64,000 nucleotides of DNA from Bugula neritina (lineage: Eukaryota > Bryozoa > Gymnolaemata > Cheilostomatida > Bugulidae), in contig OZ037768.1 in NCBI GenBank assembly GCA_964035545.1, positions 24,392,819-24,456,818 of the forward strand, read 5' to 3'. The position numbers and the translations under genes were made by a program. Below the pieces are notes generated by a model that had not been told where the DNA came from, made no database searches, and saw only the letters and a program-made list of their open reading frames with translations. Below, piece after piece: positions 1-64,000 of the stretch (the stretch's first letter is position 1; each line of letters begins with the position of its first letter).

Positions 1-164
1 CCAGGTAAAGTTTGCATTTTAGTTATTACTAACTTATATGTAAGTTTACTGACAGTGTGATATGATTTGAATTATTCCCAGCACAAAGGTCTACGTACCT
101 TTAGACTTAATAATGCTGTAATCATATAATGAGAATTCTCTTGAATCTTGTTACTGCAAAAATG

Positions 165-815
165 TGTTGTAGCATCACTGTAAGTTAGTATAGTATTATT
201 GTAAGTTGGTGTAGTATCACTGTGAGTTAGTTTAGTGTCACTATAAGTTGGTGTAGTGTCACTGTGAGTTGGTGTAGTGTCACTGTGAGTTAGTGTAGTA
301 TCACTGTAAGTTAGTATAGTATTATTGTAAGTTGGTGTAGTATCACTGTAAGTTGGTGTAGTATCACTGTGAGTTGGTATAGCATCACTATAAGTTGGTA
401 TAGCATCACTGTAAGTTAGTTTAGTATCACTATAAGTTAGTATAGTGTCACTATAAGTTGGTATAGTATCACTGTGAGTTAGTGTAGTAACACTGTAAGT
501 TAGTTTAGTATCACTGTGAGTTAGTGTAGTATCACTATAAGTTGGTGTAGTGTCACTGTGAGTTAGTTTAGTATCACTGTTAGTTAGTGTAGTGTCACTG
601 TGAGTTGGTGTAGTATCACTGTAAGTTAGTATAGTATCACTGTAAGTTAGTGTAGTAACACTGTAAGTTGGTGTAGTAACACTGTAAGTTGGTGTATTAA
701 CACTGTAACTTGGCATAGTATCAGTGTAAGTTGGTGTGCTGGTACTGTGAGTTAGTCTAGTGTTACCATAAGTTAGTATATTACCACTGTGAGTTGGTGT
801 AGTATCAATGCAAAT
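165..815. repeat. Minisatellite, about 21-base unit, intronic
   Basis: About 30 variable copies of a unit like gtagtatcactgtaagttgg. It lies in what would be intron 1 of the duplicated zinc-finger gene, and the same array occurs at 10870-11325. Because 21 is divisible by three and the units rarely contain stops, it gives a long minus-strand frame of YSDTTPT-type heptads that I regard as non-coding. Confidence 0.9.
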
Positions 816-1024
816 AGTCCTACTTTTCTTATTTCGGTGAATTCTTAAATCAAGTGCTTATAAATTGTCTTCACATTCCGATTGGCACTCATAAACTGGA
901 AAATTGCATTTGCTGCCATGATGATGATCTACCTCTACAGAAGATGTTCAGTCTTTATTTTACAAGTGCCTGCAAAGCAAATGCACAAAACAGTACCTAG
1001 TTTAAATATATTTATATCAGATAC

Positions 1025-1091
1025 CTTGAATGTAGTTGACTTTGACTGATAAATTTAATGGTAAATTATATCCATCCCATTGCTGACTCAT
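1025..1091 (-). CDS. Duplicate first coding exon of a C2H2 zinc-finger paralogue (partial gene, runs off left edge)
   Basis: This 67-base exon starts at ATG (1091) and ends at a GTATCT donor in phase 1, the same phase as the first exon of the zinc-finger gene at 11538-11607. It encodes about 22 residues beginning MSQQWDGY, with PLNLSVK where the other copy has PLDLSVK. Upstream and intron sequence are also similar between the copies, so this is a tandem duplicate. In the other copy intron 1 is 1.2 kb long, so exon 2 here would lie about 0.2 kb beyond the left edge. The Asp-to-Asn change alters the CtBP-binding core, and binding would probably be weakened (inference). Reading past the donor hits a stop at once, so the exon needs splicing. 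Whether the copy is a live gene or a relic cannot be told from this window. Confidence 0.55.
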
Positions 1092-1946
1092 CCTACCTGC
1101 TATTGTAGAAGGCTGATTTCACTAATAGTGCACATGCCCAGTCACTGCTCATAAATTTACCCTGCTGTACTGATTTCACCTTTAAAAAGAAGCTGGCTTT
1201 TAGTAGGCGTGTCCTCAGCCGTATAATCCTATTACCTATTGGTCAACAGGCAACGTACAACTTGATGGATTTAACTTATATCCAGCCTTCTAATAATCAG
1301 AGTCTGTCTATTAGACAATCAATCGGTGGTTATGAACTGAGTTGGTCACATTGAAAAGTCTGTTAACTGGTCAGACTTCATAACCATATTCAGTAAAGTG
1401 ATGAATTATTACCCTGTATAGTTTTTCAGTAACAATTGCATTCAGTTTAAATTACTGCATTTAAAAGACTTTTATAATGAGTTTCAAAATATTTGTTCTG
1501 CAGCTCATAATTTTAAATTTAATGTTTATATATTCATAAAACCATGATCAATGCATGAAGGGTTCACGTACTAGTAGTAGACAAATTAACTAATAGTTAC
1601 TAGATATTACTTCCTTTGCTTCAAAGAAGAGGTCGTCTGCCTTCTGTCTGTAGAAACAAGAAATGTTATAGAGTCAGGATGACAACTTAAAATTTTTAAA
1701 GCTGTTTTTTGTGTGTTCATTATTCTAAAATCAGTTTAAAAAGTAAAGGCTGCAGTAATTGATTTCTCTGTGCATGAAACTATATAAATTTTATCTGTTT
1801 TCTTTCAAGTACAAGTTTTATACTGGTATTAGAATAGTTTGATGCGCATGTTTTGGTAAGAACTGGTGGTGTTCTAGAATCATGGTAATATTTACATGAA
1901 ACAATTAAGTAAACTCAGACTCGCATCTCACCACAACTTAAAGCAA

Positions 1947-1957
1947 GGGGAATCCCC
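1947..1957. promoter_or_regulatory. κB-like palindrome GGGGAATCCCC
   Basis: An exact match to the strongest class of Rel/NF-κB site (GGGRNWYYCC form). It lies about 860 bp upstream of the duplicated zinc-finger first exon and is kept in the partner copy at 12562-12572. A single short motif is weak evidence of function. Confidence 0.3.
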
Positions 1958-2239
1958 TTTATCCTTCACAACCCAATTTTGATGTCAAAACATAATTAAT
2001 TCTCCTTTCTTCAAATACAGATCAGTCAAACATTGTGTCAGGTAGCTTACCAGTGAATGTTTTATAGCTGTTTTTTTCCATGACCCACACATGGCATTTC
2101 TGTCACCAGCCAAAAAACATTAAAAAAATTACGATTGCTTCCGATCAATATGGCTGCCATATGGAGTGTGGCAGAATAGATTGAAGAATGTTATATCTGG
2201 ATTTATAAGTATTATAAATATGTGTAATTGTCATCTCTT

Positions 2240-2640
2240 ATTGTTGCATGTGTGTGGGGTGCACAACTCTAAGTTTGACATTAATATTACTTATAGCGTG
2301 GGTGTGGCTTGTGTGAGTGTTGTAGCTATATAACCTAGTGCAAATGGGAGAATTGGGAGACTTTAGAGTAATTGAGGAACGATTGAGGACATTTATATAG
2401 AATGTATGCGACCCAATTAGAATGTGTTAGAGTACGTCAGTGAGTGCTGACCCAGGATCATAGACTGAGGAGCACCACCAGCCAACTACTCTAACCCGGA
2501 GTCTCAACTTCACCCCTACCGGACGGACAGGAGCTGGAGTTACCTCGCAGCCAAGCTATTAACCCGTAACTGCACACCGACCCCGAGCTCACCCCAAGGC
2601 CACATTATATATATTACTCGGTGAGTTTACGATACTCAAA
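2240..2640. other. GC-richer island with TATA-like box and splice-donor-like end, no ORF
   Basis: This 400-base stretch stands out from its AT-rich surroundings. It has a TATA-like element (gctatataacc at about 2325), then a C-rich tract (about 2450-2610), then cactcggtgagt, a good donor consensus near 2625. It could be a non-coding first exon on the plus strand or the end of a retroelement. The partner duplicate lacks it, so it is either an insertion here or a loss there. No coding frame is visible. Confidence 0.25.
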
Positions 2641-2742
2641 ATCAGTAAAACCCACCATAACAATATTAACTTTTAAAACTCATGGACATTTTTGCAAATT
2701 CTAAAGTAATTGTTAAAAGCACTTTTGCAGTTAAATTTGCAG

Positions 2743-2780
2743 CTCTCCCCTCCCCCTCCCCCTCCCCCTCCCCCTCCTAG
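2743..2780. repeat. Short CCCCTCC tandem repeat
   Basis: About five units of ccctcc. The C-rich strand is i-motif prone and its complement could form a G-quadruplex. It lies inside the segment shared with about 14850-15140, where the C-run expansion is absent. Confidence 0.8.
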
Positions 2781-3487
2781 TATAACATTATACTCTCCTC
2801 TCTACACTGCCTGCACACCAGATTTCTATAAGCTTTATAGAATTAAAACTTAGCTTGCATCTTCTCAAGGTTGTAGAAAAGTAAACAGTTGAATGAACCC
2901 AGGAAATAGTTAATTGTAGAGTATGACCACAGACTGTATTATTCATTAATATTATTATATTTTAATATATTATTATATATTAAGGATCCAAAAGTCACTT
3001 ATTGTAAAGCATGTATATCATATATAAAATACATTTTATTTCCTATACAGTTTTATACTCAATGGCGTAAACAAGGTCTGTCCAATAATTGTCTTTTATT
3101 TAAAAAAAAAACTCGAAGTAAAAACTAGAAAAATTTGTAATATAATTTTTATTCAAAAACTTATATTATTGCCTTGGTGCATTTAAAATAAGCCTGTTTT
3201 GAGCACAAAGTCAATATTGTCATCTAAAACTATTATCTTCAGCCAGCTATTAATAACAGTGTAGCTGAGAAGTAAGTTGAGGGAAAGCTGCAAGTCTAAA
3301 GACAAATCACATGTTTACAATCAACTTATTTCCCATAAAAATGTTTGAACTTTGCTTTGCCAACTCTTTGTTTGTCAATTGGTGTCATTGCCAAAGCCAT
3401 GAAAGCTTAACCACGCAAAACATTCCGTGTGGCAAAAGATGAAATAATTTACAGCCAGCGTGATGAAAACGAGTCTGCGACATTTCG

Positions 3488-3960
3488 AAAATGACAACTG
3501 AAGAGCACCTATTTGGAAAATGGACAAATCACCAGTAGACAATTAGAAAGTAGACAATTAGAAAATAGACAATTAGAAAGTGGACAATTAGAAATTAGAC
3601 AATTAGAAAATAGACTTTGGAAAATGAAGAACAATAAACATGGCGTAGTCTAGAGAGGGCATTCAGCATCTGGTTGGGTCCAAAATATCTTGCAAAAATA
3701 AATACTATGACCCAATCAGCTAGATTACCATGGAAGAATAATTTGTTACCGAATAGTTCCAATTTAAAATGTCCACGTTTACGCAATAAGCTATTTTGAA
3801 CCTGGCCATATTATGCTAAACCCTCTTTTGGACTAGGCCTTGTTGAATATTCTTTATTTTCCAATTGCCCATTTTCTAACTGTCTATTTTCGAGTTGTTT
3901 ATTGGTGATTTGTCTACTTTCCAAATCGGTGTTTTTCAATTGTCATGTCATTGATGAAAA
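3488..3960. mobile_element. Candidate MITE with long imperfect terminal inverted repeats
   Basis: The left arm (about 3490-3610: atgacaactgaagagcacc, then atttggaaaatggacaaatc) is inverted in the right arm (about 3840-3960). The arms share tttggaaa, gtagacaaatcacca and several gacaattagaaaa units. The left arm has expanded an 11-14-base gacaattagaaa(gt/at)a unit. The middle has no coding sequence. I could not fix the target-site duplication, so the family is unknown. Confidence 0.5.
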
Positions 3961-4804
3961 CATTGCGTCATAGTTGCCTTGTGAAGATTGGTTTTATGAA
4001 CATTTGGCATGTCACCTTTGTTAATCCTACTTTTTTTCAGAGGTATTTTATCAAGATATAAATGCCAATTTAATAAGATGCTTTCGCTAACAATCTCTGT
4101 CTAGACACTAGTAGATGGAGCCAAATACCACAGAGAATTTAAACTAAATATTTTATAAATTGGTTGTAGAGGCATAGCTAACAGTATATTACTAAATCTA
4201 AAATAAATTAAAGAATAGATAAAAATGCTATAATCAAGATAATATGGCCAAGTCAACTGTTTAGATATTGTAGTAAAAATAATTACATCAACTTTCATGA
4301 TGTCTAATTAACTAATAAGTTGCTGCGTAACTCGGTTTTCTCTAAAAAATGAGAATTGCTACAAAATCATGCAAATTACCCTTGGAGTTGTGCTCTCTTT
4401 TATTTTCTGTTCTAACAACACTGCAATGTTATGTTTTGATTTATGAAATTGATAAAGAGGTTTATGTTTAACCTGAGTTCAGATTGAAAGAGCTGATTAA
4501 TTTATCTTTAGCTCCTAGAAAATATATTTTGCTTTTGTTTTATAAAAATATAATCATAGTCATGCATGATTTAAATTTAGTACAGCATTATATAATTAAA
4601 TTAAATATAAGTCTTTCACCAGGTGTACATGTTGAATATATAACAAGAAATTAAAGCCTATCATAATAACCCACTTCTATACAGACTAACCGATGTGATG
4701 CGTAACAACATTGCCTGGTAACACTAGAGTACACGATATTAGTACAAGCAAAATATAACCTCAATAATATTTTTATGAGGATTTTCAGCTTCATTTTAAA
4801 ACTT

Positions 4805-7800
4805 TTATGTCCGAAATTCATGGATTTTTCTGTGACGGAGAAAAGTCCCACTCTGTCTGAATTTCTTGCCACAAACATCACATTGATAAGGTTTCTCTCC
4901 AGTGTGAGTTCTCATGTGAGTGGATAACGTACATCTGTCCCGGAAATACTTCTTACAGTATACGCAGACGTATAACTGTTTTTGCTGGTGACCCTGTTAT
5001 ATGAACAGATATATATTAATGCAATATTGTAGTGGCTGTGGGAAGTATACCATTCAGTACCCCTACCGAAATAATTGTATTATATTGTTGACAGATAAGT
5101 TCAAGGGGCTACAACTCCATAGCGATGCCGATGGAACCCTATACTAACCAATCAGGACCAACCTCTTGGATATAAGTGGCGTCCAGCCTCAGTCTGAGGA
5201 TAACTAGTGACTAACTAAGTACTAGTGTGATTATTCCTAAGTTGTACTCTTTTTGCTTTGTTCTATATGACTCTGTTTGTATATAATTAGAATCTTAATA
5301 CAATTACTTCTCTGAAACATCAAACTAGTCAACTAGTTGGGTTCTTTCTATAACCTCATAGTTTACATGCAGTAATTATTGGTACATATAATAACAGCCC
5401 ACTTAGTAGTGCATAAAACTACAACAATATAATAATAAACAGAATGATGGCACAGTCTGTTTCCAGGTTTAAAATAGAACTATTATACATGATTAGGTAC
5501 AATGTAAAGTCTTTCTAGTAACTTCTATAGGGTGTAAGCAGAAAACACTAAAGTTGGTGTGGAATTATTTTTTATTTAAAGGCAAGAAAAATAGATTTAG
5601 AAGTTTATACAACTAATTAAACAGTTGAGGTATTATTAGATCAATAGAAATATACTCAGAGAACTAGTAGAGACCTTATCTAATGGTTTATTGGGAGAAC
5701 GACCTGTATATATTATATCATATGAGTTATGCACCCTTTCCTCTCCCCTCCCTACTACTTGCCTGCATCAGCTTTAAAATATTTTATTCTCAAAAATGGG
5801 AGGGGCCAGAACAAGTTAGTTAAAAGTTAAAACAAGTAGCTACAAATCTTATCGTTTGATAGGCCTGTACTTTATTCTGTACTTATAATAAATTCCTTAT
5901 TATCATTGAATAGTCTGGTTGACAGTCTCTTTCTAACTATAGTAATAGTCTAGTCAACAGTCTCTTTCAATTAGTAATAGTTCAGGAAACTGTAACACAA
6001 ATCAGTTTTATGGCATTTTAAAAAACAAAGGTTTTCTACAAAAAGCCTAAAGATATTTTACAAACACGCAGTGAGTTATCAATGGTAAAAGAGTATGGAA
6101 TTACTTGTAGATGTTGAAGATATTGACTGGGCGTGCTCAGTTGAGAGAAACATATGTCACACGTGTATATCTTAGCGTCTTCATGTGTCGCCACGTGTGC
6201 TCGGTAATCTCGAACTTGTCTGTAGGATTTACTGCATACCTACAATGTTAGAATACTCTCACACTAACCGCTGTAAGTTTACAATTCTTGGTGCACGTCT
6301 CTAATTAGAATATTATATATGCAGGTAAAAATATTGACTGGTTTCATATCTCAGCTATTTGTTGCGACCTGTTAATGCTAATTAGTCTACAGATATTATT
6401 CTTATATAAATGCTGCATCAAAGGAAGGTATTCTACTTATTTATTAGAAATATATGAAAGTCTAATTCTTTGATTAAAAGTAAGACTGTATAAATAGCAT
6501 ATGATACACTAAACTTACACTAGCACCACAACACATACTAAACACAACATGACACAACTGCCATATTTTAGGACATACACAGCTTGGCAGGTTGTTGAAC
6601 TTATAGAAATATTTTGACTGTTTTCACTGTAAAATTTATTTGCTCTATACTAATGATAGATTTCTAAAAGCCTGGTTTAGATATACTAGGTATACTATAG
6701 ATATACTATAGATATACTATAGATATACTATAGATATACTATAAATATACTAGATAATACTAGATATACTAGATATTTGCTGAATTACCATTAAAAATCT
6801 GTTGATGTTTTCTTGTCAATTTCAAATTTTGAGTAATAGTAATTAATTTATTGGGAAACCATGTGTTGTTTTGAAAGCAATAGGTAGAAAAAAGGTCAAT
6901 AAAGGTCAAATGCAAATGTGTATTATATGCGAGTGGTTATAGGGGGTCATTAAATAGCTTGTTAGCTGCATAGGGAAAAATGATGGAATTTAACTGAAAT
7001 ATGAGTTAAATATGCTCTTCTACTGTCAGGAATTGAGGACCTAGCTAGTGAATACTAGGAGCACTGTATTTGGTTATGTAGCATAGAACCAAGCTCTTTT
7101 CAGCTGAAAGTAGCCTGGAGGGTGATGGAAGACCAGAAACAAACTGGATAATATAAGAGTAGACTAATATATAAGTAATTACCTGACAGGTGTAGGGATT
7201 CGTAGATTGAGAACATGCCTGGAATATGATGGTTTGATGAGTCGGATTTTGTTGTGTGTCTGTCGGTCTTTCACCTTCACTTTTGGCTTGACCTTCACCT
7301 TTGGCTTGACCTTCACCTTTAGCTGAAGTCAGAGTTCTTTCCTGCCCCTTATTTTGCTGCTGTAGTTTACATAGTAATAATAAACATTTAAGTGTATGAT
7401 AGTTAATATGTTGGGCATGTAATTGATACATAAACATGGCCTATTTTCTGGTATTTTCAGACCAAAAGCTACAATTAGACAGGATTATTCTTAGCAAAAC
7501 TGATAATTAATATTAGCAAATAAAAAGTAAATTTACACATTAACTAATGTCAAAGTGCCAGCAATTTATGTATTTCTTCATATCCACAAGAAAGCTAGTG
7601 AAAAAGCTTGATTTATTTTATAAGTTGAATGCATATATTCGTAATTTGTTTCAAAGAGACGCGGGTACCTCCGGTCCATGAATAACTTGAAACTCAACTC
7701 ATATAAACTTATTAAAATATGCTCAAGCAGTCAGCAGCTTCAAAGCCTTTTACCCTGTCCTCTATTTGTTCTAAAAGATAAACTTGTAGCATGTACAGGG

Positions 7801-10800
7801 ATTTATTTAAACATTATTAGAGCAGTTATGTTGCTTGAGTTTTCATTTATATCAGCTGATTTAGATGGCAGCCACATTGACCTCTCTGTAGCAAGAAGTC
7901 TGGGCAGATTATACCAAATAGTAGAGTTTTTTATCTGCTGGCCATTAAGACCTTTGTGCTGTAATGACTACTGTCAGTAACAAGGGCTATGTCGTACCAT
8001 TTGGTTCTTAATTGCAAATCTAGCCGAGCACAGCATTAATCATTCCCAGACCGCAGTTGACATGCTCTAGAGGAGTGAACAGCTACTAGACCTGCTGGTT
8101 GTAGACCACAAGCTAATGGATGTTGGCATACTTCAAGGCAAAGGGGAATCCCCTACATGCATATAAATCAATGCTAACCATCAACATTCTTGATAGTGCA
8201 AACTTAGTGCTCAATTACCATAACATGCCCTACATGCATTTCAACTAACTTGGCAGTTCCACGAAAAGGTACATAATCTCAATTCTTATGTAACAACAAC
8301 ATTCAGTATTTTTAACTAATAGTGTGAAAGATTACATAAACTGACTGGTAGAAGTGGAGTCAAAGGGGAAATATCTTTCTTCAACTTTCTAGAAACTTAG
8401 TAACCAAGCAACCCTTCAACAGCTAAACTCACTAAAGTGAAATGCCAAATGGCCAAACCAAGTACCTGGATGCCCAGTGACTCATCTCTAATCAGCTGAT
8501 GCTGTCAGCTGTATAGTTCTAGTGCTGACCCTAATGTTCACACTCAGACTACAAAATGGTGCCAACTTTATTGAAGCTGTTCCAGTAACTCATCAAACTT
8601 TCTTCACTAGATATGTTATGTATTCTTATGTATATGGCTATATGCATATACTCAACATATAATATGTTATGTATATGCATTGTAATAAATTCGATGGCCC
8701 TTTATCGTTAGTTACTGTTGCATAGGCATTTAATTTTTCATTTTTTTATTGATTATCAGCTTTGCTAGAAAATCCCTGTCTATTTATATCTTTTGATCTA
8801 AAAATACCAAAAAACCTGCCATGCATGTTTAGCAATCAAACTTAAAAAGTTATAATAAAATAATATATTACAACATGTGGTCCACTATAAGTTGTATTAG
8901 GAATGTGTATATTATATTATTATGTTGGGTTTTTAGCTCAATGTGTTAGATCTTTTTATAATAATTTACTATAAAGTTATACATACATTTAACTGTCTAA
9001 ATTAATAGTGTTATGTATATATGATACAATATTGTACACACATATTATTGCAAACAGTGTATTCATTTAGATAGGATATTACTTGCAGCAAATTATACCA
9101 GATGTGTACAAGCCATGGCGACATGTACAGAAAATCTTGTATTAGTGTATAGCATGTAGTATGTGTGGAAACGGATGACTAGCTAGTCAGTATAGTAAAA
9201 ATATATAGTATAGTAAGTATAACATAGTATAGTAAGTATAACATAGTATAGTATAGTATAACATAGTATAGTAAGTATAACATAGTATAGTAAGTATAAC
9301 ATAGTATAGTATAGTATAACATAGTATAGTAAGTATAACATAGTATAGTAAGTATAACATAGTATAGTAAGTATAACATAGTATAGTAGGTATAACATAG
9401 TATAGTAAGTATAACATAGTATAGTAAGTATAACATAGTATAGTAAGTATAACATAGTATAGTATAGTATAACATAGTATAGTAGGTATAACATAGTATA
9501 GTAAGTATAACATAGTATAGTAAGTATAACATAGTATAGTAAGTATAACATAGTATAGTAGGTATAACATAGTATAGTAAGTATAACATAGTATAGTAGG
9601 TATAACATAGTATAGTAAGTATAACATAGTATAGTAAGTATAACATAGTATAGTAGGTATAACATAGTATAGTAAGTATAACATAGTATAGTAAGTATAA
9701 CATAGTATAGTAAGTATAACATAGTATAGTATAGTATAACATAGTATAGTAGGTATAACATAGTATAGTAAGTATAACATAGTATAGTAAGTATAACATA
9801 GTATAGTAAGTATAACATAGTATAGTAAGTATAACATAGTATATAGTAAGTTATTATTGTGTCAAGTAGCAAAAACATAAAGTGTCAAATGCTTTGCATG
9901 TGCTCAGCGTACATAATTAATGTACTCATGCATAGGCAACTGTGTAGAAATATAAAATGGCTGAATAATGCATATTTATCGAAGCAGCTTAGTGGTTCCG
10001 CTGATATAGATGGAGGGTCATACATTTTTTGTCAAGCTCTGCTGTATTAATAAGTGGGTAAAATAATTAATTCGTAAACACACTTGTTTGACTAAAATTA
10101 GTGTCAAAATGTTAGCATAGCTCAACTGTCATGACTAAAACAGTAAGTCAATTATTTTATAAACAAATTTCATGTCCTTAAAGCTCTGTTATAGCTGCAA
10201 ACAGCTAAATTAAAGGAAATGAGAGCAAATATTGGGTCAATCATAACATACAAATATTCCCAAGTACCTGTTGGTTAGAAATCAGATACTGAGTTACAAC
10301 GTCTGGGGTGGGACTACAGTCTAGGAAAGCCTTGGCTCCTGTAAAATAGTTTAACAGTTGAGACTCTTAATACACCAATACAGCTGTGTTGTTGTGAATA
10401 TTAATTCCTTACAATTGTTGGTGCTATAAACCAATCATCTTCACAAGACATTTTACTTGTACTCTAATGCACTGAAACTATTAGGCTATCATTCATTTCA
10501 CTTATTCTAACATTTAAATCTCACAATTCAACGCATGAAGAAAGAAAATGGTGGTTCTAAAGCGTAATAAACGGTGAGTTACATGGTACACACTGATACA
10601 TTAGCAAGTCATCATAACTGGCATATTTTGCTGGTTATTAACTGTTAGGTTAATTGGGGCTATTTTAAATGACCCTTGACCAAAACAACATTTGTTGCTC
10701 ACTCTGTATATGATTGTAAAAAGAGATATTGTAAATTGAAATGTATTAACTTTTGTCAGCTGGTACGGTTTAAATTAATTCCAACACACTGCACAACACT

Positions 10801-11607
10801 CCACGTACTTTTAGACTTGTAAAAGTTGTAATCATAAACTGAGAATTCCCTTGGGTCTTCTAATTGCCAATATTTGTTGTAAGTTGATGTAGCATCACTG
10901 TAAGTTAGTGTAGCATCACTGTAAGTTGGTGCAGCATCATTGTAAGTTGGTATATTACTGTAAGTGGGTGTAGTATCACTGTAAGTTGGTATAGTATCAC
11001 TATAAGTTGGTATATTACTGTAAGTTGGTGTAGTATCACTATAAGTTAGTGTAGTATCACTATAAGATGATGTAGTATCACTGTAAGTTGGTGTAGTATC
11101 ACTATAAGTTGGTGTAGTATTACTATAAGTTAGTATATCACTGTAAGTGGGTGTAGTATCACTATAAGTTGGTGTAGTATTACTGTAAGTTGGTGTAGTA
11201 CTTTTGTAAGTTGGTGTATCACTGTAAGTTGGTGTAGTGTCACTATAAGTTGGTGTAGTATTACTGTAAGTTGGTGTAGTACTTTTGTAAGTTGGTGTAT
11301 CACTGTAAGTTGGTGTAGTGTCAATGTAAATAGTTCTAGTCTTCTCATTTCGGTGAATTCTTAAATCAAGAGCTTGTAAATTGTCTTCCCATTCTGATTG
11401 ATGTTCTCGAGCTAGAAAACTGGGTTGGCAGCCATTATCTACTTCTACAGAAAAGTTTTGGTCTTCATATAGAAATATTGAAACCAAGGTGACACTGCTT
11501 GCTAAGAGTAGTTTAAATATATTCATATTAGATATACCTTGAAAATACTTGACCTTGACTGATAAATCTAATGGTAAATCGTATCCATACCATTGCTGAC
11601 TCATCAT
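4805..11607 (-). CDS. C2H2 zinc-finger transcription factor with N-terminal CtBP-binding motif (5 exons, 213 aa)
   Basis: Exons on the minus strand are 11607-11538, 10338-10268, 7359-7183, 6239-6105 and 4993-4805. They total 642 bases and stay in frame across phases 1, 0, 0, 0. The N-terminus has PLDLSVK at about residues 11-17, the classic CtBP co-repressor motif. Residues about 47-100 are low-complexity with three AKGEGQ-like repeats. Four C2H2 fingers follow (about 102-124, 131-153, 160-182, 188-210), each C-x2-C-x12-H-x3-H. Fingers 3 and 4 are joined by a canonical TGEKP linker. Finger 1 is split by intron 3 between YTCQ and VCSK, which strongly supports the join. The likely role is a nuclear, sequence-specific DNA-binding repressor. 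Exon 3 starts at a tandem CAGCAG acceptor, so a one-Gln isoform difference is possible. I do not recognise an orthologue. Confidence 0.85.
5024..5366. mobile_element. Possible solo LTR-like insertion in zinc-finger intron 4
   Basis: A compositionally distinct 340-base block with a TATA-like ggatataagtgg and later an aatcttaataca poly(A)-like stretch. It is flanked by a possible 5-base duplication ATGCA (5019-5023 and 5367-5371). The ends are not the usual TG...CA and no second LTR or polyprotein is present, so this is only a suggestion. Confidence 0.25.
6680..6772. repeat. Tandem repeat agatatactat, about 11-base unit, intronic
   Basis: About seven copies in intron 3 of the zinc-finger gene. 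The unit is partly palindromic (atatactatagatat). Confidence 0.75.
8143..8153. promoter_or_regulatory. κB-like palindrome, third copy, intronic
   Basis: GGGGAATCCCC in intron 2 of the zinc-finger gene. A few neighbouring bases (accaca, caagg/aagg) recall the other two sites, so it could belong to a small repeat family. Confidence 0.2.
9200..9850. repeat. Minisatellite agtataacatagtat, 15-base unit, intronic
   Basis: About 43 copies of agtataacatagtat with occasional 10-base short units, in intron 2 of the zinc-finger gene. Minus-strand frames through it are repeat artefacts. Confidence 0.9.
10870..11325. repeat. Minisatellite, about 21-base unit, intron 1 of the zinc-finger gene
   Basis: About 22 copies of gtagtatcactgtaagttgg variants, including 14-base short units. 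A minus-strand frame runs unbroken from the ATG at 11607 through exon 1, the whole array and on to 10756. Intron retention would therefore give a 283-codon product with a hydrophobic stretch and YSDTTPT repeats. The duplicate copy does not keep this frame open, so I take it as chance. Confidence 0.9.
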
Positions 11608-12561
11608 ACCTGCTCTAGAAGGCTGACTTCACTGATAGTGCACATGCCCAGTCACTGCTCGTATGGTCTGATGTACTAAGGCGTGTGAAAGTTAGCGATC
11701 ATTTAGTAGGCGTGTCCTCAGCGTGTCCTGCCATTGCATTGGCCAATTGGCAATGTACAACTCCACCAATCAGAGGCGAACCAACTCAACTACCTCACCC
11801 GACTTCTAAATTATTTCAAGCCTTCTAATTGGTCAGAGTCAGTCTATTAGATTGTCAGCCGAGTTGAGTCGGCCATATTGGAAATCAGTCAACGAAATAG
11901 ACTTCACAATATTCAATGAAGTGACGAACTATCAGCCTGTATAATTTTTCCATAATAATCAAATTTAATCTGAACTACATTTAAATGACTTTTATGAAAA
12001 GTTGAGTTTAAAATAGTTTTTGCCCTTAATCATTATCTTGGATCTAATTTATAGATTTATAAAATTGAGCGGCGCCTGAAGGCTTCACCATTGGTAGACA
12101 ATCTATAGAGAATAATTACTGAATATTACTTCATATGCCTTACCGAATATATACTCTGTCTCTGTGTAAATACAAGAAGTGTAAAATTAGGGTCACAACA
12201 CAGTTATTGCTTTTTCTTGCTTTGAAATCAAAATTGTCATGAATTCAAATTAGTTATTTTATTGCATGTGCAATACAAAGCCATAACTGTTCAATAAATT
12301 GAATGAAAAGCTTTTAGTAAAACTTTGAAAGCTGTTTTTGCATGCTCCTTATATTCTACAAATAGTTTAGATAATATTGACAAAATAAAGCTGCACTTTC
12401 ATGCCATTATTAATTTTTTCCAGCATACAAGTTTTATACTGGTATAAGAGTGGTTTGAGTGCCTGTTTTGGTAAGGGTGGGGTTCTAGAGCCATGGTAAT
12501 ATTTATGTAAAACAATCTATAAACCCAGACTATAACCACATCTCACCACAACTTGAAGTAA

Positions 12562-12572
12562 GGGGAATCCCC
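12562..12572. promoter_or_regulatory. κB-like palindrome, duplicated copy
   Basis: The same GGGGAATCCCC palindrome as at 1947, here about 960 bp upstream of the intact zinc-finger start codon. Its retention in both duplicates may reflect either recent duplication or constraint. Confidence 0.3.
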
Positions 12573-12785
12573 TTTATCCTTGCTTCCCCATTTTTAATGT
12601 CAAAACATAATTAATTCCCTTTTCTGCTAATACAGATCTTAACAGTTGGCCAGCTACACTTTCCAGTGAATGTATTTATAGCTGTTTTTTTCCATGACCC
12701 ACACCTGACATTTCTGTCACAATCAAATGACATTAAAAGAAATAACAATTGCTACCGATCAATATGGGTGCTGTATGATGTCACA

Positions 12786-14100
12786 TGTGAAAGACTTCCT
12801 GTTTTAGAAAATGGTCAATTCTCAGATTGAATATCTGGAGAATGGTTAAAAGCACACCAGAACCAAGATGGAGGCAGAAACAAGGTACCTAGTCTTTGCT
12901 CTGCTATCATGTGAGCTATATAATTATGAAGCTTATATAGAGTACAGTTAGAGATCAAGGTTAGCTTTGATACTATGATCTAAGTATGAGAAACACTCCA
13001 TTACAGTTGCAGGTAATTGGAAGAACATGAAAGTGCTAAACTTGTGACAAACCTGTAGACTTTTAGTCCAGGGAAACGTTGCTGTATCAACTTAATGCTC
13101 AAAGTGATTTCATTAGCTTGTTTCTGTCAGCTTAAAGAATGCAGATAGATAACTTGTACACATTTATAATTCTACTTTAGCTGATCTTCATCTTTGCACT
13201 TGTCTGCTAAAACTCTGCACAAAGTAGTTTATACTGTTCAATGTTTCCACTTTGACTTTCATTTAAATGTCCAATTAAACTCTATCAATTTATCTTAGGG
13301 CATATACACTTAGATTTTCATGAGCTGGGGTCAAATTGACCAACAAAGAGTAATGTGTGGTGATAAATATAGCTAGTATAAGGAAATGTCATGTGATGCA
13401 GTGCTATTTCTAGTGCTTATAATACATATTATGCCATAAATAACGTCAGTTGTCTAAATGGCAGAATTGTTTACTTCGCCTGAGCATTGTCTTATCCAAC
13501 ACTTTCACTAACCCTCCTACCCATCTCTAGCCCCTCCCACCTACCACTAACCTTCCCACTCATCTCTAGCCCCTCCCACCTGCCACTAACCCTCCTACCC
13601 ATCTCTAGGCCCTCCCACCTGCCACTAACCCCTCCTACCCAAATCTAGTCCCTCCCACATGCCACTAACCTCTCCCACCTATCACTAATCTTTCTACCCA
13701 TCTCTAGCCCCTCCTACTTACCACTAACCCCTCCCACCTAATGCTAACCCCTCCTACTTACCACTAACCCCTCTCACCTACCACTAACCCCTCCTACCTG
13801 TCTCCAACCTCTCTCACCTATCTGTAACTCCTCCCACTTATCTCTAACTTCTCCCACCTGTCCTTGCCAGTACTATGTAAACTTTGTGTGATTGAGGATG
13901 TTTATACTGGTTTTTTATATCCTAAATTTATAAAAATATTGTAACTGTCACAATATTATTAAGATTAGACAATTTTAACTCTATATATAGTTAGTTACTT
14001 GTTAAAACTCACAATGACCACATATGGCAGAGACTACTTATATGGTAAAGATTATATTGTGTAATAAATACCATGATAAATATTTGAAACGTTTGGAATT
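12786..14100. other. Intergenic stretch between zinc-finger promoter region and TRPV 3' end
   Basis: AT-rich apart from the C-rich minisatellite at 13500-13865. A minus-strand poly(A) signal (AATAAA, read as tttatt at 14099-14104) lies about 195 bases past the proposed TRPV stop. I see no coding sequence. Confidence 0.5.
13500..13865. repeat. C-rich degenerate minisatellite (ccctcccacctaccactaac)
   Basis: About 18 diverged copies of a 19-21-base pyrimidine-rich unit such as cctcccacctgccactaac. It is strongly strand-asymmetric, with almost no G on the plus strand. Confidence 0.85.
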
Positions 14101-14295
14101 TATTGCTATTCTTAATATTTTACAGGTAAATTATTCACATGTTATGTTTATAAAAAGGACTACACATGAAACACAAGTTATTAAAAGACTATAATATATT
14201 AGATAAGGCCATAAATTTCGTTGCTTTTCAATATTTTTAATTCAAGAAGCTGACTATGTAAAAGCAAGAACGCTGTTTATGAAACATGACTATTG

Positions 14296-14561
14296 TTAGA
14301 TCCTTCCCTTTACTATATATTTCTCTATTGCTCTAAATATTATGAAGTAGCCAAACCAAGTACCATAAGATTGCACCAGCTGCCACAGTCTCCTAGCCAG
14401 GGCCATCCTTCTTCGTTTCAGATTGTAGTTCGTCTCTTGCTCCAGACGGATTGTATCTGCTTGGATTCGTCTCCTCAAGTACATCGTCTTTTCTACAAAA
14501 TTGTCGATCTTTTGCAGGTCTCTCTCATACACCTGCCTTTGGTCAGCCAATGTCACTCGTT
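14296..14561 (-). CDS. Probable last coding exon of the TRPV-like gene (C-terminal coiled coil)
   Basis: Opened by a weak acceptor (gggcgtag), this exon continues the frame from the GTGTGC donor at 17574 across a 3 kb intron. It encodes an 88-residue, charge-rich, probably helical tail ([19 protein letters not shown]...). A stop lies at 14296 and a minus-strand AATAAA at 14099-14104. Tail coiled coils occur in several TRP families. Alternatively it is an exon of a different gene, or the TRPV frame ends by read-through of the 17575 donor into the adjacent MITE. A second GTACTT donor inside it (at about 14360) is also possible. Confidence 0.5.
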
Positions 14562-17500
14562 CTACGCCCTAAATAATCACATGAAACAACGAGGTAATAT
14601 ACTGGGTTGAAGTAGATGTGCACAGCTCTGCATGGGGTGTAACTACAGCAATGGGACAGTGTCTGACAGAGTGAAACAGAGTGAGACAGAATATGACAGA
14701 GTATGACAGAGTGTGACAGAGTGAGACAGAGTGAGACAGAGTATAACATAGTGTGACAGACTGTGACAGAGTGTGACACAATGAAGCGCAATGATAACTA
14801 TTAATTATTTAATTTTGAAACTCACCGCCATACTCACAAGTTCTTCAGAGAATATCGTTAAAAAGCTTTTCTACAGATGAAGTTGCAACTCTCTTCTTTT
14901 TGATCTAGTATATACTCCTCCGTCTAAGCTGTGTACCAGACTTGCTATAAGCTTTATACTCTTTGTAAATCTTGAATGTTTTCATGTTAACACAAATAAA
15001 AGCTTCAAAGCTTTGAAATTAAAACTTGGCTTTCATCTTTTTAAAGTTGTAGAAAAGTGGATACCGAAATTAACCCATAGAATGTGCATAATTGTAGTAT
15101 GGCCACAGACTATGTTATATATTAATATTATTATATTTTTACACTATAAATTATGGGGAAATATACCAAAGCATGTAAAACATGTATCAGAGTATCATAT
15201 ATTTTGTTGCATTGCATTTCTTTTAAAATTGTATATGGAATGTTGCAAACATGTTTCAGCACATCTATTTTGTTGCAGTCTGTTTATTTCCTGTTTGCAA
15301 TAAACTCCTAGCGGTAGCTAGTGCTTGTCTCCAACGTTGATAATTAGTTTGCACCAGTTTATAGTGTTGCTGTGTAACACACAATGTCTACAAAATTATG
15401 AACATTATTTGAAAATTAAAATTAACTGCTTTGTGTAGAACTGTTTAACTGTAAAGTTGCGTTTATACCTCTGCTGGAAAAAGTACCAAGTTTAAGTTAA
15501 TAATGCTTGTCCGGGTACCCCTTTATAGTCAAACTTAAAATCGTTGAAATCATATTGATGCGGAAGCTCACTTTCTGAAATTGAAATTTGACTCGCATAA
15601 TAGCTATTTGATGCCCTTTGTAAATGTCGTGAATTAGTGAAGCAGAAAGCATAAAAGCGATAATTGAGAAAGCGTAGGCTATATAATTATATCCGTATAA
15701 GTACGTTGTCTAATCGCCAAAGTAATAACTAAATAACGAAGTTTACAAGGAGTTATTACTCCTATTCTAAAATTGGCCGATTAAGTTATCACAGTACAAA
15801 AATTTCAACGGGTGGATTTTACAATGCAATGCAACTCGGAGAAATTTCAACCCGGCCAAATTGAAATTTTGACCGAAAATCGTGAAGGTATAAACGCAAC
15901 TTATGTCTGGCGTACAGAATCTGAATATGTAATTTTAAAAGATATTAAATCAAGAGTATAGAACAGCCATGCTGAGTCTGTGGTCCACAATGTATTAATT
16001 ACTTTACCGCTTGCAGAAGTGAGTTTATTATAAATTTCAATGTTTATCTGATATTTTAGTTAAACGCTTTTTCAAGTGCAATTATAGTATTAAATTAACA
16101 GGTAGCACAAACCTACAATGTACAAATATGCAGAGCAACACAAAAATATATTAAATAGAAAATATTGTCAAGCGTTACAATTTTTAATAAGGATAAAAAT
16201 GTTTTAATACTTTCATACTTTAACAAAAATTACAGTTTAACAAAAATAAAAATAACTCATTTTTTATACTGTTTGACTCTTCATTGATGCAAATGGTGTT
16301 CAAAGGTCAAGTCTATTTTTGTTGCCATGGTGATAATAAACTCTGTACAAAGCAATTTATTGATCTGTTGACCCTATTTCCAACTTTCCTATTCTTAAAA
16401 ATTAATGTTTCATCTGGTAGATGCATGTCCAAACATGTCCTCTCACTCTTATTGTTACTTGGAAATTACATCATCATTCTAACAGTAGGCAGCTGTTAAT
16501 ATAGTCTTGGCTAGCTGCCAGTATTGCCTCATTTTGTCTAAAACCATCCAAAGGTCAAAACTATTCAAGTTCAACTATTTGTACATCTTCACTGACAGCT
16601 AGCTGTGCTTCTTGTCCTCATGCAGTTTTCTCTTTCTTCCTGTACTTAACAATCCTCAGCACTCCCTTACTGACAATTCTACCATCAGCCTCTGTATTGT
16701 TAGAACAGTATCAACACAGTTCTCTATTACGTAATAGATTGCTGCAGAAGGTAAAGATTTGGAAAGCAAACACTCTTTTATGATGCATACTTTGAAAATT
16801 TGCTTTATTCGTTCTTTTCGAAAGAGTTCAGAGATAGTTGCACAGAGATAAGAGAGAGGACGCGTGTTTGAATTACAACCATGTCGTAATCATTTTTTAA
16901 ATCAAACAGACTACTGAAACTTCTGACTCGTATGCTTTAATTTAGGCTTTAAACGTTTGCTCATAATTTCAATTTAGAAAGTTTCAAATATAAGCCAATG
17001 TTAGAAAATACATCTCAATTAACTTATAGACATCTGAATGTGCTATTACAGAAGTAACAGGACTTGAAAATTATTTTTTGAGAATTGAAAATTTAAAGCT
17101 GTTTTAGAATTAGTGGGTGTTGCCAATCTCATTGACCAGATTTGTAGTTTTGCTTAATTATGTTTAAAACTTAGCCTAGAGCCACACGGTGCGTATTTTC
17201 GCATGCGAAAATTGAAACCACAAGTAGCAAAGGCGTCCACTGTAGCGTCAGTGATGCGTGATAAATAAAGCTTTCATTTTTAAATCGCACTCGCTTTCAA
17301 TAAAACGCAATTTACTGGAATTTAGCACTAAAATAAAGAAATTGGGCTCGCTTAATAACTACCAGCCAATTAGGTGACGACGACAGAGACGATTCGCACT
17401 TGCGTTGAAAATGTAGAGCGACAAGTGCGAATGTTTTCGCAACGCGCACAGTGGACACCTTTGCTACTTGTGATTTCAATTTTCGCATGCGAAAATACGC

Positions 17501-20500
17501 ACAGTGTGGCCCTAGGCTTAATGAAATGTTTTTTAAAAACCAGCAAATGGAATAGTTGAAAGTTCCATGCACACCTTTGGAGTAGAGCTTTTGAAACTCA
17601 AGCAGTCGAGTTTTGCTAAAAGTTCTCTCAATATTGATGACAGTTCTGGCCCACTCCTGAATCCAGTCCTGGTGTGACTGCTCCATGGAACGTTCAAATG
17701 TCGTTGTCATCATAGCGATCGCCATGTTGAGCAGCAGTATTGGCAGCAAGAACATGAGTAGTATGAATAGTATCATAGTGAAGAAAGGAAACTTTGTTAA
17801 CTTGAATTCATCGTACTAAAAGTTATATATAAGATTTCATATTGATTGGTTGCATAGGTTGGTGTAAGGGCCAGCATGGCTCTCTTCTACTACAGCATGT
17901 TCTGTGCACAGAAAGCCAACAACTAAGTAGTAAGATGATGTGGTTCATAGACCACCAAGTAAATATTCTGTAGTCTAGTGCTTTTATAAGTTTTTACCTT
18001 TGTTTGTTTGCCTTTGATTTTGTGCATGTAGTGTAAGATGTTGGCTATTGTATTACTGAAGATTGCTTTACTCTACCTAATGGCTGCGGAACTGTACAGA
18101 ACTATGGAGAAACAACCTTTTACTTGTACTATTATAAAGATACTAGTAATCTATTATATTTCACACAGAGGTAGAGAATAAACAAACAAAAGTCATGAGT
18201 ATACACTGAAAGTCCTCTACAGTGCTGAGTTATAGTGGCATAGTGTGCTATAGTTATAGCCTATAGGTCACACTACAGTTCAAAGTGTGCTGTCGTTGCC
18301 CTAACTACATCATATCCTCTTTTTGGCTGCTCGCACTATAAGCAGCAAACAAACGTCAACTGATTTAAATGGTTGCGAAAAGTAGTGTAATACTAACTCA
18401 CTTCAAATTCACCATACATCAAATGGAAGATATCCATATATGAACCAAACCAGTGGTCAAAGGTGTCCACCTCTTTGCTGGCAGGGATTGGCTTGTACAT
18501 CAGATGGAAAGCTGCAAACAGATGTGGCCATAATATAAGGGCTACTACTGTTACAGTATGTATGTGGGACAGTAAGCAAAATATGTCACCAAATAACTTG
18601 TCATATACTAGGCAATGTAATAAGTACAGTTGCTAATTGCTAGTTGCCAGCTTCTAGTTGCCGGTTGCTGATTGCCAGTTGCTAGTTACCAGCTGCCAGT
18701 TGATTTAATAGAAATAGGTGTTACACCATAACTGTCCATAGTTGTTATTAATTTTAAAATAACATTCAACGGCTGACCAACCGTCATTATAGTATGTAAA
18801 ATGTACCTTATATATTCATTGATATTACTACACACACATCTAATTCACTAGCTCTAAGGTTTGGTCCTTTCAAGATAATAATGTTCTAAGAATCTGCATA
18901 CTTTTGTTAAAGAGGTTTACTTGAATGGCTGAAAGTGACTCACCGAAGGCAAACCCTCCACATCCAATCAGAATTATTATTAGAAATGGGAGCACATCTT
19001 TCTTTATGGCTAAGATAAGAAATTTTGCCAGTGGTCCCAGCTTTTTTATTCCGCTGCAATTAACACATCACCAGTGCAATGAGTCATTAAGTATAAGACT
19101 ATAAAAGAACTTGCATACGAACTATTGACTGGAAAGACTCACCTTAAGAAATACAAGATCATGGTCCAGCAGACAGGGACTGTGAGAAGGAGAATACTTT
19201 CCTCAATGGCCTGCAGACGGTTCAACGGCTCTGGTTGGGAGAAGTAAGCCATACTGACCAGTCGTATTGGTAGAATGAAAAGTTGAAGGATACAAGATAG
19301 CAGATAGAGAGTTTTAAACGGAGATCTGCCCTGGAGATGGAGCATACACTGAATATAGCTTATAGCTTAACATATAGTACATGTAAATAATTATAGTATA
19401 CAGGGCATGCAGTACATTAGTGAATGTAGTACATAGGATTATATTAGTGCAAGTAGTACATATAGTGCCATGTTTGAAAACTGCGTAAAAAGCGCTATGT
19501 TCAACTTTGTAATGGCAAAGCTAAGCTTTGTTCGCCTCAAAGTTTCTTCTTATAATTTCTAGCAAATACCGACATATTTAATGCATATAAGCACAATTCC
19601 CAAAATTCCAGAGAAGTCATGCATTGATCAAAAGCTAGATATCTAACCAGTAATCAATTTGCTTGTGAAGAAAGGACAGCACCAGTTGAATAAACTCTGC
19701 ATTTGAAAACTTGGCAGCTCTAATTCATGATTGCTTCATCTATGTAAAGGCATCACAACTCCAATTTAGAATGACTATGTCTACGTATGTAGCCTTACCA
19801 AATGTTTCATGGACAATAGAAACCCATTCAATGAAATCTCATAGACTAGCGCAATGAATTGAACCGAGCATGCCAAAAGAGTGAGAAGCTCTGAAATCAC
19901 TCTAAAGTAGTCTTTGGTGTTGAGGAGGAATATTGGGGAAGTCTTCCCTCGCAAGCAGATTGTTGCAGTGAGAAAGGTGAGATGCAGCACCAGTATCAGC
20001 AATAGAAGCAAAAATCTCTTCTACAGATTATAGAGTTGAGAATAGAGTTTAACGTAGAGAATTTAGTACAGTTTCTTTCGTTTATAATTTACATTCAGCT
20101 ATTCATCAAACTTTTAGGTAAAAATATTTGTCTGATATAAATAAATTTTTCCAACAAGTAGCTAATATAGCATATTATAATAAAATTAGTTCAGCATGAT
20201 ACGATATGATATGATAATTATCATCACATGGTATGATTATACGATATGATGTTATAATGTGATATGATACAATAATACAAAAATGATACAAGTTGATATG
20301 GTATGATACAATGTATTGTGTGGGCAGCAGTTTAGCACCGGAAACGCTACCTTGACATAGGTGGTCCATTTCTTATCCAAAAGGTACTGAAGCACTCCAG
20401 TCTCCAACATCATTGCGTGTTCCTTTTTTCTGCCGTTTATTGTAACCATTAAAGCTGAATTCCAGTCTATAGACATTTGAAAAATCATCACCTTTAAAAC

Positions 20501-23500
20501 TTAAATTGTCCATTTATTGATATAGAAATGATCAAATTTCAATGAGAGTTTTAAACAAGTATAATGCAGGCATATCCATTTGAACTTTGAATGATGTACA
20601 TGTAGCTTCTATAAAAGTACTGACATTCTATTTAACTGCCGTGATACAAGCCGAGTGTTCCTTATTGATTTAACTTTATACCATGTCACATGTTGAAAGA
20701 AAGCAAAATATGTAAAAATATTATTATGCTGGCAAAAATTTAGACGGAAGATTTTGGAAAGATTTAAAGAAACGATAACTTTTATTATAGGTAGGTAATT
20801 TTTTTATTTGAAAATAAACTTACTAAATTTTCCTCCTTCCCCGATAGTATCAATAGCATAGAGCTCATAGTCATAAGAGTGGGCCATGTTGAACTTCCAC
20901 ACTTCCTTTTTCTGCATCTCTATAATTTTGTCAAACATTCTTCTCCTCCCCAACTTGCACGCCAGACCCAGGGGGGTTAGGCCACCTCCTTTAACATATT
21001 TATCCACTCCCCTTGCCCTGCAGTTTAAAATTTTACAACTGAATCATGAGCTAGATATGATAGCATTAAGTTAAAGAGCAACTGAGAGTATAACACAACT
21101 ATGTTGTTTTTGGTATACATACAAGTACATACTGAGTAACACTTGTATACAAGTACATACTGAGTCACACTTGTGTACAAGTACATACTGAGTCACACTT
21201 GTGTACATACAAATACATACTGAGTAACACTTGTATACAAGTACATACTGAGTAACACTTGTGTACAAGTACATACTGAGTCACACTTGTGTACATACAA
21301 GTACATACTGAGTAACACTTGTATACATACAAGTACATACTGAGTAACACTTGTGTACAAATACATACTGAGTAACACTTGTGTACAAGTACATACTGAG
21401 TAACACTTGTGTACAAGTACATACTGAGTAACACTTGTATACAAGTACATACTGAGTAACACTTGTGTACAAGTACATACTGAGTAACACTTGTGTACAA
21501 GTACATACTGAGTAACACTTGTGTACAAATAATTCGTCCTTATCAGACAATTTGCCAATATTTTTAGTGATATAAATTTTAGAACATAATATAATATATA
21601 CGTGAGGCTTGTTTTAATGTATATAATAACAGTTTGGATGCTTGTTGAGTTTTTTGTGTAATAGCAGCTGCATTCAACATTTATAGCAGTGCTTATAGCA
21701 TGTATATGCATGCCTCATGCATGCCTCATGCATGCCTCATGCATGCCTCATGCATGCCTCATGCATGCCTCATGCATGCCTCATGCATGCCTCATGCATG
21801 CCTCATGCATGCCTCATGCATGCCTCATGCATGCCTCATGCATGCCTCATGCATGCCTCATGCATGCCTCATGCATGCCTCATGCATGCCTCATGCATGC
21901 TAGCTTACACATGCTTATACATGCTAATACAATGCTAATACATGCTTATACATGCTAATACGTACAAAATATATAATGCTGCAGATTTTTTTTTATAGTT
22001 TTTTCAAATAAATGCATTCATGTAGAATTAGAAAATATAAAATGATAACTGAGACAGAACATTATCATATTCTTACCTATATTCGTTACGTTCAGTTTGA
22101 TCGGCTGGCTTTGTCTTATGTTTCACAGCATGTTGATACATGTCAGGTCTGTCCTTTATTACAGCCATATGGAGCACTGTGTTGCCAAACATATCCTTTT
22201 TGTTGGGGCCAGCACCCTCCTCTATGAGGTAATCATAGATAGCAGTGAGCCCTAGGGAGGCAGCAAAGGCAAGCGGGTAACCTCCATAGTAGGCATATCC
22301 TGTGAAGTAAAGAACATGTTACACTGAATTTAATTGGCTCATATACAACTTAAATCTTCCATTACTTATTTTATATAAGTTCTGGTGCTTAAGCGGTACT
22401 TTCAAATACCCACTCTCTACTCTTTGCTTTTTAGTATATTACTTACTGTTAATTCTTACTTTTAGCCTCGAATTCTTAGCACTTTTGATTTCAACTTAAT
22501 TCTTAGGTATACATAAACAAGCTATATAGATTATATATAATATGTTGATTTTATGAGGTAATTTCACTTACTTATGACCCATAAGTAAAAGTTTAGTAAT
22601 TTTACCTTCAAAATCTGATGAGAATCTCTTTGATTCGTAAATTTTATAGTCTTCTGGAAGAAAGAATTTTCCAGAAGCCTCTTGGTTGACATCAGCCCCT
22701 TTTTCGACCAAATATTTTACAAGATCTAGGTTACCATTAACCACCGCAAAGTGTAGTGCAGTTTGACCTGCAATCACCATCTCTTTGTACAATATATCTT
22801 TATTAGAATAATTATATCAAAGCTGCTTTAACTTAGCTCAACTCAAGTCATACGGTTTAAATCATAACATAGCATCCTAAATTACAAGGAGCAGCCGTGG
22901 TCTAGGGGGTTAGAGCGTTTGCCTAGTAAACACGAGGTTATGGGTTTGAGCTATGACAAAGGCCATTGGTGATGTTAGGAAGAGCATCCAGTCATAATCG
23001 CTCCTGTGCTTTATTTAAAATAAGTCCTTAGCCTGCTTTAACAAAAACGCTTTCCACAGGGTTAGTGACTATAAACTTGCGTGAGTTTTTTTATAGCATC
23101 CTAAATTACAATAACACTTTATCAGACGTAATAGTAACACTGAGAACTCACCGCAGTATTCCTTTCCCATAAACATATCATTCACAAAATTTGGGAAGAG
23201 ATCAAGCAAAACCTTTGCTATTTTAAGATGTTCTTTTGACTTCTTTAAGAAACAGAGATAAAATGATGTTTCATCGACAGGTTGCCCCTTTTTAGGCTCT
23301 GAGTCATCTTGTCCCTTCTTAAACTCTGGGTCATCTTGTCTCTCATCTTCCTCTCCATCTTTCTAATAATACAACAGAAGTAACTAAAAAGAGCTAAGTC
23401 TCCAAATGCAAATTTCGATTTTCACTAAGATATGTGATTTTAAAACATTTAAAAGATCAGTAAAATATACTTATTTATTAATTAACTACCAGCTTATTTA

Positions 23501-25004
23501 GCATGAAACTTTTTGAGTTTTACGTAGTATACTACTTTTAATAACAGAAAAGTGTTTTTGTCATTTTACAATAAAAAATAAAATAAATAAGAAGACAGTC
23601 TCACAGTTAAACTGTTGCCTACTGGTATGAGTCATACTCTGGACTGCTTGCGTATTATGTAATAGGCCTGCAACTATTGTATTCTTTTATTCCTTTTCTC
23701 CCTTACCTTTCACCTTACCATGTTTTGTGTTCTTTCCACTTTGCATAAATTTTGGGACTGAACTTAACTATGGAAGTCATGATTGATAAAATGACAATAT
23801 AACAAAATTGGCACCACCAACGGTACCAATTTTGTTGTATTGTCATTTTATCAACTATACGGTAATTACCAAACGAGGTAGGTATGCATTTACTGTTTTG
23901 GTATATAATGAATTTTAGCAGATAATTCTAGCATAAAGGCTTTTGGCTACCTGGTTAAGAAGTGTGTGCTTCTATGTCAGACTCTAGGCTGAAAACTAAC
24001 AACTAAGGCTAACTTGAAAATAATATATTTATTTATGAGTGCCACTAGAAACATTTTTCATTAATTCTGGTAATTGGCAGCTACCTGTTGGAAGAGCATA
24101 AGCATGTATGGTATGCACATGGCTAGTTATTCTTAAGTTCTTTCCCTCTTAAACTATTTGTTTTAATTTTTTAACCAGTTTGTTGTTTTGAAAATCGAGA
24201 TGCATGCTGCTTGCCATGCTAATCACTCAACTAAGGCTGACAGCAAACAGAAGTTCAGGTGGTGACTCACTTTAGCAGGCTTGTTAAGGTACTGTGCTAT
24301 CTCCGTCTCACAGTAGCGTCTGAGTTCTCCTCCTTCATTAGCCTTCTCCAGTAGCTTCCGTTTATCTAGCTTAGCATCAATATGCTGATAAAAATTAATT
24401 TTCTGTAAAATAACAAGATTATTGACAGATTTCTATAAACTCTTTTAAATTTCTATAAAATAGACATTGAGTAATTTGCATGTGATTTTAATTAATAGCT
24501 TCTTTTCCATATTTGTCTAGTGCACTTATATCTGCTTGCAGAGTTGAGTCTAGGAAATCTCAAGCTCTCTTATGATATAAAAAAGTGATAGCAGAAGACC
24601 TTTGAACTTCTGACCCCTTAGTTGAGTTCCTATTGGCTGAGAAACATAGATCAACATACTTCCCTGTGGTGCTGGTCTTTCATTCCATACCATTCCATAC
24701 TGCAGGATTGTGACACTGTAGACACTGTTTAGACAAGTTAAAAGCTGAAACCTTCAAACTCAGCATTGATCCACGACAAGCATCCCAGCAGCTTATATTC
24801 AGGTGATTACTTGATTTATTTTGAAGAACAATTAATTGTTTTTACACTCCAACACCAAACCACAAAGACCTGGCTAGCCGTTTTGTTTGCTTTGCACTTT
24901 GCAGAGTCTGGGTTTACAGCTACAACTTAATTGATCTCATATTGAGAATACAAATGTAATGAATTGTACTTTACAATAACCTCATTGATTTGCTTATAGC
25001 TCAT
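14296..25004 (-). CDS. TRPV-like cation channel (13 exons, about 734 aa)
   Basis: Exons (minus): 25004-24975, 24402-24271, 23362-23152, 22767-22606, 22299-22077, 21017-20824, 20466-20351, 20020-19799, 19330-19143, 19053-18944, 18511-18402, 17815-17575, and a less certain last exon 14561-14296. All phases match. Ankyrin repeats fill about residues 80-320, with TRPV signatures [17 protein letters not shown] and [14 protein letters not shown] motif precedes S1. Six membrane spans follow: S1 about 358, S2 about 400, S3 about 432, S4 about 470, S5 about 510, S6 about 580. A pore segment ends MYGEFE, and a TRP-box-like helix ([12 protein letters not shown]) follows S6. The GMGD filter typical of vertebrate TRPV1-4 is absent. 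The channel probably carries cations across the plasma or ciliary membrane. The ATG exon follows an acceptor, so a 5'-UTR intron is likely. Confidence 0.85.
14645..14785. repeat. Short tandem repeat gacagagtgt/gacagagtga, about 10-base unit
   Basis: About 14 copies just upstream (in minus orientation) of the last TRPV exon, at about 85 bases from its acceptor. The minus-strand TCTGTCACACTC reading is pyrimidine-rich. Confidence 0.85.
15151..17170. other. Last TRPV intron, non-coding
   Basis: AT-rich sequence holding the MITE at 15454-15902. Small plus-strand frames at 15013-15303 and 16284-16499 have no recognisable domain and lie in intron sequence, so I reject them. Confidence 0.5.
15454..15902. 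mobile_element. MITE with 17-base terminal inverted repeats
   Basis: The left end aagttgcgtttatacct is exactly inverted at the right end (aggtataaacgcaactt). The 449-base interior is non-coding, with further inner inverted similarity (gaaattgaaatttgac against ggccaaattgaaattttgacc). It lies in the last TRPV intron. A clean target-site duplication is not obvious, with ta-rich bases on both sides. Confidence 0.65.
17174..17517. mobile_element. PIF/Harbinger-like MITE with about 70-base TIRs and TTA target duplication
   Basis: The left end gcctagagccacacggtgcg and the right end (inverted) gcctagggccacactgtgcg begin nearly matched inverted repeats of about 70 bases, each with tattttcgcatgcgaaaa. 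TTA flanks both ends (17171-17173 and 17518-17520). A 3-base TWA duplication is typical of PIF/Harbinger. No transposase is present. It sits 57 bases past the donor of TRPV exon 12, and an unspliced frame would run into it. Confidence 0.8.
18635..18700. repeat. Degenerate gttgccag/gttgctagt tandem repeat
   Basis: A short array of agttgccagttgct-type units in the TRPV intron between 18511 and 18944. Confidence 0.6.
20190..20310. repeat. Degenerate atgatacgatatgat repeat
   Basis: Purine-pyrimidine rich imperfect repeat (gatatgat, gatacaat) in the TRPV intron just before the exon at 20351. Confidence 0.6.
21110..21530. repeat. Minisatellite acatactgagtaacacttgtgtacaagt, 28-base unit
   Basis: About 15 copies in the TRPV intron between exons at 21017 and 22077. 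The unit length is not a multiple of three, so all three minus frames stay open as [14 protein letters not shown]-like artefacts. The array begins about 90 bases from the exon acceptor at 21018. Confidence 0.9.
21700..21905. repeat. 11-base satellite atgcatgcctc
   Basis: About 18 nearly perfect copies of atgcatgcctc, followed by degenerate acatgcttat units to 21960. Each unit contains the NsiI-like palindrome atgcat and an overlapping gcatgc, so single strands could fold back. The plus-strand [11 protein letters not shown] frames are artefacts. Confidence 0.92.
22888..23092 (+). mobile_element. tRNA-derived SINE with 19-base target-site duplication
   Basis: The head is tRNA-like: gcagccgtggtctaggggg, ttagagcg (A box) and ggttatgggtttgagc (degenerate B box). 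A tRNA-unrelated body follows (gttaggaagagcatccag), ending in a t-run. It is flanked by perfect 19-base duplications starting atagcatcc (22869-22887 and 23093-23111), the mark of LINE-type integration. It lies in the TRPV intron between exons 22767 and 23152. Confidence 0.85.
23782..23856. repeat. 34-base perfect-class hairpin in TRPV intron
   Basis: The left arm attgataaaatgacaata and its continuation to 23815 pairs with 23822-23855. There are three mismatched positions and a six-base loop (accaac). It could be a small MITE relic or a miRNA-like foldback. No target-site duplication is seen. Confidence 0.6.
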
Positions 25005-26230
25005 CTCTCTGTATCAATATAAAGAAATAAGTATCAATATAAAGAAATATAAGTGCATGTATACAACTGGCCAGACATGAAGGTTGAGTGCAACACTTTG
25101 ATGGAAGGTGCATACTCCAAAGACTGTATGGTATGATTTGGGCAGCTTATAGTATAATAACAACTCACAACACAACTGAAACATGTCTTTATATAAAACT
25201 ACAGATTTGATTTAAGAATGTTAATTAATGGAAACAACATTATTTTTTTCACCATCATTTAGCGTAATGTATATTTTATGGTGACAAATGGTATGATATG
25301 AAGATCAACTTTCTACTTGCCATAATTTTTGTTTAAACTACTGTTAATAGATTTGAAATATTTAGATGAATTTTCAAAATAATACAGCTTTTGTGAATTT
25401 CCTAGCTTATAATGAGTATTCATTAATTAAAGGTAATGTTTATTATTAATACATTACTGTTTTTTTTCCCACACAAATCTATAAAAATCAGAATGTTATT
25501 CCAGATAATTCATGTTAGCTATTATAGCTATTAGCACTTTAGCTATTTGGCGATGAATGCAACAGTTATATAGGTATATATAGGTATATTACTATATTAT
25601 AATTATATGGCGCCCAAATAAAAATAGCGTCTATCTGGGATGAAACCGAGTTTACAGCTTTCTTCTGCAGCGGCCATTAAAATAATACCGAAATAAGCAG
25701 CATTCCGGGGTATACTAACAGTGCGCTTGAAATGAGCCCTTATTGTAACCCAACTCTCACAGAACAAACATGTTTCAACATGTGAATGAAAGACAGAAGC
25801 ATAACAGCTGCTTTCTGCAGTGAAAAACATTTTAGACAGAGGCAATTGGCTGGTTTTAGAATTAAAAATTTGTAATTTATTAGATTTTCACACATAGAAC
25901 ACTTTGTTTGAAAAATATAAAGGTAAAATAACATTAATGGTTGCATTACTCAGTACAACTCATTAATGGTTGCATTACTCAGTAAAACTCGAAAAGTTTG
26001 ATATAAAATCAATATATTTTGATACTCAAAAACATGTATGGAACTGAAACATTATGCAAGAAATTATTTATTATGTATATGGCAGCCTCAGTTGAACAAA
26101 TCTCCCCTGACGGAATTTACCTAAAATATTTATTAGGCAGCATTGATCTGGCAATATCACCTGCCAACAACAAAATATGACATGACAATCAGTGTGTCAT
26201 GCAGTAGATGCAGAAACCTGCTGCATAGAC
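25005..26230. promoter_or_regulatory. Divergent intergenic region between TRPV-like and lectin/Sushi genes
   Basis: The two start codons face away from each other across 1.2 kb, so both promoters and 5' UTRs should lie here. An acceptor (gatacag) directly precedes the TRPV ATG. Beyond it gtatcaatataaagaaat is tandemly repeated at about 25011-25050. I cannot place transcription starts. Confidence 0.35.
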
Positions 26231-29200
26231 ATGATTCGTGTCACCAAGTACCTGCTGCTACTTGTCCTACTAGCTAGTCATGTCACCGCGGCTTGCATGA
26301 CAGCTGATAGCAGTATAGAAGCTTCATTCCTGCTGAATGACACTTGCTACTGGGTGGTCTCGCCTAGCGCTTTCACTTCCTGGCAGTTTGCTAGGGAAAG
26401 CTGTGCTCAACATGGTGGAGATTTAGCTGTTGTGTGGTCAGAAGAGTTGAACACAAACATTACCGCCCATCTGACAAGGTATGCCCCTAGCACCTGTCAT
26501 TGCATGCCAAGTTAAATTATTTGAAATAAATTTTAGTGCTGCAATAAAATCATAAAAGCTAGGATTTGGAAGCTTTTTCAATAAGGCTTTGGTTCTGTTA
26601 TAATGTTTTTCAGTAATGAAGTGCCTACTTTTATTAGAAATAATATTTTGTTTAAGATAATTGATGAGTCTAAGTTGAGTAGCTCTTGGCTTGTGGAAGC
26701 ATAGCATGTGCGACAGGAAAATATGCTTTCATCTATTCTAAACGCACATTTTATTCTAAATATTTCTTAAAAAGCAGCAGCAGAAGAAATTTTGAATAGT
26801 GTTCTATAACTTTTGGTTTATATCTAATTTTGAAATAATCTTTCAATAATTTTCTCAATCTCTCTCACTTCTGCAGGTCTGTGTACATTGGGCTGTATAA
26901 GGATAATGACTACACTTGGCTTTGGCTGGATGGCTCCAAATATAATTATGACAAAGAGAAGATTTCTGGAAAGACCCATGTGACCAATCACGTGATAATG
27001 ACACCAGAGGGCAAGTGGGCTATGGTACCTCTGGATCTTGAAAGTCCAAATGAATATGGCAGCCTGTGTGCTATTGGTGAGAAAATTTTGTATTTTAATC
27101 GTAAGAGTAAATTACACAATTATGCATCTGGTTAATTGTCGATTGCATTTTGTCTAGTTCCATTTAGTCTAGATTTAGAGAGTATAAACAGGCCACACCC
27201 TCAAATTATTTATACTAAAGAAATAACATGTGTTTACATTGATATCTCTTTCTAGCCAAGCAGGTAGTAGAGCTACCATTAGTAACTTTATGTTACTCTG
27301 CATGTTCACTGCTTTGTCAAATATTAAGTAAGTTTCCTGTCAGAGTTTAATGTTTTCATAAACAGAATACAAGCTCTTGCAATGTCCAATGCTGGAGGAG
27401 GTAGAGAATGCTGTCATTACATCTGGGTCACTGCCGGCATATATAGGTCACTCTGTGGTCTACGAGTGTTCAGATCAGCACCAAACTAACCCCTTTGGAG
27501 AGACGGTGCAGAGACTAGACTGCATTGCTGGCCCCAGATGGAGCACAAACCTACAAAACTGTTTCCGTAAGCCAATCCAATACACCTTATAACGAGGAGT
27601 TTACTCTTGCTTCTGGGGTCAAGTTGCAACTAAGAGGCTCTGCATTAACTGAATCTTTTACTTTTAGTTTGATTTTGAAAAGCAGATTATCTTGTTTACC
27701 AAAATATAGAGACAAGTACAAGTTTAATTTAACTTGAATACCTCTACCCACATATTTAGGTGTACCCTCATACCTAACCTCATATCTACCCTCATACCTA
27801 ACCTCATATATATACCCTCATGTCTACCCCCATGTCTACCCTCATATCTACCCACATGTCTACCTCCATGTCTACCCACATGTCTACCCTCATGTCTACC
27901 CTCATGTCTACCCTCATGTCTGCCCACATGTCTACCTCCATGTCTACCCACATGTCTACCCTCATGTTTAGGTGTACCCACGTGTCCACAGCCCCCACCT
28001 CTGCTCCCTCAGGCCATAGTGACAGTATCTGACACCCACAATCTGTCCACCGCCACCTACACCTGTGTGGAGGGCTGGGGTCTGTCTAATGGGGAAGCGG
28101 ACGTTGCGATCACCTGCTCAGCTGACTCGGGGTGGAACAGCATGGCCATAGGCAGTCTCCACTGTGCAGGTAAGAAAGGAGGTGCAGGTAAGAAAGGAGG
28201 TGCAGGTAAGAAAGGGGGTGCAGGTAAGAAAGGAGGTGCAGGTAAGAAAGGGGGTGCAGGTAAGAAAGGAGGTGCAGGTAGGAAAGGAGGTGCAGGTAAG
28301 AAAGAAGGTGCAGGTAAGACTGCGTTGTGTAAGCTAAAGAGATCCGAAGACAAGTTTATTGGCATTTTATGTGCTCATTCACCAACATTATAATATTGTA
28401 ATATAAATATTCATATATATATACTTATCATATTGATGTTATAAGGTAAAAAATATATTCTTACAATTATATATATTTGTGTAGAGTAGATTGAGTTTGT
28501 TTTACATATTGTAACAATATGGCAATAGTATTCAATGAATAGCATACTTGCAGCTAACTGATCACCAGGGTATGATAACTCTTAATTGGTATGAATAATT
28601 GAATGCTCACTGTGTGACCTATTTCCCTCAGGGGTTGCTACCATGACAACGGAGTGTAATATTACACAGTTTAGGCTGCGTATAACACAGGGCTGTTACA
28701 GTTATACAATATTCAATATTCTAAAGCAATGAAATAAATGCTCCATGCAGTATAACTATCATGCATATTGAATTGGAAAACTTCAATATAATTATTCTGT
28801 AATCTAAGTTTATATTAATAATTAGATTTGAAAACAACCCAATATTATTACAACTATTAGGTATAAGTATAAGCTTCTATAAGAATAGTATAGTCAGCTT
28901 GTATAGAGAGAGAACTGTATAGTTAACTTGTATATAGACATGGATTGTTAACTGCCAGCCTCATTCCTTCAAAGCTATGATTACAGAGCTACTCTGCGAA
29001 GAAGATCTGGAGGTAAACTTGAACCAGTTTCTCAGTACAGAAGGACGGCAGGTTGGGGTGGTGAGGAGTTACTGGTGTAACCACGGTTTCCAGACGTCTG
29101 CTGGCAAACATGTGACAGACGTAACGTGTCTAAAACCTGGGGCAGGAGGGAAGCCCTATTGGAGCACCCCCAGACTTCCTTTGTGTGAATGTGAGATAAA

Positions 29201-32200
29201 TTCTGCTATAGGGAAATTGTTTGAGTAAAGCTTTGCTAAGCGGCTTTCTAGAACACAAATTCTGAATGTCATAAAAACACACCAACAGAAGTAATTGCAG
29301 AACAAATATTTCTAGGAAGTGTTGATAATGCATTTATTTAAAGGTTTTGCTTTTTCTAAAATGTCGGTTACAGCTAATTAGATGCTAGAAATGTAAAGTG
29401 AATTTGACTTCTTTGTTTCAGCTATGAGATGTGCCACTGTCTTGGTACCCAGAGCGTTTCTTAGAGGTTATGACGATGAGACGGTTTCCCACCAATTGGT
29501 TGGTCAGAGCCTTCTGTATCAGTGTAATGGGACCAATAGATTCCCTGGGAACAAGCAGCAGTACCAGACAACGTGTAGAGAGAGTGGCCAGTATGACAGC
29601 ATCCCTCCCCTTTCAGGTTGCACAGGTGAGCAAGGTGTCACAGGTGAGCAAGGTGTCACAGGTGAGCAAGGTGTCTCAGGTGAGCAAGGTGTCTCAGGTG
29701 AGCAAGGTGTCACAGGTGAGCAAGGTGTCACAGGTGAGCAAGGTGTCTCAGGTGAGCAAGGTGTCTCAGGTGAGCAAGGTGTCACAGGTGAGCAAGATTT
29801 CACAGGTGAGCAAGGTGTCTCAGGTGAGCAAGGTGTCACAGGTGAGCAAAGTGTCACAGGTGAGCAAGGTGTCACAGGTGAGCAAGGTGTCACGGGTGAG
29901 CAAGGTGTCACGGGTGAGCAAAGTGTCACAGGTGAGCAAAGTGTCACGGGTGAGCAAGGTGTCACGGGTGAGCAAAGTGTCACAGGTGAGCAAGGTGTCA
30001 CGGGTGAGCAAGGTGTTACAGGTGAGCAAGGTGTCACGGGTGAGCAAGGTGTCACGGGTGAGCAATGTGTCACAGGTGTTTTGGAAGAGAAGTCAACCAT
30101 GTAACAGACCTTCTGACCATAAAGAAATCATAATATCTTAAGATTCTTAATTTATATTTGAGATTCAGATGGAAATTCTCAGGGGAACTGATTCTGCTAT
30201 ATATATCCCTCATTTAGAATAGAGGCTTTTAGCAATGTCTTCCAACTCTACCTCCTCTATAAGAGCAGTTGGGATATATCGACTAATAGCTGCTAACTTT
30301 TCTTTCAGTCTGAGACAAATTTCCTTCCTTCCTTCCTTAGAAGAATAATTTGCGGTTATTTGCTGAAAACAAGTTCTTAGTATTATTATTGAACGGAACT
30401 GCTTAATGCTTCAGCTAAAGATGTAGGAGCAGAAATAGAAAAATTGAGAAATAGATCTGTCTTATAGATTAGAAAGAAGTTGTGTTCTCAAGAGAATTTT
30501 AACCCGCACCCTAAACCAATTAGACAAACTAAATAATTTAGACTATAGTACAGATTTCTCCACAACTCACATAAATGAAACTGAACAAACTACCATAACT
30601 ATTTTATAGTTTTGCAGTTTATGCAGTATACTGTGTAGACATTGTGCGATTGAAACTATCAACAAGCTTTGATAGTTTTTAAAATACTTCTTCTCATTCT
30701 GATTTGCAACATGTTGCAGAGGGTGAATGTCCATCTGGGTGGGAGGCGGTGCTGGGCAGCTGCTACTTTAGATCTGACCACACCAAGGCGGGACTGAGGT
30801 ATACCTCGGCAATGGCGTCTTGCAGAGAGAAACTCTCTTACTTGGCAACGGTTAATGATGAAGACGAGATGAATCTTTACTTCTCAAAATTGTTAGTATT
30901 AACTGGTTATACTCTGATACTAAATGTTAGATGTATGTTTGATTGTTAACATGGTGTTGTTTGGAATCCCGAAGCCCCTGTAGCGTAATTGGTTAGCGCG
31001 CCTGCTTGCAAGCCGGGGGAAATTATTTTACGCATGGAAAAGACAAAACCTTAATCTTTCTTAGCATTTTTCTGCTCACAAGCAGTTTCTATTTTATATC
31101 CCCGAAAATTTAACTTTGGTGTCGTCTTGTTGATGAAAAGTAGTTTTCTCCTGTCAGGTATGACTTGTACGGAGCTGACTATTGGATAGGGTATCACCTC
31201 ACAGGAAGTGGATGGGCGTGGCATGACAACTCCACTACAAACTACACCAACTTTGGCAGAAACTACCCAGAGCTTTACGATTGCGCCAGAAACGCTATCA
31301 ACGGCATATGGAAGGACTGGGAGTGCGACAAGCTGCTGTCGTACGTCTGCGAGAAACCAGCTGGTAGGTCAGCGGAGTGTGTGACTCACTGCATAGGGTG
31401 ACTCACGTTATGGCATGACTCACAGTGTACTGTACAACTTCTACTAACAGCTACTATTCTCTTGACAAATAATATTATCATTACATTTACACTCACTATT
31501 TAGTAGCAATCTTTTGTTCCGTTATAAGCATGCTGCAGGAAATTTTACTCCATTAACTTGTGAATGTTTCAGTGTGCGGGTCACCACCAGGAGTGGGCAA
31601 CTCCTTTCTAAAGGGATACAGTGCAGGGGCTAGCGTGGAGACGGGCACCACAGCGGAATATGAATGTTTCCATGGTTATGCATTGCCAGACGGCAGCAAA
31701 CAGGTCATATCTACGTGTATGCCTGGAGGTTATTGGTCGGCTGTTTCCAGCTGTCAGAGTGAGTATATACTATACTGTACCCTATATAGTAGCAATACTA
31801 TATTACTATACTGTACCCTATGCAGTAGTAATACTATATTACTATACTGTACCCTATGTAGTAGTAATACTATATTACTATACTGTACCCTATGTAGTAG
31901 TAATACTATATTACTATACTGTACCTTATGTAGTAGTAATACTATATTACTATACTGTACCCTATGTAGTAGTAATACTATATTACTATACTGCACCCTA
32001 TGTAGTAGTAATACTATATTACTATACGGTACCCTATGTAGTAGTAATACTATATTACTATACGGTACCCTATGTAGTAGTAATACTATATTACTATACT
32101 GTACCCTATGTAGTAGTAATACTATATTACTATACGGTACCCTATGTAGTAGTAATACTATATTACTATACTGTACCCTATGTAGTAGTAATACTATATT

Positions 32201-35200
32201 ACTATACGGTACCCTATGTAGTAGTAATACTATATTACTATACGGTACCCTATGTAGTAGTAATACTATATTACTATACTGTACCCTATGTAGTAGTAAT
32301 ACTATATTACTATACGGTACCCTATGTAGTAGTAATACTATATTACTATACGGTACCCTATGTAGTAGTAATACTATATTACTATACGGTACCCTATGTA
32401 GTAGTAATACTATATTACTATACTGTACCCTATGTAGTAGTAATACTATATTACTATACGGTACCCTATGTAGTAGTAATACTATATTACTATACGGTAC
32501 CCTATGTAGTAGTAATACTATATTACTATACTGTACCCTATGTAGTAGTAATACTATATTACTATACTGTACTCTATGTAGTAGTAATACTATATTACTA
32601 TACTGTACCCTATATAGTAGTAATACTATATTACTATACTGTACCCTATATAGTAGTAATACTATATTACTATACTGTACCCTATGTAGTAGTAATACTA
32701 TATTACTATACTGTACCCTATGCAGTAGTAATACTATATTACTATACTGTACCCTATGTAGTAGTAATACTATATTACTATACTGTACCCTATGTAGTAG
32801 TAATACTATATTACTATACTGTACCCTATGCAGTAGTAATACTATATTACTATACGGTACCCTATGTAGTAGTAATACTATATTACTATACTGTATCCTA
32901 TGTAGTAGTAATACTATATTACTATACTGTACCCTATGTAGTAGTAATACTATATTACTATACTGTACCCTATGTAGTAGTAATACTATATTACTATACT
33001 GTACTCTATGTAGTAGTAATACTATATTACTATACTGTACCCTATATAGTAGTAATACTATATTACTATACTGTACCCTATGTAGTAGTAATACTATATT
33101 ACTATACTGTACTCTATGTAGTAGTAATACTATATTACTATACTGTACCCTATGTAGTAGTAATACTATATTACTATACGGTACCCTATGTAGTAGTAAT
33201 ACTATATTACTATACGGTACCCTATGTAGTAGTAATACTATATTACTATACTGTATCACACATTTCATAGTCATCACGTGCACGTCAGTCAACGCTGCCG
33301 AGATGGTAGTCCCCAACACGCATGTCTCCAATTCAGCCTCCAACATTAACAGCCGAGCCACCTACACGTGTAACGACGGTTATGTGTTCCCCAGTGGACA
33401 GAAGAAAATGACTATACAGTGCATGGAGGATGGGGAATGGGACGCCATCCCTCCGCCGTGTCAAGGTAACACTAGATGAGGTCCCTAGTCTATATATCAA
33501 TATCTAAATGCTAGACAAGGAATGCTGAAGTTTCTGTAACAACTTATAAATTTATTGACTTTAAATATATGATTCTCAAAGATGAAACATTTAATTTTTC
33601 CTTTAAAATATCAATACCAACAGAGCAATTTTTGGCGTTGATATTAAAATAAGAACAAAATCTGTAGGCTTATAGAATTTTGACGAATAAAAAGAATCTT
33701 CTACTGTAACTCACTTAGTGCAGGATATCTCCTCAAGACATTCGCTCATATCATAACACGTTTAGTCATCATTTGTGGTTCTTGTGTAAAAGAAGGAAGG
33801 AATCCCCTTTCCTTCTCAGCACAGTGTATTTCTCAGCACACGTTAGTTGATAGAACAGAGCATCAACTTGATGGGTAGTCATGTGATCAAAGTCTCCTTT
33901 GAGTAGTGCTTGAACTCACTTGACCTTGAACTCACTTGACCTTGAACTCAAACATCCTGTAAAGATACAATATTATATCATTATTCACAAGTAGAAACAG
34001 CGTTGATATCATTTCTATATACTTCTATATACTTCACTATACTTCTAGATACTTCTATATACTTCTATATACTTCTATATACGTGACTGAGAGAGTTGTT
34101 GTGAGCCGCTGTGGTCTAAGAATTAGACGCATGAAGCTCTGATATACTTGCAGCCCTAAGATGCGATACACTTGGAATACCAAATGCCACAGCCGCATTC
34201 AACTACACAGGATACGGACAGAGCGACGTATTCACCTGTGAAGATGGCCACCGGTTCCCAGATGGGAGAAAGCAGAGAGTCTTGTATTGTGATGCTAACA
34301 GGAGATGGAATCCACCTGTATACTGTCAAGGTATAAACACCTGTATACTGTCAAGGTATAAACACCTGTACACTGTCAAGGTATAAACACCTGTATACTG
34401 TCAAGGTATAAACACCTGTATACTGTCAAGGTATAAACACCTGTATACTGTCAAGGTATAAACACCTGTATACTGTCAAGGTATAAACACCTGCATACTG
34501 TCAAGGTATAAACACCTGTATACTGTCAAGGTATAAACACCTGCATACTGTCAAGGTATAAACACCTGTATACTGTCAAGGTATAAACACCTGTATACTG
34601 TCAAGGTATAAACACCTGTATATTGTCAAGGTATAAACACCCGTATACTGTCAAGGTATAAACACCTGTATACTGTCAAGATATAAACACCTGTATACTG
34701 TCAAGGTATAAACACCTGTATACTGTCAAGGTATAAACACCTGTATACTGTCAAGGTATAAACACCTGTATACTGTCAAGGTATAAACACCTGTATACTG
34801 TCAAGGTATAAACACCTGTATATTGTCAAGGTATAAACACCCGTATACTGTCAAGGTATAAACACCTGTACACTGTCAAGGTATAAACACCTGTATACTG
34901 TCAAGGTATAAACACCTGTATACTGTCAAGGTATAAACACCTGTATATTGTCAAGGTATAAACACCCGTATACTGTCAAGGTATAAACACCTGTACACTG
35001 TCAAGGTATAAACACCTGTATACTGTCAAGGTATAAACACCTGTATACTGTCAAGGTATAAACACCTGTATATTATCAAGGTATAAACACCCGTATACTG
35101 TCAAGGTATAAACACCTGTACACTGTCAAGGTATAAACACCTGTATACTGTCAAGGTATAAGGTATAAACACTTTCCCTTCTAGCCGTGATGTGTCCACA

Positions 35201-38056
35201 ATACTATCAGGATAATGCCGGAGCTACTGAAGGAGGTGCTAAGTACCTGGATGTTATAACCGTCAGATGTAACGTCGGGTACAGACTGTCTGGTGGGGAG
35301 GAGGTGGAGAAGAAGATGACGTGCTCTGAGAATGGAACGTGGCTGGGAGATCAAAGGGAGTGTACAGGTAGGCTATATATAGTCACAAGAGAGAGTGTAC
35401 AGGTAGGTTATATAGTCACAAGAGAGAGTGTACAGGTATGTTATATAGTCACAAGAGAGAGTGTACAGGTAGGCTATATAGTCACAAGAGAGAGTGTACA
35501 GGTAGGTTATATAGTCACAAGAGAGAGTGTACAGGTAGGCTATATAGTCACAAGAGAGAGTGTACAGGTAGGTTATATAGTCACAAGAGAGAGTGTACAG
35601 GTAGGCTATATAGTCACAAGAGAGAGTGTACAGGTAGGCTATATAGTCACAAGAGAGAGTGTACAGGTAGGCTATATAGTCACAAGAGAGAGTGTACAGG
35701 TAGGCTATATAGTCACAAGAGAGAGTGTGTAGGTAGGCTATATAGTCACAAGAGAGAGTGTACAGGTAGGCTATATAGTCACAAGAGGGAGTGTACAGGT
35801 AGGTTATATAGTCACAAGAGAGAGTGTACAGGTAGGCTATATAGTCACAAGAGGGAGTGTACAGGTAGGTTATATAGTCACAAGAGGGAGTGTACAGGTA
35901 GGCTATACAGTCACAAGAGAGAGTGTGTAGGTAGGCTATATAGTCACAAGAGGGAGTGTACAGGTAGGTTATATAGTCACAAGAGAGAGCGTACAGGTAG
36001 GCTATACAGTCACAAGAGGGAGTGTACAGGTAGGTTATATAGTCACAAGAGAGAGTGTACAGGTAGGTTATATAGTCACAAGAGAGAGTGTGTAGGTAGG
36101 CTATATACAGTCACAAGAGGGAGTGTACAGGTAAGCTATACAGTCACAAGAGAGAGCGTACAGGTAGGCTATGCTGTAGTCACCTGTAGTGATACATGTC
36201 TCTTCAGCACAGGATCAATAACTCTCTATAAACAATCAATGATAAAGATTCACTTTGACCTTTCTTGTCGACTGGGTAGATTTTACTTCCACACTTGAAA
36301 TGTTCTACGTGGCAAGTGAGTTACTAGGCTAAAAGTGAAGGTCATTGCAATAGGTCAAGTTGATACATTGTTCATCACACACCTAAAGGTGAAGTGTATC
36401 ATATATCACACAGCTAGACACTGCCCGGGTGCCTCACCTCCGAATGTAACCAGAGCGTACAGGAACTCATTTGCCACGCTGGGAGGAAGCAGAGTAAAGT
36501 ACGGGTGTTGGCCCAGCTACATGTTCCTTGACGGTACAACAACCAGGACTGCGTGGTGTAGTGCGGATACGCTGGAGTGGACCGGTGTCCCAGAGGGGTG
36601 TGTAGGTGAGGGCCGTTGTTATCTGGTATGATAAAATAGAAATCAGTCTAAACTATACCTCATAGTGTTCTACAGTAACAACAGACTGCACGTATTTTCT
36701 TAAGAATTTAGAATAATGAGTGAGTAGATAAAAGTTAAGAAACAGTGCTAGGTTCAGGGTCAAGGAATGCCTAGTATAGAGAGAGCACAATACAGGGTAC
36801 ATTGTATTACGTGTTATGTATTATCTTACAGCTCACCCTTACTATTTCAGACTACGAGACATACCTCAAATCTCAACTGTTTGTCTACCCGAATGAATTC
36901 ATTGTGAGTTTGACATTTTATGGCAACAGTGTAATCGCTGCGCTTTTCCTTCTGCTGGCACTCGGCCAAATTGTCAGTTTCGCTTTGGACTACCCGGTTG
37001 TAGGAGCTTTGAGTAGGTAGGTTCCCCTTTACCTTCAATGGCATATACTCTGTAGCATACAGTAGCTGAGGACAGGGTTTGGGGCAGTGGAAGCTTGTCT
37101 GTCTGTATAACACAATAAAGTATGTTGAATATGATATCAGGTTATTAATCAAGTCATGTCTGATAATAAATGATCTTGGAGGTGAAAATAGTGATTGTAA
37201 ATGAAGAAAAATAGTTAGGCTTCATGCAACAAGCTCTGTGATTGGTCAAAAAGTGCCATTCAAACTGACTTACTTTAGTTTCTTCAGAGCCCATCCTTAA
37301 CACGTCAGCATCAAATCCACTGACTCCGATCAACACAGTGTTTAGTGCAGTTGAACACATGTTCTACAATTAGAAGGCAAACTGTTCAAATGAGTGCCAT
37401 TAAAGTGTTCACCTCACCATGTGTTACTTTCTTGCAGCTCTGAGAATAGGACCAGCGGGCTTGTTGATCTCAGCCGTGACCCCGCAGCTGTAGAACTTTC
37501 AGAGAAGGGTAAGTATATTGAATAGAACTTTCAGAGAAGGGTAAGTATATTGAATAGAACTTTCAGGGAAGTATGGTAAATATGATGTCTAGACTTACTT
37601 ACAGCTGTGGGTATTTACAGAGTAAGTGTATATATTTACTTACAGCTTTAACTATTCAAAGAATGAAGTGTAGATCTATATTTACAGCTCCTAGCACTTT
37701 CCTGTCTGAAAGCCAACCTGTGACAGACTCACAGCAAGCCTTCCCTTCTCAAGAACAAGGTCAAGGAGAAAGTGGAGAGTTGGGAGGACATACAGACAGA
37801 GTGTCTGAAGAAGTGACTCCTACTTCTACTCCAAATACCTCAGTGAGTGTTGTACTTTCTAGTCACCTGTAGGTACGTTACCTGTAGACACATTTCCTGT
37901 AGATACGTTACCCGCAGATACATTACTTGTAGATTATGCCAATTTCGTGATATTAGATGTGACTAAATTCAACAATGTAAACAAGTCATTAGTTTGATTT
38001 GTATGATATGACAGAAAAAGAGATTGGAGGAGGAAGTAGATGAGGTAGAGCTCTAA
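26231..38056 (+). CDS. Type I membrane receptor with 2 C-type lectin and 9 Sushi/CCP domains (17 exons, 1,003 aa)
   Basis: Exons: 26231-26478, 26877-27076, 27366-27566, 27972-28169, 28975-29190, 29422-29625, 30720-30891, 31158-31363, 31573-31758, 33271-33465, 34154-34330, 35185-35367, 36414-36605, 36851-37016, 37438-37508, 37688-37842, 38015-38056. A signal peptide (KYLLLLVLLASHVTA) is followed by CTLD1 (exons 1-2), four CCPs (exons 3-6), CTLD2 (exons 7-8) and five CCPs (exons 9-13). Next come a membrane span (GNSVIAALFLLLALGQIV) and an acidic, Gln/Ser/Thr-rich tail ending VDEVEL. Each CCP is one phase-1 exon, the usual shuffling module. CTLD2 keeps WIGY, the WND-like region and four Cys. Neither CTLD has an EPN or QPD sugar-binding triplet. 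The likely role is extracellular recognition or adhesion. Poly(A) signal AATAAA at 38553-38558. Confidence 0.9.
27755..27975. repeat. Minisatellite ctacccacatgt/ctaccctcatgt, 12-base unit, ending on a 3' splice site
   Basis: About 17 copies ending directly at the acceptor of Sushi exon 4 (27972). The acceptor string tttaggtgtaccc occurs at both edges of the array (about 27757 and 27967). The 3' splice site was therefore copied with the array. Confidence 0.9.
28154..28320. repeat. Splice-donor minisatellite gtgcaggtaagaaaggag, 18-base unit
   Basis: Nine copies starting at the end of Sushi exon 4 (28169). Each unit repeats the exon end gcag and the donor gtaag, giving about nine potential 5' splice sites in frame (18 = 6 codons). 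Use of a later donor would add GKKGGA-type repeats. Confidence 0.92.
29612..30078. repeat. Splice-donor minisatellite gtgtcacaggtgagcaag, 18-base unit
   Basis: About 25 copies starting at the end of Sushi exon 6 (29625). Each has cacag followed by gtgagc, a copy of the genuine donor. The array stays open in frame and would add GVTGEQ hexapeptides if later donors were used. Confidence 0.92.
30078..30719. other. Intron 6 remainder, non-coding
   Basis: AT-rich intron between the donor array and CTLD2. I see no further features. Confidence 0.5.
30974..31018 (+). mobile_element. Truncated tRNA-like fragment (5' half), probably a SINE remnant
   Basis: gcccctgtagcgtaattgg and the following gttagcgcgcctgcttgcaag resemble the acceptor, D and anticodon arms of a tRNA. 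The T arm and B box are missing, so it is not a functional tRNA gene. It lies in the intron that splits CTLD2. Confidence 0.5.
31760..33255. repeat. Minisatellite, 36-base unit, filling the intron after Sushi exon 9
   Basis: About 41 copies of a unit starting actatactgtaccctatgt, beginning within about 10 bases of the donor at 31759 and ending about 15 bases before the next acceptor (33271). It makes up practically the whole 1.5 kb intron. Thirty-six is a multiple of three, so long frames exist on both strands (up to 639 codons when fused to the flanking exons). I read them as artefacts. Confidence 0.93.
33466..34153. other. Intron between Sushi exons 10 and 11
   Basis: Non-coding, with a small actttctatat repeat at about 34015-34080. 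A tRNA/SINE-head-like scrap (gagccgctgtggtctaag at about 34104) resembles the head of the SINE at 22888. Confidence 0.4.
34307..35165. repeat. Splice-donor minisatellite, 25-base unit (exon end plus intron start)
   Basis: About 34 copies of cacctgtatactgtcaag followed by gtataaa. The first copy is the real end of Sushi exon 11 (donor at 34331), so 18 exon bases and 7 intron bases form the unit. It fills nearly the entire intron to 35184. Twenty-five is not a multiple of three, so use of a later donor would usually shift the frame. Confidence 0.95.
35356..36165. repeat. Splice-donor minisatellite, 33-base unit
   Basis: About 24 copies of a unit reading gagtgtacag, then gtaggctatatagtcacaag. 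The first lies across the end of Sushi exon 12 (35367) and its donor. Thirty-three bases keep frame, so read-through gives 11-residue repeats with no early stop. Confidence 0.95.
37487..37577. repeat. Triplicated exon end and splice donor, 32-base unit
   Basis: The last bases of exon 15 and its donor (gaactttcagagaagg, gtaagtatattgaata) are repeated about 2.5 times. It looks like an early stage of the same process that made the larger arrays. Confidence 0.85.
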
Positions 38057-38094
38057 CATTATTCAAACCAAGACTAGAGAGTTTAACATACAGA

Positions 38095-38480
38095 TTTCTG
38101 AGACTACACCAATCCTGTGATATGTTATATTACTAGTATATTATATATTGTATAACATTCCTGTGATATGTTATATTACTAGTATATTATATATAATATA
38201 ACATTCCTGTGATATGCTATATTACTATTATATTATATATAATATAACATTCCTGTGATATGTTATATTACTATTATATTATATATTGTATAACATTCCT
38301 GTGATATGTTATATTACTAGTATATTATATATAATATAACATTCCTGTTATATGTTATATTACTAGTATATTATATATTGTACACCAATCCTGTGATATG
38401 TTATATTACTAGTATATTATATATAATATAACATTCCTGTGATGTTATATTACTAGTATATTATATATAATATAACAATT
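38095..38480. repeat. AT-rich tandem repeat in 3' UTR, about 58-base unit
   Basis: About six copies of a unit containing cctgtgatatgttatattac and tagtatattatatataatat. It lies in the 3' UTR of the lectin/Sushi gene, between the stop at 38056 and the AATAAA at 38553. Confidence 0.85.
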
Positions 38481-38552
38481 ATTTTATATGTTGTTGTAGA
38501 GAATATTATGTAACAAATGTTGTACTATGATTTCTTTTCTTCTTCACTCATG

Positions 38553-38558
38553 AATAAA
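38553..38558 (+). terminator. Poly(A) signal of lectin/Sushi gene
   Basis: AATAAA 497 bases past the stop codon. It is the first plausible signal after the AT-rich repeat. Confidence 0.6.
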
Positions 38559-38582
38559 GCCACACCAATTGTAGTATTTACA

Positions 38583-38588
38583 TTTATT
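38583..38588 (-). terminator. Poly(A) signal of the RNase L-like gene
   Basis: AATAAA on the minus strand, about 240 bases past the stop at 38830. Cleavage 10-30 bases further on would fall at about 38555-38575, so the two convergent mRNAs should just overlap at their 3' ends. Confidence 0.6.
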
Positions 38589-38829
38589 GTTGTAATTTAG
38601 CTTCAACAAGAAATTTGGAACCAACACAAATATAATATCTAGAATAAACATTCCAAAATAAAACCATAAGAAAATAAACTGACTAACAAGAACCTGGTTT
38701 AGACTAATATCTCAGACTGAATGTTTGAGGGCAGAGAATACATCCAGGTGTGTAATGATCACCCGATATTGAGATTCATATATAGAGATAAGCTGTTTTC
38801 AAGCTAGAGTTAGAAGTGAGATAAACACA

Positions 38830-41800
38830 TCAGCTGAAGAAAGGTTTCAGAGAGGGTTTAGTTATCCAATCAGTGGATCTGATGAGTTGATACACGGAGA
38901 TGAAAAGGAGGGGAAATCGGGACAGGAAGTAGACGTGTGATTGGCCGAGTTGTGCTCTTAGATGAATAGATCTGAAACAATAGACATGGAGGGTTTGGAA
39001 GAGGTGGTGTGAGAGAGTATATATACTATATAGACTAAGAGGTGGTGTGAGAGAGTATATATACTATATAGACTAAGAGGTGGAGTGAGAGAGTATATAT
39101 ACTATATAGACTAAGAGGTGGAGTGAGAGAGTATATATACTATATAGACTAAGAGGTGGAGTGAGAGAGTATATATACTATATAGACTAAGAGGTGGAGT
39201 GAGAGAGTATATACTATATAGACTAAGAGGTGGAGTGAGAGAGTATATATACTATATAGACTAAGAGGTGGTGTGAGAGAGTATATATACTATATAGACT
39301 AAGAGGTGGAGTGAGAGAGTATATATACTATATAGACTAAGAGGTGGAGTGAGAGAGTATATATACTATATAGACTAAGAGGTGGAGTGAGAGAGTATAT
39401 ATACTATATAGACTAAGAGGTGGAGTGAGAGAGTATATATACTATATAGACTCAGAGGTGGTGTGAGAGAGTATATATACTATATAACTACATAGACTCA
39501 TAGTTATAATAAATAATAATGCTCACATTTTGCTGTAGTTTTGATTAGTCGTGTGCATAAACATCAGCAAATCACAGATGCTTTGGGAAACCTTCGGTTC
39601 AACTTTCATATCATCCAACAGTCTGCCGTCCACTTGCCTCGTCTGTATAATATATAATGATATAGTATATGAATGTGGACTAGTAATACTATATACTTAA
39701 CTGAGTGGTGGTACTGTGGACTAGTAACACTATATACTTAACTGGGTGATAATACTGTGGAATAGTAATACTATATACTTAACTGAGTGGTAATACTGTG
39801 GACTAGTAATACTATATACTTAACTGGGTGGTAGTACTGTGGACTAGTAATACTATATACTTAACTGAGTGGTAGTACTGTGGACTAGTAATACTATATA
39901 CTTAACTGAGTGGTAGTACTGTGGACTAGTAATACTATATACTTAACTGAGTGGTAGTACTGTGGACTAGTAATACTATATACTTAACTGAGTGGTAGTA
40001 CTGTGGACTAGTAATACTATATACTTAACTGAGTGGTAGTACTGTGGACTGGTAATACTATATACTTAACTGAGTGGTAGTACTGTGGACTGGTAATGAT
40101 ATATAATAAACTAGAGGGAAGCTCCACCTACTCACCCAATCTCTAACAGTCGGGTGTAGAATGATGGCATTGAGTTGTTCGGTCAGCTGTGTACTTTTCT
40201 GGCTAAATGAGTTTCCTACCTCCAAGAGCTCGTTACCAACGGCAACCAGCATCTCAAACTTCCTTTTCTCAGCCCAGAAGTAGGGATGCCTGAAGACAGA
40301 TATATAGAGTAAGCATACGGAGGGAGGGGGTGTCAAACCCACCCGTACTCGAACACATCAGAATACCAACTATCAGCCAGCTGGAGACAGGAAGTCAAAC
40401 TAAGAATCACGTCTAACCTGAGAACTGAGTTAATATCTGCCCGGTCCCGGGGTTCCTTAGCTATCATAGACAGAATGAGATGCTTAGCCTCAGGGCAAAC
40501 TCCCTTCAACTTGGGGCAGTTGCTGGCCATGTTGGTCTCAATCTCATAGATGCTGTCGCCAAACACGTGCTGCCCTCCAGTTAGGATGTAGTAGACGAGC
40601 AGACCGGCCACGTATATCTCAGAGTGCAGTGTGTAGTGTAGCATCACCATTTGACCCCCAACAGACTTACAACTGCTCAGACATTCCCGGGGTCTCCAGC
40701 AATTGTCTCCCCCTTTTCCAGAGTAAAACATGGTGAGTCCTACAGAGTACAGCTGAGGTGTGAATACTGAGAAATACACAGAGAGACAAGATAGGGAGGA
40801 GAGATAAGATAGGGAGGAAAGAGAGAGTGTGACATTGAAAGTGCCTACCGTCGGGGGCGACGTGGGAGAGCCCGTAGTCGCTCAGCTTCAGCTTGCCTTG
40901 AGAATCGACTAAGATATTGGTAGGTCTGAGATTTCTGTGTAACATAAGACACCGGCAATGCAACACCTGTAATACACAGAGTAGAGTGTGTAATACGCAG
41001 AGTAGAGTGTGTAATACGCAGAGTAGAGTGTGTAATACGCAGAGTAGTGTGTGTAATACGCAGAGGAGCGTGTGTAATACGCAAAGGAGAGTGTGTAATA
41101 CGCAGAGGAGTGTGTGTAATACGCAAAGGAGAGTGTGTAATACGCAGAGGAGAGTGTGTAATACGCAGAGGAGAATGTAAGGGATCAGTTTGAGTTTACT
41201 GCTACAAACTATTACCTGCAGCCCTTTCAACAGTTGGCAAACCAGTCTATAGAGTGTGGCAAAGTCCAGAGGGGATTTAGATGGAGCTCTCTGCAGAAGT
41301 GTGTTGATGTACCCGTCCAGTGTGTACTCGCATAGTTCTTGGGCTATGTAGCCATAGTGCTCATCTTCTGCTATTTCCTGTAACAATTCAACTACACCTT
41401 CAGACTACTAGCAGATGTTACTCCTACTAGCAGACGTACTCCCACAAGCAGACGCACTCCTACTAGCAGACGTACTCCTACTAGCAGACGTACTCCTACT
41501 AGCAGATGTTACTCCTACAAGCAGACGTTACTCCTACTAGCAAACAGTACTCCCACAAGCAGACGTACTCCTACTAGCAGACGTACTCCTACTAGCAGAC
41601 GTACTCCTACTAGCAGACGTACTCCTACTAGCAGACACACTCCCACAAGCAGACGTACTCCTACTAGCAGACGTACTCCTACTAGCAGACGTACTCCTAC
41701 TAGCAGACGTACTCCTACTAGCAGACGTACTCCTACTAGCAGACACACTCCCACAAGCAGACGTACTCCTACTAGCAGACGTACTTCTACTAGCAGACGT

Positions 41801-44800
41801 ACTCCTACTAGTAGATGTTACTCCTACTAGCAGACGTTACTCCTACTAGCAGACGTACTCCTACTAGCAGACGTACTCCTACTAGCAGACGTTACTCCTA
41901 CTAGCAGACGTACTCCTACTAGTGTCCCAACCAAAGTGTAGAAGCTCACCAGGTATTTAATCAGATGCTCATGGTGGTACTTTGGCTGCAAAAGTTTCTG
42001 CAGATTATCCTTGATAGGCGTGTACATGGGCAACGGGATTCTTTTAACAACTGCGGCACTGTTACTGACCCTGCCCATTAGCATGAGGATGTCTACGCCG
42101 TACATAGGGCTTGTCCCCAGTATATACGTGTTGTCCATACACAGGACTATATTCCCCTTAATCAGCAGCTTCTCTGCGGGACTAGACTGGAACTTCCAGA
42201 ACAGCATCTCGTATCTCTTAGCTGCCGCTAACGGCAGCATCGACACACACTCAGCCTCATTGTTGTTGTTGACACTCTTTACACCAGGGTCACCCGGCGC
42301 TGTCAGGGAAGACTGTTGGTGCTGGAGAGGCTGCTGACGCTGCTGATAGTGCAGTTTACCTGCCAGCTGGTACTGTGGGTGTTTGCCTTGATAGGACTGA
42401 GGCAAGCCTGTCTGCTGCACCATAGACTGAGCTCCGTGCTGCATTGGTTGCTGGTGGTAGGGGCGTCGCGGTAACGGCGAGTATTGGTAGGTCCTTTGGG
42501 ACTGTACAGACTGTGAAGGGGTTGCCATTGTCAACTGATATGCTGAAATACACAACTAGTGTGATTAGCTAGAACAAGCATGTGATTGGTCAGGTGTGTA
42601 GAAAGTAAAGTGATCAACTACGAGCAAAACTAGGTTATACATAAACTAATACGTCTGCAGAGCTACCTTGTTGCTGGTTGTTGATTGGCTGATTCCTCAA
42701 CATCACACCATATGGTATATAGTAGCCAGAAGAAAGGGAGGAGGAGCTACCATGACTATGGGCCACGCCCCCTGTGTTCATAGGCCTGCTACAAGCCAAT
42801 CAGAGAACTAAAATACTGTGTATGGAAAAGGGGATATTAGTATTTACGTAGACAAGTCAGGTGACTCTTTTATTCTCAATACTTTTGGGACATAATTTGT
42901 CGTGTTTTCCTCAACTATCTATTCACAAAACTGTCCAAACACTATCCCCCCCCCCCACCATAGTGGTTAGCATATTACTCAGAGGCTATTCCTAGAAGTC
43001 AAAGAAGATAATACACAACTTGTGTCATTGAGTCATTCAATATGAGAGAGACAGGGAGATGGAGCTCACCTCTGAGGAGGGGGCATTCTGAAACAGTTCT
43101 GGTACGAATAGAGCGAGTTCTTCATGTCGCTGCTTTTCACTTGAGCGAAAGTGCCAGTTGAGTTCACAGTGGTCAAGGTTCCCAGGCTAGGAGTAGTGTC
43201 AGTTCCATTCACACTATTTGAGTTGACTAGGGTGTTAGTAGATCCACCCTTCTGCTTGATAGAGAGAGATCTCTGGCTGGCCTGTTGCTCGTACAACTTC
43301 TACAGCAGAAGACAACTCCGTGTTTCTCTCTTGAGACAGAATTATAATTACTATGAAGGCTGGTTTATTAGAATTTTCACACAAGAACACAACTCCGATT
43401 TATCTATGATGTACTACAAGGTAAAGGCAAAACATTAATGGTAGAGCTAGAACACAGCAGCATGTTTAAACATACTGTCACTACACTGACACTATACTGT
43501 CACTATACTGTCACTATACTGACACCATACTGACACCATACTGTCACTACACTGTCACCATACTGACACCATACTGACACTATACTGACACTACACTGTC
43601 ACTACACTGACACTATACTGACACTACACTGTCACTACACTGACACTATACTGACACCATACTGACACTATACTGACACTATACTGACACTATACTGACA
43701 CTATACTGACACCATACGGACACCATACTGACACTATACTGACACTACATTGACACTATACGGACACTACCTTCAGGTGTCTGCCGAGCTCAGAAGTCAC
43801 ACTCAATGATGACTCATGTATTTTTGAAACTTGAGCTTCGTCTTCCGATGAGTCATGTGACAGGAAACCGATGTCATCCAGAGGTGACGGGGTGATCTCA
43901 GGAACACGAATATCCGTGAGAAAGTTGGTGTAACGAGGATCTGGGATCTTTGATGCAGGAAGCTGTAAAGTAGAGCACCCAGTTTACACTATAGGCCAAC
44001 CTGTACAAGAGAAGGGTGTCACAAGACGGAGACATATAAACAAGGAGTACCTCATCTAGTGCTAGCTCTACTTGGAAATATTCTACTGGACCAGTGTCTA
44101 CCACAGAAGTAGACATGCTCTGTGCGGGGGGTCTGATACACGCCCCACTAAACAGACTGGTACTCTCATGTAGGATGTTTGGTACCACAGGTCTACTGTT
44201 CAGCACTCCAGGTGAACCATCTGGAACCTTCTCTAAACTTTCATCAACAGTTTTCTCTACAAACAATCATCAATTACTATATGTATATTTCCATATAAAC
44301 ACGTAAATAGTACTTTTATTACTAGTAAAGACACTCAGTGAATAAATACTGTCTTAAAAGGATAGAGAAACACCCTCACTGCAGACGTACCTTTTTCATC
44401 GTCTGCTATCAGTCGACTTATGCTTGCATCAGACACCAAGTCTGACATTTGACCTTCACCTTCATATTCAGATACAACATCTTCCACCGCAGCCTTGACT
44501 GGAGTTTTCTCCACATTGCAGTTGATTTTACGAGCAACTTCCGGCAGGAGAAATTGACTTAGAGTGAAACACTCTTTATCCTGAGGTAAGAAAGGAGCCA
44601 TGATTGAAGGCAGAACATAATGAACGATTTGAACTTTTGATTAAATAATACAAAGCTTTTGAGTTGCTGTATTTTCTAGAACAATCCTCAGTATTATTTC
44701 AATCAAGCATTTGTTTGCACATTCAATTCATGAGCAGATAATTTCACTAGTTCTACTGATTCGGCCAAGTAGCTCCTGAACAGCCTCAAGAATCTGTAGG

Positions 44801-47800
44801 GATACAGAGACAGGAAACAGACTACTACCTTCCTAGCACTGGGGCTAACAGTGACTGTCTCAGTAGCCACTCTAAATACAGGTGCAGACGGACTAGCAGC
44901 GGCAGCGGCAGCAAACTTCTTCACTTCTTGACTTTCATCTGATTGCGTGACGACTTTGGGAAAATCAGAATCTACGACTAAAATAGATCACAGAAATAGT
45001 CTCCGCCTTTCAAGCCTCTCTTTCATCTCTAGTGTAAACTAAGCGACTAGTAGGGAGTAAACTAACCCTTTTGTTTGAGAAGATCTGCCCAGCTGGTTGG
45101 AACTGTGGATACAGTAGATATTGGTAAAGGTGGTTCATCTGACGCCCCCTCCACCTTCTCTGGTTGGCCTGGTGATGGTTCCTTGACTAACTTATGCAGA
45201 CAGTCTAGAGGGGTTTCAGTTGGCACATCGCTCTCTTCTGCATCGCCGTCTGCATCACCGTCTGCATCTTTGAGCTCTTCACTCTGAGTCACCTTGCTGG
45301 TCTCAGGAGATACTGTGTGACTCACCGGAGAAACTTCCTTTTGAAAGAAAATCCCAGAAATATTAGGTTAGTGACATTCTAATGTGTAGCTAGCTTGAGT
45401 GGTTAGCCAAAAACATCATAGCTGCATTCCTGTGAGTGTGTGAAATTAATTTATAAATAAATTATTACGCTTTATTAGTCAAAAAATTTAATATGATTTT
45501 CTCAATAAATTCTCATTCAATTGTAAAATCATCCTGTATGAAAGATTTACTGTAGAGTATTTCCTATGTTGAGAACATGAATATTAACTTACGACTTTCC
45601 AACAACATTAAACTTGTGCAGAGTCATACCTCTTTAGTAACTTCCACGTCTGCTGCTACATCATCCAGTTTGGCGGCCATCTTGGGAGAGACACCGGCAT
45701 GCTGCTCTACGTCACTCAGCACCACCGAGTTACTTTTCTCTGCAGTCGACACACTCAACACATTTGCAGACGGAGAAATAGACTTGCTTGATAAATTTGA
45801 CCTTGAAAATGATAAATCAAAGGTCATGTGGCAGAAAACAGAAGCAGAAAATAGTAGCAGAAGATAGTAGAAAGTAAGCAGAAGGCAAAAGACAGAAGCA
45901 GAAGATAGTAGAAAGTAAGCAGAAGCCAAAAGACAGAAGCAGAAGATAGTAGAAAGTAAGCAGAAGGCAAAAGACAGAAGCAGAAGATAGTAGAAAGTAA
46001 GCAGAAGGCAAAAGACAGAAGCAGAAGATAGTAGAAAGTAAGCAGAAGGCAAAAGGCAGAAGCAGAAGATGGAAGCAGAAGTATTTCAGTTTACTAATCT
46101 GAAGCATGCCTTGGACTCTCCGTGTCGTTGGCCCGCGGCTCAGTGCCAGTCTCATTCACGGTGATGGGCAGGGTCTTGGGGTCAACAGGAAATGTTAGGC
46201 CCCGCCTCCTCTGCTTTGTGGACCGCCTACTCAACACTGGCTCAAACTTGTCGCTGGTACCGGATTCCCCTGTAGCAGCAGACAACTTCTCTGGAACATA
46301 AGAGAAGGCGACTCGCACCTAAAACATCAGAGAAAGTGCTTTCAGAGCACAGCATTGCAGGACTTCATTCTTTGAGCTACTTTTCAGTCTAACCTGTGAG
46401 GTGCAAAGAGGAATAGTTTAAATAAAAATATTAAACTGAGAGTTGTAGGAGTCTTGCATCAACACAGACATTTCTGTGCAGATTATCAAAATTATCGAAA
46501 TTATTGTTTATCGGAGTTTGTGAAAACAGCAATGGCTGAAATTGGGTTCCATGAGTAAGTTGCTAACCTACTTTTCTTGACTTAAAACTCATTTCAATTC
46601 CTAAACCCTCAATTTCTATGACTGAAATACTTTCACAGCTGATTACCTCGTCTTCTATCAACATTCCTGGGGTACTCTCAGTATCCCCTTTTCCCTTCCC
46701 CTTTCGTCGACGTCGCTTTTTCTTTTTCTGCTTGCTGAGTTTAGAGTCGTCATCAGCCTCGTCTTCATCGTCTGCTACATCTGACACCTCATCCGTCTGC
46801 CTGGTTGACACCTCGCTGACACCTTGGACTGAGTGAGTGCTCCTGCTGATGCCCGTCACTTTGGGAAGAACATTACATACACTTGACTAGTAGTTACAGT
46901 ATGTGACATACACGTGACTAGTAGTTAGAGTGTGTGACATACACGTGACTAGTAGTTACTGTCTATATGAAGTAAGCAGTGAGATTATGATGAGAAAAGT
47001 TTATTGCGTTAACCTTCTGTTAAGTAGTTAACTATCTGCTTAACAGAGCTGGTCTGGTTTGTAGAGCCAGTCTGGTTTGAGGGACCAGCTTGGTTTGAGA
47101 AACTGCTCTGCTTTGATGAAGATGTCTGGTTTAAAGAGCCGAGTTGCTTTAAGTTGTCGGAACAATCCGGAGCGTCGTGCCAGTCACAGCCCTCCACTGA
47201 AGCGTTGTTGTTGCTCATCTCTTCTATTGGTAGAATGCCTGAAACAGATTTTAAGTCAGTTGACAAACACAATTGACCAATCAGGAGCTCTCTCTACAGC
47301 AGACAGCCAATTGTAAACTGTTTAGAAAAATTTACTTTCTAGAGCCTTCTTTCTGCTCTTTTTAGCCTTCTTCTTTTCCTTCTTTTCAATCTATAGAAAA
47401 AATAGAAACACAGTATTTTTATAATAAAAATAAAAGTTACTTGAAAGAAAGTGTATGACTTTGTTTTACATTGAATAAACTCCATCACTCAGCCTCCATA
47501 CCTTTGCTTTCTCCTGAGCCTCACTCCGCAGCAGTTCTTCACAAGCTATGTCCGCTTTCAGTCGCTGAATCATTTCAAATCTAACCTTGAACTCAGTCCA
47601 CGCGCTCTCTGTCATCACCCTGTTCTCCTCATACTACAAACAGAAGAATAAACCAGTGAGTGATTGAGTGAGTGAGTGATTGAGTGAGTGAGTGATTGAG
47701 TGAGTGAGTGGGTGATTGAGTGAGTGAGTGAGTGAGTGAGTGAGTGAGTGAGTGAGTGAGTGAGTGAGTGAGTGAGTGAGTGAGTGTATGTGAGAAAACA

Positions 47801-50800
47801 AGAAAGCAAGATAAAATGGTGTAAAGCAGACAAGACAAAACTAAAAATATTAAACCAAAAATTTTTAAAGTTAACAATTTAAAAAGAAATCACAAACAAA
47901 ATAGGGTATGAAATGCATGAAATAAAGTGGGCAGGGTTATAATTCCCAGCATTGCTGAGCAGCCAATAATTGAAACTTTTCAAAAGGTCTGAACTCACAT
48001 GCAATTGCAGATTCTTTTTGTCAAATATTTGAACAAAAGAGACGAGCTTGTTCCAGTTCTCGCGAAGCCAAGAGTGGGCTTTAGCGTGAGTGCAGGCGAA
48101 TATGAGAGGAAGTAGGAGGGAGATGATAGTGGCGGATTGTCTATGCTTGTTTGTTGACATGTAGAACTCCAGCGACTTTAGGATTATCTCCAGACACTAG
48201 AAACAGGAAATAGATATTCGTAACGATCAGAGAAGAGTATTTCCTGGAGAGTAATTAGACCTGATGAGATGACCTCTACATAAAGGAACCAAAAGAAGAC
48301 TCAACGCCACCTAAAAGTCTGATTCTCAGCAGAAACCTGAAGCACAGAATGTCCCTCAAAACACTGACTAGTTAAATAACAGTCTAGTCAGACTAGCTGG
48401 TCAACTATCAAGTGGCTGCACTTGAAAACTTTACGTGGCGTAAAGAAGTAAGTTACCTCTTTCTGGATGAACTCGACAATGACCTCAACTTCTAGTGACG
48501 TCATGTTATGCATCGTCATGGCGATAAGCTGAGCTGCTCTCTGAATGAACTCGTCATGCATGATGTAACGGCATATGGCGCTAATCATAGACACGGCGAA
48601 TCCGCGCTGCTGCAGCTGCCTGAATGATAGAGAAAGTCGACCTGAACAGTAAACTAGAGACCTATATATTAGTTAGTGTAGTTTTGTATGATTTAGTGTT
48701 CTGTCTAAACAGTAACTGAAGTTTAAGAGTCGCGTGCATACTTCCCCCTACTAACAACACTTGATGTGCAAGAGGCTAGCAAATCTCTCTACTTACTTGC
48801 GGAAGGAATCGTGCCACAGGAGTTTGTGAAAGACAGGAAATAGAGCTGTGAGGTAATAGTCGATATCCGTACTGAATCCGGCAAAGGAGGTCATGTTGAG
48901 CAGGTTCAGTTTTCCCTACAAGAGAAGACAATTTCTTGTGACTACATAATACTCACTATAACTATGTAGTACTCACTGTAACTATGTAGTACTCACTGTA
49001 ACTATGTAGTACTCACTGTAACTATGTAGTACTCACTGTAACTATGTAGTACTCACTATAACTATGTAGTACTCACTATAACTACGTAGTACTCACTGTA
49101 ACTATGTAGTACTCACTGTAACTATGTAGTACTCACTATAACTATGTAGTACTCACTATAACTATGTAGTACTCACTGTAACTATGTAGTACTCACTGTG
49201 ACCATGCAATACTCACTGTTACTATGTAGAGAAAGCACTAGTAAGTACTTACAGCAATATAAAGCTGCTTGTCAGATAAACTAATTTTCTTGGCAATCAG
49301 TTCAAGGACGTCTCCCTTCTTCTCTAATATAGCGACACACAAAGGGGTCTCCCCGGACTACAAGTCAAGGTCATACATTGTGACGAGGTATGAAATCTCA
49401 GCGAATATGTAACTCAGTGAACTGAGCAAACTAATGGTGTGTCTATGTACAAAGATTAACCCACTCTTAGTCCTTTCTGGTACTAAGACTTGTTGTGACT
49501 GTTAAAACGCTTTTAATGTCTTATTTCTTGTAAAATAGTCTACAAGCTTAGAGGTCTAGTCTAAATGAATCACAGTGACAGATGATTTCTCATCACCGGT
49601 ACAAGAGCACTCAGTTCTAATGCATACAGCCATATAGGTTGAGACATATTATGTCTGTCTGTGTGTCTCACCTTGTTTTCTGTGATGACCTTGACATTTG
49701 ACTGGAGCAGACGTTTCACGGACTTCTTGTCGTTAGCTCGAGTAGCTATAGCCAATGAGGTGTCACCGTGCTCACTCACCATGTTCTTATTGGCTCCTCC
49801 ACTCAGCAGCATGTTGATACACGACTCCCAGCTTTTCTCTGCTGCCAAAAGCAGCGCCGAGTACCCTTTCTACACAGACACAGGAGAAACCCTTTCTACA
49901 CAGACATAGGAGAAACCCTTTCTACACAAACACAGGAGAAACCCTTTATACACAGACATAGGAGAAACCCTTTCTACACAGACATAGGAGAAACTCTTTT
50001 GTTACATAAGATGGCAAGGAATTACTATTAAAACATTAAGTGGCTAAAAATTTAAATAAAATCAATTTATTAAGATTTGTTTTATAAATTAGACAGTTTT
50101 GTGAGTTGCAACACACTCTTTGTTAGTTACAACTTACAAGACAAACTCTGAAAGAATTAATATATTAAGGTTACTAGTATTATAAGCTAACTACAGTATA
50201 TTACATCCTTCTACACAGCAGGACGAATTGACGTCATCTTGACATACCCGATTTCTGTGATCGATGTCAAACAGCTTCCTGTGCTGCCAAAGGAGGTTCA
50301 CGGGAACCGGGGATCCTGTCATCACAGCAACCATGAAAGCATTATTACCTTCCTAGAAACAAGAGTTATTACCTCCTAGAAACAAGTTTTTTTACAGTAG
50401 GGCAGGTGTTTAATAATAACTGAAGATGACCAAATCATTAAAATCTACTATTCAAGGCTTATGATACCTGATTTTCAATACAGAGATTAGCTTTGTGAGA
50501 GATGAGCAGGTTCATAGTCGACGCATACTTCCCTCTCGTCGCCAGAATCAACGGGGTGTTTCCATCCTAAAAACAGCAACAATCATATATCAGTTTATAT
50601 TAACTGTAGTTCACTACTCATAGGTCAGAAAATAACTTCAATATTCTGCACAGCAATGTTTCTTGCAAATAGCAGTTGATAACATTATATAAACTTGAGA
50701 AAACTTTTATTCACATAACATTTTTTTAAACTATTGCAAATTAATCTTTACATTGAAAATAGATACTGATAATCATAGTATACTAATGACTAATCAGTAC

Positions 50801-52595
50801 AAATACGCTTAGGCTAAATTAGAAAACAAACTAAAAATCTTAGATTTCATAGAATATGAAATTGAATGCCAATGTGTTTGCAGTTATACTGTTATCATTA
50901 TTATTATATGTTATTTTATTTAAATCCAGAAGTTACCATAATAATTATAATGACAATCACAATAATAATGATAATAATCGTGATAATCACTCTATCGTAC
51001 TGATAGTGATACTCAGTAGCCGTAGGCCTATCAAATTGAAGTTCCCAATCAATAACACAATAATCATAATGTTAAGAAGTTTTAAATAAAATTCAATGTT
51101 AACACATTTGAACTGAGCAATGACTATAACTATTACTATAACTATAAGCATTGTAATTGTCCCTACCTTAGGCTTATAGTTCCAGTTATCATTGTGATAA
51201 TAATTGAATTATATAATTTATTGCCCGTTCTACTTATCGTCGAACTAAAGCTACGACTAGAAGTAGAAGCCCCATCACTCATCACACTCATCATAAACAT
51301 CGAATACAGTTTTAGTATGACTGGCTTGCAAATGTTGACTTTAAATCTATCCATTTTCCATCATGCACTCAGTGATAATAAAGATATCACATCAGCACGC
51401 GACTGCTTGTTAGTATAATTTTGGAAAAACCAATAGAAAGCCAACAATTGAATGCCCAAGAACCTTAAATTTCTATTGGGAGGAAAGTTAAAGCTCTTAA
51501 ACCCACACTAATTTTGTACAGCTTTATCTACGCCAATTAAAATTATACTCGCAAGGCACATAGAAAGAAAAGGGCATACAACTCCTTTGATATACTTGTT
51601 CATTACAGTAAATACTGTCATGATACAGGGTGTGACAAATAATTTTATTTTAAAAATTTCTTTGTCACAGGTGTTAAGCTTTTAAGCCAAATGCTAAACT
51701 AGATCAATACTGCTGATATAAGAAACATGATATGTATTTTGTGTTATATAGTTCATAATTTAGGATTATATTATGTACTGAGCTCAGAAAAATTACCACA
51801 TACCCTTGGGTTTTGCATGTTGACATTGGCTCCAGCTTCTAAAAGCTTCAGCAAGCCATCATTGTATCCTACTGAACTGACTAGAAGCAGCGGTGGGATA
51901 GATACCTAGTCAACAAATAACAGAAATATTACTTCCTATTGGCTATTACTAAGTATATTATACCAATAGTTTTATTGGCTTTAATGAAGACTTCAAACAC
52001 AGGTAATAGCATTAGTTAAAAAACATTGAGATATCATAAAATATTAAATAGAAAACACAGATAAACTGCAAACAATATAACAAAAACTGTAATAGAAATT
52101 AAGGCACATAATATTATAAAGCAGTGAATGATCTTAGTTATATATTAGAGTGATTGAGCATGTGCAATGTGTCACTTGTCAGGTGATGTAGCATAGTAAT
52201 GCTTCATAGATGGTAAGTACTGTAAGTACTTATTGATGTAATGTTTGAAGTGAAACCAAAATACTAATTTACATGATTGCAAGTTATAACATCCTATACT
52301 GTTTTAAGGCTATCATAATACAATAGCTCTAATGAGTATCAGCATTAATTAATGACAGTATGAGATAGCTAAGAGCAATGTTACACTTTACCCATTTGTT
52401 TCTAAATCCATTCTTGAGAATGTCTGATGCGCTATGTTCTCGGAACAAAATATTGAGTTGGTGGATTGTGCTGCCTTCGATGTTAACTTGTTGCTTTCCT
52501 TTTGAGTCGGTTTTCTTTGGTTCTGAAAACATGGCCGTCTTCAAGACCTCCAGTGAACACACCCCAGGGCAAGCTGGCTTGCAGTTGCACGGCAT
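38830..52595 (-). CDS. Ankyrin - pseudokinase - KEN protein of RNase L/IRE1 type (29 exons, 1,779 aa)
   Basis: Exons (minus): 52595-52392, 51905-51804, 50566-50468, 50352-50248, 49869-49672, 49357-49253, 48915-48797, 48619-48457, 48196-47999, 47633-47502, 47390-47336, 47238-47014, 46858-46572, 46318-46095, 45786-45630, 45337-45067, 44977-44829, 44580-44391, 44256-44051, 43962-43771, 43299-43070, 42788-42667, 42542-41950, 41377-41216, 40966-40849, 40739-40418, 40289-40136, 39642-39527, 38971-38830. Ankyrin repeats lie at about 69-271 (DGNTPLILA, SGETPLCVA), a helical region at 272-430, a basic coiled coil near 445-495 and a Ser/Thr/Gln-rich linker to about 1380. The kinase homology domain has an ILGTSPMYG loop, VVKRIP lysine, HRNLRPTNIL and DYG. 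The KEN domain spans 1643-1779 (HPYFW, VGNELLEV, DLLMFM, YFLSRFPLL). HRD Asp is Asn. The nuclease Arg and His positions also appear replaced. The acceptor of exon 15 is the least certain. Confidence 0.9.
39010..39490. repeat. Minisatellite gagagagtatatatactata-type, 38-base unit
   Basis: About 12 copies of gaggtggtgtgagagagtat plus atatactatatagacta, in the last intron of the RNase L-like gene, starting about 40 bases after the donor at 39526. Each unit holds the palindrome agtatatatact. Confidence 0.9.
39680..40100. repeat. Minisatellite, about 41-base unit
   Basis: About ten copies of a unit containing gtggtagtactgtggact and agtaatactatatactta, filling the intron between KEN exons 27 and 28 to within 40 bases of each exon. 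Confidence 0.9.
40975..41175. repeat. Minisatellite cgcagagtagagtgtgtaata, 21-base unit, abutting a 3' splice site
   Basis: About ten copies. Read on the minus strand, each contains tattacac, and the genuine acceptor of exon 25 is tattacag immediately beside the array. The polypyrimidine tract and branch region of this intron are thus made of repeat. Confidence 0.9.
41395..41925. repeat. Minisatellite acgtactcctactagcag, 18-base unit
   Basis: About 29 copies making up nearly all of the intron between exons 23 and 24, from about 25 bases after the donor (41949) to about 20 bases before the acceptor (41378). All frames reading through it (LVGVR, SASRST) are artefacts. Confidence 0.92.
43478..43770. 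repeat. Minisatellite actatactgac, 11-12-base unit, starting at a splice donor
   Basis: On the minus strand the array starts with the donor gtagtgtc of exon 20 and continues as gtatagtgtca units. The unit therefore seems derived from the first intron bases. Confidence 0.9.
45838..46078. repeat. Polypurine minisatellite agcagaagatagtagaaagta, about 39-base unit
   Basis: About six copies of agcagaagatagtagaaagt plus aagcagaaggcaaaagac. On the coding (minus) strand this is one long polypyrimidine tract upstream of exon 15. It fills the intron between exons 14 and 15. Confidence 0.9.
46890..46955. repeat. Short tandem repeat gtgacatacacgtgactagtagtta, about 28-base unit
   Basis: Two to three copies in the intron next to exon 13 of the RNase L-like gene. 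Confidence 0.7.
47655..47785. repeat. (GAGT)n microsatellite with gattgagt interruptions
   Basis: About 130 bases, starting about 20 bases upstream (minus sense) of the exon 10 acceptor. It gives a pyrimidine-rich ACTC repeat on the coding strand. Confidence 0.92.
48940..49215. repeat. Minisatellite actcactgtaactatgtagt, 20-base unit
   Basis: About 13 copies filling the intron between exons 6 and 7. On the minus strand each reads acagtgagt, a strong donor-like string, so there are many cryptic donors. Confidence 0.92.
49862..49995. repeat. Splice-acceptor minisatellite, 26-base unit
   Basis: On the minus strand the unit reads gtctgtgtag, then aaaggg, then tttctcctat. The last copy is the genuine acceptor and first six coding bases of exon 5 (49869). 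About five copies give five candidate 3' splice sites. Confidence 0.9.
50567..51803. other. Intron 2 of the RNase L-like gene
   Basis: AT-rich, non-coding. A plus-strand aataatgataataat-rich patch lies at about 50930-50990. I see no other features. Confidence 0.5.
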
Positions 52596-53550
52596 GACTA
52601 ATCAGGTTTTTGTAAAGATATTTTAAATTTTTAAAAGATAGTAGCAAAATAAATCGTTCTATAAATATATCTTTTCAACAATAAATTATTCTCAATGTGT
52701 AAGATTCTCTAAAAACAAATTCAAAATTTATGATTACACAAGGAATAGCGCAGCGCTAAGCATCAAGCTGAAAGCATTACGTCGTCGCATCTCCTATGAC
52801 TTGAATGTTGCTACATATTTATATATGGAAATCTTGCAACATGAATGTGAAAAAGTGTCAAGATTTTAGCCAAGACAAATCACTTCTATCTGTCATTATA
52901 ATATTTTGCTTTTCTAATGCTGCAATTTAATAATAAAATACTTTTATCTATACCAATGCATTTCTTTTTATACTATTACAGAACAATATAAGTATTCTAA
53001 ATAAAGAAAACAAATTTATTGAAAGTGAAAATTTATTTTAAGAAAATTTATGTGAAAAAAACATAAAAACTAGTTGAGCAAATGTTGACAGAAACATTAA
53101 TTTATATAAAAATATTTAAAATTTGCAATTAAATTGCGATAAAAACTTTTCAAATGCAAAACGAAGTTCATTAACTAAATTTTCACATAAAACTAGATTA
53201 TAGCAGCAGAAATCAAATTACAAAATCAGATGACAGAAGGCAAGCTTGTAGCAATTCATATGAGATAAGAAAATTCACAACAATCTTCACATTAAAAAAG
53301 ACTTTGTTTCAAAAATCAAGAGTATAAAAATATAAGGTAATATATACTTTAGAAAATAGAGTTGAAAATAGCACACAATGTGACAAAAACATTGAGCAGT
53401 AAAAGAAAGATGCATGAATCAATATGTACTTTATTTAGATCACTTATTGCAAGGTCTCCCTTTAAAGTAATAGTACTTAAAATTAGCCTAACATAAAATA
53501 CATAGAAATTTTTTACTAGATATCTCTTGTTCTCTCACGGAGAAGATAGT
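52596..53550. promoter_or_regulatory. Intergenic region upstream of the RNase L-like gene
   Basis: Very AT-rich, 955 bases between the RNase L-like ATG and the stop codon of the next minus-strand gene. It should hold the promoter of the former and the 3' UTR of the latter, with AATAAA on the minus strand at 53430-53435. No specific element is clear. Confidence 0.4.
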
Positions 53551-56500
53551 TTAGACGCCAGAGGAGGCGGAGCCATATCTGAGTCCACTATCACCGGGAG
53601 TGGCGGTCAGGTGACTCAGATTCTTCGTACTTTTCAGACGTCTGCTAAACTCACAGTGCTCAGACACAAACTGCGGGTGAATCACAAATGAACCTTTCAC
53701 AGACGGCTGCGTAAACTAAAACAGGAAGTCAATGAAACTATTACATATTTATTTGATAGCATTTGAAAGTGATTTCATAAAATTGTTGGTCAAAACTTGT
53801 GTTTAAAAAAGTTTTGATGTAACAGAATGAGTGTTTACACAGCAGCTCTCTATTGTTAACTACTATGGATAGCAGCGTTAGTATACAATGTCAACCAAGC
53901 ATCCTGATAGAAGCTGCCGTGCTGATGTCAGCAAACAGAGCACTACTTTACAGAATTATACTTATACTGCAAGTCATCATAACTCCAGAATAACTTGTAC
54001 AATGTGACTTGAACTACTTGTTTTGTTATAATTTTATGAATTGGGTATAGACATGACCAGAACCTAGCTATAACTTCTATCTCTGCTACAGAAAATGTTA
54101 ATTGTTATCTCAAGTTGAATACATAATGTTGTGTTTAACAGGTTTATGGGAAACATGCTATAAATTTTATATTAGTCAAAAGTAACAAGAAATCCCATTT
54201 CAAACAAGTTGAACTATTGACCTTCAGGTAGACTTCTGACATTCTAAGCAATTCCTTCATTTAGAACAATATTGCTAATAAATAAATAGCCTCAGTGAAT
54301 GTTACATTGCAGGCAAGCAGCTACACTACGTTCTACCATAACACTGTCCAACCTGCAGCATGTTATGCAGTAGCCGGGTGCTTAGTCTAATATTCATTCA
54401 ATCTTAGCCCAAGCAGCTTTCAAATCTACCTCATATTTTAGTAAGTTTATGTAAAGCCGCAACCTTTGGTGAAGAATTGATTGCTTGAGTAAAAATGGCT
54501 GCTAGAGTGTATGAATATCAGACTATATAAATCGAGTGACATACCGTTACAATACTTCTTTAAGTCTAACAACCTAAATGACGAAGATGTTAGTGACAGT
54601 GTATTAGCTTAGAAGAGGGGATATAACTCTGTAACCTTCACCTTTACGAACTATTAGTGTGTCAAGTAACAAAGGCATCCTAAACTCTAGACTTCAAAAT
54701 GCATTGTTATGCAAAAGGTTTTGAACTTTACATTTTAAATTAATATCTGTGGCCACAAATGAGTTGAGCTACATAGTGATGTGACTCTGTGGTCACAAAT
54801 GTGTTGAGCTACATAGTGATGTGACTCTGTGGTCACAAATGTGTTGAGCTGCATAGTGATGTGACTCTGCGGTCACAAATGTGTTGAGCTACATAGTGAT
54901 GTGACTCTGTAGTCACAAATGTGTTGAGCTGACATGAATTCACTACTAAATACTAGACTACAGAAGGAGTAATCTAAAGAACTGAGATGAGGTATTCAGA
55001 GTGTGAACAGACGATATTGAAGCTATTTGCAACATTTTAGAGCGTGAAACTGTTGTTGGTTTATTCATGATGTTTGACGAGTGTACCTGAAAGTGGCTGG
55101 AAGCAGCCTGATCTGGTCTAGCGATTCCATTTCTTGTAGGATGGTGGCTGACTGGGTAGTAGTCAATCTGAGGTCTAGCTGTCCTCTGGGAGTATGCTGT
55201 CGAGGCAGCATTTGATGGATCCATTCTATGTAAAAGACAGCATCTGACATTTGGAGAAATTATGCAAGCTAGCAGCTGGCACGTTGTGTGAATGCAAAGA
55301 TGTTTATTAGAGTGTTAAGATGTACTGCAGGGTTGAAGTATCGGAATTATATGTTGCTTTATATAGCACACAGATGATAGGAATATACTGTGGGTCTAAT
55401 AATATACTTTAGTTGGTGGAATATTCTCAATTTATACAGCGACTCTACACGATGGCCATTATGCAAACTGAGAAAAATATCCACAGATTTTATTATAATA
55501 AAAAGTGTAGCACCACATTCAGGTACTCATTACTAGTAGCTGATGAATATTTTAATACAAAGAGTGTTTAAGAGTCAGCCATTGTTTTCTGTTAGTAACA
55601 GATTTTACTGCTAACTGCTATTTTCTGTGCTTGCTGAGTCACTATCACAAATCTCACTCACTGAGTCACTAACACATATATCTCACTCACGAATACATTT
55701 TTCAGACATGGTTACACTTTTACACAACTGTGTAATTTAATCAATTAGACAAAGCTGCACAAAATAAAAGCAAAAATACAAATCCCTGTACGACAAGAGT
55801 AAGAGTATTCAGAAGAGTAAGACTATTCAAGAAAACTTGTTTCTGCAGACTTGAAGTCACCTTTTTCTGAACTCCATTTCTCCGTAAAAGTTACCATAAA
55901 ACTCTCTTGGACTGAAATAGAAAGTATAATAGGGTAAAGTAAAGCAGCGTAGAGATCAAGAGGGCTCTGAAAGTTTATAGGCAGCATATATATAGACAGC
56001 AGCACTTATATATTAGCGCCATATATTAATAATATAAATTAACTTAGTATTAGAATTGTGTGATTCAGTGGGCCTGGGTAGACAGCATATGTATAGACAG
56101 TACATATTTAGATACATAGTAAACATAAATATACACAGTAGCATACATTAATATATCATTAGTTCATAATATAATGATCAATCATTACCATTGAGATATT
56201 CAGTGGGTTTGATAAAATTAAATGCTTTCAATGTGAAAGAACTGTTTAGCTCATTGAACCCACTGAACTCATGTAAGCACTATAACTACATGCTGGGATT
56301 CTGTATGTTACATGTTTGTATAATAAACTCAAACCATGGGACCAGCTGCACAGTGGCTGCAAGATGAGCCGTTTGCAGACCATTTCACAGTTAGTAAAAA
56401 GTTATAATAACATGGTATGCAATGTAAGACTGTTATTATTTAAAACTTCATGCAATTTAAATATAAGACATAGTCTAGAATCTTAGCTCTATAGACTGTA

Positions 56501-59500
56501 AATTGGTATTGTTTATGAGAGATAATCCCTTAAACCATATACAAGTATAATAATGTGTCATTTTTTTAAACTCTTGATGAATTATATTGACTGAGTCAAC
56601 AAACTCTGATTCTTTTTTTAAATAAAACGTATTTTAGTTTTTTCAGAAAAAAATATGAATAGAAACAATCTAGCAAAATTATGATACTGTATATTATAAT
56701 ATTTAGCAATAGCAATGTTATATTTATGTATATAATGAAAATAATACTTTTCATACAATTAGACAATTATATGTTATACCAAACTATGTTGTATTTTATC
56801 AATCATACAATCATACTACATTAAATAATGCATTATGTGCTTACAGTTTGGATATATGAATACCACTTATAAACAAGTTTGAAGCTTTCTCCAATAAAAT
56901 GTAAATCTAACTTAACTAATTATGACAAGCAACTTGTACACAACAAAGGGTTGCAGTGCATGTTTCTAAGATGAGAACTACGGAATATAAATAAATCAAC
57001 ACATAGTTTTCACACTCTTTTAACTCTATAAGAATGTTGGACTAAATAGAAATAACTATTGAATATAATCTTACCAAGCCCCAGCCATTCTCTTCAGTTA
57101 AGAGCTAGCAGCAGTTCTGTTCAGAGAGGAGAGAGAGAATAATCTAGAGTGTCAACTTCCTAGCTAAAATCTGAAGCACTTAGCATAGTTCAATAGCTAT
57201 AATAGGTTGTAAGGCATTGTCAAAGCCCGAAATTTGATAAAAGTGGTTTAAGAACGTGGGCAATGCAGCTAGCTATTATGTTACAGATTTATTATAAGTG
57301 CTCAGTGAGTGCATATAAATGCTAGCAACGATCTGGAATAATCAATAATAGACTAATCAAAGCACTAATTATCTTAGGTGCATCATATATATTTTACTTC
57401 AAGTGTGAAAAGGACCATTCAATCATTACATAATCCAATAATACAATATTAATATTCAGTTGAACTCAAACAATGCCAGTTATCCATTAGCTGATGGGTT
57501 CTGTTTTGATTTATTGAAGTGGATAACCTATCAACCAAAGGTCGGTGTGGCAGCTATTGAACTGGGAGAGGAATTCAGTCACTAACCCTTCAGTTAATGG
57601 CACAACCTCAGCTGCTGTGTCATTGTGTTCAATTTATTATTCATTGCTTTGTGCTTTTCTGTCAACTTTTAAAATAAAAAAGCGGAAGCTTTAACGCATA
57701 TAAAACATTTATTTGTAAAATTTTATTATATAATCCGTTATCTAGAAAGTAATAGAAATTTTGTATAACAAAAAGTAAATAAAAATAATAAGACATGAGA
57801 ATTGAAGACCATTTATATGAAAAGTCACATAAAAATGATACAGAAAATAGGATTTCTTATTGAATTGTTATTATTATTGCAGAAACACCAAACACAGTAT
57901 GTCTGACTGTGAACAAACACTCACACTCACAGATAAGTCAATAATTCACTCCATTCCATCACTTGAGTCACAGAAAAGTTTATCAGTCACACTTACAGTC
58001 ACACACAAAGTTGTGAGTTACACTTACAGTCACAGCATTTAGTTATGAGTTACACTTACAGTCACATGCAGAGTTATAACTCACACTTACAGTCAAAGCA
58101 GCGTTAAAGAGTAAGTAACAAACAACTGGGTAGCCAATGGCCAACCAGATGCAAAAGCATAAAATAATAGAAATACTCAAAGTGATTTCCTTTGAACTGT
58201 GAGCTGAGTCTAACTCAAATTATTAAAAGGCAGCAGTCATATAGAGGCAGCGAGCCAAAACTCGAGCTGCTAAGACTGATATCATGCAACAGTGTTACCA
58301 AATCACTATAAACACTGTATGTATATTGCTTGTATATGTTGCTACTGTATCGGTACACTGTTAGTTTACACATCAACGCTCAGCTGCACTTCCAGCAGCA
58401 TGTTAAATTTATATTAAAATATCAAACAAAAGACATGCACGTCATCTCACTTCACCTATATAGCTTTTTGAACAAGTCTTTTCCTCTGAAATCAGTAATG
58501 TATCTTATTTACATCACTAGATATTATATATATGTTATATATTTGAATATCAGCTGCAACGACTGTAACTACAAAGAGCATCGATTTTCGCTATTTTACG
58601 AGTGTCTATTTGCTCTCAAAAACTCTTATTATGAAGTGAAGACAACTCTGTATCAAACATGTCAAGTAAACCCCCCTACCCCCCCCCCCGCCACCCTGTT
58701 CCAAACAACTTTTCTAGTAAAACAAAAACTTTTCTATGAACAGTTTGAAACTCATGCATTTGACTGGCTGATAGAAGACAACTCTAAACAGCAATGACTC
58801 ACCTCTCCAGACCCCGGTATGTTCCGTGCAGGATTTTCCTCTCGAAGTTGATTGGATGCTCATATCTGCCCGGCCTGTTCCGTCTCATGGTGTCCAGAAG
58901 TCGTGACTTGCCCCCGTAGAGGTGCTGCAGCATGTTATATGTCACTTCTGCCTCTGTTAGGTAAACAAATATACCTTTGAGGAAGGGTGGGAATGCACCC
59001 CTCCCTACCTTAGCAAATATGTACTAAGGCTATGCAATTGTTACTTTATGAGGAAGAGAATAGATAAAAATGGGACATTTTCTATTGAGTAAAACATGTT
59101 ATATTGATTTTCTCCCCTCAGCTAGAAAGTTGGCTCATCTCCAAATCTGCTGAGAAGTTAAAATCTTAGTAAACACTCTGAAAACCTAAAAATAATTTTT
59201 GCATAATATTTTCTAGACTCAACTTGTAACTCTTTAGAACTAATAAATTACATTTTTATTCAACAGATTTCTTCAATAAAGAGCAGAGAAGGAGGGTGGG
59301 GAGTTGTGTGTACACCCCTAGTTGAGTACTAATTATTATTTTAAACAATGTAATGTTTACACAAGATGTTTGTAAACACTGTATAGAAAAGACACTACTG
59401 TATATGATGTATCATGTTATGCTGATACAGAAATAAATGCTCGCCTATTGTTATAAGGATTGTGTGTTGATTGTGTTGTAAGAAAATGAATCGCAACGAA

Positions 59501-62500
59501 ATGAAAATGCTGGAAAATATTGTAAATTTATTGGCAGTCTTTTTTATTATATGTTAGTTTATTAAATAATAGTTATAGGCCTATTTGTTGTATTATGTTA
59601 GCACTTTTTACATCTTTATTATGTAACAGTTCACGTGAATAAATATTATAGTTATATTATTGGGTAAGAAGTAGGATGGCTTTTTAAATAGACTTATGAT
59701 CAAATTATGAGGAGAAACTCACGTTTACATTTTATGTAGTTAAACACAATAAACCTTGTTGTGATGAGAATGTATCATATATAGTAGATTATAATGTCAT
59801 ATTACTGTATATAGCATTACCCACTGGCTAATAGAACTTATGATTGTAGCATTATTTGATTGCCGTCATAAAACATTACTAGATGAGTAAAATATTTCCA
59901 ACCATTAGCACCTGGTCTGTTACCATCAGCAAGTACTTAAATAACTCAAGTTATAACTTAGTTACTTGAGTAACTCAGTTACATACTTGAGTAAAAGTTG
60001 CCAGTTGTGTATTATGAGTCACATCTATTTATACATTCAACATTCATGTTGCAAAATCAAATTGACACGATACTAACTGCATGGGTTTAAATGTATTTGA
60101 AATATATCATATGTAAACTTCAACTATGCTGATATTTAGCAATTAGTGTATACCACTACAAGTGTATACCACTACAAGTGTATACCACTACAAGTGTATA
60201 CCACTACAAGTGTATACCACTACAAATGTATACCACTACAAGTGTATACCACTACAAGTGTATATCATAGGAAATGTGTTTTTGTTGGTTTGGTTTTGGT
60301 TTATCAGAAGTTAATTTGTTAAGGTGTTTCAACCACCTACAATGAGGTAGAGAAATTTGTAGAGAACAGTTAGGAAATCTTTGGAGTAATCTGCTCAATA
60401 AGAGACCATTTTTACACACATTTTCAATTATGACTCAAACTCAAACTATAATATACTTTTCACACATTTGCATGAACGTGCAGAAGTTTAGGCATGTATT
60501 GTTGTATATATACTATGTATTATTGTGTACATTATGTATTACTGTATACTATTTATATTACTGTATATTATGTATTACTGTATCCTATTTATATTACTGA
60601 ATATTATGTATTATTGTATATTAGGCATTACTGCATTCATGTGTAAAACACAACGCATTCTACTCACCATAGTTGTTGCACTGGCTTGTATGCCATGATC
60701 GAAAGTGAGGGTGGGGCGAACTGCGCCCGTATTTAGCATTAATGGCTGCAGGCTAAAAATAATTGATATATATGTGTTGAAATATAGAATGGCATGTTTT
60801 GCAATGAGCTTAGCCTGACGTTTTAACTTTAATACAAACATTTATGATAACATCAAAACTCATAATATGTTGATACAAATACTGATACATGTACTGACAC
60901 ATATACTGACACATTTACTGATACATGTACTGACACATATACTGACACATTTACTGATACATATACTGATACATATACTGATACATATATTGACACATAT
61001 ACTGATACATATACTGTTACATACACTGACACATATACTGATACATATACTGATACATATATTGACACATATACTGATACATATACTGTTACATATACTG
61101 ACACATATACTGATACATATACTGACATATATACTGATACATATACTGACACATATACTGATACATATACTGATACATATACTGATACATATACTGACAC
61201 ATATACTGACACATATACTGACACATATACTGACACATATACTGATACATATACTGATACATATACTGACACATATACTGACACATATACTGATACATAT
61301 ACTGACACATATACTGACACATATACTGATACATGTCCGACACCAGCAAAAATAAATTGCATTTCTAAAAGAAAATATATGTAGCTTTTAGATATTGTAA
61401 CTAATTTACATCATTAAATTTTATTTAGTTCTAAGTGAAACCTTTTAGAGAAATGAATATGATATTTAAATAATGATGACAAAGAGCCAATTATTTCCAA
61501 TAGGTATATTAATCTGGAATCTTAATATGGCAGCGATGACTCAACATTATGATGCTGCCGCCTGTTATATGCTGCCAAATACTCACATTAGTATTTTTGA
61601 CGACATAGGATCTGCTGTCAACTGAGGCAGCTCTAGACTGAGCCCTGCCTTCTTGTAGCTGAGGGGTGGGCTGCCTTAATGTGTTAGCACACGTTTCCCC
61701 TTTATGTTGGTAGTTGGGGAGAGGTTCTGGGCTAGGGTAGGGTCTATGCAGTCTGGTCTGTAAGCCAGGAGGCTCCAAGTCCCCAGTGTTCCATGCCAGC
61801 CAGTGTGTTTCTTCTCTTCTGGGTGCAGGAGGGGGTGCGTCAGTCACGCCCCATACTGTTTCCTGACACTTGGCTGGCCGACTGAACTGTCTAGAGCGGG
61901 GCGGGGCAGAACCCGCCCGCAGGTCCTGTAGACTCACCGAGTCATCTACCAAATCATTGTTGGTTGTTAGAGATATCAAAACTATCTGTAAATCTCACTT
62001 CTAACTGTCTGATACATGCATAGAATTGTGGCAATCTTACAAAACGCTTCAGTTATTATGACACTACGTCATTCCATCAGCCTAACACACCGAAAATAGG
62101 TGCCCAGTTCCACTAGAATATGGTGTAAGAATGATCATCACCTTGAGATAATTTGCTAAAATTTTCTTTGTTTTAAGATATAACTTAATATAAATATTCA
62201 AATAGATTTTTCAGCACCGCCTTTACCTACTGCTATAACCAAAAGCTGTGACATATAATAAAAAAGGTTCAAGTTTGCTAGAAATAAGTTGAAATACAGT
62301 AACATGAGTTTTATATTAATATTATAATTTAGTATAACATTATAAAACATTTAGCTTAGAAACAATAAATAATCAGTTTTTTATAAATACTTACTCAAAA
62401 AATATCTGTCTAAATACATAACTTATGTCAGCTGTAGTGACTTGCTGGTGCTAATTATACTCACACATGTATGCAAATAAAGAGAAATGTAGGCTTTTAT

Positions 62501-63612
62501 ATAAAACAAATCCTGCCAAGTTTGTATCAACACTTTGAATGTTTGTTTTTAAAACATAGAAGGCACTTTGAAAACGCACTTGAGCTAATTTACGTTGAAT
62601 ACTCTCATTTGAACATGATATCGATATTTCTTATTCAATACTCTGTTGTTATTTGTCTATGGAAATTGAAGAATTCACCAGCATTGACATTCTAAGCAGG
62701 GTGTTGAATTTCTTTATTTTCATTATGTTTTAACACGCTTCAGTCAAACATTGCAAACACTGGGCAGGCAGTCTGCTGCCTATCAGTTTGTGCAGAATTA
62801 ACACTTTTCACCTGGAATCCGTTACCTTAGCATCACAATATTTGCAAATTGCACTGAGCAATCACTTGCTGACACTTGCTTGTCACTAGCACATGCATGC
62901 TACCAAATGTCAACCTCATCTCATTACATGCTAGTTTGTCATGCAGGCCAAGCAAGTGCCAATGCTTCATTACTGAAGTTGGTCACGCTTACTTGTTATA
63001 GTACCTGCAGCCACATGTCATCTTCTGACACAACACAGTCATTAACGTAAAGGAAAACCAAGTGCTTCAGACACCTGCAAGCACCTGCCAAACACTGAAT
63101 GTTGTCACTCACCGGGTTTTCTTGGTTTTAGAGTATCTGCTGAGTATTTTTTTAATATAGGAGTGTGATTTGACTTAGCTCTAACTACAGAGTGTGAGCT
63201 GTTAGTTCTGAGTATGACCATGCTGACTTTAGAGTGTGCTGCTACTAGCTTTAAGTCAGCAGTCTACATACACACTGATCATGCTGCTGTTGCTATGAAG
63301 CTATTATACAGCTACTTAGGTTATTTGAATATTTATTCTCTACATTTAAAAGGACATGCAAGATAACAAAGGGCAATGTTATTATTACATTATGTTACAA
63401 GTGTTGTATGTGTGTGCTAGGTGCCTATAGTTTACAGACATACTTAAAAATACATTGCTGTGCAAATATTAAAGTATTGGCCAATATTGATCAGCTTCAA
63501 ATTACAAACTGAAGGAAAGACAATTACTACTTTAGTCAAATATTTAATCACTTGGTTGCTGCTTACCTACTGTAAGACTGCTGTCTGCTTTATTTCTCTC
63601 TCCGTTATTCAT
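53551..63612 (-). CDS. Uncharacterised Pro/Arg/Ser-rich protein (7 exons, 370 aa)
   Basis: Exons (minus): 63612-63567, 63244-63113, 61981-61587, 60752-60668, 58953-58803, 55225-55087, 53715-53551. They sum to 1,113 bases and phases match at each join. I do not recognise the family. The protein is soluble-looking, with no signal peptide or membrane span. It has a proline-rich centre (DAPPPAPRREETHW at about 100; YPSPEPLPNY) and conserved-looking blocks: NPAAINAKYGRSSPHPHFR, HLYGGKSRLLDTMRR, RYEHPINFERKIL, and VIHPQFVSEHCEF near the C-terminus. Short motif blocks spaced by Pro/Arg-rich linkers recall ciliary or sperm microtubule-associated proteins, but that is only an impression. The starts of exons 2 and 3 (acceptors ctag and gatag) are the weakest joins. 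Confidence 0.7.
54745..54935. repeat. Minisatellite, about 46-base unit
   Basis: Four copies of tgtggtcacaaatgtgttga plus gctacatagtgatgtgact, in the last intron of the 370-residue gene. Confidence 0.85.
55226..58802. other. Large intron of the 370-residue gene
   Basis: A 3.6 kb AT-rich intron. It contains a degenerate cacttacagtcacac repeat (about 57960-58090). A 155-codon plus-strand frame (58330-58797) has no recognisable domain and ends at the edge of the minus-strand exon. I see nothing else. Confidence 0.5.
57905..58095. repeat. Degenerate cacttacagtcaca repeat
   Basis: Several copies of gttacacttacagtcacag in the intron between exons 5 and 6 of the 370-residue gene. Confidence 0.7.
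60150..60265. repeat. Tandem repeat accactacaagtgtat, 16-base unit
   Basis: Seven nearly perfect copies. Confidence 0.9.
60500..60628. repeat. Degenerate tgtattactgtatattat repeat
   Basis: About six imperfect units ending about 40 bases from the donor of exon 4. Confidence 0.75.
60872..61335. repeat. 12-base satellite acatatactgac/acatatactgat
   Basis: About 38 copies alternating tgacacat and tgatacat variants, in the intron between exons 3 and 4. Long frames on both strands (VYVSVYVS, HILIHILT) are artefacts. Confidence 0.93.
61982..63112. other. Intron between exons 2 and 3 of the 370-residue gene
   Basis: AT-rich, non-coding. A 74-codon plus-strand frame at 62471-62695 has no support. 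Confidence 0.5.
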
Positions 63613-64000
63613 CTGTAAAGCAACTTAAACTGTTGGTGTAAAATATTTTATGTTTTTGTTGATTATTTTATAAATATATAGATTATTTAGCATTCAACTT
63701 TTTCAGCTTTGGATAAATTAGAAATGTTTACGAACAAATGTTAGTTTATTTATTTTGTTAAATAATAAATTTGAAATCATCAAATAATGTCTACAAACAA
63801 TTTATTAAATTTTAGTCAACCCCTGAAACACTTTTGCATTAAATCTATTGATATACTGGACATGTTTTAATACTATTATTACATATAAGTCATATAAAAT
63901 GATAAGTTTAAGACTTTTATTTTAAAAAAATTATGTTCCATCTAAAATGTAAAATACTAAAATATTTCATCTCTTATCTAAAAGTAATTTAAAAACTACT
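63613..64000. other. Right edge, AT-rich, no gene seen
   Basis: The ATG of the 370-residue gene is directly preceded by an acceptor (ctttacag), so a 5'-UTR exon may lie here or past the edge. Nothing else is visible. Confidence 0.4.

What the first reader, a model, noticed from the sequence alone, without database searches (positions are those of the whole stretch)
28154..37577. Tandem arrays that multiply 5' splice sites in one gene
In the lectin/Sushi gene, four intron starts (28.17, 29.63, 34.33 and 35.37 kb) carry minisatellites of 18-33-base units. A fifth (37.51 kb) has an early 2.5-copy version. Each unit consists of the last exon bases plus the genuine donor and first intron bases, so each junction offers about 3-35 equivalent donors. 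A sixth intron (31.76 kb) is filled by an array beginning within 10 bases of its donor. Repeated independent seeding at donors, with different unit sequences, suggests a mechanism tied to splice junctions, or selection tolerating repeats only where the splice signal is kept. I know of minisatellites near exons, but not of this gene-wide pattern.
Basis: partly seen in the sequence, partly recalled or inferred. Interest (0 to 1): 0.88.

Follow-up and report, generated by a model that had tools for sequence, protein, structure and literature searches.

The report
Bryozoan minisatellites repeating splice donor sites
In one gene of the moss animal Bugula neritina, short DNA repeats have grown across exon ends so that the signal that starts an intron is copied many times over; such repeats were known from amphioxus and human genes, and here they look more common than chance would allow.

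Summary
In a 16-exon C-type-lectin/Sushi gene, five arrays straddle the 5' splice site, each unit holding 5-18 exon bases plus the donor; a sixth starts 5 bases into its intron. Using the first donor everywhere gives one open 990-codon frame. The host is the bryozoan Bugula neritina; the window lies near the end of chromosome 4, in a minisatellite-rich zone.

The kind is known: amphioxus 'mirages' and the human IFI6 donor minisatellite. New are the host, five in one gene, and a genome-wide count: close triplets of the donor octamer CAGGTAAG come to 6.3% of its occurrences, against 0.2-0.4% for a dinucleotide-matched octamer and two reversed controls, and 0.09% for an acceptor-like one; a further matched octamer (154 triplets, not normalised) is less clear-cut. 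An array in a sample taken by position starts exactly on a donor of an ECH1-like gene. But outside the lectin gene, sampled introns show no significant clustering at donors. Most likely: tandem duplications in a repeat-prone zone, harmless while the first donor stays whole, plus a donor-specific excess of unknown cause. No RNA evidence was available.

The parts
26231..37842 (+). C-type lectin / Sushi gene, 16 modelled exons, 990 codons (3' end not modelled; a hydrophobic, probably membrane-spanning stretch at 36851-37016 was judged by eye)
   Evidence: Pfam Sushi 105.8 bits, Lectin_C 76.2 bits
28164..28319 (+). donor-straddling array, 18-bp unit, 6 exon bases; last exon base 28169
29621..30078 (+). 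donor-straddling array, 18-bp unit, 5 exon bases; last exon base 29625
31764..33255 (+). 36-bp array filling its intron from base +6; donor itself not repeated
34313..35161 (+). donor-straddling array, 25-bp unit, 18 exon bases; last exon base 34330; of donor copies 1-6 tested only the first keeps the frame open
35358..36172 (+). donor-straddling array, 33-bp unit, 10 exon bases; last exon base 35367
37491..37571 (+). short donor-straddling array, 32-bp unit, 2.5 copies, 18 exon bases; last exon base 37508
27763..27967 (+). 12-bp array with the acceptor sequence TTTAG|GTGTACCC at both its borders (acceptor-type mirage; inner copies lack the AG)
49863..49999 (-). acceptor-straddling array in an ankyrin-repeat gene, 26-bp unit with pyrimidine tract, AG and 7 exon bases
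   Evidence: Ank 31.8 bits
43472..43769 (-). 11-bp array that starts at intron base +2 of a predicted intron, no exon bases

Best explanation
These are 'mirages': minisatellites born as small tandem duplications that span an exon-intron border. Shown: the repeat unit contains the last 5-18 exon bases, the donor and at least 7 intron bases; the first donor is whole in all five; using it gives an open frame; the region is a minisatellite-rich chromosome end. Inferred: the first (exon-proximal) donor is the one used, so the mRNA is unchanged and further copies are harmless intron DNA that can grow by slippage or unequal exchange; acceptor copies are rarer because upstream AGs tend to be used or must be lost. 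On top of this tolerance the genome shows an excess of arrays that carry the donor octamer, which suggests that donors are either more often duplicated or more often kept.
For: Exon-bounded placement and open frame with first donors. For the 25-bp array donor copies 2-6 give frameshifts or a stop. Intron part of the five units 12, 13, 7, 23, 14 bases. GT intact in 89 of 90 copies. Minisatellite cover 32.8% in 10 samples near chromosome ends, 5.0% in 10 others, 19.0% in the window. CAGGTAAG triplets 422 for 6651 occurrences; reversed 10 for 2311; dinucleotide-matched CAAGTAGG 9 for 4516, its reverse 6 for 2160; acceptor-like TTTTCAGG 8 for 9319, its reverse 0 for 4548. 18 separate arrays among the first 100 of 422 listed places; 12 of 18 lie within 3.5 Mb of an end of C1 or C2, about 20% of that sequence (p 2.5e-5, cut-off chosen after seeing the list). 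Unit lengths, read by me from the spacing, are multiples of 3 in 5 of 18; some arrays mix lengths. Position-chosen locus L046 (C3:10.0 Mb): a 30-bp array starts with GTGAGT right after an exon that matches dienoyl-CoA isomerase ECH1 over 52 residues (E 1.5e-9). L054: a predicted donor straddled by 9 exon bases. L002 (fetched because it resembles the window array): 13 CAGGTAAG copies after a 65-codon open frame with only a weak ZIP match (14.8 bits, below cut-off). Precedents.
Against: No RNA evidence: which donor is used is inferred. In 111 predicted introns of held sequence, 9 of 32 arrays start inside the exon or within 10 bases of the donor against 3.3 expected (p 0.002), but 4 of 24 against 2.2 (p 0.16) without this gene. 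Array edges outside the gene abut coding-like sequence equally on both sides, donor 19 and acceptor 20 of 229 each. The neighbouring Pkinase-domain gene has arrays that start 23-37 bases after its donors (two, two read). The further control CAGTAAGG gave 154 triplets, reverse 11; 4 of its 7 arrays with printed letters run on as GGT and could be donors, but its single count was not taken. L049 holds 32 CAGGTGAG copies with no convincing exon before them. In L046 the exon bases themselves are not repeated.
Confidence: 0.8

Rival explanations
1. Tolerance alone: minisatellites arise evenly in this repeat-rich region and only those that keep a good first donor survive at exon edges; this gene is the luckiest one in the window.
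For: Dense minisatellites near chromosome ends; no significant donor clustering outside the gene in held sequence; no donor-acceptor difference at array edges; first donor whole in all five arrays.
Against: Under tolerance alone donors should carry arrays no more often than neutral sites, yet triplets of the donor octamer are 15 times more frequent per occurrence than those of its reverse and 32 times more than those of a dinucleotide-matched octamer. In-gene excess 5 against 0.82, post hoc.
Confidence: 0.25
2. Some arrays are coding: translation runs through the array and the donor of the last copy is used, giving Gly-rich peptide repeats.
For: The two 18-bp arrays are open in the exon's frame and read GKKGGA and GEQGVT repeats.
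Against: The 25-bp array shifts frame or meets a stop in copies 2-6 and the 33-bp array meets stops; 32 bp is not a multiple of 3. The second Gly codon of the GEQGVT unit is changed 6 times in 25 copies whereas the donor GGT is unchanged in all 25. The other Sushi exons of the gene end at the same place, one residue and one base after the last Cys. Only 5 of 18 donor-octamer units elsewhere are multiples of 3.
Confidence: 0.1
3. Functional donor multiplication: the copies are selected as a device to make protein variants or to strengthen splicing, as in human IFI6 where downstream copies are used.
For: IFI6 uses two downstream repeat units as donors. GT positions changed 1 of 180 against 77 of 2031 elsewhere (my sum).
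Against: Donor positions -2..+6 are changed about as often (20 of 720) as the rest (58 of 1491), copies within an array are not independent, and downstream donors of the 25-bp array (copies 2-6 tested) would break the protein.
Confidence: 0.1
4. Introns newly made by tandem duplication of an exon piece holding AG|GT (Rogers-type intron gain).
For: Repeat units hold AG|GT, and such gains are described.
Against: By eye, the acceptors of these five introns are unrelated to the repeat units, and 12 of the 15 introns are in phase 1, the usual position between Sushi domains (the usual position is recalled).
Confidence: 0.03

Closest known systems
Amphioxus 'mirages' (Adh3, globin, troponin C and PGBD5 genes)
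   Same: Minisatellite-like tandem repeats spanning exon-intron borders, AG/GT repeated, units 10-72 bp in Adh3; both 5' and 3' borders; said not to disturb splicing (passages read; Canestro 2002 itself not held)
   Different: Bryozoan host; five donor arrays in one gene, up to 34 copies; genome-wide excess measured for one donor octamer; instability and splicing not tested here
Human IFI6 (6-16, G1P3) minisatellite (Turri 1995, not held; cited in PMC4526556)
   Same: Repeat units carry splice donors; multiple donors at one junction
   Different: There two downstream units are used as donors; here use is untested
Cryptococcus CNN00420 repeat expansion (PMC2395259)
   Same: Tandem repeats that include exon ends and splice sites, polymorphic copy number
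   Different: There the unit holds a whole intron and expansion adds introns
Minisatellite enrichment near chromosome ends (recalled as a general phenomenon)
   Same: Arrays concentrate near chromosome ends
   Different: That pattern by itself does not place arrays on splice donors

Membership tests
mirage (exon-intron border minisatellite) | tandem unit spans an exon-intron border and repeats the splice signal | tested here: met
   five donor arrays, one clear acceptor array
mirage (exon-intron border minisatellite) | unit length in the minisatellite range (10-72 bp in Adh3) | tested here: met
   18, 18, 25, 33, 32 and 26 bp
mirage (exon-intron border minisatellite) | normal splicing in spite of the copies | not testable with these tools
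   no RNA data; the first-donor model is open
mirage (exon-intron border minisatellite) | length instability between alleles or somatically | not testable with these tools
   one haplotype held; an alternate haplotype assembly exists
mirage (exon-intron border minisatellite) | several genes of the genome affected | tested here: inconclusive
   L054:3873-3959 and window 49863-49999 in other predicted genes; L046 array starts on an ECH1-like donor without repeating exon bases; genome-wide octamer excess with flanks unseen
IFI6-type donor minisatellite | downstream copies used as donors | not testable with these tools
   frame analysis of copies 2-6 speaks against it for the 25-bp array

The most novel reading that the evidence does not exclude
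Splice donors are hot spots of minisatellite birth in this genome: some property of donors (their slippage-prone sequence, or transcription- or U1-linked DNA damage or repair) makes tandem duplications start there tens of times more often than at neutral sites, so introns grow from their 5' edge.
Probability: 0.35. Interest if true: 0.8.

Novelty: new member of a known kind. Interest (0 to 1): 0.52.

Why it matters
If the donor-specific excess is confirmed with annotation, mirages stop being an amphioxus curiosity and become a general, countable route by which introns lengthen and alternative donors appear. Bugula has a chromosome-scale assembly, an Ensembl annotation built primarily from transcript alignments, and a second haplotype, so whether donors are mutational hot spots or only safe places for repeats can be tested directly.

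Tried and rejected
Identifying the species by protein search failed: none of 6019 candidates scored for the 990-aa protein. A search with chromosome lengths gave Bugula neritina; the eight contig lengths I saw (C5 was not shown) fit its table. The published total is 216.00 Mb in 320 scaffolds, the held copy 215.85 Mb in 295 contigs.

An acceptor at 41404 for the kinase gene was first read by eye and would have made 41405-41922 an acceptor array; the spliced frame puts the acceptor at 41377, so that array is interior. An exon start at 28013 was replaced by 27972 for the same reason.

First gene-finder settings chained everything into one gene and were dropped; the introns are predictions from the third setting. 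That set missed the 37491 array (its short exon was filtered out) and the L046 array. Loci L002-L006 were left out of it because they were fetched by similarity to the window, as were 11 of 30 Sushi loci that overlap others; two kept pairs still overlap by about 1 kb, so a few introns may count twice.

Unit PWM test: 4 of 100 held arrays carry a donor of 7 bits or more against 0.47 expected, 5 against 1.4 at 6 bits, acceptors 0 against 0.32 at 6 bits; the lectin gene was not removed. The edge test gave no donor-acceptor difference outside the gene. A replicate with CAGGTGAG did not complete.

Papers: PMC3087553, PMC3902484, PMC4526556, PMC2395259, PMC2812944 and PMC11480708 read in passages; PMC10884593 one of three parts. 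Turri 1995 and Canestro 2002 (one search used a wrong DOI) are not held. Searches for similar reports, a genome-wide survey or bryozoan cases found no such survey among the listed papers (one search had no hits; two listed 15 of 82 and 15 of 22).

Full report
What was checked. The window is G000:C4:24392819-24456818.

The gene. A codon-usage gene finder trained on Sushi exons and exons of this window, corrected by eye, gives 16 exons from 26231 to 37842 with GT-AG borders and one open frame of 990 codons when the first donor of every array is taken. Pfam finds Sushi (105.8 bits) and Lectin_C (76.2 bits). 12 of the 15 introns are in phase 1, as is usual between Sushi domains (recalled). Nothing similar was found in the protein collection.

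The arrays. At 28164, 29621, 34313, 35358 and 37491 the repeat starts 6, 5, 18, 10 and 18 bases inside the exon, and the unit reaches 12, 13, 7, 23 and 14 bases into the intron. The first donor is therefore whole in each. The array at 31764 starts at intron base +6. The unit sequences are unrelated by eye. GT is intact in 89 of 90 copies of four of the arrays, but the wider donor (-2 to +6) changes about as often (20 of 720) as the rest (58 of 1491), so there is no clear sign that the inner donors are under selection. For the 25-bp array, donor copies 2 to 6 were tested and give frameshifts or a stop; the two 18-bp arrays stay open throughout; the 33-bp array meets stops.

Against chance. Nine arrays lie in 15 introns of the gene; five straddle a donor, 0.82 expected if each seed unit were placed at random in its own intron (p 8e-5) and 0.39 if pooled over all introns (p 1e-5). 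The gene was chosen for this pattern, so these values are post hoc. In 111 predicted introns of the held sequence (144 kb around and including the window, 100 kb of samples, 19 Sushi loci), 32 arrays lie in introns: 9 start inside the exon or within 10 bases of the donor against 3.3 expected (p 0.002), and 4 end that close to the acceptor against 3.3. Without this gene it is 4 of 24 against 2.2 (p 0.16), not significant. A cruder test, coding-like open flanks at array edges, shows no difference outside the gene: donor side 19 of 229, acceptor side 20 of 229 at 6 bits.

Other donors in held sequence. L046 is a 5-kb sample taken by position at C3:10.0 Mb. Its 30-bp array starts with GTGAGT directly after an open frame of 53 codons that matches dienoyl-CoA isomerase ECH1 (residues 2-53, E 1.5e-9); the exon bases are not repeated. 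L054:3873-3959 straddles a predicted donor by 9 exon bases. L002, fetched by similarity to the window's array, has 13 CAGGTAAG copies after a 65-codon open frame with a weak ZIP-transporter match (14.8 bits, below cut-off). L049 has 32 CAGGTGAG copies with no convincing exon in front.

Genome-wide. The whole genome could be scanned for patterns. Three CAGGTAAG octamers with gaps of 8-38 bases: 422 matches; the same pattern read backwards: 10. Single octamers: 6651 and 2311. The dinucleotide-matched CAAGTAGG: 9 triplets, in 3 arrays, for 4516 singles; its reverse 6 for 2160. The acceptor-like TTTTCAGG: 8 triplets, in 3 arrays, for 9319 singles; its reverse 0 for 4548. Triplets per occurrence are thus 6.3% for the donor octamer, 0.2-0.4% in three controls and 0.09% for the acceptor-like word. 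The first 100 of the 422 places fall into 18 separate arrays, which would make about 76 in all (extrapolation). On C1 and C2 there are 18 listed donor arrays (the list ends at C2:31.6 Mb) against 1 of CAAGTAGG (binomial p 7e-4 given the single counts). Printed units differ between arrays, so this is not one dispersed family. A further matched octamer, CAGTAAGG, gave 154 triplets, its reverse 11; 4 of its 7 arrays with printed letters continue as GGT, so it may itself collect donors, and it was not normalised. On C1 and C2 it has 3 arrays against 18. It weakens the contrast.

Where arrays live. TRF cover (period 8 or more) is 32.8% in ten 5-kb samples about 350 kb from chromosome ends, 19.0% in the window, 5.0% in ten samples 3 Mb or more from the ends and 2.8% in the 30 Sushi loci, overlaps included. 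Of the 18 donor arrays 12 lie within 3.5 Mb of an end, a cut-off chosen afterwards.

Acceptors. Two arrays of the window involve acceptors. At 49863-49999 (minus strand, ankyrin-repeat gene) a 26-bp unit holds pyrimidine tract, AG and the first 7 exon bases. At 27763-27967 the acceptor TTTAG|GTGTACCC stands at both borders of the array while inner copies lack the AG. So donors are not the only junctions hit.

Explanation. Small tandem duplications in a repeat-prone chromosome end sometimes span an exon edge. Across a donor they do no harm as long as the first donor stays whole, because splicing there leaves the mRNA as it was; the rest is intron and free to grow. This is the anatomy of amphioxus mirages and of the IFI6 minisatellite. 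Tolerance predicts no more arrays at donors than at neutral sites; the octamer counts show more, so a donor-specific input or retention is likely, of unknown cause. Use of the first donor, and the position of the listed genome arrays at true exon ends, are inferred.

Verdict. Real, well placed, of a known kind, in a branch of animals for which my searches found no report, and with a measured genome-wide excess of one donor octamer. The open point of interest is whether donors are hot spots of repeat birth.

Noticed in passing
window and L037-L056: Minisatellite cover rises from about 5% in samples 3 Mb or more from chromosome ends to about 33% near the ends in Bugula.
   Followed up: partly
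window 38999-41922 (minus): Introns of a Pkinase-domain gene (IRE1/RNase L-like by recalled resemblance only) are largely filled by arrays that start 23-37 bases after the donors; an ankyrin exon lies upstream on the same strand at 49.7 kb.
   Followed up: partly
window 168-807 and 10878-11329 (minus): Two paralogous stretches each run into a 21-bp array that stays open as TTPTYSD-like repeats.
   Followed up: no
window 30974-31019: tRNA-like fragment (resembling a 5' half, by eye) inside an intron of the lectin gene; neither ARAGORN nor Rfam reports a tRNA.
   Followed up: partly
window 28164-28319 and 29621-30078: Both 18-bp donor arrays read in the exon frame give Gly at every third residue (GKKGGA, GEQGVT), but the second Gly of the latter is changed in 6 of 25 copies.
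   Followed up: partly
L046:2714-3063: A 30-bp array begins exactly on the donor of an ECH1-like exon.
   Followed up: yes
L049:3494-3988 (minus): 15-bp array with 32 copies of CAGGTGAG; no convincing exon in front of it.
   Followed up: partly
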